Origin: Gemmatales bacterium
GTDB lineage: Bacteria; Planctomycetota; Planctomycetia; Gemmatales; HRBIN36
Length of the DNA: 64,000 nucleotides
Assembly: GCA_025060195.1 (NCBI GenBank)
Contig: JANXCQ010000009.1
Coordinates: 1 to 64,000, forward strand
Direction of reading: 5' to 3'
Position numbers and translations under genes: made by a program. Shown piece after piece: positions 1 through 64,000 of this stretch; position 1 is the stretch's first letter, and each line of letters begins with the position of its first letter. The notes under the pieces are model-generated. The model saw only the letters and a list, made by a program, of their open reading frames with translations. It made no database searches and was not told where the DNA came from.

Positions 1-600
1 AAAAAGCGTGCGATAGTAGTGATGTGTAACGTTAGCGGGCTTAGGCGGGTTCCGAAGTAATTCGTCCAATTCAGCGACTACCACGTGTAACGCACGGCGC
101 CGATACCACTGATATTCTTCGGGTTTTGCGGATAAAAACAACTTCTTGAGACGCTCTCGGTATTCAATTGGACGTATAGGAGGACCTAAACGGAACTTCC
201 CAATCACTGCAGGCCGTCCAGAGCCACTCAGGTCGGCATGGAGATCGTTAAAGCTCTCAACAAGGTCCGCGACAAACTGGTCGCCGAGCTTTTTGACATC
301 GGCTCGGCGGCTAGCCTCAGCTAAGCCGATGTCAGGCGCCTCGGGGTCTACAGGATTCGGGCCGATCTTGTGTAAGTTTTCTATTAATTTCTGTAAAGAA
401 CCCGGTTCCTTCCCAGCAGCGACTGGGGCTGCAGGTTTCTCGGGTTTTTCGGGTTTCTCGGATTTCTTATCCTCGGGTTTCCCGAGCCCTGGCTTAATTG
501 GTTTGAACTGGGCCTGGGCTATGGTAAACGTTACTGCGAATCCTGCGACGACAGCCAGCGTGAGCCCTAAACTGAGGTGATTGACTCTATTCTGCGCCAT
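1..600 (-). CDS. Secreted hypothetical protein, 3' end cut by window edge
   Basis: This reading frame is missing from the ORF track because it runs off the left edge. I read 200 uninterrupted codons from an ATG at 600 to position 1. The start has a clear ribosome site, GGAGAACCTCT, directly upstream. Residues 1-30 look like a signal peptide (basic start, hydrophobic core, cleavage near AQAQF). They are followed by a Lys/Glu/Pro-rich linker with repeated KPEKPEK units, then a soluble part rich in charged residues. I recognise no domain, so function is unknown; export to the periplasm or surface is inferred. The plus-strand ORF 146..580 is its antisense shadow. Confidence 0.75.
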   Translation of the reverse strand, partial: MAQNRVNHLSLGLTLAVVAGFAVTFTIAQAQFKPIKPGLGKPEDKKSEKPEKPEKPAAPVAAGKEPGSLQKLIENLHKIGPNPVDPEAPDIGLAEASRRADVKKLGDQFVADLVESFNDLHADLSGSGRPAVIGKFRLGPPIRPIEYRERLKKLFLSAKPEEYQWYRRRALHVVVAELDELLRNPPKPANVTHHYYRTLF

Positions 601-926
601 AGAGGTTCTCCTTACTTAGGGGCACACAAGCAGACCTTTGCCCCAGATTTTTCGATTAACCCGACTCTTCTCTTCTTATACCTGAATTTCGCCCACTCCG
701 CAAGTATCTAAGATAGTTTCGCCTCAGACACTATTTTCACGCGCCATGATGGCAATAGGATGTATGCAAACCTGGGACGCATTTTCCGCCATGGAGCGGA
801 AGGGAAATCCTAGACCATGGCGTGCCCACGGTCGGTCTGAACATCTGCCCCGCAACGGGGCCAGGGAGCAATACTATCGCGGCCTAAGTCTGGTTCAACG
901 CGACGACGAAGGGAGGAAATATCTGC
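601..926. other. Intergenic region, no gene seen
   Basis: This 326-base gap separates two divergent genes and probably holds both promoters. The 63-codon ORF at 746..937 overlaps the next start and has no recognisable features. I could not pick a promoter with confidence. Confidence 0.5.
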
Positions 927-1577
927 ATGGCGCATGAGAATCGGCCCGTGCTGCGCGATATGCGGTCGGAAGCGATCCTGGGCGTGATTCAGCCCCAAAT
1001 CGCGGAGGCGAAACTGGCGGAGCGCTGGCCGTCGGTTACTGCATACTTTGGCGGCGCGCCAGCCCGTTTGGGGGCACAGATGCAATTATTCGCCCGGGGT
1101 CTGATCCGCGCGGCCTTACGACTGCCCACGGGCCTGAGTATCCTGGCTATGTTGGTTGCTGTGCCCATGGCGACGCTGATTGCCTTGGCCGCCTGGCTCA
1201 TGCTCGGCCCGCTTTTCTTTGCGCGGATTATGCCCATCACGGCGACGCGTTACGTCCTGACGAATAAGGCGTTGAAAGTGCTCAAGGGTTGGTCGGGACG
1301 CGTGGTGCAAGAACTGCCTCTTACGGGAATTGATGCGGTGCCGGGAGGTGACTTCCCCGAGGTGGCCGTGCGTGTTGTTGAAGGGTCGGTGCAGGATTTC
1401 TACCAGGCGGCTGACCTGGAAGTGCGATCTGGTGGCCAAGTCGTCATGGTGTTGCGAGGCGTTAAGGAATATGAGCAGTTTCGTCGCGCGATTTATAACG
1501 CCTGGCTCGCTTGGGGCCGCAAGGAAATGCCGAAAGAGCAAGTCCATCCTGCCTCCGAAGCGGAGGCGAAAAAGTAA
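927..1577 (+). CDS. PH-domain-like membrane protein
   Basis: The 216-residue protein has a soluble N-terminus of about 70 residues, a long hydrophobic stretch at about residues 75-108 (one long helix or a hairpin), then a C-terminal region containing 'ARIMPITATRYVLTNKALKV'. That pattern is typical of bacterial PH domains of the YdbS/YdbT type, which sit at the membrane and whose precise role is usually unknown. The ATG is preceded by GGGAGG at good spacing. A PQQ-propeller gene follows after 36 bases on the same strand, so the two may be co-transcribed. The domain call rests on pattern only. Confidence 0.7.
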   Translation: MAHENRPVLRDMRSEAILGVIQPQIAEAKLAERWPSVTAYFGGAPARLGAQMQLFARGLIRAALRLPTGLSILAMLVAVPMATLIALAAWLMLGPLFFARIMPITATRYVLTNKALKVLKGWSGRVVQELPLTGIDAVPGGDFPEVAVRVVEGSVQDFYQAADLEVRSGGQVVMVLRGVKEYEQFRRAIYNAWLAWGRKEMPKEQVHPASEAEAKK

Positions 1578-1613
1578 TCCCACCGCGACGCCTGCCAAAG
1601 CGAGGAGCCTGCC

Positions 1614-2876
1614 ATGATATTGCGTACTTGCACGCTCACCTGCATCGTTGCGCTATTAGCATTCAGCTGGGTCTGGGCTAATTGGCCGAGCTTTCGCGGG
1701 CCGACGGGCAACGGCCATGCTTCCCCGCAGGCCCAGCCGCCTTTACGTTGGTCGGCCCAGGAAAACGTCGCCTGGAAGGTTGAATTGCCAGGGCCGGGCA
1801 ATTCCACGCCCGCGGTCTGGAACGAACGCATCTTCCTGACGCAGGCCCTCGACAAACAGCGGCATCAGCGCGCGTTGTTGTGCCTCGACCGTCGTACCGG
1901 TAAAGAACTGTGGCGTCGGGTCGTCCGTTACGAGGAAGACGAGCCGACTCATCGCGATAATCCTGCGTGTTCTGCGTCTCCCGCCACGGATGGTCAGCGA
2001 GTAGTCGTTTCTTACGGTTCGGCAGGGATCTATTGCTACGATTTGCAAGGCAATCAGCTTTGGCACTATGCTACGGGTAAAATCCATCATATCTGGGGCA
2101 ACGCCGCTTCGCCGATCATCCATGACGGTATGGTGTTTCTCAACTGTGGCCCAGGCGAGCGGACGTTTCTGGTCGCGCTCGATTTGGCTACTGGCAGAGA
2201 AGTGTGGAAAGTGGACATTCCGGGGGGCAAATTTGGCGAAAAGCCTTCGGATTGGCTCGGCGCTTGGAGCACCCCGGCGATCGTGCGAGTGGGCCACCGT
2301 GACCTGCTCGTAGCTAGTTGGCCCGAATTTCTGGCGGCTTACGAGCCCAAAACGGGTAAGGAAGTTTGGCGGTGTACCGGGCTAGGCCGGCTCGTGTACA
2401 CTTCGCCGGTGGTGTCGCCGGAGGTAGTGGTTATCAGTTGCGGATACGGGGGGCCCGCTTTGGCAGTACGCCCCGAGGGTCAGGGGGACGTCACGAAGAG
2501 CCATCGGCTTTGGCGGACTGAGGAACGCAATCCCCAACGCATCGGCAGCGGTATTTTGCTCGGTGATTACTTCTTCCAACCAAACGCGGGGCCAGCAGGT
2601 TCAGTGCATTGTCTGGAGTGGCGCACGGGGAAGGTGCTCTGGAATGAACGTCTAGGTGATGCATTCTGGGGCAGTATGGTTTATGCTGCAGACCGACTCT
2701 ATGTAACCGACAGACGTGCGGTAACGTACGTGCTCAAACCTGCGGCCAAATTCGAGCTCTTGGCCAAGAACGAACTGGATGGCGCCACGACACACGCCAC
2801 GCCCGTTATTGTGGACGATATGGTGCTCATTCGCACTTGGACGCACCTCTGGTGTCTGCGGGAAAAGTCCCAGTAA
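1614..2876 (+). CDS. Secreted PQQ-like beta-propeller protein
   Basis: The protein of 420 residues begins with a signal peptide (residues 1-22). The mature start, WPSFRGPTGNG, is characteristic of the planctomycete family of PQQ-repeat (BamB/quinoprotein-like) proteins. Propeller blades are visible as repeated motifs of the type 'ALDLATGREVWK', 'YEPKTGKEVWR' and 'CLEWRTGKVLWN'. It should fold as a seven- or eight-bladed propeller outside the cytoplasm. Members are abundant in planctomycetes and are mostly uncharacterised; no catalytic residues for a PQQ dehydrogenase can be assigned, so a scaffold or binding role is as likely as an enzyme. Confidence 0.88.
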   Translation: MILRTCTLTCIVALLAFSWVWANWPSFRGPTGNGHASPQAQPPLRWSAQENVAWKVELPGPGNSTPAVWNERIFLTQALDKQRHQRALLCLDRRTGKELWRRVVRYEEDEPTHRDNPACSASPATDGQRVVVSYGSAGIYCYDLQGNQLWHYATGKIHHIWGNAASPIIHDGMVFLNCGPGERTFLVALDLATGREVWKVDIPGGKFGEKPSDWLGAWSTPAIVRVGHRDLLVASWPEFLAAYEPKTGKEVWRCTGLGRLVYTSPVVSPEVVVISCGYGGPALAVRPEGQGDVTKSHRLWRTEERNPQRIGSGILLGDYFFQPNAGPAGSVHCLEWRTGKVLWNERLGDAFWGSMVYAADRLYVTDRRAVTYVLKPAAKFELLAKNELDGATTHATPVIVDDMVLIRTWTHLWCLREKSQ

Positions 2877-3369
2877 TGGGTCAAATAGGTTCCTTCGAGC
2901 GAGCCATTGCTGGCACCCCGGTGCGCCAGTGTGTCGGCTTGTGGTGTCTGTATGTCGGATAACTGTACCGCACATCCACTGCTTTCTCACTGGATTCGCG
3001 GCCACGATACTCGGATAAGAACACATCTCAGCGCGGCGCGCGTTATGACAGAGGGGAACGTGGCGCGTGAACCAGGTTCACAGTGCCTATGCTGCTCGTG
3101 ACTAAGTGCCCCCTTCTGCGTCCGAGCCCACGAGACGAAGCTGGCTCGTGGTTGCGATTGTTAGATTGTCATTGCTCGGTCTGACGGTGGAATCGGTTTT
3201 CACCTGGGGTTTGTACGCTTAGCGTACGGGGCAAGCGGAGTTAGCCCACCTCATCGCCGAAACTGACGCGTTGTATCCGCATGGGCGCCACGACGACTTC
3301 CTGGCACAGGCCATGCAGAAGCCGCCTGAGGATCAGGTTGGCCCTCAGTCAAGCATCTAGGGAACAAAT
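2877..3369. other. Intergenic region before pseudogene
   Basis: About 490 bases with only short, unconvincing ORFs in all frames. No RNA gene was recognised. It may include the lost 5' part of the pseudogene that follows. Confidence 0.4.
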
Positions 3370-4638
3370 ATGGAGATGAGGTAAACTCTCTTTTCGAGCA
3401 GATTGATTTCCATCGGCGCGATTTCTTGTATCAGCGCTTGCCAGGAGACATGCTCCAACGTTTACAACGGTTTTGACCCGGAGTCGCGACCTGCTGGCCA
3501 CGGTTCATGCCTTGGCTCAGCACACCGTGACTCAAGTCCCTGCAAGTGATTGGGACAAGGAAGATCCAAAGCTCCATTCTAGAAGTTTCCCCTTGTCAGA
3601 ATACCGTGAAGACGTTGGTGTTTTGCCACGAATGCTTCTTAGCCCGATCCGACATTCCAGCAGCGAAAAGAAACCTTACTAGCTATCGCTCGGTCGCGCT
3701 TTAGCTTCGATGCATGCCCGACGAGGCGATCGCGCTGAATATGGCTTGTATGAGTTGGCGGTGGAAATTGTGCGTCAATTGGCCTTGCGTGAGGTTGCCC
3801 CTGCGATGCTCGAACAACTGGAAAAAGTGCTAGTTGAGTCGGATGGAACATAATCCGTCCCTGTATCGCCTCCGTGCTGAGCGTTACGACCAGCACGAAA
3901 GATTCCTCCATTTGGCGGACAGCACGACCGATTGGCACTAGTTTCTTGTCTCGCCACCTTCCTCATCTAAACACCACTAACGTTGCAGGACGAGGGATGG
4001 TGGCCTACTATGAGATATTTTTAGCTCGGGAACTGGCTTATTTTCTGCGTCAGCATATGGCTTATCGTAAACAACACCTTGAGCACGTGTTTTCGTTGCG
4101 TCGCTTTTCCGAAGTAAAAAAATTTGCCTTGCTGCCGTTTTCCGGCAAGTTCGTCAAGGTTCCGATTTTTTGCCGTACTATGGAAGAAGTTTCACCAGAC
4201 GGGTTATTGTGGGCGCCTTTACGGCGTTCCTGGACCGGGAGTGGAACGCGAAAAAGTGGGCGTTTCGATCGATCGCGGTTGGTTCGCTCAGCTTTACTCG
4301 AATTATTGGAACGCATCCTTGTGCTATCAGACACATCGAAGTGCAATTCGTGTGGCCCTTAGCCGCGGGAAAGTATCGCTTGCGTTATGCGCTGTTTGCC
4401 CGCGACTTGGGACGACATCGTTCCTGAATTCCTGCCTGAAAAGTTGCTCGACCCCTTTGATGGTCAGCCACTGTCTATCAGGGCGGTTCCTGAAGGGCTG
4501 GTCATCTACTCAGTCGGCGCTGACAGAACGGACGACGGTGGAAAGTTGGAAGGTCGAGATTGCGGCGTCGGCTTTCGTCTGGTGCACTCTATGAGTGTCG
4601 AGCTGCCCCGCCGTTTCTTGGAAAACCGTACCCTTTAG
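3370..4638 (+). pseudogene. Frameshifted relic of the 57.5-kb membrane protein family
   Basis: Short fragments in different frames line up in order with the C-terminal half of the minus-strand protein at 57540..58982. Around 3715-3852 I read 'LREVAPAMLEQLEKVLVESD', matching the region 'LSERTLARVQSVLERFDFD'. Next 'SLYRLRAERYDQHERFLHL' matches 'SLQLIRSERARFHQLLTLL'. Near 4365 'AAGKYRLRYALFARD' matches 'AAERYRLRHGVWPRD', and after another frame change 'WDDIVPEFLPEKLLDPFDG' matches 'WSDLVPHFLREAPRDPYDW', followed by 'GLVIYSVGADRTDDGG' against 'GITIYSIGKDLKDDGG'. At least three frame changes are needed, so this is a decayed paralogue. The 5' boundary is uncertain; the strongest match begins near 3715. 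Confidence 0.75.
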
Positions 4639-4662
4639 CAGGCCCAGCGCATTGACCTGGGT

Positions 4663-5217
4663 TTAGCCTTCTGTTAGTGGTCGAGAGAGGTGGGAAAGGT
4701 GCTCGACGATGAAGTTGGCGACGGTGGCAGGTGTGAGGAAATCTGTGTCCACGCTGAAGTGGGCGCAAGATTGATAAAACGGCTCGCGCTGGGCCAACAG
4801 GAGCGACAACTCCTCGGCCAAGGGTAAGCCCGTGAGCGTGGGGCGTAAGCTGGGCGAGCGTGGGTCGTTTTGCAGCCTTGCTACGAGCACGGGTACCCTG
4901 GCTCGTAACCAGATGCATATACCATTGGAGCGGAGCAGTTGGCGATTTTCTTCAGTTAGCACGACGCCACCTCCCGTCGCTACCACAACTTTATCCCACG
5001 TGGCGATTTCGCGAAGCAGGGAGGACTCTCGCTGCCGAAAGCCGGCCTCGCCAAGGGTGCCAAACATTTCCCGCACCGATTGGCCGTAGCGCTGTTCCAG
5101 TTCGGCGTCCATGTCGCACCAATTCCAGGCGAGGTGCTGGGCTACCAGCGGGGCGACGGTGCTTTTCCCTGTACCTCGCAGACCCAGCAGATAGATGCGA
5201 CGGATCGGCTCGCCCAT
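4663..5217 (-). CDS. aroK: Shikimate kinase
   Basis: This enzyme phosphorylates shikimate at the 3-hydroxyl using ATP, the fifth step of the chorismate pathway to aromatic amino acids. The Walker A loop 'GLRGTGKST' lies near the N-terminus, followed by the 'DMDAELE' shikimate-binding Asp, the 'GGGVVL' glycine triplet and the 'RPTL' lid/adenine-binding region. Total length of about 184 residues is normal. I prefer the ATG at 5217 because it sits the usual short distance before the first strand; the ORF track begins seven codons upstream at a GTG. It is the last gene of a minus-strand run after a cysteine desulfurase, with a 57-base gap; the functional link is not obvious. Confidence 0.93.
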   Translation of the reverse strand: MGEPIRRIYLLGLRGTGKSTVAPLVAQHLAWNWCDMDAELEQRYGQSVREMFGTLGEAGFRQRESSLLREIATWDKVVVATGGGVVLTEENRQLLRSNGICIWLRARVPVLVARLQNDPRSPSLRPTLTGLPLAEELSLLLAQREPFYQSCAHFSVDTDFLTPATVANFIVEHLSHLSRPLTEG

Positions 5218-5274
5218 GTCTTGACATCGCTTTGTCACAAGCGTGTGACCAAGGCGACAACTTGCACGGTGTCC

Positions 5275-6534
5275 TCACGATTTGTGTGCGGGAACCGTTG
5301 CCAGCACAGTTGGTACAGTTTGGTGAAACCTCCGGGCGGCTTGAATGAGTGCCTCCGCGGCCAAGTCCACTTCTTCCTCAGTGGTAAATCGTCCCACGCT
5401 GAGCCGGACTGCCCCGCGGGCGGAGGCTTCGGGAACCCCCATGGCACGGAGTACAGGCGAAATGTGCACTTCCCCTTCGTGGCAGGCGGAACCCGTGGAG
5501 GCGGCGATTTGCGGCGTGGCCTGGAGCAACTCCGCGCCGACACAGCCGAGAAAGCCGACATTCAGCGTGTTTGGCAAACGTAATTCTGGATGGCCGTGGA
5601 GGGCAACGCTTGTGCCGAGTGCGGTCATGAGCCGGTGCCAGAAACGATCGCGCAGTCGTTGGAGCCGCTGGCTTAACTCGGGCAGGTCTTGCTGGGCCAG
5701 CGCACAGGCTGCGCCTAGGCCGACGATAGATGGCACATTTTCGGTGCCCGCGCGACGTCCTGCTTCCTGGCCCGCGCCGTGGAGCAACGGCTCAAGGGCA
5801 ATGCCCTCGCGGACATAAAGCGCACCGATGCCCTTGGGCGCATATAGCTTGTGTCCCGCGAGCGTGAGCAAGTCCACTTCGAGTTCCCGGACGGTAAACG
5901 CGAGCTTTCCTACAGACTGTGCGGCGTCGGTATGCACTAGCGCGCCGTGTTCATGAGCCAACCGCGCAATCTCGCGAATCGGCTGAAGGGTGCCAACTTC
6001 GTTGTTGGCGTGCATGATGGTTACCAAAGCGGTCGGCTGACGCAGTGCCCGGCGGAGCGCCTCCAAGTCCACCACTCCGAAACGGTCCACCGGTAACACG
6101 GATACCCGTACCCCAAGATGTTGGAGGAACGCACACGGACGGAGTGTGGCGGGATGCTCGATGGCGCTGGTGATGACGTGGATTTTCCGCGGCTTGAAAC
6201 GGCGCCACCAGCGCCACCATGCCGAGAAGTAGCGGTTCGCCGCGAAGACGCATTCCGTCGGTGTGGCGCCAAAGAGCAGCGGGAACACGATGCCTTTAAT
6301 GGCCAAGTTGTTGGCCTCGGTCCCGCCGCCCGTGAAGACAATTTCCTGAGCTTGGGCCCCAAGGAGCGCTGCAACTTGGTGGCGCGCTTGTTCGACCGCG
6401 GCGTGGGCAGCTTGACCGTAGACGTGGGCGCTGGACGGATTGCCGAACTCTTCGCGCAAATACGGCAGCATGGCCTCGAGCACACTCGGGGCCACAGGAG
6501 TTGTGGCGTTATAGTCGAGATAAATCGGTTTCAT
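5275..6534 (-). CDS. Cysteine desulfurase (NifS/IscS class) with extra W/R-rich insertion
   Basis: A PLP enzyme that removes sulfur from cysteine as a protein persulfide for Fe-S clusters, tRNA thiolation or cofactors. Visible family motifs are 'YLDYNATTP' at the start, 'GGTEANNLAIKG', 'SAIEHPA', 'MHANNEVGTLQPI', 'HTDAAQSVGK', the PLP lysine in 'LAGHKLYAPKG', 'RRAGTENVP' and the catalytic cysteine in 'STGSACHEG'. Between 'NLAIKG' and 'HVITSAIEHPA' it carries about 35 extra residues including 'YFSAWWRWWRRFKPRK', not present in standard IscS/NifS. The ATG overlaps the stop of the upstream adaptor gene (ATGA), so translation is probably coupled. Which sulfur acceptor it serves cannot be told; no scaffold gene is adjacent. 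Confidence 0.93.
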   Translation of the reverse strand: MKPIYLDYNATTPVAPSVLEAMLPYLREEFGNPSSAHVYGQAAHAAVEQARHQVAALLGAQAQEIVFTGGGTEANNLAIKGIVFPLLFGATPTECVFAANRYFSAWWRWWRRFKPRKIHVITSAIEHPATLRPCAFLQHLGVRVSVLPVDRFGVVDLEALRRALRQPTALVTIMHANNEVGTLQPIREIARLAHEHGALVHTDAAQSVGKLAFTVRELEVDLLTLAGHKLYAPKGIGALYVREGIALEPLLHGAGQEAGRRAGTENVPSIVGLGAACALAQQDLPELSQRLQRLRDRFWHRLMTALGTSVALHGHPELRLPNTLNVGFLGCVGAELLQATPQIAASTGSACHEGEVHISPVLRAMGVPEASARGAVRLSVGRFTTEEEVDLAAEALIQAARRFHQTVPTVLATVPAHKS

Positions 6535-7793
6535 GGCTGGCTGAAGACGAGTTTACGTCCCATTCGACCTTGACGGGCGTCTGCTAAGACGCATTCCCCT
6601 TCGGACAAACCCTCCAGGATTTCCACCCACTCTCCGCGGATCTCGCCTATGCGAACACGGTGTTCGACAAGGCGCTCGGCTTCGATTTTCCACACGCGCT
6701 CGACTCCCGCAAACTCCCATAGCGCGGTACGCGGCAACACCAGGGCCGTGGCCTGCGGATCAAGCACCAATTCGGCTTCGGCAAAAGTATTGGCGGGAAG
6801 TTGGCCTTGCGGGTTGGGAATATCGGCTTCGATGATGCGCATCAAGGTTGCGGGGTCGAGCGCGGGTTCGATGCGCTGGACACGTGTGTGGAATGGTTCG
6901 CCCATGCCCTCGACCAAGATGCGAATTTCCATTCCCGTGTGAAGCTGGAGGGTGTAGCGATCGGGCACTTTGCCTCGGAAGCGTAACGTGTCCAAGCGTA
7001 CTAGACGTACCACTGGGTCACCGACACGCAAATAGGAACCGGGCGCGGGGGGACGTGTTTGCACAATGCCGGCAAACGGTGCGCGGATCGTGGCATCGCG
7101 GATTTGTTTGCGTGCCTGTTCCAGTTCCACCTTTCGCAACTGAAGCAAGGCCAGCTGCTCACGTGTTTGGTTCAGGGCCGACAAATAACGTGCCTCGGCC
7201 ACTTTGAGCGAGACCTGCAGGCGATCCAACTCCTCGGGCGAGATGGCAGTGCGGTTCAGCCGATGCAACACGGTAGCCCGTTCCAAAGCTAGACGCGCCT
7301 CCTCGACTAGCGCTTTTTCTTGCACGACAGGCGGGGCGTTTTCCGGCCGGAGCGAGCTTTCTGATTGATCGGGTTGCAACCCAAGTCGTGCGCGGATAGC
7401 CTGCACCTGAGCCTCAGCCAGACGCTCCTGCAAACGGTAATCTTCGGCATCGAGTTCGACCAATACCTCATCTTGCTGTACACGGCTGCCAATGTCCACA
7501 TACACCCGCTCGACGCGGCCCGCCACTTGCGTCCCGACGAGGGCTTCCTCAGCTTCCACTAGGTTGCCCTGGATGTTGAGTATTCGCGGCCAGGGCCGTC
7601 TTTCGACCTTGGCCAAAGGCGGATCGCGTAAAACGTCCCATGCCGACTCGCTCGGGCTGTGTTCACCACTGCGCGCCCAACTATCCCACCAGCCGCGCAC
7701 CCCTCCCAACCAGATGGCGGAAAGGCCTAAGCCGATGACTATTCCTACGATGCAAAACCAAGTTCGCTGACGCATGGCAAGCATTCGCTGCAA
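6531..7793 (-). CDS. RND/HlyD-family periplasmic adaptor (membrane fusion protein)
   Basis: The protein has 420 residues. An N-terminal membrane anchor at about residues 12-32 is followed by a first biotinyl-lipoyl half-motif 'VAGRVERVYVDIGSRVQQDE'. Then comes a long helical hairpin rich in Leu, Glu and Gln, and the second half 'IRAPFAGIVQTRPPAPGSYL', then beta-barrel and membrane-proximal parts. This is the layout of adaptors linking an inner-membrane pump to an outer channel. No pump or outer-membrane channel gene is next to it here; the downstream neighbour is a cysteine desulfurase, overlapping by four bases. Substrate unknown. Possible starts are M1, M4 or M7; none has a strong ribosome site. 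Confidence 0.88.
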   Translation of the reverse strand: MQRMLAMRQRTWFCIVGIVIGLGLSAIWLGGVRGWWDSWARSGEHSPSESAWDVLRDPPLAKVERRPWPRILNIQGNLVEAEEALVGTQVAGRVERVYVDIGSRVQQDEVLVELDAEDYRLQERLAEAQVQAIRARLGLQPDQSESSLRPENAPPVVQEKALVEEARLALERATVLHRLNRTAISPEELDRLQVSLKVAEARYLSALNQTREQLALLQLRKVELEQARKQIRDATIRAPFAGIVQTRPPAPGSYLRVGDPVVRLVRLDTLRFRGKVPDRYTLQLHTGMEIRILVEGMGEPFHTRVQRIEPALDPATLMRIIEADIPNPQGQLPANTFAEAELVLDPQATALVLPRTALWEFAGVERVWKIEAERLVEHRVRIGEIRGEWVEILEGLSEGECVLADARQGRMGRKLVFSQP

Positions 7794-8006
7794 GGGCGGG
7801 TTGTTGTTTGGCAGGTATGCTGAATCTGAGACCGAGCCGTCACTGACTTTATCATATCAACCGCGTCAGGCTTGCGGTGAGCGTGTGCACACCACGCTGA
7901 CTAGCCGACCCATTCTGACTCCGATAATACTTGACTCAGCGGCCAGTCGAGAGTGCTTGGTGCCAAGTTTCGGCCCTTGGTGCTGGGGGCAAAAGGAGAA
8001 TCATAT

Positions 8007-9344
8007 ATGGTGGAGGATGCGCTACTCCTGTTGAATTTACTCCGTAAACGCCCCGACCAAGTAACTCCCCTGGAATGGATAGAACTGTACCGTTTGCTCG
8101 GTAATCTGGCACCCCTTGTGCTTCACGACGAAGCCGTGCGCCGAATCGAGAAGGAAGTCAGGATCCGCTTCCCCATGGTCCAGTTGCCTCAGGATCGAGG
8201 TTCGTGCTGGATTGTCATGGCCACGGTTCATCCCGAAGACTATCCGCTACTACGGCCAGCTTTTGTCATCCCGTTGCAATGGCTCAAAACAGAACAAGGA
8301 GATCCTCGCCTTCCTGCAAGGTTGCACGAGCTGTCGCAAAGGGTGCGCACCGAGTTAGCCATTGCTTTCGGTGAGCCCGAGTATCGTGAATGGAACTTGC
8401 ACCTACACCCTTATTTCGCCCCGCCTGATGCCACACTGAGTTTTCGTTCGCTCGACGACCGTCTAAGTTTCGAGTCGGGCTGGGTAGCGTTAGCAGGGGG
8501 GTTGTATCTGGCGCAGCACAATGGCCAACCTGATGAACATGTCTGGGTCTCGGCACGGTGGTGTCCACAGCGTGGCATTCAACGAGTCGGACACTTAGAA
8601 GAAAAACTGGCCTTGGCCGCACAGTTCCAAGTTCGATCGTTTTTCATTCCTGATGAACAGGAAAACGAGGTGCCACAATGTTACCTGCCTATGATCTGCA
8701 AACTTCCTCAGGGCAGCAATCGACTCCGCGACGTCTTGGCGACCTACCTAAGTGCGCTCGACGTTCGTCCCGCCCAACCCGCCTGCGATGAAGCGTCATT
8801 TCGCCACTGCGCCGCCTGGTACATGCGCCAACTCCGCCCCCTGGAACATTGCCACTTCTATTGCCATTACTTACTTCCTTATCTCGCTGAGAAGTTACGA
8901 CAACAATTTCGCCAAGAGCATCCCCTGTACCAACCAGAGGTGTTGGTAACAGTGGTCAGTCCCAGTTGGAATTTGGTGCCCCTGATGGCCCGCGTATTTG
9001 GCGTGCGCCAGTGTGCACTGCTTTACACCAGCGACGATGCCCGCATCGCTGCCCATGTGGCGGAAGTGCGCAATTATCTGCAGCAATGTACTCAGGTTGA
9101 GCAAATGATGGAAATTCCTTTTCGGATGAACCAGATGGCCGAAGACTTCCTGCGGCTGCCTGTTTGGCAGGTTTATCCGGCGGACAAAGTGCTAGTAGAT
9201 CTGACGCCTGGCAAAAAGCTTATGTCGCTGCACTTGTACAGCGCAGCGCCGAGGGGAAGTTGGATGGTTTACCTCGACAGCCATCAGCAAGAAGGCCGTC
9301 CCGTTTTGGGCACCGAACGCTTAGTTTGCTGGCAACGCAGTTAG
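8007..9344 (+). CDS. Lon-protease-like domain fused to CARF-like (Card1/DUF1887-type) domain
   Basis: The protein has 445 residues from the ATG at 8007, which has an AAAAGGAG site eight bases upstream (the ORF track starts 18 codons earlier at a GTG). Residues about 125-225 resemble the Lon proteolytic domain: 'WNLHLHPYFAP' fits the strand before the Lon active site, Ser157 lies in 'FESGW', and Lys200 in 'GHLEEKLALAA' fits Lon 'GGLKEKLLAA'. Ser-Lys spacing is 43 residues, the same as S679-K722 in E. coli Lon, and 'SFFIPDEQENE' matches 'TVLIPEEN'. The GPSAG signature itself is not kept. Residues about 310-430 look like the Card1-type CARF fold, with 'LVTVVSPSWNLVPLMARVFG', 'CALLYTSDD' and 'VLVDLTPGKKLMSLHL'. 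CARF domains bind cyclic oligoadenylate in type III CRISPR signalling. I infer a ligand-controlled protease; no CRISPR genes are nearby. Confidence 0.72.
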   Translation: MVEDALLLLNLLRKRPDQVTPLEWIELYRLLGNLAPLVLHDEAVRRIEKEVRIRFPMVQLPQDRGSCWIVMATVHPEDYPLLRPAFVIPLQWLKTEQGDPRLPARLHELSQRVRTELAIAFGEPEYREWNLHLHPYFAPPDATLSFRSLDDRLSFESGWVALAGGLYLAQHNGQPDEHVWVSARWCPQRGIQRVGHLEEKLALAAQFQVRSFFIPDEQENEVPQCYLPMICKLPQGSNRLRDVLATYLSALDVRPAQPACDEASFRHCAAWYMRQLRPLEHCHFYCHYLLPYLAEKLRQQFRQEHPLYQPEVLVTVVSPSWNLVPLMARVFGVRQCALLYTSDDARIAAHVAEVRNYLQQCTQVEQMMEIPFRMNQMAEDFLRLPVWQVYPADKVLVDLTPGKKLMSLHLYSAAPRGSWMVYLDSHQQEGRPVLGTERLVCWQRS

Positions 9345-9473
9345 TCAGGCTGATCCCCTTGGGCGAATCGGCCACTAAAGTGCCATTGCATAGAACTGTC
9401 AAACGCTTATAATGCGGCCACATTTGCGCTCACTCTCTGCTCATGGCACTGGGCTGTCAGTTGCAAAAGATCA

Positions 9474-10898
9474 ATGCAAACTAGGCAGCGAAATCTCAAG
9501 CGGGCCGCTATTCTCGGATGGACGCTAAGTATCGCGGTGTTGTCGCTGACCGCGACGGAGTGGCAAGTTCGCCTGCAATGGGTGCCGGGCCAAGAGTTGG
9601 TTTATCGGGGTGAGGTACATGAGCTAGCCAACGGTCGAGGCGTGCACTTTCGGAGAGAATATGAGTTGGAAGTCCGGTCGCTAGCGCTGGCGCAACGTGG
9701 CAGCGACCTGGAAGTGGCGTTTCTAACGACACTGCGGCCAAAAATCGCCGCCGCGGCTGCACCCGCCCATGCTTCAGTGCGATTGGAACTGGCTTGGGTA
9801 ACGGCCCAAGGGGAAGTGGTGGCACCTAATCGGGCGCCGCCCACGGTCGCGCGCGACGGCCCGACCAGTTGGGAATGCGGTTTCGTCGTGCCTTTGCCCA
9901 AGGACTCCTGGAAAACAGGCCAAACTTGGATCCACCAGGAGCCTGGTCAGCCTCCCGAAGAGTGGCGCGTCGCTGGCACTGAGAACCTGGCGGGAACAAC
10001 CTGCCTCAAGTTGCTGCGCACTCAGAAAAGCCCCGATTGGGAAAAGCCTCGGGCCGATCAGCGAGCGTGGTATCGCAAAGAGGTCATCTGGCTCGACCCA
10101 CGCTTAGGAGTCGCTCAGCGTGTCGAACGCGAGATTTCCCGGCGGGAACCTGCCCACCTTCAGGCAACAGGCAGTATCATCACCCGCTACGAACTAGTCA
10201 GTTCGCTCCAATACGAGCCCAGGCTCCTGGAAGATTGCCGACGAGAAATTCGGATCACCGCGCAATTGCAAGCGCAGCTCTCTGATTTGCTCGTGCCAGG
10301 GCGCAAAGCTCAACCCGAGGAGTTTCTGCAGTTGGCTCGTCGCGCAGAGGAAGCAAGCGTCGGACCGGCCACGCCGTATCGCTCGGCGCTGCAACGATTA
10401 GTTCAGTCGGCGCAGGCGGCAGCACGCGGAGAAATAGCTCCGGGGGCGGGGCACGAAGCAGTTCCTGCCCTGGAAGTAGGCCAAGCCGCCCCAGACTTCC
10501 TGGTCCCTGACTGGCGTAACCAGCAGAACGTATCGTTGCGCCAGTTCCGCGGCCGGCCGGTGTTGCTGTTATTTTTGCAAACTCGCTCTCCTTTGAACGG
10601 CGAAATCTTACTCCAAGTTCGCCGGCTTATGCTTCAACATCCCGAATGGGACCTCGTGCCGGCCATTGCCTTCATGGACGAGGATCGTCAAGCTGCCGAA
10701 GACCTGCTCTTACGCCGCGCCTGGGAATATCCAGTACTGCAAGGTCAAGCCTTGCGTGCGAGTTATCGGGTCGAGGCAACGCCCCGACTCGTGTTGATCG
10801 ATGGCCAAGGAGTCGTTCAAGGACAATACACTGGATGGGGGCCAGAAATCCCGCGAATCCTTCTGCGCGATCTCAAACGCATCTGCCCACGCGAGTGA
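9474..10898 (+). CDS. Secreted protein with C-terminal redoxin fold lacking the CXXC
   Basis: A protein of 474 residues. Residues 1-28 form a signal peptide or anchor. Residues about 30-320 make a beta-rich domain without a family I recognise. Residues about 335-474 resemble a TlpA/AhpC-type thioredoxin fold: 'LEVGQAAPDFLVPDW', 'LRQFRGRPVLLLFLQTRSP', 'ATPRLVLIDGQGVVQGQYTG', with the cis-Pro loop 'ATPR' kept. The position where redoxins carry CXXC or the peroxidatic Cys reads 'QTRSPLNGE', with no cysteine. The fold is therefore probably non-catalytic in thiol chemistry, acting in binding or structure. It starts 129 bases after the Lon/CARF gene on the same strand. Confidence 0.75.
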   Translation: MQTRQRNLKRAAILGWTLSIAVLSLTATEWQVRLQWVPGQELVYRGEVHELANGRGVHFRREYELEVRSLALAQRGSDLEVAFLTTLRPKIAAAAAPAHASVRLELAWVTAQGEVVAPNRAPPTVARDGPTSWECGFVVPLPKDSWKTGQTWIHQEPGQPPEEWRVAGTENLAGTTCLKLLRTQKSPDWEKPRADQRAWYRKEVIWLDPRLGVAQRVEREISRREPAHLQATGSIITRYELVSSLQYEPRLLEDCRREIRITAQLQAQLSDLLVPGRKAQPEEFLQLARRAEEASVGPATPYRSALQRLVQSAQAAARGEIAPGAGHEAVPALEVGQAAPDFLVPDWRNQQNVSLRQFRGRPVLLLFLQTRSPLNGEILLQVRRLMLQHPEWDLVPAIAFMDEDRQAAEDLLLRRAWEYPVLQGQALRASYRVEATPRLVLIDGQGVVQGQYTGWGPEIPRILLRDLKRICPRE

Positions 10899-11124
10899 AC
10901 CATAAGACGCACCACGCGCGGTATTGATACCGCTGGTTGGTAGGCCAACCGTTCTTCTTCCGCAGTTCGTTCATCCGAGAAATCCGATACTGTCTGCAAT
11001 TACTGCATATTGAGCGCCGCCCAGGCCACAAGGCTGCCCTTGCAAACTTCCACACCGATCCGATAGTATCGAATGGCCATCCGTGTCCTGCGGCTGAAAG
11101 CTTGCAAAGCTCAGTGACTTAGCT

Positions 11125-11616
11125 ATGCTCGCAACGCCCTATCAAATTCAGGAAAGCACACGGCGCTGTGCCCGAACCGGTCGGGAACTGCGGCCCGGCG
11201 AGATATGCTACAGTGTGCTCTATGAGCGGGATGGTCAGTGGGTACGCGAAGATTATTCCCCCGAAGCCTGGTCCGGTCCGCCCCCCGACGCGTTTTGCTT
11301 CTGGCGCGGCCGGGTTCCTCCGCAGGAACGACCCAAGCGGGTTGTTTATAACGAGGAGGCCCTCTGGGACTGCTTCCTGCAACTAGAGTCACGCACCGAC
11401 CCGCAGGGCCTGGCTCTGCGCTATGTCTTAGCGCTTTTGCTCCTGCGCCGCCGACGACTGCGCCTGATTAGCGTAGATACGATCGACGGCCTGGAAATCT
11501 TGCGTCTACAATGTCCCCGCACTCGACAAGAGTATCAGGTACCCAACCCTGGCCTGGCGGAGAACGAACTCAAACCGATCGAGCAACAGATATACCAACT
11601 CGTGGGTCTGGCTTAG
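11125..11616 (+). CDS. Conserved hypothetical protein with N-terminal Cys pairs
   Basis: The protein has 163 residues and no family that I can name. Its first 30 residues hold 'RRCARTGRELRPGEICYSV', with two cysteines in a zinc-ribbon-like context. A hydrophobic and basic helix 'ALRYVLALLLLRRRRLRL' lies at about residues 97-114, and another Cys is in 'LQCPRTRQEYQV'. A lipoprotein gene begins one base after its stop codon, so the two are almost certainly one transcript and may act together at the envelope. I recall similar small proteins in planctomycetes but cannot confirm this here. Confidence 0.7.
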   Translation: MLATPYQIQESTRRCARTGRELRPGEICYSVLYERDGQWVREDYSPEAWSGPPPDAFCFWRGRVPPQERPKRVVYNEEALWDCFLQLESRTDPQGLALRYVLALLLLRRRRLRLISVDTIDGLEILRLQCPRTRQEYQVPNPGLAENELKPIEQQIYQLVGLA

Positions 11617-11617
11617 C

Positions 11618-12565
11618 ATGTCTGCTATGGAGCGAAACACCATCATGGCACCGGGAAAAATCATCCCGTTAGTAGGCCGTTGTCTGAGCCTGCTGAGTTA
11701 TTGCTGCCTCGTAGGCTGGGCCGGTCTGTGCGGTTGCAGTTCCTGGACGGGGCACCGGGAACCCGCCTTGCCATGGGGTAGTCTCCGCCCCACCGCTGAA
11801 CAACTGGTAACCTATCTCGACAGCCAAGCACGCAAAATCCAATCCCTGCGTTGCACCAATGTGGACATTCATATTCAGCAAGGAGCTCAGGCGTTTGGGG
11901 CCACGGGCATGCTCGCCTACATGAAACCGCGTAACTTTCGCCTAGTGGCCCACGCGGGACTGCAAGACCAGGCCGACATCGGCTCCAATGACCGCGAGTT
12001 CTGGTTCTGGTTCCGCCATGATAAGAACAACGCCATTTACCGCTGCGCGTACGAAGATCTTCCGCACGTTCGAAGCCTGCGCATTCCCATCCATCCCGAT
12101 TGGCTGGCCCAAGCCTTGTGTGTCCAGGAAATCGGACCTGCTCATCAATATCGCATCCTGGAACAGAACGACTCCATGGTTTTCAGCACACAAACTACTT
12201 CGCCTCAGGGTCAACCACTGGTGAAGACCTTGAGCGTGGCCACTCGCGGAACCTTGGCCGGTCGCATCACTGCCATGAGTCTGCGCACGCCCCAGGGAAC
12301 GGAGCTCTGGTCTGCAGAAATCAGCGAATATCATCGCGACGTCGGCCCCTATGTCGTGCCCCGCAAAATCAAGGTGCGCTGCCCCATGGAAAAACTGGAA
12401 ATCGCCCTGAAATTAGACGGAGCGCAGGTGAACGTGTTGCAACCGAATAACGTCGGCGATACTTTCGTGCGTCCCCCGAAGCCTGGGGTTCAGGAGATTG
12501 ACTTAGCCCGAGCCACACCCGCCATCCCCGCGGATTCTACCAAGCCCAACGCCCTTTCGCCTTAG
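11618..12565 (+). CDS. Predicted outer-membrane or periplasmic lipoprotein, LolA/DUF4292-like
   Basis: The protein of 315 residues starts with a signal sequence ending in a lipobox-like 'GLCGCSSW', giving a lipidated cysteine at about residue 40. The mature part begins 'TAEQLVTYLDSQARKIQSL', followed by 'VDIHIQQGAQAFGATGMLAY' and 'KPRNFRLVAHA'. That is the order of elements in LolA/LolB-like lipoprotein-binding folds (average outer-membrane-lipoprotein-sorting type). Later 'KIKVRCPMEKLEIALKLDGAQVN' fits their last strands. It may carry lipids or lipoproteins across the periplasm, but this assignment is by pattern only. ATG at 11618 follows the previous stop closely; in-frame ATGs at residues 4 and 10 are alternatives. 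Confidence 0.75.
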   Translation: MSAMERNTIMAPGKIIPLVGRCLSLLSYCCLVGWAGLCGCSSWTGHREPALPWGSLRPTAEQLVTYLDSQARKIQSLRCTNVDIHIQQGAQAFGATGMLAYMKPRNFRLVAHAGLQDQADIGSNDREFWFWFRHDKNNAIYRCAYEDLPHVRSLRIPIHPDWLAQALCVQEIGPAHQYRILEQNDSMVFSTQTTSPQGQPLVKTLSVATRGTLAGRITAMSLRTPQGTELWSAEISEYHRDVGPYVVPRKIKVRCPMEKLEIALKLDGAQVNVLQPNNVGDTFVRPPKPGVQEIDLARATPAIPADSTKPNALSP

Positions 12566-12773
12566 ATACGCTGCAACCATTCCACCCTCCGCCGACAAGA
12601 CCAAACCACGGCCAGGCTATGAACTAACATGTTCGGCCCTGGCTACTAGACACACCCTCATGAGCCGAGTCATTAACCTAAGAGAAGAAATTCGCCTGCC
12701 CGTGCATTTTACTATAGTTGCACATATATATGTATGCCTAGCGTAGTTATTCGCATAAATAATTAGCGGCTGA

Positions 12774-13763
12774 CTAACGGCTGATACGTAATTGAGGCGA
12801 GCAAAGTAAGCTTTCTACTTCAGAAGCTGTTACCCACGCGAAATCCCCTGGTATCGAGTGTTTGATCGCGCTAATCGCCACGCCCCAATCCAGCCCTTTC
12901 TGTACGTCCTGATCTAATAATCCGTGAATCAATCCCGCGGCAAACGCATCTCCAGCCCCTAAGCGGTCCACAATTTCCACCTCATAGGTGCGGGTCTGAT
13001 AGATCTTACCACCGGCATAGGCAATAGCTGTCCAACTATTGCGCCAGACCGAGGGATTCTCCCGCAAAGTAATAGCCACCACCTGAAGATTCGGGTAGGT
13101 TTCGGCCAAACGGCGAGCAACCGCTGCATAGTCGGTGCCTTCGATCCGCAGGACTTTATTAGCGTCTTCTTCCGTGGTGATGAGTACCTGGGCCTGTTGC
13201 ACAAACTTATGCATCCAGCGATAGGCCTCCTCCGTGCTCCATAGTTTCGCCCGATAGTTGAGGTCAATGCTGATGGGCACGCCCGCGGCAGCGGCTGCGG
13301 CCAGAGCCTCCTCAGTGGCTTCCGCGGCGCTCAGACTCAGAGCCGGCGTAATGCCTGTCACATGAAACCAGCATGCCTCCGCGAATATAGCTTTCCAAGG
13401 CACCATCCCGGGCCGAATTGCGGCCAGGGCAGAACCCTTGCGATCGTATAAGACACTAGAAGCCCGTGGTGCCGCCCCGAATTCGAGAAAGTATAGACCT
13501 ATACGATCTTCATTCGTCCAAAGGATATAATCCGTGCCCACGCCTGCCTCGCGCACGTGACAGGCTAATAATCGCCCTAACGGGTTGTCCGTTACTCGGG
13601 ATACCCAGTAAGCGCGTCGGCCCAAACGAACCAGAGCCACTGCGGTATTCAGTTCGGCACCGCCCACTTTGACCTCGAAACTCCGTGCTTGCTCTAAGCG
13701 ATGAAACGCCGGCGGACTGAGTCGTAGCATCGCTTCGCCAAACGTAATCACAGCCTTAGTCAT
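12774..13763 (-). CDS. kdgK: 2-dehydro-3-deoxygluconokinase (PfkB family)
   Basis: The protein has 329 residues and the PfkB sugar-kinase layout: 'VITFGEAMLRLSPP' at the start, 'VKVGGAELNTAVALVRLG' (substrate-binding loop with the GG pair), 'SIDLNYRAKLWS', 'NSWTAIAYAGGKIYQ', and the C-terminal signature 'DRLGAGDAFAAGLIHGL' holding the catalytic Asp. The sugar is inferred to be 2-keto-3-deoxygluconate. The reasons are the close similarity to KdgK and the preceding gene in the same direction, a KDPG aldolase, which would use its product. A GAGGGT ribosome site precedes the ATG. Confidence 0.9.
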   Translation of the reverse strand: MTKAVITFGEAMLRLSPPAFHRLEQARSFEVKVGGAELNTAVALVRLGRRAYWVSRVTDNPLGRLLACHVREAGVGTDYILWTNEDRIGLYFLEFGAAPRASSVLYDRKGSALAAIRPGMVPWKAIFAEACWFHVTGITPALSLSAAEATEEALAAAAAAGVPISIDLNYRAKLWSTEEAYRWMHKFVQQAQVLITTEEDANKVLRIEGTDYAAVARRLAETYPNLQVVAITLRENPSVWRNSWTAIAYAGGKIYQTRTYEVEIVDRLGAGDAFAAGLIHGLLDQDVQKGLDWGVAISAIKHSIPGDFAWVTASEVESLLCSPQLRISR

Positions 13764-13877
13764 CGAGATTTACCCTCACCGCATTTTGTGGAATCGTTCT
13801 TATCCTCTATCGTCCGATTTATAATGCTGCCCATTTGGCAGGAGAAGCTCTAAGTATCATGCAAGGAGGGAAACTTG

Positions 13878-14537
13878 CTATAAGGAAGCAGTCGCATCGC
13901 TATATTGTTTGACAAGGCTTACATATTGGCGGGCCAGTTCGGTAATGCGGGAAAAGTTTCCATCCGCAAGGGCCCGGGGTTCGACTAACTGAGCCCCTAC
14001 GCCTAAACAATAGGCCCCCGCCTTCAGAAATTCACCTACGGTCTGTAAGTTGACGCCGCCCGTGGGCATGAGGCGAATGTGGGGCAGAGGGGCGCGCACG
14101 GCGCGGATGTAGCTCGGACCGCCCACCTCGGCAGGGAACACTTTGACAATATCGGCTCCCGCTTCCCAGGCGTGTACGATCTCGGTGGGGGTGAATGCCC
14201 CGGGAATCGCCACCTTCGCATACCGCCGACAGGTGCGAATCACTTCCAGGTTAGTATTCGGCGCCACGATAAATTGCGCCCCGGCTAAGATCGCTGACCT
14301 TGCCGTGACCTCGTCGAGTACCGTTCCCGCACCTAACAAAACTTCTTCGCCCAATTCTCGAGCTATGTCTCGGAGAACGTTGATAGCATCGGGTACGGTA
14401 AATGTAACTTCTATGGCACGGATGCCTCCCTCTAATAAAGCACGGGCGACACGAACTAATTCCGCACTGGTAGGAGAACGAACGATGGCCACGATCTTAG
14501 TTTCCCCGAGCAACCGTAATATCGTTTCCTGAGACAC
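13878..14537 (-). CDS. eda: 2-keto-3-deoxy-6-phosphogluconate aldolase
   Basis: Cleaves KDPG to pyruvate and glyceraldehyde 3-phosphate, the final Entner-Doudoroff reaction. The 219-residue TIM-barrel protein shows 'KIVAIVRSPTSAELVRVA', 'GGIRAIEVTFTVPDA' with the catalytic Glu, 'LLGAGTVLDE', 'FIVAPNTN', the Schiff-base lysine in 'DIVKVFPAE', and 'LMPTGGVNLQTV'. The start is a GTG with AAGGAG ten bases upstream. It is the first gene of a two-gene run with kdgK (114-base gap), so the pair probably handles ketodeoxygluconate from uronic acid or sugar breakdown. Confidence 0.94.
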   Translation of the reverse strand: MSQETILRLLGETKIVAIVRSPTSAELVRVARALLEGGIRAIEVTFTVPDAINVLRDIARELGEEVLLGAGTVLDEVTARSAILAGAQFIVAPNTNLEVIRTCRRYAKVAIPGAFTPTEIVHAWEAGADIVKVFPAEVGGPSYIRAVRAPLPHIRLMPTGGVNLQTVGEFLKAGAYCLGVGAQLVEPRALADGNFSRITELARQYVSLVKQYSDATASL

Positions 14538-14749
14538 CGCTTAGACACTCCTTAGTAAACTTCATCAATCGGTCTAGCTAGGTTATTCTGTTCACGTGGA
14601 CTTAAGGTAAGCATTAGTTACCTTAGCTAAGATGACTCTATTAGATCGACGAAGAACAGCAAGATTGAACTATAATCAGCGCCGTATATTACTCACTGCA
14701 ACCTGGTTAGTAAGCGGCTCCTTTCTAGAGGTCGCTTATAGTGCAACAT

Positions 14750-15565
14750 CTAAGCTTCCGAAGTAGGGTTTTTTTGCAAGGTAGGGAGGGGGATTTTCTT
14801 GTTCTTGCGGAGGCCTAACAGGTTGCCGACTTTGCGTGCGAGCCAGAGAAGGGGATCATAATAGGCGTCCACGACGCGCTCTTTGAGAGGGATAATGCCA
14901 TTATCGGTGATGTGAATTTCCTCGGGGCAGACCTCCGTGCAGCATTTCGTGATGTTGCATAGGCCGATGTTGAGAACATCCTTGAGCAAGGGCAAGCGGT
15001 CGACGGTGTCCAGGGGGTGCATTTCTAAAGCGGCCACGCGGATCATGAACCGGGGACCGCCGAAGATTTCGGGCGGCTCCTTCATCTGATGATCGCGGAG
15101 AACGTGGCAGACGTTCTGACAGAGGAAACATTCAATGCACTTGCGAAATTCCTGAACGCGATCCACTTCTTCCTGAGCCAGGCGCCAAGTACCGTCGGGA
15201 AAATCGGGGGGACGCGGCTTGAAGGGCGGAATCAACTTATTAATGCGATAGTTCCAGGAGACGTCGGTAACCAGGTCCTTGATGATCGGAAAGGCCCGCA
15301 TAGGTTCGAGGGTCACTGGTCCGGGCGGCAGGCTGTCCATGCGGGTCATACACATGAGTCGGGGTTGGCCGTTGATTTCTGCGGAACACGAGCCGCATTT
15401 CCCGGCTTTGCAATTCCATCGGCAGGCTAGGTCGGGCGCTTGCGTGGCTTGGATTTGGTGCACCACGTCGAGCACGACCATACCTTCGGAGACCTCGGCC
15501 TGGTATTCGCGAAATTGGCCGCCCGTTTTATCCCCCCGCCAAATGCGAAAGATTGTCTTGCCCAT
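14750..15565 (-). CDS. sdhB: Succinate dehydrogenase iron-sulfur subunit
   Basis: Electron-transfer subunit of complex II. The three cluster motifs are visible: [2Fe-2S] ligands in 'CRWNCKAGKCGSC' plus a later Cys in 'RLMC', the [4Fe-4S] ligands in 'CIECFLCQNVC', and a further set in 'CNITKCCTEVC'. Length of 271 residues is slightly above the usual 230-260, with a basic C-terminal tail. It is the last gene of sdhC-sdhA-sdhB, 55 bases after sdhA. The order and the one-piece cytochrome b match the type found in Bacillus and epsilon/delta-proteobacteria rather than the four-subunit E. coli enzyme. Confidence 0.94.
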   Translation of the reverse strand: MGKTIFRIWRGDKTGGQFREYQAEVSEGMVVLDVVHQIQATQAPDLACRWNCKAGKCGSCSAEINGQPRLMCMTRMDSLPPGPVTLEPMRAFPIIKDLVTDVSWNYRINKLIPPFKPRPPDFPDGTWRLAQEEVDRVQEFRKCIECFLCQNVCHVLRDHQMKEPPEIFGGPRFMIRVAALEMHPLDTVDRLPLLKDVLNIGLCNITKCCTEVCPEEIHITDNGIIPLKERVVDAYYDPLLWLARKVGNLLGLRKNKKIPLPTLQKNPTSEA

Positions 15566-15620
15566 AGTGCGTTAGTCCTGGCTTGTGGACGGTTGTTACC
15601 GTCTTTGCGACCTTGGAAGC

Positions 15621-17462
15621 CTATTTATTTTGTTCAATAACCCGCTTCAAATAATCGGGCATTTCCGGAATCGGCTCCCGCCGCACCCGCATCGAGCCGT
15701 CCGGCCCTTTGCACACTACAATGTTGACCTTCCCAAATTCCTCGCTTTTGTTGGGGTAATCTTCACGGAATTGTGCGCCGCGACTTTCCCTGCGTTCGAG
15801 GGCGGATCGGGTGATGGCCTCGGCCACGATGAGCAGGTTGCGCAAATCCATCGCGGTGTGCCAACCGGGATTGTATTCCCGATTGCCCACCACGCGAACG
15901 CGGCGATAGCGTTCGCGCAGCCGCTCCAGCGCTTCCAGCGCGCGGAGCATGTCCTCTTCGCGACGGACAATGCCCACGAGATTCTGCATGGTTTCCTGCA
16001 GGTCGTACTGCACCTGGAAGGGATTTTCGTCCCCTTGGGGATGGTCAATAAAACTCAAGGCCCAGCGGGCCGTCTCTTCGATCTGGTCGCGCGGCAACTG
16101 TCCGGCGGCGTGCTCTTTGGCAAACCGGGCGGCATATTCCCCTGCCCGCTTACCGAAGACGAGTAAATCCGACAGCGAGTTGCCACCGAGCCGATTGGCG
16201 CCGTGCAAGCCGCCGGCCACTTCCCCGGCCGCAAATAACCCGGGCACCGTGGACATTTGCGTGTCCCCATCCACGCGAACCCCGCCCATGATGTAGTGCA
16301 CCGTGGGGCCTACTTCCATTGGCTGTTTGGTAATGTCAATCCCGCCCAGTTGCTTGAACTGATGGTACATGCTGGGGAGTTTTTTCTTGATATATTCGGC
16401 CTTGTTCAGACCGGGTCGCCGCCGCTCCAGCCAGTCGCAGAAGGTCTGCAGTTCCAGAAAGACGCCCCCGTGCGGACTGCCCCGACCCTCCCGAATCTCG
16501 CGGACGATGCACCGCGCCACGTGATCGCGGGTCAACAGTTCCGGCGGTCGGCGCGCATCACGGCCCTGATATTTCTCCCCAATGACATACAGGAAGCCTT
16601 CCTCCTCATTATCCGCGGTACTGTTGCGATAGGCTTCCGGGATGTCATCAAACATGAAGCGTTTGCCGAGGGCATTGCGCAGTACACCCCCTTCGCCGCG
16701 CACCCCTTCCGTTACCAGAATGCCGCGAACGCTCGGCGGCCAAACCATGCCCGTGGGGTGGAATTGCACGAATTCCATGTCCACCAGTTCGGCACCGGCT
16801 TCGTAAGCGAGTGCATGGCCGTCACCGGTGTACTCCCAACTGTTACTAGTGATCTTGTACGCCTTGCCAATTCCTCCGGTGGCCAGAACTATAGCCTTAG
16901 CGTGAAACACAACAAATTGGCCCCGTTCCCGGTAATAACCAAACGCCCCGACCACGCGGTCGCCGTCTTTGAGCAGGCGAATGATCGTACACTCCATGTG
17001 TACGTCGATGCCCTGATGGATGCCGTGATCCTGAAGCGTGCGAATCATCTCCAGGCCGGTACGGTCGCCTACGTGGGCCAAACGCGGATATTTGTGTCCC
17101 CCAAAGTGGCGTTGCAGGATGCGGCCGTCTTTGGTGCGGTCGAAAACAGCGCCCCAGGCTTCCAGTTCCCGAACGCGCTCGGGGGCTTCCTTGGCATGAA
17201 TCTCGGCCATGCGCCAATTATTGAGATACTGCCCGCCGCGCATGGTATCGGCGAAATGCACCTCCCAATTGTCGCGGGCATCCACGTTCCCCAAGGCCGC
17301 GGCGATACCACCTTCCGCCATCACGGTGTGCGCTTTGCCCAAAAGCGATTTACACACCAAACCGACGCGGCACCCCATCGCGGACGCTTCAATCGCCGCG
17401 CGCAGTCCGGCACCTCCCGCACCAATGACCAGCACGTCATGCTCGTAAATCGGGTAGTCCAT
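15621..17462 (-). CDS. sdhA: Succinate dehydrogenase flavoprotein subunit
   Basis: Catalytic subunit of complex II, oxidising succinate to fumarate in the TCA cycle. The 613 residues show the FAD dinucleotide fold 'DVLVIGAGGAGLRAAIEA', the covalent-FAD histidine in 'GKAHTVMAEGGIAA', 'ADRTG'-equivalent 'HVGDRTGLEM', 'ATGGIGKAYKITSNSWEYTG', 'VDMEFVQFHPTG', 'YIMGGVRVDGD', 'GLFAAGEVAGGLHGANRLGG', and the helical C-terminal domain. A GAGGAA site precedes the ATG. The 439-codon plus-strand ORF 16257..17576 is an antisense shadow of this gene. Confidence 0.96.
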   Translation of the reverse strand: MDYPIYEHDVLVIGAGGAGLRAAIEASAMGCRVGLVCKSLLGKAHTVMAEGGIAAALGNVDARDNWEVHFADTMRGGQYLNNWRMAEIHAKEAPERVRELEAWGAVFDRTKDGRILQRHFGGHKYPRLAHVGDRTGLEMIRTLQDHGIHQGIDVHMECTIIRLLKDGDRVVGAFGYYRERGQFVVFHAKAIVLATGGIGKAYKITSNSWEYTGDGHALAYEAGAELVDMEFVQFHPTGMVWPPSVRGILVTEGVRGEGGVLRNALGKRFMFDDIPEAYRNSTADNEEEGFLYVIGEKYQGRDARRPPELLTRDHVARCIVREIREGRGSPHGGVFLELQTFCDWLERRRPGLNKAEYIKKKLPSMYHQFKQLGGIDITKQPMEVGPTVHYIMGGVRVDGDTQMSTVPGLFAAGEVAGGLHGANRLGGNSLSDLLVFGKRAGEYAARFAKEHAAGQLPRDQIEETARWALSFIDHPQGDENPFQVQYDLQETMQNLVGIVRREEDMLRALEALERLRERYRRVRVVGNREYNPGWHTAMDLRNLLIVAEAITRSALERRESRGAQFREDYPNKSEEFGKVNIVVCKGPDGSMRVRREPIPEMPDYLKRVIEQNK

Positions 17463-17522
17463 AGTCTTCCTCAGTCCAAGGTGCGATACCTGCCCATGAG
17501 TTGCTTTTCCTCAAGGTTTAGC

Positions 17523-18425
17523 TCACCAGATACGAAGGTCGTGCCAGATACCTGCCGCGCACAGCCGGATGTATAAGTCGGTAAAGCCCACGCTAAATAA
17601 AGACAGCCAAGCCCAGAGTTGATGCCGTTCGTTCAAGTGAGTGCTAAAACGCCAGAGCCGATAACTGACCGTCGGCTTGAGCATGCCGTTCACGGGACAG
17701 CTGAAGCAATTCTTGCGTCCTCCGATCAGGTGCCGAAACGAGTGACAGCCCAGCGTGTAGCTCGTGAGTAAATATACGTTAATCAGCATGATAATCGTGC
17801 CCAGGCCGATGCCAAAGGTATAGCTTCCTGTGGGGACGCCCGTGTTCTGGTCGAGCACAGGCCAACGGAACGCGAGCAGCGCATCGTGCCAGAGGAACAC
17901 CAAGAAAACAATCGCGGCATACAGAAAATAGCGATGGACATTCTGAATCAACAAGGGCCAGTGATTTTCTCCCCAATAACTCGTGCGCGGTTCGCCGACG
18001 GCACACGCGGGCGGGTCTTGCCAAAACGCCCGGTAATAGGCCTTACGGTAATAATAACAGGTGAAGCGGAAGCCTGCGGGAAAGATCAGAATGAGCAAGG
18101 CGGCATTGAACGGCAGCCAGGTGGGCCACCAACTCGGCCGCGCCTGTTGGAACCAGGCATGCGGACTTTGCTCGTCGAACAACAGCGGCGCATGAAACGG
18201 CGCTAAGTACGGAGCCACCGCAGGATTATTCGGTGCGAAAAAATCTTGTTTATTGAGGCGAATCTCAAAATATCCAGGCACGGCCAGCACGATGAAAGTG
18301 GCGTAGAGGACGAATGCGGTGAGTCCTACGACCGTCAGCGCTGGGCCGAGCCACCACGCGTCGCGCCGCATGGTTTCGCCGTAACGGCGCCGCAAGATCC
18401 CACTAGGTGTGGCGACTGCTGACAT
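17523..18425 (-). CDS. sdhC: Succinate dehydrogenase cytochrome b / membrane anchor subunit
   Basis: The protein has 300 residues with about five membrane segments: near 'ALTVVGLTAFVLYATFIVLA', 'AALLILIFPAGFRFTCYYY', 'YFLYAAIVFLVFLWHDALL', 'IIMLINVYLLTSYTLGCHSF' and 'LWAWLSLFSVGFTDLYIRL'. Histidines in the third and fourth segments are candidate haem b ligands. A single five-helix anchor is the diheme type B seen in Bacillus. It is longer than usual (about 200-250 residues), owing to a roughly 60-residue soluble loop after helix one. It begins the sdhCAB run, with a GAGGAGACCT ribosome site. The identity depends partly on the operon. Confidence 0.88.
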   Translation of the reverse strand: MSAVATPSGILRRRYGETMRRDAWWLGPALTVVGLTAFVLYATFIVLAVPGYFEIRLNKQDFFAPNNPAVAPYLAPFHAPLLFDEQSPHAWFQQARPSWWPTWLPFNAALLILIFPAGFRFTCYYYRKAYYRAFWQDPPACAVGEPRTSYWGENHWPLLIQNVHRYFLYAAIVFLVFLWHDALLAFRWPVLDQNTGVPTGSYTFGIGLGTIIMLINVYLLTSYTLGCHSFRHLIGGRKNCFSCPVNGMLKPTVSYRLWRFSTHLNERHQLWAWLSLFSVGFTDLYIRLCAAGIWHDLRIW

Positions 18426-18766
18426 AGGTCTCCTCGCAAGTTAGACTATTGCTCGTGCCAAATCGGCGTCCGCTGGGAAGTTGCCTCATCGGTCGCAAGC
18501 CCAGTCCGGGGGCGGGGGGCATCATTTTGTTAGGCATAACATTTTAGGTAAGAAGTTGCTGAGGGTTGAGGTGCGGGAAACAGGAACGGGCACCAAACTT
18601 GTCCCCGATTCGCGACAACCTCTCATCGTATTCGAGCTGGGCGATCGCTCCCCGGCCCCAAGGCCTTCAATAGAGGCGTCGTACTAACTCCGTATTCGGC
18701 CAAGGCAGGCGATGCTGAGGAAGTGGCAACTGCCCTCCCAGACTTGGAGCGCACGAGCCGTTCCCG
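18426..18766. other. Intergenic region, no gene seen
   Basis: 341 bases between sdhC and the LacD-like gene, both on the minus strand. Only one short plus-strand ORF is present, without recognisable features. It probably holds the sdh promoter; no box was identified with confidence. Confidence 0.4.
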
Positions 18767-19879
18767 TTAGTACACATCATCAGGGCTGACGGGATCGCGG
18801 CCGCTGGCACCGGGCCTCTCCGTTTCCGCATATCGGAAGTGCCAGCCTTCCAGGCAGCGGATGGAGGCGATTTGTCCTTCGGTCAAACCATAACGGCGGA
18901 ACCAGGGCGTCCCCTGGCGCTGGACCATGTCGTGAATTTCGCGCACCCGCTTAGCTGCCTCGGTACGCAACCATTGACGACGTTGGTCAGGGTCGGTGTA
19001 AGTAAAGTATTCTTTCCAGAAGGCGCGTCCGCCCAGACAGCCACTGGCTCCGCAACGCAGCGCTAATTCCATCTGCTGTTTATATTCGGGATAATCCACG
19101 CCTGCGCTCAGTAGCACCCACGGGCGCCGACAAGCCTCGTTGAGCTGATGCAAGTTCTCGCGCAATTGCCCCTCGGATTCGCGGCCCAGAGTACCCGGAA
19201 ACTCGGCCTTATACACGTCGCACAGGTGGCTCATGAGTCTCGCCGTTTCGATCACCGTCCGCGGCTTACGGTTCAGGTAGCTGTCGCTCTTTTTAGTTTC
19301 GCCTCCATAAGGGAAGCTCACTGTCTCCAGTACCAGCAAAATGTCGTGGCGCTGACACTCGCGATAAACCTTCTCGACGGTAAGAAACTGTTTCTCGGCA
19401 CTTTCGGGCTCCTCAGGTTCAAAGTACACCAGGAGCTTAACGGCATCAGCGCCCATGCGTTTAATCTTGGCGACGCTCCAGCCTGGTTCGATTTCCGTGA
19501 CAATGGCGCCCGACGGAGTCTTGGTACCGCCGCTTTTCTCCAGACGCACCAAAAGTCCGGTGTTCCGCGGCAAACTGCCACTCGCTAACACGTTCCACGC
19601 GCCATAATAGGCATCTACCAGCAACCCGCTACATTCAGGCCCCAGAATCCGCGCTAGGTCAATCTTGGCCTCGACCATTTCCTCGTAAGTCGGTTCGCGT
19701 TCCTGACCTTGTTTTTTGAACGCTTCCCTGAACATGTTGATCATGGAGTTGTTCTGATCGGTGGCGACCATGGTGAGCGTGCCATTGGGATTGCTGATGC
19801 GTTGCAAGCCTCGGAACTTTCCTGGCGTCAGTCCCAGGCTGAGCAGTTTCACGATTTCCGCTTGGTTGGCGTTTGGCAT
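18767..19879 (-). CDS. LacD-type tagatose 1,6-bisphosphate aldolase family protein
   Basis: The protein has 370 residues. It opens 'LTPGKFRGLQRISNPNGTLTMVATDQ', continues with 'ARILGPECSGLLVDAYYG', 'IKRMGADAVKLLVYFEPEEP' (with the candidate Schiff-base lysine), 'HDILLVLETVSFPYG', 'KAEFPGT' and 'RPWVLLSAGVDYPEYKQQMELALRCGASGCLGGRAFW'. These are features of class I aldolases of the LacD/AraD-like family. Family members cleave tagatose 1,6-bisphosphate or related sugar phosphates such as sulfofructose phosphate. The exact substrate cannot be fixed from sequence, and no pathway partner is adjacent. The C-terminus is about 40 residues longer than Gram-positive LacD. A TAGGAG site precedes the ATG. 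Confidence 0.82.
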   Translation of the reverse strand: MPNANQAEIVKLLSLGLTPGKFRGLQRISNPNGTLTMVATDQNNSMINMFREAFKKQGQEREPTYEEMVEAKIDLARILGPECSGLLVDAYYGAWNVLASGSLPRNTGLLVRLEKSGGTKTPSGAIVTEIEPGWSVAKIKRMGADAVKLLVYFEPEEPESAEKQFLTVEKVYRECQRHDILLVLETVSFPYGGETKKSDSYLNRKPRTVIETARLMSHLCDVYKAEFPGTLGRESEGQLRENLHQLNEACRRPWVLLSAGVDYPEYKQQMELALRCGASGCLGGRAFWKEYFTYTDPDQRRQWLRTEAAKRVREIHDMVQRQGTPWFRRYGLTEGQIASIRCLEGWHFRYAETERPGASGRDPVSPDDVY

Positions 19880-20361
19880 CGCGCGTCACTCCTAAGTCTG
19901 AGGGGGTGAATCGGATGCAGACCGTGCAGGCCGACAGGCCAGCTTCTTGATGGGAAGTAATAGGGAGCTACAAAGACCATTAAGGCTTGTGCTGCCGCGT
20001 TCCAATGCAACCAAGGCACGAACGCACAGCGCTTCCGAGCCTATTAACTATACCGCGGCTGATACAGGGAAAAGTGCCCCGAGCATGGCCAGTGCGACAG
20101 CCGCGGCTCGATCCTCGCACTAGCCCGCTCAAATACGTTTGCACCCAGCAAACGATCGCCCTAGCTCGCTGAAAAAGCCTTAGCCAGCACGTGGGGACCA
20201 CTTGTACGCACGCGGTTGGCGTCGCGGTCAAGCGGAGATTCGACACTGGGAACGATGTTAGGCGTATTATGACACAAGCCTGGAACGGCCGGCTACTCGT
20301 TTAGATCTTGCCAGCGCAGTATGAGTTAAGAGCGGTCTGAAAGTCTCGACGGTGGACTACT
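19880..20361. other. Intergenic region, no gene seen
   Basis: 482 bases between divergent genes. I see no convincing ORF, RNA gene or repeat. Promoters for the LacD-like gene and bioA are expected here. Confidence 0.4.
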
Positions 20362-21762
20362 ATGCTTTCCTGGGAACAAAAACGTCAACTCCAACTTTGG
20401 GACCTAGCGCATGTTTGGCATCCGTTCACGCAAATGGCCCAGTATGCGCAGACTGAACCGCTAATCATCGCCCGCGCCGAAGGTTGTTGGCTCGAGGACG
20501 TGGACGGACGCCGCTATTTGGACGGCGTGGCCTCGATCTGGTGCAACCTTTTCGGCCATCGGCGAGCGGAGATCGATCAGGCGATCCGCGAACAACTCGA
20601 TCAGGTGGCCCATAGCACCTTGTTAGGCATTAGCCACGTTCCTGCGATTCGGCTAGCGCGTAAACTAGTGGAACTGGCCGCGCCGCTCGCTCGTTTTGGC
20701 GAACCTCTCACCCGTGTCTTTTTCTCAGATGACGGCGCTACCGCCGTTGAAGTGGCCATCAAAATGGCTTTCCAATACTGGCAGCAACGCCCGGAAGATC
20801 AAGGGGGCCCGCGACCCAGGAAAACAAAATTCGTCAGTTTTGGCGGCGCTTATCACGGCGACACCTTGGGCGATGTCAGCGTCGGCGGCGTAGAGCTTTT
20901 CCACCGGGTTTTCCAGCCGCTGCTGTTCGAAACTTACCGCGCCCCCCAGCCATACTGCTATCGCTGCCCGTTAGGACTCCGCCGGGAAAGTTGCGTCCTG
21001 GACTGCGCATTAGCCTGTGAACGTATCCTCGACCAACATCAGGAGGAGATCGCTGCGGTGGTCATCGAGCCCCTGGTACAAGGTGCCGCTGGCATGATTG
21101 TTGCTCCCGAGGGTTTCCTGCGCCACGTCCGCGAAGCCACGCGGCGGTACGACGTCCTATTGATTGCCGATGAAGTGGCCGTGGGCCTAGGGCGCACGGG
21201 CAAAATGTTTGCTTGTGAACACGAAGAAGTCGCCCCTGATTTCCTCTGCTTAGCGAAGGGCCTAACGGGAGGCTATCTACCCCTGGCGGTGACTATGACC
21301 ACGGAGCGTATTTACCGTGCTTTCCTGGGGACTGTCGCCCAACGCCGTACCTTTTTCCACGGACACACCTATAGCGGTAACCCACTCGGCGCCGCCGCGG
21401 CCCTCGCCACGCTTGCGCTCTTTGAAAAAGAACGTATCTTGGAGCGACTGCCCGAGCGCATCCAGCAACTGGCCCAATGGTGCGAACGGTTCCGCCAGCT
21501 TTCCCACGTGGGCGACGTCCGACAAAAAGGCCTACTCGCGGGAATCGAACTGGTCCGCGATAAGCTCACCCGCGAACCGTATCCTTACGATTGGCAAATG
21601 GGCCAAGCCGTCTGCCGGCAGGCTCGTGAACGTGGCGTGCTTTTGCGTCCTCTCGGCAACGTCTTGGTTATCTTCCCTCCCCTCGTCATTTCTGCCGCCG
21701 AACTGGACTTCCTCTGCGATACCCTGTTCAACGCCATCCGCGAAGTTACGGAGCGAAACTAG
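20362..21762 (+). CDS. bioA: Adenosylmethionine-8-amino-7-oxononanoate aminotransferase
   Basis: Uses S-adenosylmethionine as amino donor to make 7,8-diaminopelargonate in biotin synthesis. Residues show 'DLAHVWHPFTQMAQY' (typical BioA start), 'WLEDVDGRRYLDGVASIWCNLFGH', 'GISHVPAIRLARKL', 'FFSDDGATAVEVAIKMA', 'SFGGAYHGDTLGDVSVGG', 'LLIADEVAVGLGRTGKMFACEHE', the PLP lysine in 'FLCLAKGLTGGYLPL' and 'FFHGHTYSGNPLGAAAALA'. Length of 466 residues is slightly above the usual 430-450, from a Cys-containing insert 'CYRCPLGLRRESCVLDCALAC'-like stretch near residue 200. No other biotin gene is adjacent; thiL follows after 65 bases. Confidence 0.95.
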   Translation: MLSWEQKRQLQLWDLAHVWHPFTQMAQYAQTEPLIIARAEGCWLEDVDGRRYLDGVASIWCNLFGHRRAEIDQAIREQLDQVAHSTLLGISHVPAIRLARKLVELAAPLARFGEPLTRVFFSDDGATAVEVAIKMAFQYWQQRPEDQGGPRPRKTKFVSFGGAYHGDTLGDVSVGGVELFHRVFQPLLFETYRAPQPYCYRCPLGLRRESCVLDCALACERILDQHQEEIAAVVIEPLVQGAAGMIVAPEGFLRHVREATRRYDVLLIADEVAVGLGRTGKMFACEHEEVAPDFLCLAKGLTGGYLPLAVTMTTERIYRAFLGTVAQRRTFFHGHTYSGNPLGAAAALATLALFEKERILERLPERIQQLAQWCERFRQLSHVGDVRQKGLLAGIELVRDKLTREPYPYDWQMGQAVCRQARERGVLLRPLGNVLVIFPPLVISAAELDFLCDTLFNAIREVTERN

Positions 21763-21827
21763 CGAAAACTTAGGGAAAGTTCGTCGCATGTAGGTAACTC
21801 TAGCTAACAAACATAGACCGACTCAAC

Positions 21828-22757
21828 ATGAGCGAATTAGACCTCATTCGTTGGCTCCAGCAACGCTTAGGCAAGAGCTATGGCCCGCTTATCCACGTAG
21901 GTCTCGGCGACGATGCCGCCGTACTGCGTTGCCCCGACGACCGCGACTTTGTTATCACCACAGACATGATATTAGAGGGCAGTTGTTTCCTAATAGAACA
22001 CGGCCTGCGCCGCATCGGACGCAAAGCCCTGGCCATTAATCTAAGTGACTTAGCCGCTATGGCCGCCGAACCCGTAGCAGCCGTCGTGAGTTTAGCAATA
22101 CCCCGATCCATGTCACTAAGTCAAGTACAGGAAATTTATGAGGGCATGATTCAGTTAGCCCAAGAATTCGGCGTAGCGCTCGTAGGAGGCGATACGAACA
22201 CGTGGACTGGCCCGTTAGCGGTCAACGTAACGCTAGTCGGGGCCATTGAGCGCCACCGTGCCGTTCTTCGACAAGGAGCACAACCGGGCGATTGGCTGTT
22301 CGTCACCGGCCCGTTAGGCGGGAGCATCTTAGGTAAGCATCTTAACTTTACGCCGCGAGTACGCGAAGCGCGACGCTTACTCAACTTAGTAACCATTCAT
22401 GCCATGATCGATATTAGCGATGGTCTTGCCCGCGACTTACATCATCTCTGTGAGGCTAGCCGTTGCGGTGCTATCCTCGATTCGACTAAGATTCCAGTTA
22501 GTGCAGCAGCTTATCAGTTACAGGATGGTCGGTCACCCCTGGAACATGCGCTAAGCGATGGCGAGGACTTCGAACTTCTATTGGCCGTAGCCCAGCCAGA
22601 TGGCCAACATTTGTTAGAACAACAACCCCTTCAAGACTTAGGTACCACGCTCTATCATATAGGAGAATGTATCGCGCAGGGTGTTTATATTAGGACGGCT
22701 ACGGGCGAGCTTCAGGGGTTACCGCCTTTAGGCTACCTCCATCAGTTGGCGAACTAA
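21828..22757 (+). CDS. thiL: Thiamine-monophosphate kinase
   Basis: Phosphorylates thiamine monophosphate to the active pyrophosphate cofactor. The 309-residue protein has the AIRS/PurM-like layout: 'HVGLGDDAAVLRCPD' (metal/ATP Asp pair), 'VITTDMILEGSCF', 'RIGRKALAINLSDLAAMAAEP', 'ALVGGDTNTWTGPLAVNVTLVG', 'LFVTGPLGGSILGKHL', 'MIDISDGLARDLHHLCEAS' and 'ALSDGEDFELLLAV'. By eye it uses many TTA and CTA leucine codons, unlike bioA just upstream. It is followed within about 10 bases by a hairpin. Confidence 0.95.
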   Translation: MSELDLIRWLQQRLGKSYGPLIHVGLGDDAAVLRCPDDRDFVITTDMILEGSCFLIEHGLRRIGRKALAINLSDLAAMAAEPVAAVVSLAIPRSMSLSQVQEIYEGMIQLAQEFGVALVGGDTNTWTGPLAVNVTLVGAIERHRAVLRQGAQPGDWLFVTGPLGGSILGKHLNFTPRVREARRLLNLVTIHAMIDISDGLARDLHHLCEASRCGAILDSTKIPVSAAAYQLQDGRSPLEHALSDGEDFELLLAVAQPDGQHLLEQQPLQDLGTTLYHIGECIAQGVYIRTATGELQGLPPLGYLHQLAN

Positions 22758-22767
22758 AAAAACAAAC

Positions 22768-22787
22768 CGAGGCATCCTAGCCTCGGT
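22768..22787 (-). terminator. Rho-independent terminator (works best for minus strand)
   Basis: A perfect seven-base-pair stem (CCGAGGC/GCCTCGG) with a six-base loop lies between the converging ends of thiL and the YTV gene. On the minus strand it is followed by a T-rich tail (TTTGTTTTTTTAG), a classic intrinsic terminator for the YTV gene. On the plus strand an A-run precedes it but no T-run follows, so termination of thiL would be weaker. Confidence 0.82.
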
Positions 22788-22825
22788 AACACTTCTGGTC
22801 GGAGTTGGGGAAGCATTCAGGCGAC

Positions 22826-24100
22826 TTAGTGCACCTGCGACGGGCGAATGGACCCAGAGGCCGCGGACAGGCAATCCCGGAGCCAATCGCGCAGCCGCTC
22901 TAATAAGCCTGGCTCCTCGCACTCGACCACGGGAACGCAGACGCGAACGCGCTTGCATTTCCGCTCCACCGTGCACACAGGTACTTTCTCACACACCGTG
23001 ACCGGCACTAACTGGATACATTCTTGCTCCACCATACGGCAAACTTGCACGGGGATCTTAGTCACCTGCTCCTCCTCTATCAGGCGGGTACGTTGGCACT
23101 TGACGAAGCGAACGCGTTCTTGCGGCACCATCTTGCACACGGTATAAGGTACATGGCGGACGCGCTCCTCACAGACGATGCGGCAACGACGCACGGGAAT
23201 ATAGCGTACGTGTGGTTCCGCCACCATTTTACAAACTGTATAAGGCACTTTTTTCACGACCTGCACAGGCACTTGCCGGCAGACTTGATAAGGTACTTTC
23301 TCTACATAGTGCTGTTGAACATAATAAGTGGCGGGCACATAATCTACGACGGTGCGTGGCACCATAATCGTGCGATAACACACTTGCGGCGGCGCTTGGC
23401 AGGTTATAAAGCGAGTGGTCGGATGCTTATAGCAGGTGTGCCCCGTTTGCGGATCGATGTAGCATTGCCCTGGTTCTTGCACGGCCTTTGTATAAATGGG
23501 GCCGGGCACGGTATATTGCTCGACACGCGGTTCACAAACGACGCGACATACCGGCTGGCGCACGGTTACGGGCTGGCACACCGTGCGTAAACAATCGCGA
23601 TAGTGGGTTTCGACCACCGTCTGATAAGTGGTGTGCACCACGTCTCGATAATAAGTTTCATATACCGGCTTATGTACCGTGTACTTACAGGCGACTAAGT
23701 GTTCTTCCCAAACGGGTTTTTGCACCAATTCCCGGCATTCGCGGTAATGTGTTTCCTGGACGGGAACGTGGACTATATATTTTTCTTCCCGATCGTATTC
23801 CTCGATGACAGGTTTACAAACCTTATAGCGGCATTCTTGCCAGACCGTTTCATAGATGGGTTTCTGCACTTTATATTTGCATTCTTGCCAAACGGTCTTC
23901 TGCACTGTTTGATAGGTGATCTTAGGTATTTCTTCGACGACGGTGATATAGCATGACTTATAGCGGACGCGAGGATAAGATACGGTAACCGTTGGGTGGT
24001 CGCTGGCGCTGGTCGCCGCGCCACAATGGCTAGCGTAACCTGCAATAGGGAAGCTAAGAGTTAACAGTGCGCTGCAAGCAATCCGTCTCCAGAGATTCAT
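22826..24100 (-). CDS. YTV-repeat surface protein (planctomycete cell-envelope family)
   Basis: The protein of 424 residues has a signal peptide (residues 1-23), then a long run of degenerate repeats of roughly 12-25 residues built on Tyr/His-x-Val with Cys. Examples are 'VPYTVCKMVAEPHVRYIPV', 'VPYTVCKMVPQERVRFVKC', 'YQTVQKTVWQECKYKVQKP' and 'YETVWQECRYKVCKP'. This is the YTV family known from planctomycetes, where such proteins are found in the detergent-resistant cell envelope; disulfide cross-linking is a plausible role of the regularly placed cysteines. The final part, 'CEEPGLLERLRDWLRDCLSAA', is a short amphipathic helix. A clear terminator follows. Confidence 0.86.
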   Translation of the reverse strand: MNLWRRIACSALLTLSFPIAGYASHCGAATSASDHPTVTVSYPRVRYKSCYITVVEEIPKITYQTVQKTVWQECKYKVQKPIYETVWQECRYKVCKPVIEEYDREEKYIVHVPVQETHYRECRELVQKPVWEEHLVACKYTVHKPVYETYYRDVVHTTYQTVVETHYRDCLRTVCQPVTVRQPVCRVVCEPRVEQYTVPGPIYTKAVQEPGQCYIDPQTGHTCYKHPTTRFITCQAPPQVCYRTIMVPRTVVDYVPATYYVQQHYVEKVPYQVCRQVPVQVVKKVPYTVCKMVAEPHVRYIPVRRCRIVCEERVRHVPYTVCKMVPQERVRFVKCQRTRLIEEEQVTKIPVQVCRMVEQECIQLVPVTVCEKVPVCTVERKCKRVRVCVPVVECEEPGLLERLRDWLRDCLSAASGSIRPSQVH

Positions 24101-24726
24101 TGTTCAGCTCCTTGGTGGGCATGTTGGAAGGTGCGTACAAACTAGTATCTTCCGTGACCACCAGCCTGTGCCCGATGAGTTTGGCTTCCTGCCAACGGGA
24201 AATCACTTTGAGTCTCCGTCTAAAATTTGTCGTAAAACCAAATTTGGTGCAAGGAAAAAAGTGAATGGTGGGAAGAAAACTAAACGGCCTTGCGCTAATT
24301 TTTCTTACTTTCTAAATCTATAGAAGGAAGTAATCTAACGGACTAATACGTTTATGCCCCAATGGACGGGAGTGTATAGGTCGAGGATGTTACTGTTAGA
24401 ACCGACTAGTGTCGAGTTAGCAGATGATTGAGCGGGAGAGGACTTTGCTACTGTTGCTGGCGCTTGCGTCATATTCGCACAGCACTCACCTAAATGCAGG
24501 AGTCGCGGTGGGATTGCCTAAGATCATAAAAGTCGCTGAGCATCAGACTTCGCCAGCAATATCTTCGTTAAAGTTGGCACAGTCAGCGCAATCGCTATGA
24601 AACCTGCAAGTTGTCTGCACGAACAAAAGGTGACCGACACTAACAATCGTTCCGACTAGACAAGTTAGATGCAAGAAGTATAAGCTACCAGGGGGAGCGA
24701 AAAACGCGATCCAGCCGAGCAGGCAG
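24101..24726. other. Intergenic region, no gene seen
   Basis: 626 bases between the divergent YTV gene and a small membrane-protein gene. It is A+T-richer than the flanking genes by eye, as expected for promoters. Short ORFs here lack recognisable features. Confidence 0.4.
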
Positions 24727-25008
24727 ATGGAAATTGAGGAGACGAAGGTGAAGACCCTGATATATGTGCTGTTTTTAGCGCTGTGTGGCTTTTTAGTGAT
24801 TGGGTGGTTTCTGGATTGGTATCGTATCCAGGATTTATCCAGTTCTCCGGGAAAGTATCGGCTGGAGATTGAGATTGATGCGCAAAAGATTCGCCAAGAT
24901 ATCGAGCGAGGACGAAGGAAATTGGAGGAGACATGGAGGCAGATGCAACAGCGCCAAGACCAAGCCCAGGCCAGTTCGCGTTTGAGTCTCCGCTTGGGCC
25001 AGGAGTGA
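24727..25008 (+). CDS. Small single-pass membrane protein
   Basis: The protein has 93 residues: a short charged N-terminus, one membrane helix at about residues 11-28 ('LIYVLFLALCGFLVIGWFL'), then a strongly charged C-terminal part. That part, 'RLEIEIDAQKIRQDIERGRRKLEETWRQMQQRQDQAQ', is predicted to form a coiled coil. I recognise no family. The topology suggests a membrane-anchored coiled coil facing the periplasm or cytoplasm. It lies 284 bases upstream of the giant kinase, same strand. Confidence 0.6.
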   Translation: MEIEETKVKTLIYVLFLALCGFLVIGWFLDWYRIQDLSSSPGKYRLEIEIDAQKIRQDIERGRRKLEETWRQMQQRQDQAQASSRLSLRLGQE

Positions 25009-25292
25009 AGCGAGTTGGCTTAGGCTCAGAGAGTGTTCGTGGGGCGTTTGAGAGGCAACAAGTTATTGGTCGTAACGGGAAGTTACGCCCGGAGGCTCCA
25101 TGGAGCATGCTCATCTGTGCGGCGCACTGGTTGGGGAGTTTTTGCTGAGGTAAAGTCGTCTAATTAATCAGGCTATAGCGAAGGCTGGAGGCATAGTACA
25201 ATGGAGCGAGAACCACGAAGAGGTGGTGGTAGCGGCTGAGCGGGGGTACCTGGCTGCTGGGAACGGAAGCGTACCCTGCGAGGATCACCGCG

Positions 25293-28200
25293 ATGAACGA
25301 GTCGTCGGCACGGCACGAACCTGAGCGAAGCCAGGAAGGCTTAGATTCGCTGGTCCGGGCGGACGGGGAACTTGCAACCAGCCCGCCGACGCTGACCGGC
25401 AAAGAAGATTTACCTGCTGAGCGCCGAGAAACCAATCAAAGCCAGCAATCCGAGGAAGCCGATTGGCCTGGGGATGATGCCCCTACGATCATTTCCAAAC
25501 CTGCCGCAGCCGGCAGTGGTTCGCCCCAGCGGAGCGCAAGTGCAGTAACGGTTCGCGGTCGGCGCTTGGCGCATTTCGAGTTGGAGGAGCCGATTGGCGT
25601 CGGTGGCATGGCCGCGGTGATTCGTGCCCGCGATACCCAGTTAGATCGATGGGTGGCGTTGAAAATTCTGCCCCCTGAGTCCGCCAGTGATCCCGAGCAG
25701 GTCAAGCGCTTTGAGCAGGAAGCGCGCGCTGCAGCACGCTTGGACCATGAGAATATCGCCCGCGTGTATTACTGCGGGGAAGACCAGGGACTCCATTTCA
25801 TCGCCTTCGAATACGTGGAGGGCGAGAATCTGCGGGACAGGATTGCGCGGCGCGGACGGATCCCAATCGTCGAGGCGACCCAGTATGTCTTACAAGTGGC
25901 CCGCGGTCTGGAGCATGCGGCGGACCGCGGAGTAGTGCATCGAGATATCAAGCCATCTAACATTGTGATTACCGCCCAAGGTGTAGCCAAGCTGATTGAC
26001 ATGGGCTTAGCGCGAACGCAGGGAGGCAGCGCCGGCGAATTGACTCATTCGGGGGTCACTTTAGGTACCTTCGATTATATCTCGCCCGAGCAAGCGCTGG
26101 ATCCGCGATTGGCCGACGTGCGCAGTGATATTTATTCGTTGGGTTGCACGTTTTATCACATGCTGACGGGACGTCCGCCGACACCCGAGGGAACTGCCGC
26201 ACGGAAGTTACACTTCCACCAAGCAGAGCGTCCAGTAGACCCACGTTATTACAATCCTGAGATTCCGCGGGAGCTGATCTTGATTCTGGGGCGGATGTTG
26301 GCGAAAGAACCAGAGCGGCGTTATCAGCATCCACGGGAATTGATTGCGGACTTGGAGTTGGTCTTGGCCCAATGGAAACGCCAACGGAACCGCGTGCAGC
26401 CTCGGGATACTTTGTATCGCCTGTCGCCCCAACGTTACCGAGGACGGTGGGCTCTGGTCCTGGCGATATTGGCTTTGTGCACAATTACCGTGCTCAGTTG
26501 GTTGGAAGCCCAGCGTCCCAGTGGGGAAACTGTCCCGAGTCCTGGCCTCGAGGCGAATCAAGTGAGCGTCAACGACAATAGTAAGAGTTCCCTGCCCCCA
26601 TTTGCCGCCGGGACAGACAGCCAAGTGCCTCCCGCAGCTACCCCGGCAGTGTACCATGTCAAGACTCCGTTGGAACTGCGTCGAGCGTTTCAGGAAGTAG
26701 AGGAAGCAGGAAAATCAGCCATCGTTTACCTGGAGGAAACTGATTACCATTTGAATAATTTGCCTGTGTCCGAAAGTAGCTTGCTCAGTCTGAGAGCGGG
26801 GCAGGTAGTGGTCGAACCGCGTAGCCCTGGCCCGGCGACGTTATACTTCGATCTCGCAGCCGGCGAGGTACCGGAAGCGCGGTTGAGCCTTCTGAACTTG
26901 CAGGGGGGCATCGTAACCTTACGCCAAGTACGTCTGGTCATGCGTCTGCCCCCGGCCGGTGAGACGATAACGTTGCTGCGTCTGCGAAGTGGCCTATTGT
27001 TGCTGGAGAGTTGCGAGATTGTCGTCGAATCCACCTCAGAGCACCCGGGAGCATCAGTGTTCCAGTTGGCGGGCACCGATCCCGCGCGCTGCCGCGTTTC
27101 CTTGCAGCAATGTGTGGTGCGTAGCGCGGTGCCAGTATTTCTTTGTGAGGGTAGTGCCGAAGTGATTCTGGAAGATTGTGGCCTAAGCACGCAAGCAGGG
27201 TTGATAGTGGCGCGAACCCAGCGGCAGACCGGCAGCGAAGCCGTCGGTGAAGGGGCTTCGGAGTCATCCCAAGGGGAAGACAAAACCCGCAATCTTGCGA
27301 GCCTATCGTGGCGTCATTGCACTTGGTGGCTGGAACGTGGGCCGGGCATAGTTGTTTCTTCAGGTTCGGCGCTGCGGTTGCACTGGCACCACTGCATTTT
27401 GGCTCGACTGCGGCCGGAGCGGACTTCCAGCCTGGTCGAGTTGCGGGAAGAGCCTCTGAGCACCAGTCCGGAATTGACCAAGCACCTGGATAACTGCGTC
27501 GTGCATCGGCTCGAGCCTGTCGTCGCCCGAGTGGTCGAAGGGGAAGCTGGCGAGGTCTTACTGTCCAGCTTGCGAACTTGGCGCTCCAACCTTCTGAGCC
27601 TCAGTGAGAGTGGATGCGTCAGCGTGGAAGCCCCACCGTGGGCCAGCCAAGACCCCTTGCTTGCCCTGGAACAGGCACGTCTTCTTGAAGCTTTTCGGGC
27701 CCGCGCCGATGCGGTGGAATTGCGACGTCGCGATCAACCCGAAGTGGTTTTAGGAGTGCGGCGCTTGCTGGGCCAATCGTTATATCCCTCCCTCCCGAGC
27801 CAACTCGTCTCGCTGAACCGAACGCCAGTGCGGGAATTGATTGTGGACGGCGTGGGCGGTAAGCCCCACACGTTCGACAGTTTATCAAGCGCCTTGAACT
27901 CCGCAGCCGCAGAAGGCGAGGGGCGCGTCGTTATCACCTTGCGCGTTCACGGGGCCCTGCCTATTCGTTCGCTGTTGGACATCGTAGGGAATCGCCAAAT
28001 CACGATCCGCGCTGCCGAAGGCTTCCGTCCTGAGCTGAGTTTTCACAGCGAACGCGTGCCGGAGTCCAGCAATATCACCTCGCTGTTTCGCGTGCATGAC
28101 GGTCAACTGGTACTGGAGCAGATTGGCTTCCGATTAACTCCGTTAGCTACGGGAAGCGTACGCTGGCAAGCGGTAGTGAACCTGACGGGTTCAGGGAGTT

Positions 28201-29042
28201 GCACCCTGCGACAGTGTTATGTGACCTTCGCCAATGAGGGGGACGAGCCACAACTGGCTCTCGTCGCCTTGACCGACCCTCCAGGCATGATGGCACCAGC
28301 GGGAAAACCGAACCGCACCGCCGAAACGCCTCTGGTGAACTTGGACACTTGTTTCTTACGAGGTCGCGGCGTCGGATTGTACGTAGCAGAAAGCCGACCT
28401 GTGCGCGTCCAGCTCCAACACACTTTGGCAGTGCTGGAAGCGCCGCTCATGCGCGTGGAAACCTCTCGCCCAGACAGCAGTATGCTCCCGACCGGCGAGA
28501 TGGTTTGTCATCTCGAACGGGTAAGCGTGTGCAGCACCGAGCCCCTGATTTACTTGTTGGCCACGAAAGAAAACTCCCAACCCGTACCTGTGCGCTGGCA
28601 CGCCGTGAGCTCGCTCTTTGTGGTGCAGGGAACTAATGAACCAGCCTTACTGCGTTTAGAAGGGCCAAACACCGAATCCGAGATCCGCCGCACATGGCTC
28701 AGTTGGACAGGTCAGGCAGACAAGCCCAACGTTCTCAGCGTCGAAGGATCGGCTTTAGTGTGGCGGCCCGTGGGACAACAACGCATGATGTCCGCAGTCG
28801 CGGCTGACCGTACCGAGTGGAGCAACTTCTGGGGCACGAATTCCGAGGAAGTTCGTTTCATAAGGCCATGGCGCTGGGTCGGATATCGGGTGGGCCAAAA
28901 ACCCACCTGGCAGGTTGAGCCTCAGGAGTTCCAAATTCCGCCAGGACAACTCCCGCACCAAATCAATGAGGTCGGCGCCGACCTGACGCGTCTGCCCTTG
29001 TATCACACGCCATCGCCCGAAGCCAATCCTCCCTCGAATTAA
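25293..29042 (+). CDS. Ser/Thr protein kinase with large extracytoplasmic beta-helix-like domain
   Basis: The protein has 1249 residues. Residues 1-90 are a low-complexity, acidic tail. Residues about 93-350 form a PknB-type kinase: P-loop 'GVGGMAAV' near 102, catalytic Lys124 in 'VALKIL', 'HRDIKPSNIVI', 'GTFDYISPEQALDP' and 'SDIYSLGCTFYHMLTGRPP'. The usual DFG is DMG ('KLIDMGLAR'); the metal-binding Asp is kept. A membrane helix follows at about 385-405 ('WALVLAILALCTITVLSWL'). The remaining 840 residues hold repeats such as 'LRLRSGLLLLESCEIVVES', 'CRVSLQQCVVRSAVPVF' and 'CTLRQCYVTF', typical of right-handed beta-helix sheets. I infer a transmembrane sensor kinase; its targets are unknown. 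Confidence 0.9.
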   Translation: MNESSARHEPERSQEGLDSLVRADGELATSPPTLTGKEDLPAERRETNQSQQSEEADWPGDDAPTIISKPAAAGSGSPQRSASAVTVRGRRLAHFELEEPIGVGGMAAVIRARDTQLDRWVALKILPPESASDPEQVKRFEQEARAAARLDHENIARVYYCGEDQGLHFIAFEYVEGENLRDRIARRGRIPIVEATQYVLQVARGLEHAADRGVVHRDIKPSNIVITAQGVAKLIDMGLARTQGGSAGELTHSGVTLGTFDYISPEQALDPRLADVRSDIYSLGCTFYHMLTGRPPTPEGTAARKLHFHQAERPVDPRYYNPEIPRELILILGRMLAKEPERRYQHPRELIADLELVLAQWKRQRNRVQPRDTLYRLSPQRYRGRWALVLAILALCTITVLSWLEAQRPSGETVPSPGLEANQVSVNDNSKSSLPPFAAGTDSQVPPAATPAVYHVKTPLELRRAFQEVEEAGKSAIVYLEETDYHLNNLPVSESSLLSLRAGQVVVEPRSPGPATLYFDLAAGEVPEARLSLLNLQGGIVTLRQVRLVMRLPPAGETITLLRLRSGLLLLESCEIVVESTSEHPGASVFQLAGTDPARCRVSLQQCVVRSAVPVFLCEGSAEVILEDCGLSTQAGLIVARTQRQTGSEAVGEGASESSQGEDKTRNLASLSWRHCTWWLERGPGIVVSSGSALRLHWHHCILARLRPERTSSLVELREEPLSTSPELTKHLDNCVVHRLEPVVARVVEGEAGEVLLSSLRTWRSNLLSLSESGCVSVEAPPWASQDPLLALEQARLLEAFRARADAVELRRRDQPEVVLGVRRLLGQSLYPSLPSQLVSLNRTPVRELIVDGVGGKPHTFDSLSSALNSAAAEGEGRVVITLRVHGALPIRSLLDIVGNRQITIRAAEGFRPELSFHSERVPESSNITSLFRVHDGQLVLEQIGFRLTPLATGSVRWQAVVNLTGSGSCTLRQCYVTFANEGDEPQLALVALTDPPGMMAPAGKPNRTAETPLVNLDTCFLRGRGVGLYVAESRPVRVQLQHTLAVLEAPLMRVETSRPDSSMLPTGEMVCHLERVSVCSTEPLIYLLATKENSQPVPVRWHAVSSLFVVQGTNEPALLRLEGPNTESEIRRTWLSWTGQADKPNVLSVEGSALVWRPVGQQRMMSAVAADRTEWSNFWGTNSEEVRFIRPWRWVGYRVGQKPTWQVEPQEFQIPPGQLPHQINEVGADLTRLPLYHTPSPEANPPSN

Positions 29043-29854
29043 CCAGGCTTCTCACGCTCCTGGATTGGCCGTTCCCAGCGGCCATGACACCAGTTGGTTG
29101 CCTCGCTCTTGACATGATCCGGACAGCGGCAGACCTACCATTTATCCTGTGCGGAATTGATTGTGTTGTTTACTACGCTGCCCATCAAAGCCGGTCCCCT
29201 GCAGCGCTAGTTGTGATTCGGTCGCAGTGGCGTTTCCAGTGCGAGCGAGTAAATTGCAGTTACGGTACTTGCCGAAGCCTGCCGCTTTGCTCAGGTACCA
29301 AGCCCCACTATCCCCCATTCACGGGCACTAACTGCCACAAACATCTCTGATGCAACGCCCGACGCGACGGTTCCACAGTCCGCAAGTAACCTTTTCCCGA
29401 CGGCCGCAATCTTTAGACACCACAAGACGCATCATCCATCGCCGCCATGATGCATGCCCGCGAGGTCGGCTGATAACTACATTATGTCGAAACTATCGTC
29501 AGTGGGCCGTGGCGCGGCATCGCCGCCACGGATTAGTCAAGTCGGCCCGCCACTGACTCCCGCCATGCATTCGTCCGTTGTGTCTACGGCCCCTGCGTCT
29601 GCCATGCGAAGCGACGCCGTGACCACCGCTATTTCGGATCAGCCCACAGACGCCGCTCCATGCCCTGAGTCACTTTCAGTCTGCAGTATGTACAACTGCC
29701 GTAAGCAGCTCCGCGACGCAACCTCCGCCCGGACGTGCAACCGCCGCAACCCCGCCGAATTGTACGCTGCGTCGCTCACCAACCTGTTCCAGCGAATCCA
29801 ATTATCCACCGCCGGTACCAATTGCGCCCGGCCCAACAGCTAATTAGAGCGATG

Positions 29855-30080
29855 GCGGATGCTATGCGGTGTTGCCCTCTCGTAATCCAGGAGCGCTTGG
29901 CTGATTTACGCCACTGCGGCCGTTGGCGGATGCTATCCGGCCTTTCCGTCTCGTAGTCCAAGGGCGCTTGACTGATTCACACCACTTCGCTTCGGCCGTG
30001 AGCGGATGCTATCGGGAGCCGCCGCGGCGTAACCATGCTCCCGCTAGGCGTCACAAGATTCGGCAAATACGGGAATCGTC
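29855..30080. repeat. Degenerate tandem repeat, units of 71-76 bp
   Basis: The anchor GCGGATGCTAT occurs at 29855, 29926 and 30002 (spacing 71 and 76). After the anchor each unit continues with similar blocks, for example CTCGTAATCCAGGAGCGCTTG against CTCGTAGTCCAAGGGCGCTTG, and CTGATTTACGCCACT against CTGATTCACACCACT. The third unit diverges after about 20 bases. Confidence 0.75.
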
Positions 30081-30363
30081 CAGCAACTTGCGGACCTGTT
30101 CCCGCACCGCGCTCAGAAGCACCGTGGTCATCTCGTTCTCACATGAGTAACGCCACCAAAATAATGCCAAAATACGCTAGGCGCGTCTGGCTCCCTTCCT
30201 CAATGCGAGATGGCTTACTAATCATACCCATGTGCTCCGCGGGCCGCACGGGAGCTAAGGGCCACGGCTCTTTCATTTGCTTCTTCCGTCTCACCGGTCA
30301 TCCCCACCATGACCAGCGGGTCGCAGGACGACTGCGTTAGCGTCTCGGTCATCCGTCCTCGTT

Positions 30364-30466
30364 GCTGCTAGTCGCGTAGCTGCCAAAAGTCCCCTCCACT
30401 GCAGCGGGCAGACCCATCGGTTGCCCAAACCCCGGGCGCTGCTAGTCGCGTAACTGCTAAGAGTCC
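30364..30466. repeat. Two-copy degenerate repeat, 74-bp period
   Basis: The block GCTGCTAGTCGCGTA with a following CTGC-AA-AGTCC is present at 30364 and again at 30438, differing at only a few positions in 29 bases. Period is 74 bp. The intervening 45 bases are not clearly similar. Confidence 0.65.
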
Positions 30467-31320
30467 ATCACCGACGGGTTCAAGAAATCCTGCCATGTGC
30501 GGACGGCAGTGCCTGACGTAAACACGATCGGCTCCTCCGAACTACACGACTGGCATATCGCAAGGGGAATGTGCCTTGAACGCCGCTTGGCTAACATCGT
30601 TGGTTCGACCGAATGACCGAACAGGCAGAATCGCGGTCCGCGGGTGTAGTGCTCAAAGTGGCAAGCAATGCGAAGTTGCAAGAAACAAGCATGCGAGCGA
30701 CCGCGGCAAACGGCATAAGCTGATCTAAGTCGGCTAACTGCCTTGGGGCGTCGTCAGTCCCCTCCCGAGAATGAAACTAGCAATCGTTGAACCAATGCGC
30801 AATCTGTTGACCAGACCACGGGCTAACCGCTATTGTCGAAACATGAGTCGTCAATCGGCAAGTCGCTATTAGTCACTGATGCGAGTTAGCCGCGACCCAT
30901 AGCAAAAAGTCCTGGACTGCTTTTCTTACCACCGATGTATCAGGTCGTGGGTCTCTTGAGGCGCACGATTAAGTATCGATGTCGCCCTCTTCCGTCTGAA
31001 GGCCTGACCACGTTTTTCCACCGCACTCGTTGGCACTTAGATAAGGGTCTGGCCGACCCCAGGCCGATGCCGCACCATTGCGTCGTCGCCACGCGATACG
31101 ACGGCACCTCATGTCTGTCCTTCCCGCTGTCAGACCAACGAATGACTAAGGCATACTACCCGCACGCACCACAGGCCGTGAACTCCAGCACAATGCAGCA
31201 TCGCGTCTGCCGTTTACCTGACTTAGTACTCAACTACACGACCAAGCCACGCATCGGGCGAACGGCCCGAAGCACCGTATCAAACATGTAGCACGCGTGT
31301 ATCCCATCGTCTTGACTACA

Positions 31321-31540
31321 CAGCTACGGCACGATGGACTAGTCTACACGTAACCGGCTTTTAGCTAGTGTCAGCGGCACATAAAGACGGTATACCCAGC
31401 TACAAGATTCACGGCACGGCAACCGGCTTGCCCCCGCACACGCGCAAGCCGCAAACAGCTACTAGGCCAACCGTTTGAGCTCAGCCGAGACCCACGGTAC
31501 ACGGGTGCGGAACCCAGCTACATCGGCCGGAATCGAGGAC
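31321..31540. repeat. Degenerate repeat anchored on CAGCTAC, spacing 59-76 bp
   Basis: CAGCTAC occurs at 31321, 31397, 31456 and 31515 (spacing 76, 59, 59). The first two units share TAACCGGCTT/CAACCGGCTT about 30 bases later; others keep GG-AACCG traces. This is weaker than the other arrays. Confidence 0.45.
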
Positions 31541-32062
31541 GGAACCGTGCGCGTGTGGTACATCGGCGACCTACCGCGGTGACAGCACTATGCGAGCTGG
31601 ATTGACGTCAGAAGAGCTTAGAGGTCAGCGTGGTTCTGGGCTTGAGGACGACAGCGTTTGTACCTGTGTGCGCATCAACCTTAAGCCGGAGGGACTAATG
31701 TCCGAGGAAAATTGAGCCCTGGCCTGGAAAAACGTGCCTTGGAACAGGTTTCCTTTCGCGAAGGAATCAAGGTGCCAGGGAAATTTCTGGCGTTCCGTTC
31801 GCAACGATTCGCAGCATTAGAAGTTACATTGCAGAGTGCTATCGCCTGCGATTAGCCCCTCACTAGGGCTAGCGAAGGGCATGCTCTAATACTTGACTAT
31901 TACCAGTAACTTACCTAATATAGGAATGTATTGAAAGAACCAGTGCAAAGGATTGTGGCATATGCCGATAATGATGGTGGGAGTGGCGTAAACGTCCAAG
32001 CTGACGAGCGCAGCGCTAACTGTCTATCGTTTAGGCGAGTGAACTAGCAACGGAGCGGACAC

Positions 32063-33736
32063 ATGTCCACGGAGCCTAAGGTAACTGCGGCCAGTGCTGC
32101 TGCCGCGAGGGAAGCGACGCCGGGGCGAGCGGAGCGGCCCATCACGTGGGAAGAGGTGCGGAAGCGAAATTATGTTGAGCGCATCAAGTTTGAGAAGTTT
32201 CCTTATGATTTAGCTGCGGAGTTTGAGCAACTGGCGGCCACGCCTTACGAGGCGATCCCTGAAGAGGATATGCTGCGGTTTCAGTGGTGGGGTTTGTACC
32301 ACGATAAGCCGAAGGTGGGGTTCATGATGATGCGAATCAAGTTGCCGAACGGGGCGTTGACGCCTGCGAAGTTACGGGCTATCGGCGAGCTGTCGCGTGA
32401 TTTTGGCCGTGGCTATGGCGAAATCACGACGAGGCAGGATATCCAGTTACACTGGATTCGCATCAGCGAACTGCCCCGGATATTCCCCCGTCTGGAGTCG
32501 GCAGGGCTGACGACTAAAGGAGCTTGCGGCGATACGTTGCGTAATATCACGGGGTGCCCCGTGGCGGGTGTAGATGCTGAGGAGTTGTTCGACGCCACGG
32601 CGGTCGTGATGGAAGCCCATCGGCAGTTCAGCGGTAATCCGCAGTACGGCAATTTACCGCGAAAACATAAGTGGACGATCTCAGCGTGTCCGTATCACTG
32701 CAACGCCCCGGAAATTCACGACGTGGCGCTGGTGGGCACGTTTCAGGAGGGCGTGCCCGGTTTTGCCGTGTGGGTCGGCGGCGGACTCTCCACCGTGCCG
32801 CGGATTGCCAAGCCGCTAGGTGTCTTTGTTACGCTGGAGGAAGCGCTCGACGTGCCGCGGGCTGTGCTCGAAATCTGGAGCAACGACCTGAAATACCGCA
32901 TGTCCCGCGCCAAGGCCCGGTTCAAGTTCATGGTGGATGATTATGGGCCGGCAAAGTTACGGGAAATGATCGAGCACCACTTGGGACGTAAGCTCACTGA
33001 CCTGAGGGAAAATCCCCGTCCTAAGGGGCGTACCAGTCATTTGGGGGTTCATCCGCAGAAGCAACCCGGATTGGTTTATATTGGGGTGCCTGTGTTCCCC
33101 GGCATTTTGACCGCCGACCAGATGTTGGCCATCGCTAGCTTGGCCGAAGACCTGGGCGCGTTGATCCGCCTGACTCGGGAGCAGAATCTCATCTTGATCA
33201 ACGTTCCCGAAGCTCGGGTCGAAGAAACCTTGCAGCGATTGCGGGACCAGGCGCATCTGGACCTGGAGGTGAATCCCGTGCGGGGGCACAGCATTGCCTG
33301 CACGGGCGAACCGTACTGCAACTTCTCTGTGGGGGAGACGAAGACAAAACTGGTCGAAATTGTCGAACATTTGGAACAGCAGTTTGGTGCCGCGGTGGCC
33401 GATTTGCACATTCATTTAGACGGTTGCCCGCACGCTTGTGGCCAACATTGGGTGGGCGACCTTGGCGTCCAAGCCACCACGCTCACCACGCCGCAAGGTA
33501 AGGTGGAGGCTTACGATATTCTGCTGCGGGGTGGTCTGGGTCCATCGGCGGCCATTGGAAAAGCTGTGCTGCGCCGGGTGCCAAGCACGGAAGTGAAATA
33601 TACGATAGAGAGACTACTCCGCGGCTGGCTCGCACAGCGTCAAGACGGCGAAACCGTGCAGGCGTTTTTCAGTCGGCTCAGCGACGAACAAATCGCCGCT
33701 CTGGCTCGCGGGGAAGTCGCAGCCGTTTCCGCGTAG
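32063..33736 (+). CDS. Siroheme [4Fe-4S] sulfite/nitrite reductase, ferredoxin type
   Basis: Six-electron reduction of sulfite to sulfide (or nitrite to ammonium). The 557-residue protein has the duplicated ferredoxin-like and catalytic half-domains of this family: 'TTRQDIQLHWIRI' and 'NITGCPVAGVD' in the first half. In the second half are the cluster/siroheme ligands 'CTGEPYCNFSV' (Cys-x5-Cys) and 'DGCPHACGQHW' (Cys-x3-Cys). Sulfite is the likelier substrate because an APS reductase follows after 108 bases; nitrite cannot be excluded from sequence. The N-terminal 25 residues are Ala-rich and probably disordered. Ribosome site GGAGCGG precedes the ATG. Confidence 0.9.
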   Translation: MSTEPKVTAASAAAAREATPGRAERPITWEEVRKRNYVERIKFEKFPYDLAAEFEQLAATPYEAIPEEDMLRFQWWGLYHDKPKVGFMMMRIKLPNGALTPAKLRAIGELSRDFGRGYGEITTRQDIQLHWIRISELPRIFPRLESAGLTTKGACGDTLRNITGCPVAGVDAEELFDATAVVMEAHRQFSGNPQYGNLPRKHKWTISACPYHCNAPEIHDVALVGTFQEGVPGFAVWVGGGLSTVPRIAKPLGVFVTLEEALDVPRAVLEIWSNDLKYRMSRAKARFKFMVDDYGPAKLREMIEHHLGRKLTDLRENPRPKGRTSHLGVHPQKQPGLVYIGVPVFPGILTADQMLAIASLAEDLGALIRLTREQNLILINVPEARVEETLQRLRDQAHLDLEVNPVRGHSIACTGEPYCNFSVGETKTKLVEIVEHLEQQFGAAVADLHIHLDGCPHACGQHWVGDLGVQATTLTTPQGKVEAYDILLRGGLGPSAAIGKAVLRRVPSTEVKYTIERLLRGWLAQRQDGETVQAFFSRLSDEQIAALARGEVAAVSA

Positions 33737-33843
33737 CCGCGGCCTGGATTTTGGGAGTGTCGCCTGATTATGCGGTGCCATACTAACTGCCTGCGTCGCA
33801 CCCAGGGACGAATCATCACTCACGACAGGGGAGGCGAAATCGT

Positions 33844-34662
33844 ATGAGTCTTAACGGCGAACTGCCAATGCGGCGGACGGAGTTGATGGACGACCAGGAA
33901 GCAGGCGAATGGGCGGTCTATTTTGATGACCGTCCGCCCGAGGATTTGCTGTCTTGGGCCTTCGAACGTTTCCATCCCCGCCTAGCCATTGTTACCAGCT
34001 TTCAAATCGATACTCTCGTGCTCCTCGACATGGCCTGGCGCATCAACCCGCAAGTGCGCGTGATCACCGTGGACACGGGTCGGTTACCCCAGGAAACTTA
34101 CGAACTGATGGACACCGTACGCGACAAATACGGCATCACAGTCGAGGTTTTGTTTCCCGAAGCGGCCCATGTTGAGAAAATGGTGCGGAAGCACGGTGTG
34201 AATCTGTTCCGCAAGAGCGTTGAACTTCGGCTACTCTGCTGCCATGTTCGCAAGGTCGTGCCCCTGACTCGCGCACTGCAACAACTGGACGCCTGGATCA
34301 CAGGACTACGCCGCGACCAATGGGCCACGCGGGCCAACATTCGTAAGGTCGAGATTGATCACGACCATGGCGGGATCCTCAAGCTCAATCCCTTGGCCGA
34401 CTGGACGGAAGAAGAAGTTTGGGAATATGCCCGCGTTCACGACGTGCCCATTCATAAACTTTATAGTCAGGGCTACAAAAGCATCGGTTGCGCGCCCTGT
34501 ACCCGTCCTGTGCTGCCGGGCGAAGATAGCCGCGCAGGACGCTGGTGGTGGGAAACCAACGCGCCGAAAGAATGTGGCATGCACTGTCCCATCGAAACGG
34601 GCGGCTTCGAACACGAAGTCGCTGCGATTCTTGGCGAGGCGGCTCAACTCGATAAAGATTGA
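33844..34662 (+). CDS. cysH: Adenylyl-sulfate (APS/PAPS) reductase, Fe-S type
   Basis: Reduces activated sulfate to sulfite. The 272-residue protein has the PP-loop region 'LAIVTSFQIDTLVLLDMAWR' and 'VITVDTGRLPQETYELMD'. It also has both cysteine pairs of the assimilatory [4Fe-4S] class, 'CCHVRK' and 'CAPCTRP', and the catalytic cysteine in 'KECGMHC' (usual KECGLH). Presence of both pairs predicts APS use rather than strictly PAPS, from what is known of the family. The GGGGAGG site supports the ATG at 33844. It works with the upstream siroheme reductase; an APS kinase gene lies 10 kb away. Confidence 0.94.
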   Translation: MSLNGELPMRRTELMDDQEAGEWAVYFDDRPPEDLLSWAFERFHPRLAIVTSFQIDTLVLLDMAWRINPQVRVITVDTGRLPQETYELMDTVRDKYGITVEVLFPEAAHVEKMVRKHGVNLFRKSVELRLLCCHVRKVVPLTRALQQLDAWITGLRRDQWATRANIRKVEIDHDHGGILKLNPLADWTEEEVWEYARVHDVPIHKLYSQGYKSIGCAPCTRPVLPGEDSRAGRWWWETNAPKECGMHCPIETGGFEHEVAAILGEAAQLDKD

Positions 34663-34664
34663 GT

Positions 34665-35111
34665 ATGGATCTGAGCGACGAACTACGCCAAGCCTTGCTC
34701 CGGGAAATCCGCGCCTACGCACAGCATATTTCCGATGAGCAGGCTCGTACCATTTGTCAACAACTCGAACAGGCCGTGGCCAGTGGAGAACTAAACGACC
34801 ACCACCTGGAGCACCTGGGCCATGTGCTGACGGTCTCGCTGGAATCCGGTCGCATGCGCCGCCTCTACGGGCCCCACATCGAAATGCAAGCCGAACGGCT
34901 GTTTGCCCTAACACCGCAAGGTTTACAAACTCGTGCGCGACTGGAGGAAGCCAACCGCGCGTTCGAGGCCTTATCAGGGCAAACCCTTCAAGAAATTGCC
35001 GTCGCTCTCAAAGGTCCGGGCAGCTTTTACCTGCACCTGCGCACCGACCGCTGCCGCGTACGATTCCTCATGAATCGCACGGGCCTTTATCCCCTCGACC
35101 TGGAAACGTAG
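34665..35111 (+). CDS. Hypothetical protein in sulfate-reduction run
   Basis: The protein has 148 residues from the ATG at 34665, two bases after the cysH stop; the ORF track uses a TTG two codons earlier. It is charged, largely helical in the first 110 residues ('LLREIRAYAQHISDEQARTI'), with a C-terminal strand-rich end 'SFYLHLRTDRCRVRFLMNRTG'. No membrane segment and no family recognised. Its position between cysH and a Sua5 fusion suggests co-transcription, but offers no clear functional hint. Confidence 0.7.
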   Translation: MDLSDELRQALLREIRAYAQHISDEQARTICQQLEQAVASGELNDHHLEHLGHVLTVSLESGRMRRLYGPHIEMQAERLFALTPQGLQTRARLEEANRAFEALSGQTLQEIAVALKGPGSFYLHLRTDRCRVRFLMNRTGLYPLDLET

Positions 35112-35136
35112 GTCGCCGACAAGGGAAGGTTAAACC

Positions 35137-36288
35137 GTGGCTCAAGTCTATCGCTGGAACACCCCGCAAGCACAACGCCCCATTATCGAAACAGCAGTGC
35201 GCACCCTCGAGCAGGGGGGCTTGGTGATTTTTCCAACCGAAACCGTCTATGGTGTAGCAGCTCACGCGCTGGACGCTCAAGCGGTCGAACGCCTCATCCA
35301 CTGCAAGGGCCGCCCAGAAGATAAACCTCTAGCCTTGGCCTTAGCTCGCCCCTCGGCCAGTCGGGATTGGGTGCCCGAGATGAGTCTGCTTGCGCGGCGA
35401 CTGATGCGACGATGCTGGCCGGGGCCGGTGACTATCGTCTTCCGCGAAGGCTGGCAAACTGGCCTGATCACCCGCCTGCCCGAAACCGTGCGGCGCTACA
35501 TCGCGCCCGGGCCCACGCTCGGCATCCGCATTCCCGACCACGAGGCGATTCGCCAAGTGTTATCTCGTCTGCCCGGCCCGTTAGTCCTCACTAGCGCTAA
35601 CCGCAGCGGCGAACCGGCCACGGTCACCGGCAGCGATGCTCACGAGGCCCTCGGCCAAACCGTGGATATCGTCATCGACGACGGCCCCTGCCGATTCCGT
35701 GAAGCCTCCACAGTAGTCGAAGTGGACGGCCAACAACTCCGTATCTTGCGCCCCGGCGCTGTCTCGGCCGAAATGCTCCAACGCCTGACCGGTTGCATCG
35801 TGCTTTTTGTTTGCAGCGGCAACACCTGTCGTAGCCCCTTAGCGGCCGCATTGTGTCGCAAATTCCTCACCGAAAAACTTGGTTGCTCCGCCGACCAGTT
35901 AGCGCAACACGGCTTTCTCATCCTGTCGGCGGGAACGTCGGCACTTCCGGGCCAGCGGGCCACCCCGGAAGCTGTCGCCGCGGCCAGTCGTCTCGGCGCC
36001 GACCTCTCCGACCATCTGTCCCAACCGCTCACCCAATCCCTCCTCGCCCAAGCCGATTTCATCTACACCATGACCCACAACCATCTCGACACGGTTCGCC
36101 AACGTCTGGGCGACTCCGACGCGAAAGTGGCCTTACTCCACCCTGACGGCCACGACATCCACGACCCTCTCGGCGGCGACGCCAGCGACTATGATAACTG
36201 TGCCCAGCAAATTGCTCAGGCAGTCGCCGCACGGATCGAGTCCGATCTCTGGCCATGCCATCTTCCCCACGCGCCCTCGAAGACCTGA
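35137..36288 (+). CDS. Fusion: Sua5/YrdC threonylcarbamoyl-AMP synthase + low-molecular-weight protein phosphatase
   Basis: The protein has 383 residues. Residues 1-205 are a Sua5/YciO/YrdC domain: 'GGLVIFPTETVYGVAAHALD', 'CKGRPEDKPLALAL', 'WPGPVTIVFRE', 'LGIRIPDHEAIRQVL', 'PLVLTSANRSGEPA', 'STVVEVDGQQLRILRPGAVS'. It should make threonylcarbamoyl-AMP for the t6A37 modification of tRNA. Residues about 220-380 are a low-molecular-weight phosphatase: P-loop 'VLFVCSGNTCRSPLAAALC' (CX5R) and 'HDIHDPLGGDASDYDNC', whose 'HDIHDP' fits the general-acid Asp. The same two activities are neighbouring genes (ywlC, ywlE) in Bacillus subtilis, where YwlE is an arginine phosphatase. Start is GTG after GGGAAGG. 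Confidence 0.9.
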   Translation: MAQVYRWNTPQAQRPIIETAVRTLEQGGLVIFPTETVYGVAAHALDAQAVERLIHCKGRPEDKPLALALARPSASRDWVPEMSLLARRLMRRCWPGPVTIVFREGWQTGLITRLPETVRRYIAPGPTLGIRIPDHEAIRQVLSRLPGPLVLTSANRSGEPATVTGSDAHEALGQTVDIVIDDGPCRFREASTVVEVDGQQLRILRPGAVSAEMLQRLTGCIVLFVCSGNTCRSPLAAALCRKFLTEKLGCSADQLAQHGFLILSAGTSALPGQRATPEAVAAASRLGADLSDHLSQPLTQSLLAQADFIYTMTHNHLDTVRQRLGDSDAKVALLHPDGHDIHDPLGGDASDYDNCAQQIAQAVAARIESDLWPCHLPHAPSKT

Positions 36289-39260
36289 CCCAACATTATG
36301 GCCGAGTTTTATTCGACCTCCTGGAAGTTCCCCGACCCCTTCTGTTGACACCGCCCTGGTGGCACGACCTGTTCCTCCGTTGGCTCATTCACGAACCCAA
36401 CGTCAAAACGCAGCTGTTTCGACTCCTCGACGTTCTTCCGACACTCCACACCGACCAGGCCATCGTCCGCCACCTTCGGGAGTATTTCTTAGAGGCCGCC
36501 GACCACCTTCCTCAGCCCTTGCGATTTCTGATCGAAGCCCTTCCCGAATCAGGCTTTTTCGCGCGGCTCATCGCCCGATTCACCCGCTTCCAAGCCCGCC
36601 ACACCGCACGACAATTCATCGCTGGGGAAACCGTCGCCGAAGCCCTCCAAGCCATCTCCCGCCTGCGACAACGCCAACTCGCCTTCACCCTCGACCTGTT
36701 AGGTGAAGCCGTTCTTACGGAATCTGAGGCCGAACAGTATCTAAAACGAAACATTTGCCTCTTAGAACAACTGTCACAATACGCTCCTACCTGGCCTGAG
36801 ATAAATCTCATCGACCGGGACTTCGACGACTCACCCTTCCCTCGCATCAACCTTTCTATCAAACTATCATCCTTCTATAGTCGTTTTGACCCCATTGACC
36901 CAGTCACCACCATACAGGAAGTCGAAGCCCGTCTCCGTCCTCTGTTAGAAACCGCATACCGGTTGCGGGCATTTATCTATTTCGACATGGAACAATATGC
37001 TTATAAAGACCTGACCCTCGATCTGTTTACCTCGCTGCTATCACAAAGCCCCTTCCGAGATTGGCCCCACGTCGGCATTGCTTTACAAGCCTATCTACGC
37101 GACACTCCCCAAGACTTAGAGCGCCTCACGCAATGGGTCTCTCAACGTGGCACGCCGATCTGGATACGCTTAGTTAAGGGCGCTTACTGGGACTATGAGG
37201 TCATCGTCGCCGCTCAGAAAAACTGGCCAGTCCCTGTTTGGCTCAATAAATGGCAAACTGACGCTCAGTTTGAACAACTTACTGAACGTCTGCTTCAGTC
37301 GCGCCTGCTTCGACCTGCCATCGCCAGCCACAATCTCCGCAGTTTGGCTCACGCCCTGGCAGCCGCGGAATATTATCAGGTGCCCGCTCACTTTATCGAA
37401 TTTCAAGTTCTCTATGGCATGGGCGACCCCATTGCCGATTGTTTAGTTCGCTTAGATCAACGCGTCCGTGTCTATACCCCTTTCGGCGAACTCTTACCCG
37501 GTGTCGCTTACTTAGTACGTCGTCTTTTAGAAAACACCTCAAATCAATCTTTCCTTCGCGCCACCCTGGTAGAACAACTTCACCCCGAAGAATTACTTAC
37601 CAGCCCTGAGGAACTGGCCATGTTGACATCCACCGCTCCCCCGAAGCAAGCCCCGCTCGACATGGTTAGTCCACCTGCCCTGGAAGTAACCTTTCGCAAC
37701 GAACCTCACTCCGACTTCTCCCGCGCCGAAGCACGCCAGGCCATGTTCGACGCTCTCGCCCAGGTGAACCATCAATTAGGACGCGAATATCCTCCAATAA
37801 TTAATGGCAAGCCCGTTTTCACTAATCAACGCACCGAAATCTATAATCCCTCCCATAAACGCCAACTGTTAGGTATAGTTCACTTCGCCTCTATATCGGA
37901 AGCGGAGCAAGCTATCCAGGCAGCGGTCGGGGCTTTTCCGAAATGGCGCGACACACCAGTCCACCACCGCGCCACTCTGCTACGCCGCTTAGCCGATTGG
38001 TTTGCGCAACGCCGCTATTTATTAGCCGCCTGGCAAGTGTATGAATGCGGCAAACCCTGGCGCGAAGCCGATGCCGATGTTACCGAGGCCATCGACTTTT
38101 GCCGCTATTATGCGCTCGAGATGGAACGCCTGAGTCAACCGCGACGTCGCGATGTGCCCGGTGAACTGAACGAGTATTTTTACGAACCGCGAGGCGTATG
38201 CGTAGTGATCGCGCCATGGAATTTCCCCCTCGCCATCCTCACCGGCATGACGACCGCTGCCTTAGTGACCGGCAACACCGTCATCATGAAGCCCGCCGAG
38301 CAATCCAGTATCGTGGCCTCGTGGCTCATGACCGGCTTGCAGGAAGTTGGTTTCCCACCAGGCGTTGTTCACTATCTGCCTGGGCAAGGCGAACTTATAG
38401 GTCCTTATTTAGTAAGCCATCGTGATGTTCACATCATCGCCTTTACCGGTTCCCGAGCTGTCGGTTTAGCTATTAATCAATTAGCGGCGCAAACCCCGCC
38501 CGGTCAGCATCACGTTAAGCGAGTCATTGCCGAAATGGGCGGAAAAAACGCGATTATCATTGACGACGACGCCGACTTAGACGAGGCGATAGACGGCGTG
38601 ATTTATAGTGCCTTTGGTTACCAAGGTCAAAAATGCTCCGCCTGTTCCCGACTGATTGTCCTCCATGATATCTATAAGCGGTTCCTGGAACGCTTAGTGG
38701 ACGCTACTAAAAGCCTGCGCATTGCCCCCGCCGAGGATCCTAGTTGCGACTTAGGTCCCGTGATTAGTGCTGAAGCACAAAGTCGTATCCTGGAAGCGAT
38801 TAAACAAGCATACCATGACGCGGAACTAGCATATGCCGGCTCGGTCGGCGCCCTGGTTGATGAAGGATATTATGTAGCCCCTCACATCTTTATCAACGTG
38901 CCGCCACATTGTCCCTTAGCCCAAGAGGAAATCTTTGGGCCTGTCCTCGCAGTCATGAAAGCCGATTCCCTCGATGAGGCCCTGACACTCGCTAACGGAG
39001 TGAGTTACGCCTTAACCGGCGGATTTTACTCCCGCAGTCCCGCCCACATTGCCCGGGTACGTCGCGAGTTTCGTGTCGGTAACCTCTATATTAATCGGCC
39101 TATAGTCGGCGCTCTAGTTGACCGCCAACCCTTTGGCGGATTCAAACTCTCTGGTATAGGTTCTAAAGCTGGCGGACCAGATTACTTATTACAGTTCCTA
39201 CTCCCACGCACCATAACCGAAAATACCATGCGCCACGGATTCGCCCCTTTACAGGAATAA
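36255..39260 (+). CDS. putA: Bifunctional proline dehydrogenase / glutamate-semialdehyde dehydrogenase
   Basis: Two-step oxidation of proline to glutamate. The protein has 1001 residues. The N-terminal half is a FAD proline dehydrogenase: 'PRINLSIKLSSFYSRFDPID', 'IWIRLVKGAYWDYE', 'ASHNLRSLAHALAAAEY', 'FQVLYGMGDPIADCLV'. The C-terminal half is an aldehyde dehydrogenase: 'EPRGVCVVIAPWNFPLAILT', 'VIMKPAEQSS', 'VIAEMGGKNAIIIDDDADLD', catalytic Cys in 'YQGQKCSACSR', 'LAQEEIFGPVLAV'. There is no DNA-binding ribbon-helix-helix domain, so it is a non-regulatory PutA. The start overlaps the preceding gene by 34 bases. The C-terminal half uses many TTA codons by eye. Confidence 0.95.
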   Translation: MPSSPRALEDLTQHYGRVLFDLLEVPRPLLLTPPWWHDLFLRWLIHEPNVKTQLFRLLDVLPTLHTDQAIVRHLREYFLEAADHLPQPLRFLIEALPESGFFARLIARFTRFQARHTARQFIAGETVAEALQAISRLRQRQLAFTLDLLGEAVLTESEAEQYLKRNICLLEQLSQYAPTWPEINLIDRDFDDSPFPRINLSIKLSSFYSRFDPIDPVTTIQEVEARLRPLLETAYRLRAFIYFDMEQYAYKDLTLDLFTSLLSQSPFRDWPHVGIALQAYLRDTPQDLERLTQWVSQRGTPIWIRLVKGAYWDYEVIVAAQKNWPVPVWLNKWQTDAQFEQLTERLLQSRLLRPAIASHNLRSLAHALAAAEYYQVPAHFIEFQVLYGMGDPIADCLVRLDQRVRVYTPFGELLPGVAYLVRRLLENTSNQSFLRATLVEQLHPEELLTSPEELAMLTSTAPPKQAPLDMVSPPALEVTFRNEPHSDFSRAEARQAMFDALAQVNHQLGREYPPIINGKPVFTNQRTEIYNPSHKRQLLGIVHFASISEAEQAIQAAVGAFPKWRDTPVHHRATLLRRLADWFAQRRYLLAAWQVYECGKPWREADADVTEAIDFCRYYALEMERLSQPRRRDVPGELNEYFYEPRGVCVVIAPWNFPLAILTGMTTAALVTGNTVIMKPAEQSSIVASWLMTGLQEVGFPPGVVHYLPGQGELIGPYLVSHRDVHIIAFTGSRAVGLAINQLAAQTPPGQHHVKRVIAEMGGKNAIIIDDDADLDEAIDGVIYSAFGYQGQKCSACSRLIVLHDIYKRFLERLVDATKSLRIAPAEDPSCDLGPVISAEAQSRILEAIKQAYHDAELAYAGSVGALVDEGYYVAPHIFINVPPHCPLAQEEIFGPVLAVMKADSLDEALTLANGVSYALTGGFYSRSPAHIARVRREFRVGNLYINRPIVGALVDRQPFGGFKLSGIGSKAGGPDYLLQFLLPRTITENTMRHGFAPLQE

Positions 39261-39304
39261 GCACAGTGTCCGCACCCTTGAGTCAGACATACGCTCATGC
39301 AAAG

Positions 39305-40990
39305 TTATTCTTCCTTGGCGGGTAATTTTTTTGCAGGAGTTTTCGCGGGGACTTCATCAGGATTTAAGACCGCCTTCTGCTCCCGCAGTTTCTGAGTCAA
39401 CTTCTCCACGGGAATTTCCTGAACGGAGCACCGATGTTCCAGTGCGAGGTGGGCAGCTATCCCGCTGGCCTGCCCTAATACCATAAACACGGGTTCCATC
39501 CTGATACTGCCGTACGCCACATGCGTGGCCGAGACACATACGGGCACTAACAAATTGCTGCATTCCTCAGGCTTCGGAAGGATAGATCTATAAGGAATAC
39601 TATAAGGTTGCACACGCACCTGAAAGTCACCTTCGTTAATGACGCCCCCATCGGGAGTAGGAACCCGCTGCACATGGTGCGAATCCATATTATAAGAACC
39701 GAGCCCGACAGCATCGGATTTCCAGCGATCTTTTTCGATATCATGCTGAGTCATCACATAAACCCCCCGCATACGTCGGGCCTCCCGCACATAGAGTTGA
39801 GGGGGCCAGTTATTAGTGTCAGTAAACTCGTCTTTCGCTAAGCCCCAGGAACGCACCTCGGCCTGTAATTTCGCGGGCACCCGCTCGTCGTGGGCTAAGA
39901 AATAGAAAAAACCCTGAATATAGTCCTTGTGATCCTGCCAAATTCGCTGCCGAACCTCGGCATTCCCTTCCGGATAATCCCAATTGGCACCTATATGATC
40001 GGTCGAAATCGGCCCATTATTGTTCGTATCAGTCTTACCATTCGGGATCGGCACGGGATTGCACAGCTCCGAGAACTTCACGTCCGGTCGCGCCTTGAGA
40101 TAACGGGCTAATAACTCATAACGCCCGGGATCGTAATTCTGGGGCTTCGGCCAGGGGACGCGAAGATCATCCCGTTGCGTCAGACAAAGGCGAAAGTTAT
40201 AAGCCTGCACCTTCTTATCGCCGGTGCCCGGCGGATCGAGAGGTCCTGGTTGCACGAGGGGAAGTAATCGTCCTTGAGCATCGAAAGGCGACACTTTGAC
40301 ATACCATTGATGAGCTTTACTAAATTCCTGCACCCCTGCTAAAGATTCCCCAAAATCCTTACGCCCCTCTCGCCCCACCACGTAACTGACCCCAGCCTGG
40401 GCCAATAGGTCGCCTTCGTAAGTGGCATCTATATATATCTGGGCACGCCAAATTTTTCCCTTTCCCGTTCTGATTTCGCTGATGCGATTCCCCTCCTTAC
40501 GTATGGCTCGGAGCGGCTCGTGAGTATAGACCTTGATTCCGCATTCCTCAATCAAGTCCCGAAATATGCGGCTGGCGACGTGAGGTTCAAATCGAAAGCC
40601 TGTGCGACAATCCCGTACCTGTGGCGAATCCTTGCCGTAATGCCGCACGTAATAATCGAAAACGCGCTGATAGAATTCACGACTATATCCGCCAATCGCT
40701 CCGGGATTGCCGACGTCTGTGTTCCCCAGACCCCCTGTAGTCATACCTCCCAGGTGCCCGCTTGGCTCTAAGATCACCACATTCCGTTTTTCCCGCGCTG
40801 CCGCTACTGCAGCAACAATCCCTCCACTTGTCCCGCCATAGATAACTATATCAAATGACTCGACTTTTTCCTGTTGAGCGTAACTCAACGCATTCGGCTT
40901 GTCCAAGGACTTAGTATACACCAAATAGATGGAAAACAAACTGACCGCTAGACACCATGTCCTTGATAGCATCTTGATTCGTCGCTGCAT
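39305..40990 (-). CDS. Secreted FAD-dependent oxidoreductase (PF12831-like)
   Basis: The protein has 561 residues from the ATG at 40990, chosen because AAGGGGAA lies just upstream; the ORF track begins 16 codons earlier, inside the preceding gene. A signal peptide covers about residues 1-25. Next comes the dinucleotide fold 'FDIVIYGGTSGGIVAAVAAA' with 'VVILEPSGHLGGMTTGGLG', and a GXGXXG-like 'GATYEGDLLAQAGV'-type region 'IDATYEGDLL'. Near the end is 'CVSATHVAYGSIRMEPVFM', typical of the FAD-dependent family common in planctomycetes. Substrate unknown; sugar or polysaccharide oxidation is often assumed. It sits just after the PVC cytochrome gene, which could accept its electrons. Confidence 0.85.
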   Translation of the reverse strand: MQRRIKMLSRTWCLAVSLFSIYLVYTKSLDKPNALSYAQQEKVESFDIVIYGGTSGGIVAAVAAAREKRNVVILEPSGHLGGMTTGGLGNTDVGNPGAIGGYSREFYQRVFDYYVRHYGKDSPQVRDCRTGFRFEPHVASRIFRDLIEECGIKVYTHEPLRAIRKEGNRISEIRTGKGKIWRAQIYIDATYEGDLLAQAGVSYVVGREGRKDFGESLAGVQEFSKAHQWYVKVSPFDAQGRLLPLVQPGPLDPPGTGDKKVQAYNFRLCLTQRDDLRVPWPKPQNYDPGRYELLARYLKARPDVKFSELCNPVPIPNGKTDTNNNGPISTDHIGANWDYPEGNAEVRQRIWQDHKDYIQGFFYFLAHDERVPAKLQAEVRSWGLAKDEFTDTNNWPPQLYVREARRMRGVYVMTQHDIEKDRWKSDAVGLGSYNMDSHHVQRVPTPDGGVINEGDFQVRVQPYSIPYRSILPKPEECSNLLVPVCVSATHVAYGSIRMEPVFMVLGQASGIAAHLALEHRCSVQEIPVEKLTQKLREQKAVLNPDEVPAKTPAKKLPAKEE

Positions 40991-41019
40991 AGGCTTCCCC
41001 TTAATTATCACCCCTGGAA

Positions 41020-43971
41020 TTATGGTTGGCGCAACCATGCAATCAGGTCGGCCAAATCCTGTTTCGAGAGACTTTGTTCCCAGTTCTCGGGCATGAGGGA
41101 AACTGGCAGGGCGCGAATTTCCACCAAATCGTGTCGGCGTATCTCTTCGCGAACGCCCTGGGCGCGAAGCAAAACGATATAATGTTCGTTTTCGCTTATA
41201 AGAATCCCCGTGAAAATCTGACCGTTCTTGGTCTCTGCGATGTAAGTCATATAATTCGGCGCGACAGCGGCGTTCGGATGTAGGATATCCTCTAATAATT
41301 GCTCAGGGGTGCGTCCCCGGGCGTCATCTAGATTAGGACCCACAGCGATACCCTGGCCATTGCGTTGATGACATTGAGCGCAATGCTGGGCAAATAGTTC
41401 CGAGCCGCGATTAGGGTTCGGTTTCAGTTGCAAAGCGTCGCGATAGGCACGAAAAACCTCCTGGCGGGGACTAAGCCGACCTAAAGTTTTTTCCGCACGA
41501 ACTCGGAGCTCCTGAGGTAATGCGTCGAGGAGTTGTTGTCTTCGCCGGCTATCTAGGTCGCCAGGTTGTATGATTCCGTTCTCTAAAGCGTTCAGCAACC
41601 AGGGAGCTGCCTCCTTATTGCGTAATAACCGTTCTAATGCTTCGGCGCGCACCCCGGGACTTAGTTCCGCTAGCCGCGCGATGAGCCTATTAGCATGGCC
41701 CTCGTCTAAGTGATCACTATAGGCCTGCAAGGCCACTAGTTGTAAATCGGGAGGATAACGTGCATGCAGATACTTCTCAGCGAGTTGCCGGGCTTCGTTT
41801 GGAGATATAATGGTGAGGTACCGCAGTGCGGAGATTAGCTCGTTCAGGTCGCTGTCTTCCCGTTGTAGAATATGAGTGGCCTGCCGACTAAGGCGTTCAA
41901 GTTGCGTGCGCATCGTCGGACTAAGCCCCTTGAGAAAACTAAGTGGTTGAGCCCGAGCCCGACCTTCTAACACTGCGGTGATGACGGCGAGTTGATCTTG
42001 GAATCGCCATTTGGGAGAGATTGCTAGCTCCAGGAATGTGACAGTTTCCGCGTCGTGACGACGTTGGCCGATGAGTCGGGCGAGTTGGGTGATCATTATT
42101 AGCTGGCCTGGCTGTGGCTTATCTAGCAATGAAGTTTTAGCGGCGAGAGTTTGGAGGAATGCTAAAGGATTTTCCGCGGTGGCAATAACAATTGCTTGGC
42201 GAATCCACGGGTCTTGTGCGTCGTGTTGCGCCAATTGGGCGAGGACGGGATAAGATTTTTCGGCAGGAAGCATGCTAAGTGTCAGGGCCAGTTGGAAGCG
42301 GACGCGCGGATTTTTATCCGGTGCTAATGTCAGCATTCGTTCCTGGAGATACGGGGACTTATTTAGTCGTTTCTCGGCCAGGATTAATGCATTTTCGCGC
42401 AGGCCGGGTTCGGGATGACTAAGTGCCCGAGCAATGAGTTCGTCTGAGAGGGCGTGAAGCCCCTCTAAGGTCCACAGGGCGCGTAGCCGAGCTTGGGCGT
42501 CGGGGTGATTGCTTGCTAGATGTTCTAAAGCGGGAACGATGGACTTGTCTTGTCTTTCCACGAGGAGGCGTTGAGCGGTGTCGCGACGCCAGACGTTTGT
42601 GTGGCTCAGTTCACGCACCAATGCGGCGCTGGAGGCTTGCTCTAAGTTCGGATATTGGGCGGCACTAGAGTGTTCGGGGACGATGCGGTAGATGCGGCCG
42701 CGATCGTGACCGGCGCGGAGGTCAAGACGTTTTTGCACATCGGCAGGAATCCATTGAGGATGCTCAACCACAGCACGGTAGAAGTCGGCGATATAGAGGG
42801 CGCCGTCGGGGCCGGTGCCTAAAAAAACGGGTCGGCACCAGGGATCGCGCGAGGCAAAGAATTCAGACTTTTGGTCGACTCGTTGGGCTACGAAGATCGC
42901 TCCCTGGGGAACTAGGCGGCAGCGGTGTACTAAGTTATGAACAGGATCGCAAACATAGGCGCAACCTTGATAATCTGCAGGGAGTAAGTCACCTAAATAG
43001 ATGTGTATGCCGCAGGCGGAGGTAAAGTGGCCTGTGTGAGTATAGTCGTTGAAGCGTTCACTCGGAGGGGTAAGGGGGAATATAGATGCTCCAATGGCGC
43101 CATAGTCAGCGATATTGAGAATATTAGGCACCGCAAGCTGGGGCGCGCGACGAAGATAGTGGTCCGGTATGGGGGCGAACCGGATGTGGATGCGATTATT
43201 ACAGAAGAAACGTCGGCCCCAGGCATCGAAGGTGTGTCCGAATTGGGATTGTCCGCTGACGGGTTCAACCTGGCCAGTGTCAGGACGGAAGCGGAAATCG
43301 CGGCCGCGGATTTCGAGCTTAGGATGATGCGGATGGTCGGGGGCGTAGATGGTGCCCCCGCTATCGCCATTGCAGCCGTATATCCAGTTATCCAGCCCCC
43401 AGATTAGGCCGTTGACGCGATGTTGGGGATTACCTTCATGAAAGCCTGTGAGAATGATTTTTCTAATATCCGCGCGACCATCGCCATCGGTGTCCTCGAG
43501 ATACCAGATGTTAGGGGCGGCGCTAACCAGGACACCTCGGCGCCAGGGAAATATGCCATCGGGATAAGGTAAGCCGTCGGCGAATATCGAGACGCGCTCG
43601 ATGCGGGCGTTCCCACGGATGCCCTGTAGGAGTTTGATGCGTCCGCCGGTGGGGCCTGTGGGATAGTCGTTCATTTCGACGACATAAAGGCGTCCTTGCG
43701 CATCCCAGGTGAAAGCGACGGGGTCAACGACGTCTGGCTCGGCAGCTACCACTTCGACGCGGAGGCCTGGGGGAACGACAATAGAGGCTAAAGTTTCCTG
43801 CGGCGATTTGGGGGGAGGAAAATTGCGTGGCAGACCATTGGTTGGTGCTTGTTGGCTGGCACTATCTTGCCAAGTTAGCGCGGACAGGCCGACTATTAGT
43901 GAACATAAGAAGAATTTAGAGACGTGAGGATTGCTTAACGAATGTAGGCGGGAGATGATAGGGGGAGGCAT
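41020..43971 (-). CDS. PVC-type membrane-bound dehydrogenase / haem c protein with HEAT repeats
   Basis: The protein has 983 residues. After a signal/anchor (about residues 18-38) comes an NHL/six-bladed propeller-like dehydrogenase domain. It contains 'VPPGLRVEVVAAEPDVVDPVAFTWDAQGRLYVVEMNDYP', 'GNPQHRVNGLIWGLDNWIYG' and 'GPDGALYIADFYRAVVEHPQ' (quoted in part). Residues about 450-830 are helical HEAT-like repeats. The C-terminus is a haem c domain with 'CAQCHQRNGQG' and 'VAPNYMTYIAETKNGQIFTG', the planctomycete/verrucomicrobial haem-binding layout. It probably oxidises a sugar-type substrate in the periplasm and passes electrons to the haem. The FAD protein downstream is 29 bases away. Confidence 0.9.
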   Translation of the reverse strand: MPPPIISRLHSLSNPHVSKFFLCSLIVGLSALTWQDSASQQAPTNGLPRNFPPPKSPQETLASIVVPPGLRVEVVAAEPDVVDPVAFTWDAQGRLYVVEMNDYPTGPTGGRIKLLQGIRGNARIERVSIFADGLPYPDGIFPWRRGVLVSAAPNIWYLEDTDGDGRADIRKIILTGFHEGNPQHRVNGLIWGLDNWIYGCNGDSGGTIYAPDHPHHPKLEIRGRDFRFRPDTGQVEPVSGQSQFGHTFDAWGRRFFCNNRIHIRFAPIPDHYLRRAPQLAVPNILNIADYGAIGASIFPLTPPSERFNDYTHTGHFTSACGIHIYLGDLLPADYQGCAYVCDPVHNLVHRCRLVPQGAIFVAQRVDQKSEFFASRDPWCRPVFLGTGPDGALYIADFYRAVVEHPQWIPADVQKRLDLRAGHDRGRIYRIVPEHSSAAQYPNLEQASSAALVRELSHTNVWRRDTAQRLLVERQDKSIVPALEHLASNHPDAQARLRALWTLEGLHALSDELIARALSHPEPGLRENALILAEKRLNKSPYLQERMLTLAPDKNPRVRFQLALTLSMLPAEKSYPVLAQLAQHDAQDPWIRQAIVIATAENPLAFLQTLAAKTSLLDKPQPGQLIMITQLARLIGQRRHDAETVTFLELAISPKWRFQDQLAVITAVLEGRARAQPLSFLKGLSPTMRTQLERLSRQATHILQREDSDLNELISALRYLTIISPNEARQLAEKYLHARYPPDLQLVALQAYSDHLDEGHANRLIARLAELSPGVRAEALERLLRNKEAAPWLLNALENGIIQPGDLDSRRRQQLLDALPQELRVRAEKTLGRLSPRQEVFRAYRDALQLKPNPNRGSELFAQHCAQCHQRNGQGIAVGPNLDDARGRTPEQLLEDILHPNAAVAPNYMTYIAETKNGQIFTGILISENEHYIVLLRAQGVREEIRRHDLVEIRALPVSLMPENWEQSLSKQDLADLIAWLRQP

Positions 43972-44539
43972 GTCTGGGGCCCTCGATGATTAGGAACTGC
44001 GGGGATGGTGGGATTATATGGAGATGGCGGAGGTTGCCCAGGGTGGGGGCTCAAATCGCTGCGGTCTTCGGCGGGTGGACTGGTGCGAATCGGGCTGAGG
44101 TCAACTGTAGACTATTTAGATGAATGCACAGAAGTATAGCGTCGGCACGCTCCTAGGATCAGAGTGAGGAGTTCGAGTGCGATAACCCAGAGATCACTGA
44201 GACAAACACAAATGCGCGTGGATAAGGAAAAATACAGCGAGCAATCAAATAAAGAAAATGAAATAGCGTTCGGTGCGCAAGATAGATTCAATAGGATAGG
44301 TTTCTAGGGGGAACAATGAGCGAAGTTCATCAAGTCGAGATTTATTACGGAACCTGCGGAGCCGATTATCGGATGGAGTGAAACTTAGGCGGATCTTCGA
44401 TATACAAGGTTAGTCGTAACGTAAAGCTTATCACGACTTAGCTTGTGATGGAAAAAAGCGGTGATAGTCAGAACTATAGATGCTGAGAAGCAGCACTACG
44501 GGAAAGCTAAGTCATGGTAAGTGATTGAGTCAGGTGAAT
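43972..44539. other. Intergenic region, no gene seen
   Basis: 568 bases between two minus-strand genes with no ORF of note. It should hold the promoter of the PVC cytochrome gene. A weak hairpin (ATCAC/GTGAT near 44433) has no T-run in either direction and is not called. Confidence 0.4.
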
Positions 44540-45163
44540 TTATTCTTCGGCGGGCAGGATGCCGCGTTGGATGAGATAATTGAGTAGGTCGGCGGCGGCT
44601 TGTTGGGGAGAGATTTCGGCAGCGTCGAAGACTAATTCCGGCTGAAGGGGCGGCTCATACGGGTCGTCAATGCCGGTGAACTGCTTGATTGCGCCGGCCC
44701 GAGCCTTTTTATATAAGCCCTTAGGATCGCGCTTTTCGCAGACTTCCAGAGGCGTGGCGAGATACACTTCGATAAAAGGTAGCCCTGCTTGTTCGTGGAG
44801 ACGGCGCGCGTTGTCGCGGTCTTTACGGTAGGGAGAGATAAAGCTGGTCATGACGATGAGACCGGCGTCGGCAAAAAGCTTGGCTACTTCGCTGATGCGG
44901 CGGATGTTTTCTTCGCGGTCTTCGGGAGAGAAGCCGAGGTTTTTGTTGAGTCCGTGGCGGATGTTGTCGCCGTCAAGGACGTAGGCCAAGTGGCCTCGTT
45001 GGATGAGAGCGTGTTCCAGAGTGAATGCGAGGGTGCTTTTGCCGGAGCCGCTGAGACCAGTGAACCAGATGGTGCAACCGCGTTGGCGGAGCAGGCGTTC
45101 GCGTTCTTGTCGGGTAACGTGCCCTTCGTGCCAGGTGATGTTGGTTGCTTTGATTTGAGTCAT
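44540..45163 (-). CDS. cysC: Adenylylsulfate (APS) kinase
   Basis: Phosphorylates APS to PAPS. The 207 residues show '[11 protein letters not shown]' at the start, Walker A 'GLSGSGKST', '[23 protein letters not shown]' (APS-binding), '[34 protein letters not shown]', '[22 protein letters not shown]' and '[14 protein letters not shown]'. It is a stand-alone kinase, not fused to ATP sulfurylase. A GGAGTGA ribosome site precedes the ATG. Because the CysH here is of the Fe-S APS-reducing class, PAPS from CysC may instead feed sulfotransferases. Confidence 0.95.
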
Positions 45164-45424
45164 GGCGATTCACTCCAATTATGACTAATCATTTGGAGAA
45201 AGAAAGTAAGAGGGCTTGGCATAAGGTGGGACTACGGTTGAGCCAAGCATCATATGACCAGATTCTGGAATGATCAAGACGGGGCTGGACAAAGTACTTT
45301 TCGTCTGAGGTCAACCGGGGAAACGGAGTCGGGGTGGTGCCTTCTGGTGCGGTTCGTATATACCTTCCGCGATGGGGTTGACGCGAAGGTGCGATGGCTA
45401 ATGAGCAGCAGCGGAGGGGCACAT

Positions 45425-46429
45425 ATGGAGAATTGGCGGCTGAATGAACGAGCGGAGCAGATCCTTCGAGAAGCGTTGGCGGAGGGTGGTGAGCGGTGGC
45501 GAGTGCGTTGTCATCCGGCAGGTGCTAAGGTAGCGGGGTCGGTTCAGCCGAGGCATCAGGCAAGCGCCGGCAGCGGTGGGCAGGCGTGGGTGGTGGATGC
45601 TGGGGTGGAAGCGGAAGGAGGCATCGAGGCGGGTTTATTGTTGGCGCGAGTGTGTCTGGCCGATATGGCGCAGGTGCAGCTGGGCTTATGGGGAGATGGG
45701 CCGTGGCCTGGCGTGATCGTGCATACCGACCAGCCGGTGGTGGCATGTTTGTTGAGTCAGTATGCGGGTTGGCAGATACAGGTGGGTAAGTTTTTTGCGA
45801 TGGGGTCGGGGCCAATGCGAGCGATGTATGCGCGGGAAAAGCTGTTTGAGGAGTTGGGTTATCGGGAGAGTGCGGCGGTGGCGGTTGGGGTCCTGGAATG
45901 TGATAAGCTGCCGGGGGAGGAAGTCATTGCATTTCTCGTCGAGAAGTTGGGCGTGCCTGCGGGAGGTTTGCGGTTGTTGGCGGCGGCGACCGCGAGCCTG
46001 GCGGGGATGATCCAGGTGGCGGCGCGGTCGGTGGAGACGGCCTTGCATAAATTGCATGAATTGGGATATCCTTTGTCGGAAATCGTATCTGGGTGGGGCG
46101 TGGCGCCGCTGTTGCCTGTGGCGAAAGGGACTTTAGCGGCGATAGGTCGGTCGAATGATGCGGTGCTCTACGGGGCGCGGGTGTGGCTGTGGGTGCGGAG
46201 TGAGGATGAGCGGTTAGCGGAAGTGGGACCTCGAGTCCCCTCGTGTGCATCGAGTGCGTTCGGTCGGCCTTTCGTCGAGATTCTGAAGGAAGCAGGCGGC
46301 GACTTTTATCGCATCGATCCGATGCTCTTCAGTCCCGCGGAGGTGCATTTCTGCAATTTGCGGTCGGGAAGGTCGTTCCGTTTTGGTCAAGTGCGTCCCG
46401 ATATTTTGTTACGGTCGTTGGAGGCGTGA
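45425..46429 (+). CDS. mch: Methenyltetrahydromethanopterin cyclohydrolase
   Basis: Interconverts methenyl-H4MPT and formyl-H4MPT in C1 oxidation. The 334 residues include 'RLNERAEQILREAL', 'VRCHPAGAKVAG', 'GGIEAGLLLARVCLADMAQV', 'VIVHTDQPVVACLLSQYAGWQI', 'FFAMGSGPMRAM', 'GVLECDKLPGEEVI', 'IVSGWGVAPLLPVAKGTLAAIGRSNDAVLYGARV' (quoted in part) and 'FGRPFVEILKEAGGDFYRIDPMLFSPA'. All are hallmarks of archaeal/methylotroph Mch. I chose the ATG at 45425 after GGAGGGG; the ORF track extends 57 codons upstream. It heads a plus-strand H4MPT gene run. Confidence 0.95.
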   Translation: MENWRLNERAEQILREALAEGGERWRVRCHPAGAKVAGSVQPRHQASAGSGGQAWVVDAGVEAEGGIEAGLLLARVCLADMAQVQLGLWGDGPWPGVIVHTDQPVVACLLSQYAGWQIQVGKFFAMGSGPMRAMYAREKLFEELGYRESAAVAVGVLECDKLPGEEVIAFLVEKLGVPAGGLRLLAAATASLAGMIQVAARSVETALHKLHELGYPLSEIVSGWGVAPLLPVAKGTLAAIGRSNDAVLYGARVWLWVRSEDERLAEVGPRVPSCASSAFGRPFVEILKEAGGDFYRIDPMLFSPAEVHFCNLRSGRSFRFGQVRPDILLRSLEA

Positions 46430-46565
46430 CGGTAGCCAGTATGATGCGGGGTCATAAGGGTGTACCTGGCGAGCGATGTGAGAAATCCTGGAATGCAACA
46501 GATGCCGAACCGGACCACGGTGAGCGGCCGATTGCAAGGCTCAGACAGCGGACTCAGGAGCGGCG

Positions 46566-47438
46566 ATGCGTCGGTTAACCCTACTGGCGAGCGGTCAGGG
46601 TTGGCATGTGCGGGATTTACAGAGGGCGGCGGCGTTGCTGGGTTGGGAGGTGGTGTGGGAGGATTTCCGTCGGTTGAATGCGGGGGTGTTTGGTTCGCGA
46701 GAGAGGTTGCCGCAGACTGATTTGGTGCTGGTGCGGACGATGCCGCCGGGAAGTCTGGAGCAAGTGGTTTTTCGCATGGATGTGTTACATCGGTGGGTGA
46801 GGAACGGGGTCGCCGTGTTTAATTCGCCGCGGGCGTTGGAGATTAGCATTGACAAATACCACACGACGGCACGGCTCGTGGCGGCGGGCTTGACCGTTCC
46901 TGATACCTGGGTGGGTCAGGATGCGGAGTCGGCGTTAGCGGCGTTTGAGCAGTTGGGGGGCGATGTCGTGGTCAAGCCGATTTTCGGTTCGGAAGGACGG
47001 GGCATATTTCGATTGACGGAGCGGGAGTTGGCGTGGCGGGTGTTGGTGACCTTGGAGCGGCTGGGGGCGGTCTTATACTTGCAGAAATATGTCGCTCATG
47101 AGGGCTACGATGTGCGGGCGTTTGTGTTGGGAGATGAGGTGTTGGCAGGGATGAGGCGTTATGTGCGAGACGGCTTGCGAAGTAACGTAGCACAAGGGGG
47201 CGAGGCGGAGGCGGTGGTGCTTGGCGCCGAGGAAGTCGCGGCGGCGTTGCGCGCGGCGCGGGCCGTGGAGGCCGAGATTGCCGGCGTGGATTTGTTGCCG
47301 GGACGGGATGGTCGGCTATATGTCCTGGAGGTGAACGCCGTGCCGGGTTGGCGCGCGTTGACGCGGGTGACCGGCTGCGATGTAGCATGGCATGTGTTGC
47401 GTTATTTGGATCGGCGAGCGCGGAAGGAGACGGAATGA
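46566..47438 (+). CDS. RimK-type ATP-grasp ligase, H4MPT cluster
   Basis: The protein has 290 residues with ATP-grasp features: 'FNSPRALEISIDKYHTTARL', 'VPDTWVGQD', 'VVVKPIFGSEGRGIFRLT', 'LYLQKYVAHEGYDVRAFVLG', 'IAGVDLLPGRDGRLYVLEVN', 'AVPGWRAL'. RimK-like ligases of this kind sit in C1 clusters of methylotrophs and are related to MptN, which adds glutamate to the pterin cofactor. That substrate is inferred from family and position. A CAGGAG site supports the ATG. Its stop overlaps the next start by four bases (ATGA). Confidence 0.86.
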   Translation: MRRLTLLASGQGWHVRDLQRAAALLGWEVVWEDFRRLNAGVFGSRERLPQTDLVLVRTMPPGSLEQVVFRMDVLHRWVRNGVAVFNSPRALEISIDKYHTTARLVAAGLTVPDTWVGQDAESALAAFEQLGGDVVVKPIFGSEGRGIFRLTERELAWRVLVTLERLGAVLYLQKYVAHEGYDVRAFVLGDEVLAGMRRYVRDGLRSNVAQGGEAEAVVLGAEEVAAALRAARAVEAEIAGVDLLPGRDGRLYVLEVNAVPGWRALTRVTGCDVAWHVLRYLDRRARKETE

Positions 47439-48319
47439 TGCTACCACGCGGGCCGACGGTCTCGGCGTCGTTAGCGGGGTATTTGGCCTGCACTTGGGAC
47501 GTGTTGGTGCCGAAGCTGGGCAATGTACATGTGCAGCGCGGGTTTGCCGATGCCGATGTGATGGATTACCTGGCGAGTGCGGCAGCGGTTGCTCCGTTGC
47601 TCGACCGGGTGGGCGAGCTTGGCGTGGGGCAGAGTATTCTGGAAGCGGTTCGGCGGACCAGGCGTGTGGCCAAGAGCAATACGAATCTGGGCATAGTTTT
47701 ACTCCTGGTGCCGTTGGCTGCGGTGCCAGAGGAGCAGCGGTTGCGGGAAGGCATTGCCGAGGTGTTAGCGCGACTCACCGTAGCGGATAGTCGGCTCGTG
47801 TTCGAGGCGATTCGCTGGGCGGGGCCTGGGGGCTTGGGACGAGTCAGCGAACAAGATGTTTTTGAAGAGCCGACGTTGCCCTTGCAGGCGGTGATGACGT
47901 TGGCGGCGGAGCGCGACCTGGTGGCGCGGCAGTACGCCTTCAATTATGCAGACGTTTTCGAGCGGGGCTTGGAAAGTTTGCTGGCCGCGCTGGAGGGTGG
48001 TCAGAGTTGGGTGCAGGCGGTGGTGGCGTGTCACCTGCGGCTCCTGGCGGAGTTGGGGGATTCGCACGTGGCACGCAAGCATGGCATGGCTGCGAGTCGG
48101 GAGTTGGCGCAGCGTGCGGCTGAGATTTTGCAGGCGGGCTGGCCGGAGCGTGAGGCGGCGAGGCGTCGCTTTGAGGCGTGTGATGCCTGGCTGCGGCAGA
48201 TGGGATACAATCCCGGGGCGACCGCCGACTTGGTCGTGGCCACATTGTTTGTGGCGTTTCGCGATGGTTACGTCCCCCTGCCTTATCAGGGCCGACCAGG
48301 CATGGAAGGCCCGCTATAG
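47435..48319 (+). CDS. CitG/MdcB-like protein of the H4MPT cluster
   Basis: The protein has 294 residues from the ATG at 47435, overlapping the preceding stop; the ORF track extends 29 codons upstream. It resembles the triphosphoribosyl-dephospho-CoA synthase family: 'CTWDVLVPKLGNVHVQRGFADADVMDYL', 'VAKSNTNLGIVLLLVPLAAV', 'FNYADVFERGLESLL' and 'DSHVARKHGMAASREL' (quoted in part). Members in methylotroph C1 clusters are thought to attach phosphoribosyl groups in cofactor assembly, whereas true CitG makes the citrate-lyase prosthetic group. No citrate lyase is here, so I assign it to H4MPT biosynthesis by context. Confidence 0.83.
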   Translation: MMLPRGPTVSASLAGYLACTWDVLVPKLGNVHVQRGFADADVMDYLASAAAVAPLLDRVGELGVGQSILEAVRRTRRVAKSNTNLGIVLLLVPLAAVPEEQRLREGIAEVLARLTVADSRLVFEAIRWAGPGGLGRVSEQDVFEEPTLPLQAVMTLAAERDLVARQYAFNYADVFERGLESLLAALEGGQSWVQAVVACHLRLLAELGDSHVARKHGMAASRELAQRAAEILQAGWPEREAARRRFEACDAWLRQMGYNPGATADLVVATLFVAFRDGYVPLPYQGRPGMEGPL

Positions 48320-48843
48320 TGACTAAAGACACGTTCAGGGAGCGAGCCGTGGGTGAGTGCTTTCGGGTACGTGTGGAGAAAGAGCAATTTATCTTTTGTG
48401 CAGCCCATTTCATCACCTATGAAGGAGATAAGTGCGAACGGCTGCATGGGCACAATTATCGCGTGGCCGTGGAGGTAACGGGGCCGCTGGACGAGAATGC
48501 CTACGTGTTCGATTTCATCGCGCTGAAACATCTGGTGCGGGCGCTGACGGATGAACTGGATCATCGCATGCTGGTGCCGATGCACAATCCGTATTTTCGA
48601 CTCGAGGCCGACGAGCGGGAGGTGGTGCTGCGCTATCGGGAACGATGGTGGCGTTTTCCGCGGGAGGATTGTGTGTTGTTGCCGATCAGCAATACCACTG
48701 CGGAGTTGTTGGCCCAATACCTGGCCCGCCGAATTCGGGAGCGCTTGGCCGAGCAGAATTACTTCCCCGAAGTGTTATGCGTGGAAGTCGAGGAAGCTCC
48801 CGGGCAGACCGCGATCTATACCTGGACAAAGTCGGCTAAGTGA
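48319..48843 (+). CDS. 6-pyruvoyl-tetrahydropterin synthase family protein
   Basis: The protein has 174 residues. It begins with a GTG that shares one base with the previous stop. Zinc-site histidines lie in 'FCAAHFITYEGDKCERLHGHNY', including the 'CERLHGHNYRV' signature with the catalytic Cys. Further on are 'ENAYVFDFIALKHLVRALTDELDHRMLVP' and 'NTTAELLAQYLARRIRERL', with a late 'VEVEEAPGQTAIYTW'. The family makes pterin rings for folate, queuosine or H4MPT. Here the C1 gene context points to the pterin part of H4MPT, but a folate role (PTPS-III) cannot be excluded. Its end overlaps the convergent HisA-like gene by 28 bases. Confidence 0.88.
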   Translation: MTKDTFRERAVGECFRVRVEKEQFIFCAAHFITYEGDKCERLHGHNYRVAVEVTGPLDENAYVFDFIALKHLVRALTDELDHRMLVPMHNPYFRLEADEREVVLRYRERWWRFPREDCVLLPISNTTAELLAQYLARRIRERLAEQNYFPEVLCVEVEEAPGQTAIYTWTKSAK

Positions 48844-49577
48844 TGAGGCAGGAGCCGACCAGAGTGGAAGGCACTGGCTATCAGGACGCCAGTAACGCCC
48901 AGGTTTCGCAATTGTTCGAGGTCGTGGGGCGAACTGACGCCGCCACCGACATACCAGCACGCCTCGGGAGCACCCGAGCGAGCCGCTTGCAGGAGCTCGA
49001 TAGTCCAATGAATCTGGCCGGTGCCGACTGCGGCGAGGTCGAGCGCGAGCAAATGGCGGAAACCCAGGCGCCAGGCCCACGCGGCAATTTGTGCGGGACT
49101 TTGCGGCGGTCCGCTACGGACGGAAGTAAGCCAGCGGCCTGCGCGGGCGTCGAGAGAGAACATCGCCGTCAGCTCTTGAGGCCACCGCGATGCTCGTTCT
49201 GGCTCTGGTTCGACGGCGTCCATTTCCTGCCAGGTTTCCAGGCCGACCACGGGATAGATGGGTAATCGATTTACGACCTCCATCAGCTCTTCGCGGTGGC
49301 GAAACCCGGCGTCGAGCCAGATGCTTGCCCTTCCTTCCGACCAGCGACCCAGAGATTCCAGGGCGGACCAATTCGGACGACGGCGCATGATGGCGTCCAG
49401 ATCGGCGACATAGAATTCGCGCAAGCCGTAGGCTTCGCTCAGGGCGCGCGCAACTTCCACTGGTGACGTAGAGTTCGTCCAGCGACTGATCAGGGGGCGG
49501 TACTGCTGCCGTTGGCCGGCGACGGCGTGGACGACCTGGCCGTCTAGAACGTCGAGCACCGCAACGATTCGCATCAA
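48816..49577 (-). CDS. HisA-like TIM-barrel protein
   Basis: The protein has 253 residues. It resembles phosphoribosylformimino-AICAR-phosphate ribotide isomerase: 'IVAVLDVLDGQVVHAVAG' (HisA starts IPAIDLKDGKVVR), 'REFYVADLDAIMRR', 'IWLDAGFRHREEL', 'ELTAMFSLDARAGRW', 'FRHLLALDLAAVGTG' and 'CWYVGGGVSSPHDLEQLRNLGVTGVLIASAFHSG' (quoted in part). HisA-like proteins without a histidine operon are found in H4MPT clusters of methylotrophs and planctomycetes, and a cofactor role is inferred. Its ATG overlaps the xylA stop (ATGA), so the two are translated from one message. The 3' end overlaps the pterin synthase gene tail to tail. Confidence 0.8.
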   Translation of the reverse strand: MMRIVAVLDVLDGQVVHAVAGQRQQYRPLISRWTNSTSPVEVARALSEAYGLREFYVADLDAIMRRRPNWSALESLGRWSEGRASIWLDAGFRHREELMEVVNRLPIYPVVGLETWQEMDAVEPEPERASRWPQELTAMFSLDARAGRWLTSVRSGPPQSPAQIAAWAWRLGFRHLLALDLAAVGTGQIHWTIELLQAARSGAPEACWYVGGGVSSPHDLEQLRNLGVTGVLIASAFHSGRLLPHHLADFVQV

Positions 49578-50737
49578 CGCACGCCCAGGAGGATTTCCGT
49601 CAGCAGTTGGTCGAGGCGCTCGTAAGGAAGTCGGCGGTTGGTGAGTGCTTCCACATCGAACTGAGCCTGCTTCAGCCGTTGGGCAGCATCCTTACTGTAT
49701 TTCGTAAACGCACCGACCCATTCGGGGTGCACCCCGTGGATTTCGCGGAGCAAATCCTGAACTTCGCGGTCCTCGTTGAAGCGTTGCACTTTCTCCTTGA
49801 GGATCAGGTAGTTGCGCATGTTGCGTTCGACGAAGTCCCAAGGATCAGCCTCGGTGCGATACGGATGGGCGTCGAAACCGATGGTGCGATCGTAATTGTG
49901 ATCCACCAGCAGTTTCACGAGGAAGAAGGCTTCCTTGAGATTTTCGCTGGCAAAAGTCAAGTCCTGATCGTAACGGAGCGGCTTCTGATCGTTGAGGTGC
50001 ACGTCGAGGAGTTTGCCGGCGTCAAGCGCCTGAGCGAACTCGTGATAAACGTTGAGCCCAGCCATTTTGATGTGGGCGACTTCGGGATTGGTGCCGACCA
50101 TTTCGGGATGATCGAGCGTCTGAATGAAAGCTAACACGCTGCCCACGGTCGGCAAATACAAGTCGCCCCGCGGTTCGTTCGGCTTCGGCTCGATAGAAAA
50201 CTTGATGTTGTAGCCGTTGTCTAGCACGTACTCACACAAAAAGTTCACGGCATCGCGGAAATAGCCGTTGGCCGTGATCGGGTCTTTGCTGGCGTCCACT
50301 TCGGTACCTTCACGCCCGCCCCAGAAGACATAGACTTCAGCGCCGACCTCATGGCCCACGTCCAAACACTGCATCACCTTCTGCGTAGCAAAAGCACGAA
50401 TCGCGGGATCCGTGCTAGTAAACGCACCGTCCTTGAAGATCGGATGGTAGAACAGGTTAGTGGTGATGACCGTAGCTTTGATACCCAGGTCGTCCATGAG
50501 CTTACGCAGTTCTCGGATACAACGGTCACGTTCTGCAGCAGAGGCCCCAAAGGGGATGATGTCGTTATCGTGAAACTCAAAGGCATAGACATTGCGTTTC
50601 GCCAAGCCCTCGAGGCATTCCCGGACACTTCGTTCAGGACGGGTTACATCGCCAAAGGGATCGCGGCCACGGTTCTGGATGCACCAGATGCCGAAGGCAA
50701 ATTTGTCGGTCTTCTTAGGGGTGTATTTGTCGCTCAT
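49574..50737 (-). CDS. xylA: Xylose isomerase, class I (short form)
   Basis: Interconverts xylose and xylulose (and glucose and fructose). The 387 residues show 'FAFGIWCIQNRGRDPFGD', 'AFEFHDNDIIPFGAS' with the active His, 'YVFWGGREGTEVDASKD', 'FSIEPKPNEPRGDLYLPTVG' with the metal Glu, 'VAHIKMAGLN', 'DVHLNDQKPLRYDQDL' and 'IGFDAHPYRTE'. The length and motifs match the Streptomyces type. No xylulokinase or transporter is adjacent; instead a HisA-like gene overlaps its end. GGAGAC lies before the ATG. Confidence 0.95.
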   Translation of the reverse strand: MSDKYTPKKTDKFAFGIWCIQNRGRDPFGDVTRPERSVRECLEGLAKRNVYAFEFHDNDIIPFGASAAERDRCIRELRKLMDDLGIKATVITTNLFYHPIFKDGAFTSTDPAIRAFATQKVMQCLDVGHEVGAEVYVFWGGREGTEVDASKDPITANGYFRDAVNFLCEYVLDNGYNIKFSIEPKPNEPRGDLYLPTVGSVLAFIQTLDHPEMVGTNPEVAHIKMAGLNVYHEFAQALDAGKLLDVHLNDQKPLRYDQDLTFASENLKEAFFLVKLLVDHNYDRTIGFDAHPYRTEADPWDFVERNMRNYLILKEKVQRFNEDREVQDLLREIHGVHPEWVGAFTKYSKDAAQRLKQAQFDVEALTNRRLPYERLDQLLTEILLGVR

Positions 50738-50777
50738 GGGTGCGTCTCCGCTGGCAAGAAACCGTGGAGGTTCCGAA

Positions 50778-51851
50778 TCAGGAAGTAGTGGCAGTCAGCG
50801 GCGGCGCGACCGCTGGTTTTTGAGCGGCGGCCGCCTGCTGTCGGCGATACCAAGCCACCGCCTCCCGCAGCCCCTTTTCCAGAGCCGACTCCGGTTGGTA
50901 GCCCAATTCACGCCGCGCTTTTTCGATGGAAAAATCGAGATGGAGTCCCAGGAACTTAACCCGCGCTCGAGTCAAACGCGGCGGCTCAGGACTGCCACGC
51001 CAACGAGCCCACGCCTCCATGGCGTAAGCCACAAGCCACGCTAACCAGCGGGGCACACGGCGCGACGGCGGCGGCAACTCAGCCACACGCGCCAGGGTTT
51101 CAAAGAAACGACGTTTACTCACATATTCGCCGTCGGTCAGGTTGTACACTTGCCCGATGGCCTGAGGCACTTCCGCGGCCAACAAAATCGCTTGCACCAA
51201 GTTACCGACGTAAATCGTATTCATCGCCTGCTCACCGCTCCCCAGGTAACGCACCTCTCCCTTAGCCAACGCCTCGAGCAATCGCGGCAAAACAGTGCGA
51301 TCACGTGCCCCATACACAAAACCGGGACGCAAAATTACGATCGGCACCGCGTATTGTTCCAGATATTGCCACGCTAAACGTTCGGCTTCAACCTTCGTTT
51401 GCGTATAGCCGTCAATGTGCCGTTCCGGCAACGGTTCGCTTTCATCGGTACCGTAATGATCACGAGCCGCATAGACGCCCAAACTACTTATATGAATGAA
51501 ACGACGAATGGGCTGACGTCGCGCCGCTTCGAGCAACTGGCGCAAGCCTTCTACATTGACGCGACGGTAGTCGTCTACAGGCCCCCAATCCCCAACACGC
51601 GCCGCACAGTGCACGATCAGCTGCACGTCCCTGCACGCCTGCTCCAATGCGGCAACGTCGCACAGATCGCCGCGGACGATTTCCACTCCCCGCGCTTCCA
51701 GGGCCGAAACGTCGCTCGCTGGCCGCGCCAATGCCACCACAGCCTGATTCCGTTGCACCAGCGCCTCGACGACATGGCTGCCAATGAAGCCCGTCGCGCC
51801 TGTAACCAGCCACTTTTCCCGATGGTTCGCGGTTTCGTGAAGCATGCACAT
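50778..51851 (-). CDS. NAD(P)-dependent epimerase/dehydrogenase (3-beta-HSD-like)
   Basis: The protein has 357 residues, extended short-chain dehydrogenase family. It has 'WLVTGATGFIGSHVVEALVQ' (NAD-binding GXXGXXG), 'VRGDLCDVAALEQAC', 'VHCAARVGDW', 'FIHISSLGVYAA', the catalytic Tyr-x3-Lys in 'YTQTKVEAE' and 'PIVILRPGFVYGARD'. The C-terminal part, 'LARVAELPPPSRRVPRWLAWLVAYAMEAWARW', resembles 3-beta-hydroxysteroid dehydrogenase/isomerase homologues used on sterol-like or sugar-nucleotide substrates. Substrate unresolved. It lies upstream of xylA on the same strand with a 40-base gap. A closing Ala-rich tail looks disordered. Confidence 0.87.
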   Translation of the reverse strand: MCMLHETANHREKWLVTGATGFIGSHVVEALVQRNQAVVALARPASDVSALEARGVEIVRGDLCDVAALEQACRDVQLIVHCAARVGDWGPVDDYRRVNVEGLRQLLEAARRQPIRRFIHISSLGVYAARDHYGTDESEPLPERHIDGYTQTKVEAERLAWQYLEQYAVPIVILRPGFVYGARDRTVLPRLLEALAKGEVRYLGSGEQAMNTIYVGNLVQAILLAAEVPQAIGQVYNLTDGEYVSKRRFFETLARVAELPPPSRRVPRWLAWLVAYAMEAWARWRGSPEPPRLTRARVKFLGLHLDFSIEKARRELGYQPESALEKGLREAVAWYRRQQAAAAQKPAVAPPLTATTS

Positions 51852-51964
51852 ATCATAGCAGGCGGAACCGATTCAGGCACGCCGGGGATTGTCTTGACCG
51901 AGAACATACTCCGAAGTTATAGCAGCCTGCATTGCGGCAGCAGATCGAGTTAACAAAGGCATGG

Positions 51965-52906
51965 ATGATGCCCATGATCGCACGTTATGAGGCCCTGGCG
52001 CGACGAGAAAGCTTAACAACGCCGATCGCGCTGCCGACCTGGTACGACGTACCCTGCCCCGTTTGTGGCAACGACCAAGCCGATATTGTCTTACAGGCAC
52101 CGAGTTGGCACGAATCGGAACCACGCCTCTACGCCGTCGTGCAATGTCGAGCCTGTGCCACGTGGTACACGAATCCATTGCCACAGAACCACGGCCAATC
52201 GCCCGAAATCACCATTGCAGGGAAGCCAGACCCGTTCCATGCCCAGCTCGCTTACACCTTGCCACGACCTCCTGCAGCCGGCAACTGGTTACTACACTTC
52301 GGTCCGTTAAATACAGCCTGGCTGACCCAAATGCGCCAACGCGGCTGGCAAGTCGTGGCCTGGAGGGAACGATCGTCAGAAATACCATCGGCCTGGTACG
52401 CTCACGGAGGCCTAGCTGTGTTCGGCGCGCTGGATGAGTTGGCCCCAAGTTGCCGCCACCAGATCGCCGCGATCACGGCCTACGATTGGTTCGAGCGCCA
52501 GGAGCTACTCCGGCAGATTCTCGAGCATTGGCATACATTACTGCATCCTAACGGTTGGCTCCTGCTCGCCGTGCCGAACCTCGACAGCGCCGGTTTCCTC
52601 ACGTTCGGCAGCCTGTGGCGTGGGTTGGATTTGCCGCATCGCCGCGTCCACTTTCGCGCAGGTACTCTGAGCCAATTCTTAGTGCAGACGGGTTGGCACA
52701 TACGCCGAATCCGCACCTTAGCCTGTGCCCCATGGCTACGCCAATCCGCCCAGCGTACCTGGCAGGAGTGCGCTCCGCATCGACGGAACTGGAATCGCCT
52801 TCGGTTATGGTGGCGCACCAGTTGGCTCAATCAGGCCTGGCTTACCAGCACCAGTCCGTGGTTCGGTCAAGGCGACTGGCTTATCGTCCTCGCGCAGCCT
52901 CACTAG
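51965..52906 (+). CDS. Methyltransferase-like protein with N-terminal zinc ribbon
   Basis: The protein has 313 residues from the ATG at 51965 (the ORF track uses an upstream TTG). A zinc-ribbon pair 'CPVCGN' and 'CRACATWYTNPLP' at about residues 27-80 is followed by a class I methyltransferase-like fold. 'WLLHFGPLNTAWLTQMRQRGWQVVAW' is in the place of the SAM-binding motif, and 'LLHPNGWLLLAVPNLDSAGF' is the familiar post-I segment. 'PHRRVHFRAGTLSQFLVQTGW' is common to Methyltransf_23 sugar and lipid methyltransferases. The usual glycine-rich GXGXG is reduced to 'HFGPLN', so activity is in doubt. Confidence 0.75.
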   Translation: MMPMIARYEALARRESLTTPIALPTWYDVPCPVCGNDQADIVLQAPSWHESEPRLYAVVQCRACATWYTNPLPQNHGQSPEITIAGKPDPFHAQLAYTLPRPPAAGNWLLHFGPLNTAWLTQMRQRGWQVVAWRERSSEIPSAWYAHGGLAVFGALDELAPSCRHQIAAITAYDWFERQELLRQILEHWHTLLHPNGWLLLAVPNLDSAGFLTFGSLWRGLDLPHRRVHFRAGTLSQFLVQTGWHIRRIRTLACAPWLRQSAQRTWQECAPHRRNWNRLRLWWRTSWLNQAWLTSTSPWFGQGDWLIVLAQPH

Positions 52907-53616
52907 GAGCACTCCTCGAGCCGCTCCCAATAACCCCCCGGGCGACGCACCTCGCAAGGCCGAAAATTCGCCTTGTATTCCAGCGACCGGCAACCCCGCA
53001 CATAAAAACCGAGATAAACATATTGCATGCCGCGTCGTCGCGCCTCCTCGATCAAACTCAGGATGTTCCAAGTTCCCAGGGAATATCGGCGATAATCCGG
53101 GTCGTAAAAGAAGTAAATGGCCGATAGACCATGCGGCACCACGTCCACGTAACCCACGCCCACGAGCCGACCATCGCGGTAATACTGCCACTCTTCCGTG
53201 GGCAGCGGATTATCCACAAAGGAAGCGATGTAAGCAAATCGGCTATATCCCTCGGCCTCAGGCCAACCCTTATGCTCCGCCTGGAAAGCATGAAAGCGCT
53301 GGTAGAGTTCCCATTTCTCCCGGGAAAAACTCGGCAGGGTGATTCTGCGTTCAGTCAGTCCCTGATTGGCCTTGGCGCAACGCCGTTGGCTCCGATTGGG
53401 CCGAAATTCCTCGACCAGCACCCGCAGCGACTGGCAGGCAAAACACTTTGGACAGCGATTGCGAAACAACGAGTGGCCAAAACGCCGCCAGCCCTCCTCC
53501 AAACGACGCTGGTACTCCGCAGGCGTCAGGCGGCTCACCAACTCATATTCGAGACGCCAAGTCTGCTCCGGCAAATAACTGCATGGTTCCAGCGGACCGT
53601 AATAGCGCGTCGTCAT
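52903..53616 (-). CDS. bpt: Aspartate/glutamate leucyltransferase (N-end rule)
   Basis: Transfers leucine (or arginine) from tRNA to acidic N-termini, marking proteins for ClpAP. The 237 residues contain 'EPCSYLPEQTWRLEYELV' (Cys near the N-terminus), 'GWRRFGHSLFRNRCPKCFAC', 'VLVEEFRPNRSQRRC', 'SFVDNPLPTEEWQYYRDGRLVGVGYVDVVPHGLSAIYFFYDPDYRRYSLG' (in part) and 'YVYLGFYVRGCRSLEYKANF'. That order is diagnostic of Bpt/Ate1. I use the ATG at 53616 with GGAG upstream; the ORF track begins two codons earlier at GTG. Its end overlaps the convergent methyltransferase gene by four bases. Confidence 0.93.
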   Translation of the reverse strand: MTTRYYGPLEPCSYLPEQTWRLEYELVSRLTPAEYQRRLEEGWRRFGHSLFRNRCPKCFACQSLRVLVEEFRPNRSQRRCAKANQGLTERRITLPSFSREKWELYQRFHAFQAEHKGWPEAEGYSRFAYIASFVDNPLPTEEWQYYRDGRLVGVGYVDVVPHGLSAIYFFYDPDYRRYSLGTWNILSLIEEARRRGMQYVYLGFYVRGCRSLEYKANFRPCEVRRPGGYWERLEECS

Positions 53617-54457
53617 GGACACTCCGAACGCAGCTCGCCCCCGGCCACAGCATCGTTTAGAGCATTATAAAACGTGCGCTGACCCTGCCGCCAACTAAAC
53701 ACGCCCGCCGCCACCGTGAAAAAGGACCGCTACGCCCGGAACCAACCACGGCCCCCCTGGCCCCACTCCCAGGCCTGGTAAGAGGAACGCGAAAAGTGAC
53801 CACTACGCCCGCTGCTCACCACGAAGCACGCAAATAGTCAAACCGACGAAATGAGCTCATGGGCATCTTCGATGACTCATATCCACGTTGGAGCGGTATG
53901 GGCCCCAAATGTCGAGAGAATGTTCCTAACCGATTGGCGGAGTGGACTATTGAGCATCAACCATGTCCAGGGAGATGGTATCTTAGGCCGACGCAGAGTG
54001 ATAGCGGTGCAGCCAGTTTGTTGGGGGCCTATTTCACTAAGGCTTACGTCCATCGGCCAGGTATCGCAGATAAGTGACAGGCAGTTGAAGGCGGCGGATT
54101 AGCCATGTCTGTGGGAGTGTGACTAAGTGAAGTAACGACTAATACTCGTCGGTCATCCCGCTGAGGTAAGTACCCTTAGAGTTCGGGCAGGTGTGACTAC
54201 GGGAATTAGTGATTAGTACTCGTCGGGACGGTATGCGAGATAAACATCGAAAGTTCATTCTGAACCGAATGGCCGTGTGGCTGATGTAGAATTACTCTTG
54301 TCCAAGCAGGGCGCATCTTACGCCAATCCAGAGCGATGGTTGTGCACCGATTTATTGAGGTGTTTGTCTAATTGTTCATGCCATAAATCGGGGCAGTGTC
54401 ATAGGCAAATATAGAGATATTACAGCAAGCTGATGTGTTAGGGCGTATATTGCGTGA
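53617..54457. other. Intergenic region with degenerate repeats
   Basis: About 840 bases without a credible gene. It has a two-copy 74-bp repeat (separate entry) and traces of an older duplication: 'AACCGATTGGCGGAGTGG' near 53928 resembles 'AACCGAATGGCCGTGTGG' near 54264. Blocks with GACC-CTACGCCCG also recur near 53727 and 53798. Confidence 0.5.
54117..54226. repeat. Two-copy degenerate repeat, 74-bp period
   Basis: GTGTGACTA followed by AGT-A-GACTAATACTCGTCGG begins at 54117, and a similar block ending GATTAGTACTCGTCGG begins at 54191. The 36-base blocks agree at most positions. The period of 74 bp equals that of the array at 30364 and of most units at 62454. Confidence 0.6.
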
Positions 54458-55549
54458 TTAATCATTTGAATCGGGGTCGGGGCGGTGTAGGCCGTACTCG
54501 GTCATTTTCTTATATAGCGTGTTGCGGTTGATGCCGAGTCGGGCGGCGGCTTTGATTTGGGTGTAGTGACATTCGCGGAGTACCTGGTGGATTAGTTCGC
54601 GTTCCAGACCGCCGACGAGCCAGTCATAGAGCTTGCCGGAGCTTGCTTCGTGCTCGCGTAACCCTGCCTCTACCAGCCGCGTGATTAGTTCGCTTACGGA
54701 TTCGCGATGGTTCCGTGGACGGCGGAGGCGATATGGCGTGTGTAATTGCTCGCGAATCATTTCGGCGGTGATTTGGTCGCCCTGGCAGAGCACCACTGCG
54801 CGCTCGATGTCGTTTTCCAGTTCGCGGACATTGCCGGGCCAATCGTGCTGCATGAGCAATTCCAGCGCCTCCGGCTCGAACCCGCGGATTTCTTTCTGGT
54901 TCTCCTGGCAGTAACGTCGAAGGAAAAACTCGGCCAGGGCGGGGATGTCGTCCTTACGTTCTCGCAGGGGCGGCAGGTAAATCGGCACGACGTTGAGGCG
55001 GTAATATAAATCGTCGCGGAAGCGGCCTGCTTCGACTTCTGCTTCCAATTGGACGTTGGTGGCGGCGATTACTCGGGTGTCCACGCGAATGGTGCGACTG
55101 TCGCCGACGCGTTCGAATTCCTGGTCCTGCAACACGCGGAGCAGTTTGACCTGTAACTTCGGACTCATGCTGGAGATTTCGTCGAGGAAGATGGTGCCGG
55201 TGTGCGCAGCTTCGAAGCGGCCGGTTTTGTTGTCCACGGCTCCAGTAAACGCGCCTTTGACGTGGCCGAACAGTTCGCTTTCCAGCAGCGTTTCCGTGAG
55301 GGCGCCGCAATTGACGCGGATATAGGGACCGTCGGCGCGGGGGCTGAGTTGGTGAATCGCTTTAGCGATCAGCTCTTTGCCTGTGCCGGTTTCGCCCACG
55401 ATGAGGACGGTGGCTTTGGTCGGTGCGACCAGTCGTACCAGGCGATAGACTTGCCGCATCGCGGGGCTGGTGCCGACGATGTCCGGCAGCGGCGCATCCA
55501 GAGGTTCGCTCATCCGCGGTTTTGACCAGGTCATCAACGGGGCACCCAT
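54458..55549 (-). CDS. Sigma-54-dependent transcriptional activator (NtrC-type, no receiver)
   Basis: The protein has 363 residues. The AAA+ domain begins almost at the N-terminus: '[20 protein letters not shown]', Walker A '[15 protein letters not shown]', '[25 protein letters not shown]' (GAFTGA loop that touches sigma-54), Walker B '[11 protein letters not shown]', '[27 protein letters not shown]' and '[10 protein letters not shown]'. The C-terminal Fis-type helix-turn-helix is '[20 protein letters not shown]'. No receiver, GAF or PAS domain is present, so it may be controlled by expression or a partner. Its target genes cannot be named. Met13 (MSEP) is an alternative start. Confidence 0.93.
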
Positions 55550-55736
55550 CTTCGAGCGGCACTGTGTGGCGAAGCGGTTTGTGCTCGGCGCTGCGTCGGT
55601 GGTGAAGGGCTGTCTTATTTTTTACTTGCCCATTGTATCATAATCCTGAATCCTGACGGGCGTCGTGGAAGCGTATCGTCTTAGCTGTCTCCGATGCGCG
55701 CTAGCGAGGCGCTTTGGATACGGGAGGAACCGAGCG

Positions 55737-57017
55737 GTGTCGGCGGGCGTGTGGGATAAGGTGTATATTGTTGGTGTCGGTGCGGATGGTTGGGCCGGGC
55801 TGACGGCCCATGCCCGACGTTTGCTCGAAGAAGCGGAAGTGATCCTCGCCTCGGATAACGTCTTGCCCTTATTACCACGGTTGTCGGCTGAGACGATAAC
55901 GGTAGGCAACGATTTGGTCCGGCTCGTTCAACTGGTGCAACAGCATGAGTCGCGGAGGACTGTGGTGCTGACTAGTGGGGATCCGTTGTTTTATGGTGTG
56001 GCTAAGTATTTGTGCGACCGCTTGGGTAAGGAGCGGTTTGAGATTGTGCCTCACGTCAGCACCATGCAATTAGCCTTTGCACGGATCAAGGAAAGCTGGG
56101 AGGACGCTTATCTGACCAATTTGGCAACGCATCCGTTGGAAGAGGTGCTCGAGCGCATCCGCACTGCCGAGACCGTGGGCCTTTTCACCACGGAGCAGTG
56201 TAATCCGTCGGTGGTGGCACGGGCGCTGTTGGAGCGGGGCATGGATTATTTCACGGCCGCGGTGTGTGAAAATTTGGGTATGCCAAACGAACGCGTTACT
56301 CAGGGCGAGCTTCACGAAATTGCTGAGATGGAGTTTGCTCCGCTTAATGTGCTTATTCTCAAACGTAAGCCCCATCCTGTGCCGGCGCCACATCGGGTTG
56401 CAGGGTTTCGTCGTTTCGGCAATCCCGAATCGGCCTTTGCACAAAGCCAACTGAAGACGTCGCTGATCACCAAGGCGGAGGTGCGGGCTATCGCCCTGGC
56501 TTTGTTGGATCTTCAGCCGACCAGCACGGTCTGGGACATCGGGGCCGGTTCGGGCTCGGTCGCCATCGAAGCGGCGCAGTTGGCTGAGCATGGGCTTGTC
56601 TTCGCCATCGAACAAGACGCGGCCGATTACCATCTCATCCTGGCCAATTGTGAGCGTTTCGGTGTGCGGAATGTGCGGGCCATTCACGGTACGGCTCCTG
56701 CTATCTTTCGCGAGTTGCCTCGACCCGATGCGATATTCGTGGGCGGCACGGGGAAAGAAGTAAGCCGACTTCTTGAAGCTGCTTGGGAGGCATTATTGCC
56801 GGGGGGTCGGTTGGTCATCAACGTGGCCACGCTGGATACCTTGACGCGCATGTATGAGACGCTCCGCCGCTTTGGCCCGCCCGTTGAGGTGATGCTTATT
56901 CAGATCGCCAAAGGCGTTCAGCAGTTCGACTCCTTGCGCTTCGATGCCGAGAATCCGACGTTTTTGCTCTATATCTCCAAACCCCGCACCACGCCGCCGA
57001 TTGAGGTGGTCATTTAA
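55737..57017 (+). CDS. cobL: Precorrin-6Y C5,15-methyltransferase (CbiE-CbiT fusion)
   Basis: Acts in cobalamin ring assembly, methylating C5 and C15 and removing the C12 acetate carboxyl. The protein has 426 residues from the GTG at 55737, which has GGGAGGAA upstream (the ORF track extends 24 codons). The CbiE half shows 'VYIVGVGADGWAGLTAHARRLLEEAEVI', 'VLTSGDPLFYGVAKYL', 'PHVSTMQLAFARIKESWEDA' (in part). The CbiT half shows the SAM site 'TVWDIGAGSGSVAIEAAQL', 'FAIEQDAADYHLILANCERF' and 'DAIFVGGTGKEVSRLLEAAW'. No other cobalamin gene is adjacent. Confidence 0.95.
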   Translation: MSAGVWDKVYIVGVGADGWAGLTAHARRLLEEAEVILASDNVLPLLPRLSAETITVGNDLVRLVQLVQQHESRRTVVLTSGDPLFYGVAKYLCDRLGKERFEIVPHVSTMQLAFARIKESWEDAYLTNLATHPLEEVLERIRTAETVGLFTTEQCNPSVVARALLERGMDYFTAAVCENLGMPNERVTQGELHEIAEMEFAPLNVLILKRKPHPVPAPHRVAGFRRFGNPESAFAQSQLKTSLITKAEVRAIALALLDLQPTSTVWDIGAGSGSVAIEAAQLAEHGLVFAIEQDAADYHLILANCERFGVRNVRAIHGTAPAIFRELPRPDAIFVGGTGKEVSRLLEAAWEALLPGGRLVINVATLDTLTRMYETLRRFGPPVEVMLIQIAKGVQQFDSLRFDAENPTFLLYISKPRTTPPIEVVI

Positions 57018-57116
57018 GGAAGACAAGATCTTCGGCTCAGTGGCATCACCTCGTCTGCATACAATGCGAAACGACGGCAGCCGACTGCGATTGTCCGGAG
57101 CACCTGAGGTCGAGTC

Positions 57117-57515
57117 ATGAAACAGCATTCGCCGCGATTCCTGCAACTGGTCGCCGAAGCACGGCAACGGATTCGGGAGCTGACCATCGAGCAAGTGTGC
57201 GAAAAACTGCGGCGGGGCGACCGTTTTTATCTCATTGACGTGCGCGAAGAAAGCGAATACGCCCGCGACCATATCCCAGGGGCAATTCATCTCAGCAAAG
57301 GTGTCATCGAACGGGATATCGAACGGCTAATTCCTGATTGCGATGCGGAAATCGTGCTCTATTGCGGGGGCGGTTATCGCTCGGCCCTCGCCGCCGACAA
57401 CTTGCAGAAAATGGGCTACACGAACGTCTGGTCCATGTGGGGCGGCTATCGCGGTTGGAAGGAAGCGGGCCTACCGTTAGAGCCAGGCTCAGCTCCGACA
57501 GTGCCGCGTAAATAA
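57117..57515 (+). CDS. Rhodanese-like sulfurtransferase domain protein
   Basis: A single-domain rhodanese of 132 residues: 'YLIDVREESEYARDHIPGAIHLSKGVIE', active-site loop 'VLYCGGGYRSALAADNLQKMGY' with the catalytic Cys, and 'WSMWGGYRGWKEAGLPLE' (longer stretches quoted in part). The loop CGGGYRS is six residues, as in rhodanese/GlpE sulfurtransferases rather than the seven-residue phosphatase type. The preceding 35 residues form a helix. It probably moves persulfide sulfur; the acceptor is unknown. GAGG precedes the ATG, and it follows cobL after 99 bases. Confidence 0.9.
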   Translation: MKQHSPRFLQLVAEARQRIRELTIEQVCEKLRRGDRFYLIDVREESEYARDHIPGAIHLSKGVIERDIERLIPDCDAEIVLYCGGGYRSALAADNLQKMGYTNVWSMWGGYRGWKEAGLPLEPGSAPTVPRK

Positions 57516-57539
57516 CCCTAGGCCCCGCTGGGCCGCAAT

Positions 57540-58982
57540 TCAGGGACGAGATATGTTACGTTGGGACGGGTTATACAGCTGGACGGAGCTGTCGCGGTCA
57601 TGGTGGCCGCCGTCGTCTTTCAGGTCCTTTCCGATCGAATAAATTGTGATGCCATCCGCGTGGTGCGACAATTTGAGTGGGTTCGGCCAATCGTAGGGAT
57701 CACGGGGCGCTTCCCGCAGGAAGTGAGGAACTAAATCCGACCAATCCCTGGGCCAAACGCCGTGGCGCAAGCGATACCGTTCCGCAGCCAGCGCTGCCAC
57801 GACGCTCGCCAACCGCGCCTGCCAGGATAAGCTGATTCGCAGCAAATAATCCCCATCCGGGTAAGGCAGCCTACTGACACCCCAACGCCTTGCCAACTTC
57901 AGGAGACGCTCGTCCACGACGGGAGTGGGCCCCAACTTGGCTAAGCGCTCGCGCGGCGATAATTGCTGCAACTGGTACCATTCGTTCTGAAGCCTGAGGC
58001 ACTCTGCGTGCCAACCGTAGATGGCAATCCGATACTGCGAAACTTGCTCCTCGAGGCGAGAACCGCAGCCGTCGAGGAAGCTGCGCCAATCTCCTTCAAA
58101 AAAGAGCCGAGCGAACAACATCTCTAGGTCTATATGATGTCTGTCCCTGCGTTTGAGCCACTGCCGCCAGGCTTCAGCGTCAGTTTCCAGAAGCGTGAGC
58201 AGTTGGTGAAAGCGCGCTCGTTCTGAACGGATCAGTTGGAGGCTGAGTGAGTCAAAGTCAAACCTTTCCAGCACGCTTTGGACACGCGCTAAAGTCCTCT
58301 CGGACAGGACGGCGCGATTGAGAGAGCAACGAACTGTCAATAGCAGATTCACGGGTTCCAGGGAATGGAATAGGCCATGGGGGAACGAAGGTAGCAACTG
58401 GTAGGGAGCCATCTGCTCCGCCAGATGGGCATGTACCAGTAAGCACCTTTCCAGTTCCTCGATTTGGCCCTTTTCCGCAAAGAGCAACGCATGATACCCG
58501 AGCACTTCGCAAACCATCCGATAAACACTCGCAGGTGTGGGGAAAGCATAATTTGCCTCATAGTCGTTCCAGGATCGAAACGGCCCATGCAAGGGTGGGT
58601 GAATGGCGCGAGAGCGAGTGGCTTGCTCTAAAGTCCCCAGAGCGTCTGGTACTAAGCCAGGCAATAACTCCAAGCGCTGCACCCATTCCGGCGGCAACCG
58701 CTCATTGGCCCTGGTCCCAGCGAGTCTCGTAGTATCAAAACGCACATCCTGGTGCCAACTGTGATAATCATTGAAGTAATCGCGATGAAAGCGTTCCAAC
58801 ACAGGCCAGCCGTTCTGGTCCGGGGGCACCTGTGGTACCTGTGCTACTAAATCCTCCCAACGCCAACCGGGATCGAGCGCATCGGTCTCCGCAAGCGCCC
58901 GTGCCAGGTCAGCTTTGCCCTGGAGCCAGATAAAGACGAGTGGCCCAGCCGTGAGGGACAAGGCCAAGGCGAGGATGGACAA
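57540..58982 (-). CDS. Membrane-anchored hypothetical protein, main frame
   Basis: This is the larger open frame (480 codons from a TTG). It opens with a membrane helix 'LALALSLTAGPLVFIWLQG', and the same frame upstream reads 'KPPKKWRWWWFAALSILAL', so the helix extends beyond the TTG. The rest is soluble and mostly helical, with 'PQVPPDQNGWPVLERF' and a closing 'WSDLVPHFLREAPRDPYDW' and 'GITIYSIGKDLKDDGG' motif. The end motif resembles type II secretion pseudopilin-like ends seen in many planctomycete hypothetical proteins (inference). The natural start is probably in another frame at 59419, so this gene seems broken by a frameshift. A decayed paralogue is at 3.4-4.6 kb. Confidence 0.75.
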   Translation of the reverse strand: MSILALALSLTAGPLVFIWLQGKADLARALAETDALDPGWRWEDLVAQVPQVPPDQNGWPVLERFHRDYFNDYHSWHQDVRFDTTRLAGTRANERLPPEWVQRLELLPGLVPDALGTLEQATRSRAIHPPLHGPFRSWNDYEANYAFPTPASVYRMVCEVLGYHALLFAEKGQIEELERCLLVHAHLAEQMAPYQLLPSFPHGLFHSLEPVNLLLTVRCSLNRAVLSERTLARVQSVLERFDFDSLSLQLIRSERARFHQLLTLLETDAEAWRQWLKRRDRHHIDLEMLFARLFFEGDWRSFLDGCGSRLEEQVSQYRIAIYGWHAECLRLQNEWYQLQQLSPRERLAKLGPTPVVDERLLKLARRWGVSRLPYPDGDYLLRISLSWQARLASVVAALAAERYRLRHGVWPRDWSDLVPHFLREAPRDPYDWPNPLKLSHHADGITIYSIGKDLKDDGGHHDRDSSVQLYNPSQRNISRP

Positions 58983-58989
58983 GGCAGCG

Positions 58990-59419
58990 AACCACCACCA
59001 ACGCCACTTCTTTGGAGGTTTCGCGGTTGCATCGCTGCCTGGTCGCCTTCCCCCTTCTCCTGGGAAGGCGGCCCTTGGGGCATTTCCTGCCCCGGCATCG
59101 CCACTGACGCAGCAGACCGCGTTGCGCCCACCTCGGGATGCGAATCTTGCGATACGTCTGCCTTGGGGGCATCCGCCACGGTTCGCGCTGCTGGAGGCGT
59201 CGGCCCGACCGCGCTGCCAACCCCGCTCTCACGTGGAGCCGATACTCGAGCGGCGTCATCGGAATCTACTTGGCTAGACGCGATGGCCTGCCCCGGAGTG
59301 TCTCCCAACGCAGAGGCCAACGACAACTCGGCAGAATCGGAACGACAGCCCGCATTTTCCTGCGTCGCGTTAGCAGCGTCTGACCCTTGGTTGCGCCCGT
59401 CGCCCTGGCCAACACTCAT
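58990..59419 (-). pseudogene. Probable N-terminal segment of the preceding protein, out of frame
   Basis: An ATG at 59419 with a good ribosome site (GGGAGGG) opens a frame that runs 190 codons to 58847. Its first 130 or so residues are low-complexity, rich in Ala, Ser, Gln and Asp ('SQVDSDDAARVSAPRESGVG'). That is typical of a disordered tail before a membrane helix. A -1 change between about 59065 and 58995 would join it to 'KPPKKWRWWWFAAL' of the main frame. A run of five G (AAGGGGGAAGG) near 59050 is a candidate site for a sequencing error or slippage. Confidence 0.55.
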
Positions 59420-59973
59420 GAAAATGCCCTCCCACGCTACCGTTTCCGAGTCTATTCTACCTATAACTCCAGGGGGTAACTATTTTTCCTGCCGTTCATG
59501 GCAACTACATTGCATCATCGAGAAAACTAGTTTGGCTATCAGCCAGATGAGCGAACTGTGCCCCTGAAGCAAGCGTCGGCCCGCCTTTCGGTAGTCTGCC
59601 ACTGGATTCCCAGTGCAGCGTGTAACCAAGTTAGGCTAACGGCAACTGGAAGAACAAAATGCCAACAGCCCGCTCAGCTACGACTGCTAGAGCCGCATTC
59701 GTCCTTAGCTTGGCTTGATGAAAAATAAGCCGCGGATTACGCCGTTGAGCGCAGAGGAACGCACTGCGCTTCGTGATGTTACGCGTGCCGCACCCAGGCA
59801 TGAGCAAGCCAACGCTGAAGTCCGACGTACACCATCAGGACATCGAGGAGCCGCGTCCATTCTCTCCTGACGCTTTGGCGAGGGGGCCGAGCACCGTTGT
59901 TGGCGCGGAGTTACCAATTAGTTAGCATAGCCTAAGGACTCGCATTCCCACAAGGCAGGCACAAGGAGGATTC
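59420..59973. other. Intergenic region with possible transposase relic
   Basis: 554 bases between divergent genes. Apart from the small relic ORF at 59718..59870 I see no gene. The last 40 bases hold the ribosome site of the LEDR-motif protein. Confidence 0.45.
59718..59870 (+). pseudogene. Possible N-terminal transposase fragment (IS630-like)
   Basis: A 50-codon frame reads 'KPRITPLSAEERTALRDVTR' and continues 'RHEQANAEVRR'. This is like the opening of IS630-type transposases (L-x-x-EER-x-x-L followed by an Arg-rich helix). It stops after 50 residues, and no inverted repeats or downstream transposase parts were found. It is below the ORF-track size limit. The match is short and the call is tentative. 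Confidence 0.25.
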
Positions 59974-61050
59974 ATGAACCAAAAGCTATTGCTGTCCGTG
60001 GAACGCCTCGAGGACCGTTCTGTCCCCGCGGGGACAGTAACCATCAGCGGCTGGGGCGCCGGCAATCTCAACGTAGTTGGCGATGCCCAAGGCAACGAGA
60101 TCGAAATTATCGGGTCATCCAACAGCATTCAGATCAATGCCCAAGGCACTACCACCTTATCCTTAGGCACGATTCCCGCAGCTTGGGTCGTGTCAAGCAG
60201 CCCAACCCAAGTCGTTTTGCAGCCAACAACCACGCCTCTTTTAGGCCAACTGGTCCTTGATTTGAAAGCAGGCGACGATCAGGTGGGCGTCTTCGGATTG
60301 CAGGGATTGGTTCAGGCCAACGGCAACATTCTGATCATGCCGGGCGATGGCAACGATACCGTGCGGCTCGGCGGCGACGCCACGGCCAAGGCCCTGCTCA
60401 TCCGCGATAACCTCGGCAACGATGTCGTCCAACTGGATGCTGTTTCTGCGCGCGACCCGTCCCAGATCAGTTTGGGCGCTGGGAATGACAGTATTCTCAT
60501 CGCCGGCACCGGCACCATCTTCGACAGCGACTTGACACTGCTCACCGGTGCGGGCAGCGACCGGATTCGCTTCGTACCTGGTCAAAGTTGGATCAAAGGC
60601 AACCTATCGATTGATACTTCGGCCGCCATGGGAGACGGTGGCGACTCGGTTCTAGTAGACCATGCCGCCAGCGCCACGGCACCGCATACGCTGCGCGTCT
60701 CCGGCAGCACGACGATTAAGACTGGCAACGGTGCCGACTTGATCAGATTCGGGTCTGGCTCCGGGACCGGTCCCAGTGTGGACCTCGGCGGCGGCTCGAA
60801 TCCGACTACAATTGAAATGGGTAACGACAATGACCGTATCGGTATTCAGCGTGCTCAGTTCGCGCAACTAACTGTCAATCTTGGAAACGGCACCGACCAG
60901 GTGCTGAACAACTGGGGCAGTGCGAGCATGCTCGTGGCTGCCGGTTCGGTGCTCGATTTTGGTCCCCCGAATCCGCCTCTTGGCTCCGACTCCCCCCTGC
61001 CCTCAGGCTGGACATCGCCCCCAGGCCTGACCGTCTTCAATCATCCGTAG
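59974..61050 (+). CDS. LEDR-motif surface protein with RTX-like repeats
   Basis: The protein of 358 residues begins 'MNQKLLLSVERLEDRSVPAG'. The VERLEDR motif close to the N-terminus is a signature of exported planctomycete proteins that lack an ordinary signal peptide. After it come repeated glycine/aspartate turns: 'LKAGDDQVGVFG', 'MPGDGNDTVRLGGD', 'LGAGNDSILIAG', 'LTGAGSDRIRF', 'IKTGNGADLIRFGSG' and 'EMGNDNDRIGI', spaced about 25-40 residues. These resemble RTX calcium-binding repeats and suggest a calcium-stabilised beta-roll. The C-terminus is Pro-rich ('PLGSDSPLPSGWTSPPG'). AAGGAGG is just upstream of the ATG. Confidence 0.85.
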   Translation: MNQKLLLSVERLEDRSVPAGTVTISGWGAGNLNVVGDAQGNEIEIIGSSNSIQINAQGTTTLSLGTIPAAWVVSSSPTQVVLQPTTTPLLGQLVLDLKAGDDQVGVFGLQGLVQANGNILIMPGDGNDTVRLGGDATAKALLIRDNLGNDVVQLDAVSARDPSQISLGAGNDSILIAGTGTIFDSDLTLLTGAGSDRIRFVPGQSWIKGNLSIDTSAAMGDGGDSVLVDHAASATAPHTLRVSGSTTIKTGNGADLIRFGSGSGTGPSVDLGGGSNPTTIEMGNDNDRIGIQRAQFAQLTVNLGNGTDQVLNNWGSASMLVAAGSVLDFGPPNPPLGSDSPLPSGWTSPPGLTVFNHP

Positions 61051-61454
61051 TGCGCTCTTTCCCCATCCGCCTTGACTCCCCGCATCGTTAACAAGATCCA
61101 CGGCCGAATATTGCTGTGCGTCAGTCCGTGTATTCTCCGGTCAGGTGAACAACCAGGCGACCCGGAAGACCAAGCCGTGCCCGCACCGTAGCATGATTAT
61201 GACAAATCCTGATGTGCGTGCCCGGACGTCGCAGCCTCCGCAGAAACGCCGCGTCGCACGGGGTAGACGCGACCCCCGTTGGCCAGGATCGCATCATGGA
61301 GCCCAGGACTCACAGACCCAGTTCCGCGTCGCCGGCAACTCCGCACCTGCCCGAACAGGTCTTACGCGCTGGGCGTGAAGCGGGTGCAGAAGGAGGCTGG
61401 ATGCAATAATCCGACGGAGGTTTCGTCTTCTTCAACAACCGCTGGACGGAAGAG
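61051..61454. other. Intergenic region upstream of LRR pseudogene
   Basis: About 400 bases with only overlapping short ORFs. It may contain eroded 5' sequence of the LRR gene, but no in-frame start could be linked to it. Confidence 0.4.
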
Positions 61455-62348
61455 ATGTTCGAGGCGGAGCCCGCATTTCGCTTCAACACTTGGGAAGCGG
61501 GCGTGCTCGTCCATCTGCCCGATCCGGGCGTCCCCTTCGGACTCGACCTAGGCGCAATCCCACGAGACGACGCGGGGCTGAAAGAGTTGCCGGCGTTCAA
61601 AACCTTCGTCTCCCTCGACTTAGGGTTGACCGATATCACCGATGCAGGTCTAACCGAATGCACCAAGCGGAAGAATCTCACATCGCTCAACCTCTGCGAA
61701 ACCAGGATTACCGACGCAGGGCTAAGAGTATTGGCTCAACTGACTCATCTCACTTGACTCAACCAGTCCCGTACTCGAGTCACCGATGCAGGGCTCCAGA
61801 AATTATCCACCCTGAAAAACCTCACCGAGCTTGCCCTCGAAGACACGGCGATTACCGAAGCGGGGCTACCAGCGTTGACGTCGCTGCCGAACCTTACCAC
61901 GCTCAACTTGACAGACACGCGCAGCAGCGACGCGGGCTAACGCGCGTTGGCCCACCTGAAAAACCTCCCAACTCTCGGCCTAGCGCGTACCCAGATCACC
62001 GACGCAGGACTGGAGCACTTGGCCGCATTGACCCACCTCACCAAGCGAGACTTCCGCGCTACCCGGATTACCGATAAGGGACTTCACGCATCGACCCCGT
62101 TGCAGCAACTGACCGAACTTTGTCTCTCCGGTACTCCCATCACCGACGCCGGACTCAAGGAGTTGACCGCACTGGGAAACCTCACCTTACTGGACCTGCC
62201 AGAGACCGCCGTCACCGATGCCGGGCTTCCCGACTTGGCCAAATGGAAGATGCTCTTGTACGTGGTTCTGTACAAGACCAAGGTTACGGAACAGGGCGCC
62301 GCCCCACTGGAAAAATCCTTGCCCAGCTGTCAAATCTACCACTTCTAA
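61455..62348 (+). pseudogene. Leucine-rich repeat protein gene with two in-frame stops
   Basis: One continuous reading frame encodes about ten LRR units of 23-25 residues of the type 'LTSLNLCETRITDAGLRVLA', 'LTELALEDTAITEAGLPALT', 'LPTLGLARTQITDAGLEHLA' and 'LTLLDLPETAVTDAGLPDLA'. It is interrupted by TGA at 61755 and TAA at 61938; the frame is kept through both. The start resembles 'DPGVPFGLDLGAIPRDDAGL', the usual lead-in of planctomycete LRR proteins. A proper signal sequence was not found. Two nonsense changes with frame preserved suggest recent inactivation. Confidence 0.82.
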
Positions 62349-62386
62349 GCCCCACGCAGCCCCCTCGCGATTGAGGCTAGATTGAA

Positions 62387-62770
62387 TTGAGCTCGCCCCA
62401 CATTTCCCGAAAGTATTCGGAGGCCTGGAGGCCAGCATCACACTCCTAGTAAACTGAGCTTCACCTTGCCACACGTTTGCCGAAAGTCTCCGGCGCGATC
62501 TGGGCCAGCCTCACCGCTCTCACCAAACTAGGCCTCCATGCACTCCACATGTGCTGAAAGTTTTTGATGGTGGTGGGCCAGCACCACAGCCTTTGCCAAA
62601 CCGAACCTCGCCTCGCCTGGCGGTTCCGACAACGAAAAGTTTTTGCAGCGCTGCGAGCCAAAGCCACGCTCTTGTCTAACCGAGCTTCCCCTTCGCCACC
62701 CATCTCCGAAGGTTTTGAAGGGCTATGCGCCAGCCTTACGCTTCTCATCCAACTGCGCTTTGGCGCGCCC
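62387..62770. repeat. Degenerate tandem repeat, units mostly 73-74 bp
   Basis: Units open with CTGAGCTTC-like sequence at 62387 (TTGAGCTCG), 62454, 62528 (CTAGGCCTC), 62601 (CCGAACCTC), 62680 (CCGAGCTTC) and 62753 (CTGCGCTTT). Spacing is 67, 74, 73, 79 and 73. Each unit has a mid-block like CCGAAAGT/CTGAAAGTTTTT and a later GCCAGCCTCACGCT. The period equals 24-25 codons, the LRR unit length, and the array follows the LRR pseudogene directly. Confidence 0.75.
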
Positions 62771-62871
62771 TGGCGACCGATTCAGCCGCCTGAGGACGTT
62801 GCAAAACCGTGGCCACTAACGTGCCGGCCTGGTTCCTGGCGATGGGACGAACTACGTCCCTAGCAAGCAAG

Positions 62872-63372
62872 GTCTGGAAAGTCGCGCTTTCCGACGGATA
62901 GTCCCGTTTCATGGCACTCAATATCAGACGACCAGCGCAACCAAGGGCGGGAAATTGGCGTTTTCAGATTTTTCGACCACAATTGTGGCTTTCGCCATTT
63001 CCACCGTCACCAGGATTTGCGTTTTCAGGCAGATAGTCCCCTCCCCACCGCAGCGAACCATACTGGGCGACCCTAGCAGTCCATGCCGGGAAACTAGCGT
63101 TTTGCGACGGATAGGCGCGTTTCCTTCGCGACGCGTCCTACCAGGCGACCAGGGCAAATCCCTGCGGAAGATTTTGCGTTATCAGACAAATAGGTCGGTT
63201 TCATCTAGAGCCCACCAGACCAGGCGATCAGGGCAAATCCATGCGAGAAAGTTTGCGTTTTCACAAGCATAGGTCGGTTTCATAGCAGGCGCGGCATATC
63301 ACGCGAGCATCGCGAGCGACTTGGGAAACTTCGCGTGTGCAGACGGGCTATCGCCCAGCGCCGGCCAAGGTA
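62872..63372. repeat. Degenerate tandem repeat, units of about 77-79 bp
   Basis: The motif GGAAA--T-GCGTTTTC-GAC--ATAGG-C-GTTTC recurs, followed by ACCAG-CGA-CAGGGCAAATCC-TGC. GGTCGGTTTCAT occurs at 63193 and 63272, 79 bp apart; related blocks are near 62885, 62950-63020, 63090 and 63325. About six units are recognisable, the two around 63100-63290 best preserved. Confidence 0.75.
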
Positions 63373-64000
63373 GAACGTAATCATGGTTGCGTGGCCTTGC
63401 CAAGTTACCGCAGTGTCATCCGAGAGTCAACGCAAGGAAAGGCCGAACTCACCGCAAAATGAGCCCACTTGGATGGTCAGTCTGCCAAAATGCAGCCGAA
63501 CTCAGCATTAGGGTTAGTCCCACTGGTTGCGGGCTAGTTGCTTGCCCATGAGGTCTTCAAGGTTCCGCGATGGGACCATCCACATCATCGCGGTGATTTG
63601 CGAAGGTCGGGTAGTGTACAGCAACAAACCGGTCTGCAACGGCTGCGATGACTATTCTCTGATGACTAAGACGGCGTGTTGCCGCGTGCCATGGCGTGTT
63701 GTCGCATGCCGGTAAAAATATTGGAATGATAAGTTGGCACAAGTTGGAAAATACCGTCATTGGAGTTTTACCAAGCATGGCTGAATAAAGGCACTTAGGA
63801 GAGTCTTAGCGTTTCGCGCGGCTTTTTCGGGGATGGCCGGGGCGTCACGCCAGTAGCGTGCTTTTTAGAGTGAAAAAGTACCAAAAGCATGGGAGCCGAA
63901 CCCGCAACGGTGAGGCACGAGGAAGCATTATACGATAATTGAGATGATCAAAGTGATATAATCTTCGCGATTTAGCAAATATCCCTAAGTTGATAATATT

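What the first reader, a model, noticed from the sequence alone, without database searches (positions are those of the whole stretch)
8007..9344. Lon-protease-like domain fused to a Card1-type CARF domain, outside any visible CRISPR locus
The protein has a Ser157/Lys200 pair with exactly the 43-residue spacing of the Lon S679/K722 dyad, and flanking segments that align in order with Lon ('WNLHLHP', 'GHLEEKLALAA', 'SFFIPDEQ'). The C-terminus has the Card1/DUF1887-like pattern 'LVTVVSPSWNLVPL', 'ALLYTSDD', 'DLTPGKKLM'. A protease switched by a cyclic nucleotide is known as an idea from CalpL (Lon-SAVED) in type III CRISPR. This arrangement, with a degenerate GPSAG box and no adjacent cas genes, could be a stand-alone or trans-acting signal-controlled protease.
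Basis: partly seen in the sequence, partly recalled or inferred. Interest (0 to 1): 0.86.

Follow-up and report, generated by a model that had tools for sequence, protein, structure and literature searches.

The report
Detached CARF-Lon protease, sigma-linked CRISPR family
The gene encodes a protein-cutting enzyme that is probably switched on by a small cyclic RNA alarm signal of CRISPR immunity; this one sits alone, but its relatives almost always sit behind a gene for a transcription-initiating sigma factor and two unknown proteins, so the cut probably releases a sigma factor that turns on defence genes.

Summary
Window 8007-9344 encodes an intact 445-aa fusion of a Lon proteolytic domain and a CARF domain. 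Ser157 and Lys200 are invariant in all 23 family members, and a confident AlphaFold model (pLDDT 88.7) matches Lon P domains and Csm6/Cam1 CARF domains. The architecture is not new: it is PADLOC's CARF_m2/CARF_LON family (E 7e-116), reviewed as predicted type III effectors with unknown targets.

What I could not find described is the context. In 19 of 23 loci the protease is the last gene of a tight operon behind a sigma-70-like factor and an unannotated protein (c10), usually with a third (c9), sometimes next to Cas10. All 15 CARF-Lon genomes tested carry type III CRISPR genes. One relative is fused to a cA4 ring nuclease.

Best reading: a cA4-gated protease that cleaves c10, an anti-sigma-like protein, to free a sigma factor: a CARF counterpart of Calp (Lon-SAVED) and of III-E Csx29/Csx30.

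The window copy is a detached descendant of operon members under purifying selection, and most likely works in trans. Its genome holds part of a Cmr system, one complete CARF-Lon operon and two sigma-c10 modules lacking a protease. Cleavage, ligand and target are inferred, not shown.

The parts
8007..9344 (+). CARF-Lon protease gene, 445 aa (P0001)
   Evidence: ORF and ribosome-binding site; PADLOC CARF_m2--CARF_LON E 6.6e-116, full length; AlphaFold pLDDT 88.7
7992..7998 (+). Shine-Dalgarno-like AAAGGAG, 8 bases before ATG 8007; the orthologue in G001 has the same (supports start 8007, not 7953)
   Evidence: sequence
8007..8180 (+). N-terminal helical region, residues 1-58
   Evidence: AlphaFold secondary structure
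8190..8762 (+). Lon-type proteolytic domain, about residues 62-252 (no AAA+ ATPase)
   Evidence: profile vs solved Lon domains, housekeeping Lons, Foldseek
8475..8477 (+). codon of catalytic Ser157 (ESGW in place of GPSAG)
   Evidence: invariant in 23/23; aligned with the Lon nucleophile
8604..8606 (+). codon of catalytic Lys200
   Evidence: invariant in 23/23; 43 residues after Ser157, as in Lon
8784..8921 (+). helical linker, about residues 260-305, between protease and sensor
   Evidence: AlphaFold helices 262-274 and 279-304
8931..9341 (+). CARF domain, about residues 309-445
   Evidence: Csm6 profile match, PADLOC CARF/Csx1, Foldseek Csm6 and Cam1
8958..8960 (+). codon of conserved Ser318 in the first CARF loop (VVSPS)
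   Evidence: Ser in 20 of 23 sequences
9198..9218 (+). second CARF motif DLTPGKK (residues 398-404); D398 acidic in 23/23, G402 in 22/23

Best explanation
The gene encodes a Lon-type Ser-Lys protease held off by its CARF domain and switched on when the CARF domain binds a cyclic oligoadenylate, most likely cA4, made by Cas10 of a type III CRISPR complex. In its family the substrate is most likely c10, encoded just upstream. c10 is proposed to hold the sigma factor of the same operon inactive; cleavage frees the sigma factor and turns on a defence regulon. The window copy descends from such an operon, has lost its neighbours and acts in trans, either on the complete operon elsewhere in the genome or on two protease-less sigma-c10 modules. 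Shown by sequence: domains, dyad, CARF fold (predicted), operon, sigma homology, co-occurrence with type III genes, descent from operon members. Inferred: ligand, activation, c10 as anti-sigma and substrate, and the target in trans.
For: Domain identity and dyad. Operon: 19 of 23 CARF-Lon loci have a sigma-like gene and c10 immediately upstream, 17 of them also c9. HMMs built on one set of loci recovered the operon in others. In eight operons measured, gaps run from -73 to +96 bases and are mostly under 60, with several 4-base overlaps. Sigma identity: profile hits ECF SigE 5.6e-7, SigW, SigH, FliA; NCBIfam sigma70-ECF in 7 of 11 members, best 2e-11. CRISPR link: RAMPs in 9/9 CARF-Lon relatives against 8/52 others, Fisher p 1.4e-6, and in 6/6 further CARF-Lon genomes. 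Cas10 lies in the same stretch in 7 loci; the Cas10s checked, except the one cut by a contig end in the own genome, keep GGDD. cA4 link: one CARF-Lon is fused to a STIV-B116/AcrIII-1 domain (E 3.4e-20) that keeps the SAIGH and RLPEG motifs; that class cleaves cA4 (PMC12409355). c10 was found in only 6 of 392 phylum genomes, all with CARF-Lon. Orphan: its clade (100/100) sits inside a supported clade of operon members; dN 0.29 with saturated synonymous change. Protease-less sigma-c10 modules in the own genome.
Against: I found no biochemical data for any CARF-Lon. c10 has no detectable homology to a known anti-sigma factor or to anything credible in the PDB or Pfam. The sigma proteins are divergent: most fall below Pfam's cut-off and region 4 is only visible by eye. 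The c10 co-occurrence count is partly circular, since four of its six genomes supplied seed sequences. The G000 CRISPR locus is cut by contig ends, so its Cas10 cyclase motif could not be read. The orphan has no partner next door, and evidence for trans action is only presence in the same two sister genomes.
Confidence: 0.6

Rival explanations
1. The protease releases a toxin, not a sigma factor: c9 is an RNase-like toxin kept silent by c10, and cleavage of c10 frees c9. The sigma gene only controls the operon.
For: c9 is present in 17 of 23 loci, between or beside the sigma gene and c10. By eye it has a helix-His then strand '-TAF/TAY-' pattern reminiscent of barnase/RelE-like RNases.
Against: No credible Pfam, PADLOC or PDB match for c9; its AlphaFold model failed (pLDDT 40.7). 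Two operons and the C82 module lack c9 while keeping sigma and c10.
Confidence: 0.15
2. The protease is a broad suicide protease that digests many host proteins once cA4 binds, as PMC9704534 speculates for CARF-Lon effectors.
For: Published speculation; the orphan copy has no dedicated partner next to it.
Against: The dedicated, tightly packed sigma-c9-c10 operon across Planctomycetota points to a specific substrate, as for CalpL and Csx29.
Confidence: 0.13
3. The orphan copy in the window has left CRISPR signalling: its CARF senses another ligand or none, and it cleaves a housekeeping target.
For: No sigma, c9, c10 or Cas10 homologue in the 64 kb; it evolves faster than its upstream neighbours (64% against 71-80% identity).
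Against: Dyad and CARF motifs are intact; synonymous change is saturated while dN is 0.29; both genomes that carry it have type III genes.
Confidence: 0.12

Closest known systems
CARF-Lon effectors (PADLOC PDLC01981 CARF_m2--CARF_LON; predicted in the CARF classification cited by PMC9704534)
   Same: Same full-length domain architecture; E 6.6e-116.
   Different: Described only as predicted effectors with unknown target. The sigma-c9-c10 operon, the ring-nuclease fusion and the detached copy were not found in the literature held here.
Calp system: CalpL (Lon-SAVED), CalpT (anti-sigma), CalpS (ECF sigma)
   Same: Lon domain fused to a cyclic-oligoadenylate sensor, a sigma factor and a third protein, type III CRISPR (PMC11417357).
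   Different: Single CARF instead of SAVED. The c10 profile has no CalpT match and the CARF-Lon profile no CalpL match in the PDB. There is an additional protein, c9.
Type III-E CASP/Craspase: Csx29 protease, Csx30, Csx31, CASP-sigma
   Same: Four-part logic of protease, two further proteins and an ECF-like sigma; Csx30 binds and inhibits the sigma and is cleaved (PMC10028731). The sigma family weakly matches the III-E sigma model.
   Different: The protease is Lon-type with a CARF sensor, not a caspase-like enzyme bound to the effector; no Csx31 match and no Csx29 match over cut-off in the genomes searched.
Csx1-Crn2 self-limiting fusion
   Same: One relative (G156) carries the same Crn2/AcrIII-1 ring-nuclease domain at its C-terminus.
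   Different: There the effector is an RNase, here a protease.
Card1/Can2
   Same: CARF sensor; weak sub-threshold match to the Card1 CARF model.
   Different: No PD-(D/E)xK nuclease; the CARF is closer to Csm6/Csx1/Cam1.

Membership tests
CARF-Lon (PADLOC CARF_m2--CARF_LON) | full-length match to the family model | tested here: met
   E 6.6e-116, residues 8-444 of the protein, model positions 6-408 of 408; 13 of 13 family members match
Lon (S16) proteolytic domain | Ser-Lys dyad 43 residues apart | tested here: met
   S157/K200 aligned with the Lon dyad, invariant 23/23
Lon (S16) proteolytic domain | Lon P-domain fold | tested here: met
   AlphaFold plus Foldseek: 1z0e, 3wu5, TM up to 0.68 normalised to the target
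Lon (S16) proteolytic domain | GPSAG motif and AAA+ module of housekeeping Lon | tested here: not met
   ESGW replaces GPSAG; 445 aa with no ATPase match. It is a Lon-domain protease, not a Lon
CARF superfamily | CARF Rossmann-like fold and conserved loop motifs | tested here: met
   Csm6 and cA4-bound Cam1 structures; motifs S318 and D398-K404
CARF superfamily | binds a cyclic oligoadenylate as dimer | not testable with these tools
   indirect only: relative fused to a cA4 ring nuclease
Type III CRISPR ancillary effector | encoded in genomes with type III genes | tested here: met
   9/9 in the relatives set, own genome included, and 6/6 others
Type III CRISPR ancillary effector | adjacent to cas genes | tested here: not met
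   window 64 kb has no Cas10 homologue; 7 relatives have Cas10 in the same stretch
Calp system | SAVED sensor (two CARF-like units) | tested here: not met
   one CARF unit only
Calp system | CalpT-type anti-sigma and sigma gene in the operon | tested here: inconclusive
   sigma-like gene present in relatives, c10 not detectably CalpT; window copy has neither next to it
Type III-E CASP | Csx29 TPR-CHAT protease and Csx31 | tested here: not met
   no match over cut-off in the genomes searched; the Csx31 model rang nowhere, so absence is not proof
Card1/Can2 | PD-(D/E)xK nuclease domain | tested here: not met
   N-terminal half is a Lon domain

The most novel reading that the evidence does not exclude
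A detached CARF-Lon protease acts in trans as a shared switch: one cyclic-oligoadenylate pulse lets it cleave the c10-type inhibitors of several scattered sigma modules in the same genome (C37, C82, C104), turning on several regulons at once. The sigma-c9-c10 core is a general defence module that other planctomycetes have fused to helicases instead.
Probability: 0.3. Interest if true: 0.78.

Novelty: new variant of a known kind. Interest (0 to 1): 0.62.

Why it matters
CARF-Lon proteases are listed as type III CRISPR effectors with no known target. The operon gives most of them a concrete candidate substrate (c10), a partner (the sigma factor) and a candidate ligand (cA4), so the open question becomes one in vitro experiment. 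If right, a third CRISPR system uses a protease to free a sigma factor, after Calp and III-E. Immune control of transcription would then be a recurrent outcome of type III signalling, and the window gene suggests that the protease can be uncoupled from both its operon and the CRISPR locus.

Tried and rejected
Card1 membership: sub-threshold and no nuclease. CRISPR-independent protease: rejected as the main reading because of 15/15 co-occurrence. Start codon GTG 7953: rejected in favour of ATG 8007 with its own ribosome-binding site. c9 as a barnase/RelE-like toxin: suggested by eye, but no database support and the AlphaFold model failed, so it was not used in a fold search. c9 as Csx31: no match. 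NF041237 and NF041238 were guesses for Csx30/31 models and turned out to be Csx29 and an unrelated AhpD-like family; a Csx30 model was not tested. Plasmids, phages, viral contigs: no relative of the CARF-Lon. Shared promoter motif between the orphan and the sigma modules: looked at upstream regions, nothing convincing. Makarova 2020, Shah 2019, Shmakov 2018 and the Calp paper itself are not held, so the claim that the operon is undescribed covers only the papers held here.

Full report
What is there. The ORF at 8007-9344 is intact, 445 aa, with AAAGGAG 8 bases before ATG 8007. Pfam sees only a sub-threshold Card1 CARF, but PADLOC matches the whole protein to its CARF_m2--CARF_LON model at 6.6e-116. 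A profile of 13 relatives matches solved Lon proteolytic domains (1z0e, 2e-7) with Ser157 and Lys200 on the catalytic Ser and Lys, and the CARF domains of Csm6. Run over 392 Planctomycetota genomes, the Lon part of the profile also finds many housekeeping Lon proteases, which is an independent check. AlphaFold gives pLDDT 88.7 and pTM 0.84. Foldseek finds Lon P domains and the CARF domains of Csm6 and cA4-bound Cam1. The dyad is invariant in 23 of 23 family members, D398 is acidic in all, and Ser318 is Ser in 20 of 23.

Not a new architecture. CARF-Lon proteins are listed as predicted type III effectors with unknown targets (PMC9704534), and proteases of the Lon family are listed among type III effectors (PMC12669027). 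The window protein is a member of that family.

Relatives. One search found the gene in 9 of 61 genomes (own genome included), two copies in five of them. The phylum scan added six genomes, and named contigs place it in Gemmatales, Gemmataceae, Pirellulales and Planctomycetaceae. No plasmid, phage or viral contig searched carries it. The own genome has a second copy on contig C37.

The operon. Around the relatives, HMMs trained on some loci recover in others a four-gene order sigma - c9 - c10 - CARF-Lon. A final table over every stop-to-stop frame gives sigma and c10 directly upstream in 19 of 23 CARF-Lon loci, with c9 in 17 of them (two with c9 placed before sigma; one operon is split over two contigs). 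A sigma remnant without c10 occurs in one more (G044). No partner is seen in three: the window gene, its orthologue in G001, and G156, whose protease is fused to a ring nuclease. In eight operons measured, gaps run from -73 to +96 bases, mostly under 60, including several 4-base stop-start overlaps. Cas10 lies in the same stretch in seven loci; the Cas10s checked keep GGDD, apart from the one cut by a contig end in the own genome.

Identity of the partners. The sigma gene encodes a sigma-70-like protein: its profile matches ECF SigE at 5.6e-7, SigW, SigH and FliA over region 2; Sigma70_r2 or sigma70-ECF appears in 7 of 11 members, best 9e-9 and 2e-11. c9 and c10 match nothing credible in Pfam, PADLOC or the PDB. 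c10 was found in only 6 of 392 phylum genomes, all six CARF-Lon genomes (p 1.4e-12, with the caveat that four of those genomes supplied seed sequences). The sigma-c9-c10 core also occurs without CARF-Lon in two genomes, where c10's N-terminal part is fused to a DEAD or SNF2 helicase. So sigma and c10 seem to belong together first, and the effector seems exchangeable.

CRISPR link. RAMP genes occur in all 9 CARF-Lon genomes of the relatives set but in only 8 of the other 52 (Fisher p 1.4e-6; relatives are not fully independent). All six further CARF-Lon genomes also have them. The own genome has Cmr2 cut by the end of contig C59 and a RAMP near the end of C45, so its CRISPR locus appears to be split by assembly gaps. 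In G156 the CARF-Lon is fused to a STIV-B116/AcrIII-1 domain (PF08960, 3.4e-20; AFV3-109 1.8e-13) that keeps the SAIGH and RLPEG motifs; I recall the His and Glu of these as catalytic. That class cleaves cA4 and is known fused to Csx1 (PMC12409355), so cA4 is the likely activator of the family. This is inference from one fusion.

The window copy. It stands alone, with divergent HlyD and cysteine desulfurase genes upstream as in the sister species G001; the next gene downstream differs between the two. Nothing in the 64 kb matches sigma, c9, c10 or Cas10. In the tree the two orphans form a 100/100 clade inside a supported clade (95/90) of operon members, so they most likely descend from operon genes (the root is unknown). 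Between the two species dN is 0.29 while synonymous sites are saturated, so the gene is under purifying selection. The same two genomes, and no other of the 61, hold sigma-c10 modules lacking a protease or other fused effector: C82 and C104 in G000, C325 and C7 in G001. Their sigma and c10-like genes evolve fast (41-50% identity between the species, with neighbours of C82 at 72-85%), and so does the orphan protease (64% against 71-80% for its upstream neighbours); the C37 operon is far more conserved (82-97%). This makes trans service of those modules attractive but unproven.

How it most likely works. Target RNA activates the Cmr complex, Cas10 makes cyclic oligoadenylate, the CARF domain binds it and activates the Lon domain, which cleaves c10 and frees the sigma factor. 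This is the logic of Calp, where CalpL cleaves the anti-sigma CalpT to release CalpS (PMC11417357), and of type III-E, where Csx29 cleaves Csx30, an inhibitor of CASP-sigma, with Csx31 of unknown role (PMC10028731). Shown here: domains, dyad, predicted fold, operon, sigma homology, co-occurrence, descent. Inferred: ligand, activation, cleavage of c10, sigma release, and the orphan's target. The CARF-Lon is not a CalpL: one CARF instead of SAVED, and no CalpL or CalpT match in the PDB profile searches. The system is not III-E: no Csx31 match and no Csx29 match over cut-off in the genomes searched.

Limits. The genomes are draft or metagenome assemblies. Key papers, including the 2020 CARF classification, are not in the library, so I can only say that no description of the operon was found in the papers held. 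The c9 model failed and c10 was not modelled.

Noticed in passing
L076 (G156:C12), 8091-10163: CARF-Lon of 690 aa fused at its C-terminus to an AcrIII-1/Crn2-like cA4 ring-nuclease domain with the SAIGH and RLPEG motifs kept, about 3 kb from a Cas10: a possible self-limiting protease.
   Followed up: yes
L110 (G009) 7822-12517 and L111 (G010) 4191-9505: sigma - c9 - c10 modules in which c10's N-terminal part is fused to a DEAD/MZB helicase (G009) or an SNF2 helicase (G010, next to a 1027-aa protein that looks like a sacsin-type ATPase): the sigma module seems to be shared by other defence-like effectors.
   Followed up: partly
L105 (G000:C82) 2607-5132 and L106 (G000:C104) 6759-10385: Protease-less sigma-c10 modules in the window's own genome, fast-evolving, with c10 enlarged to about 500 aa.
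   Followed up: partly
L106 7894-8744: c9 of the C104 module is split into two overlapping ORFs (149 and 165 aa), a frameshift or sequencing error.
   Followed up: no
L028 (G001:C198) around 1015: In-frame TGA in the G001 copy of the C37-type CARF-Lon; the operon is divided between contigs C26 and C198, so it may be an assembly error or a pseudogene.
   Followed up: no
L023 (G000:C59) 5779-8016 and L112 (G000:C45) 8919-10343: Cmr2 is cut by the end of contig C59, and a Cmr RAMP gene sits at the end of contig C45: the type III-B locus of this genome seems to fall into an assembly gap.
   Followed up: partly
window 9474-10898: Next gene downstream is an AhpC/TSA thioredoxin-like protein with a likely signal peptide; it is not conserved downstream of the G001 orthologue.
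   Followed up: partly
window 25293-29042: 1249-aa protein with a serine/threonine protein kinase domain.
   Followed up: no
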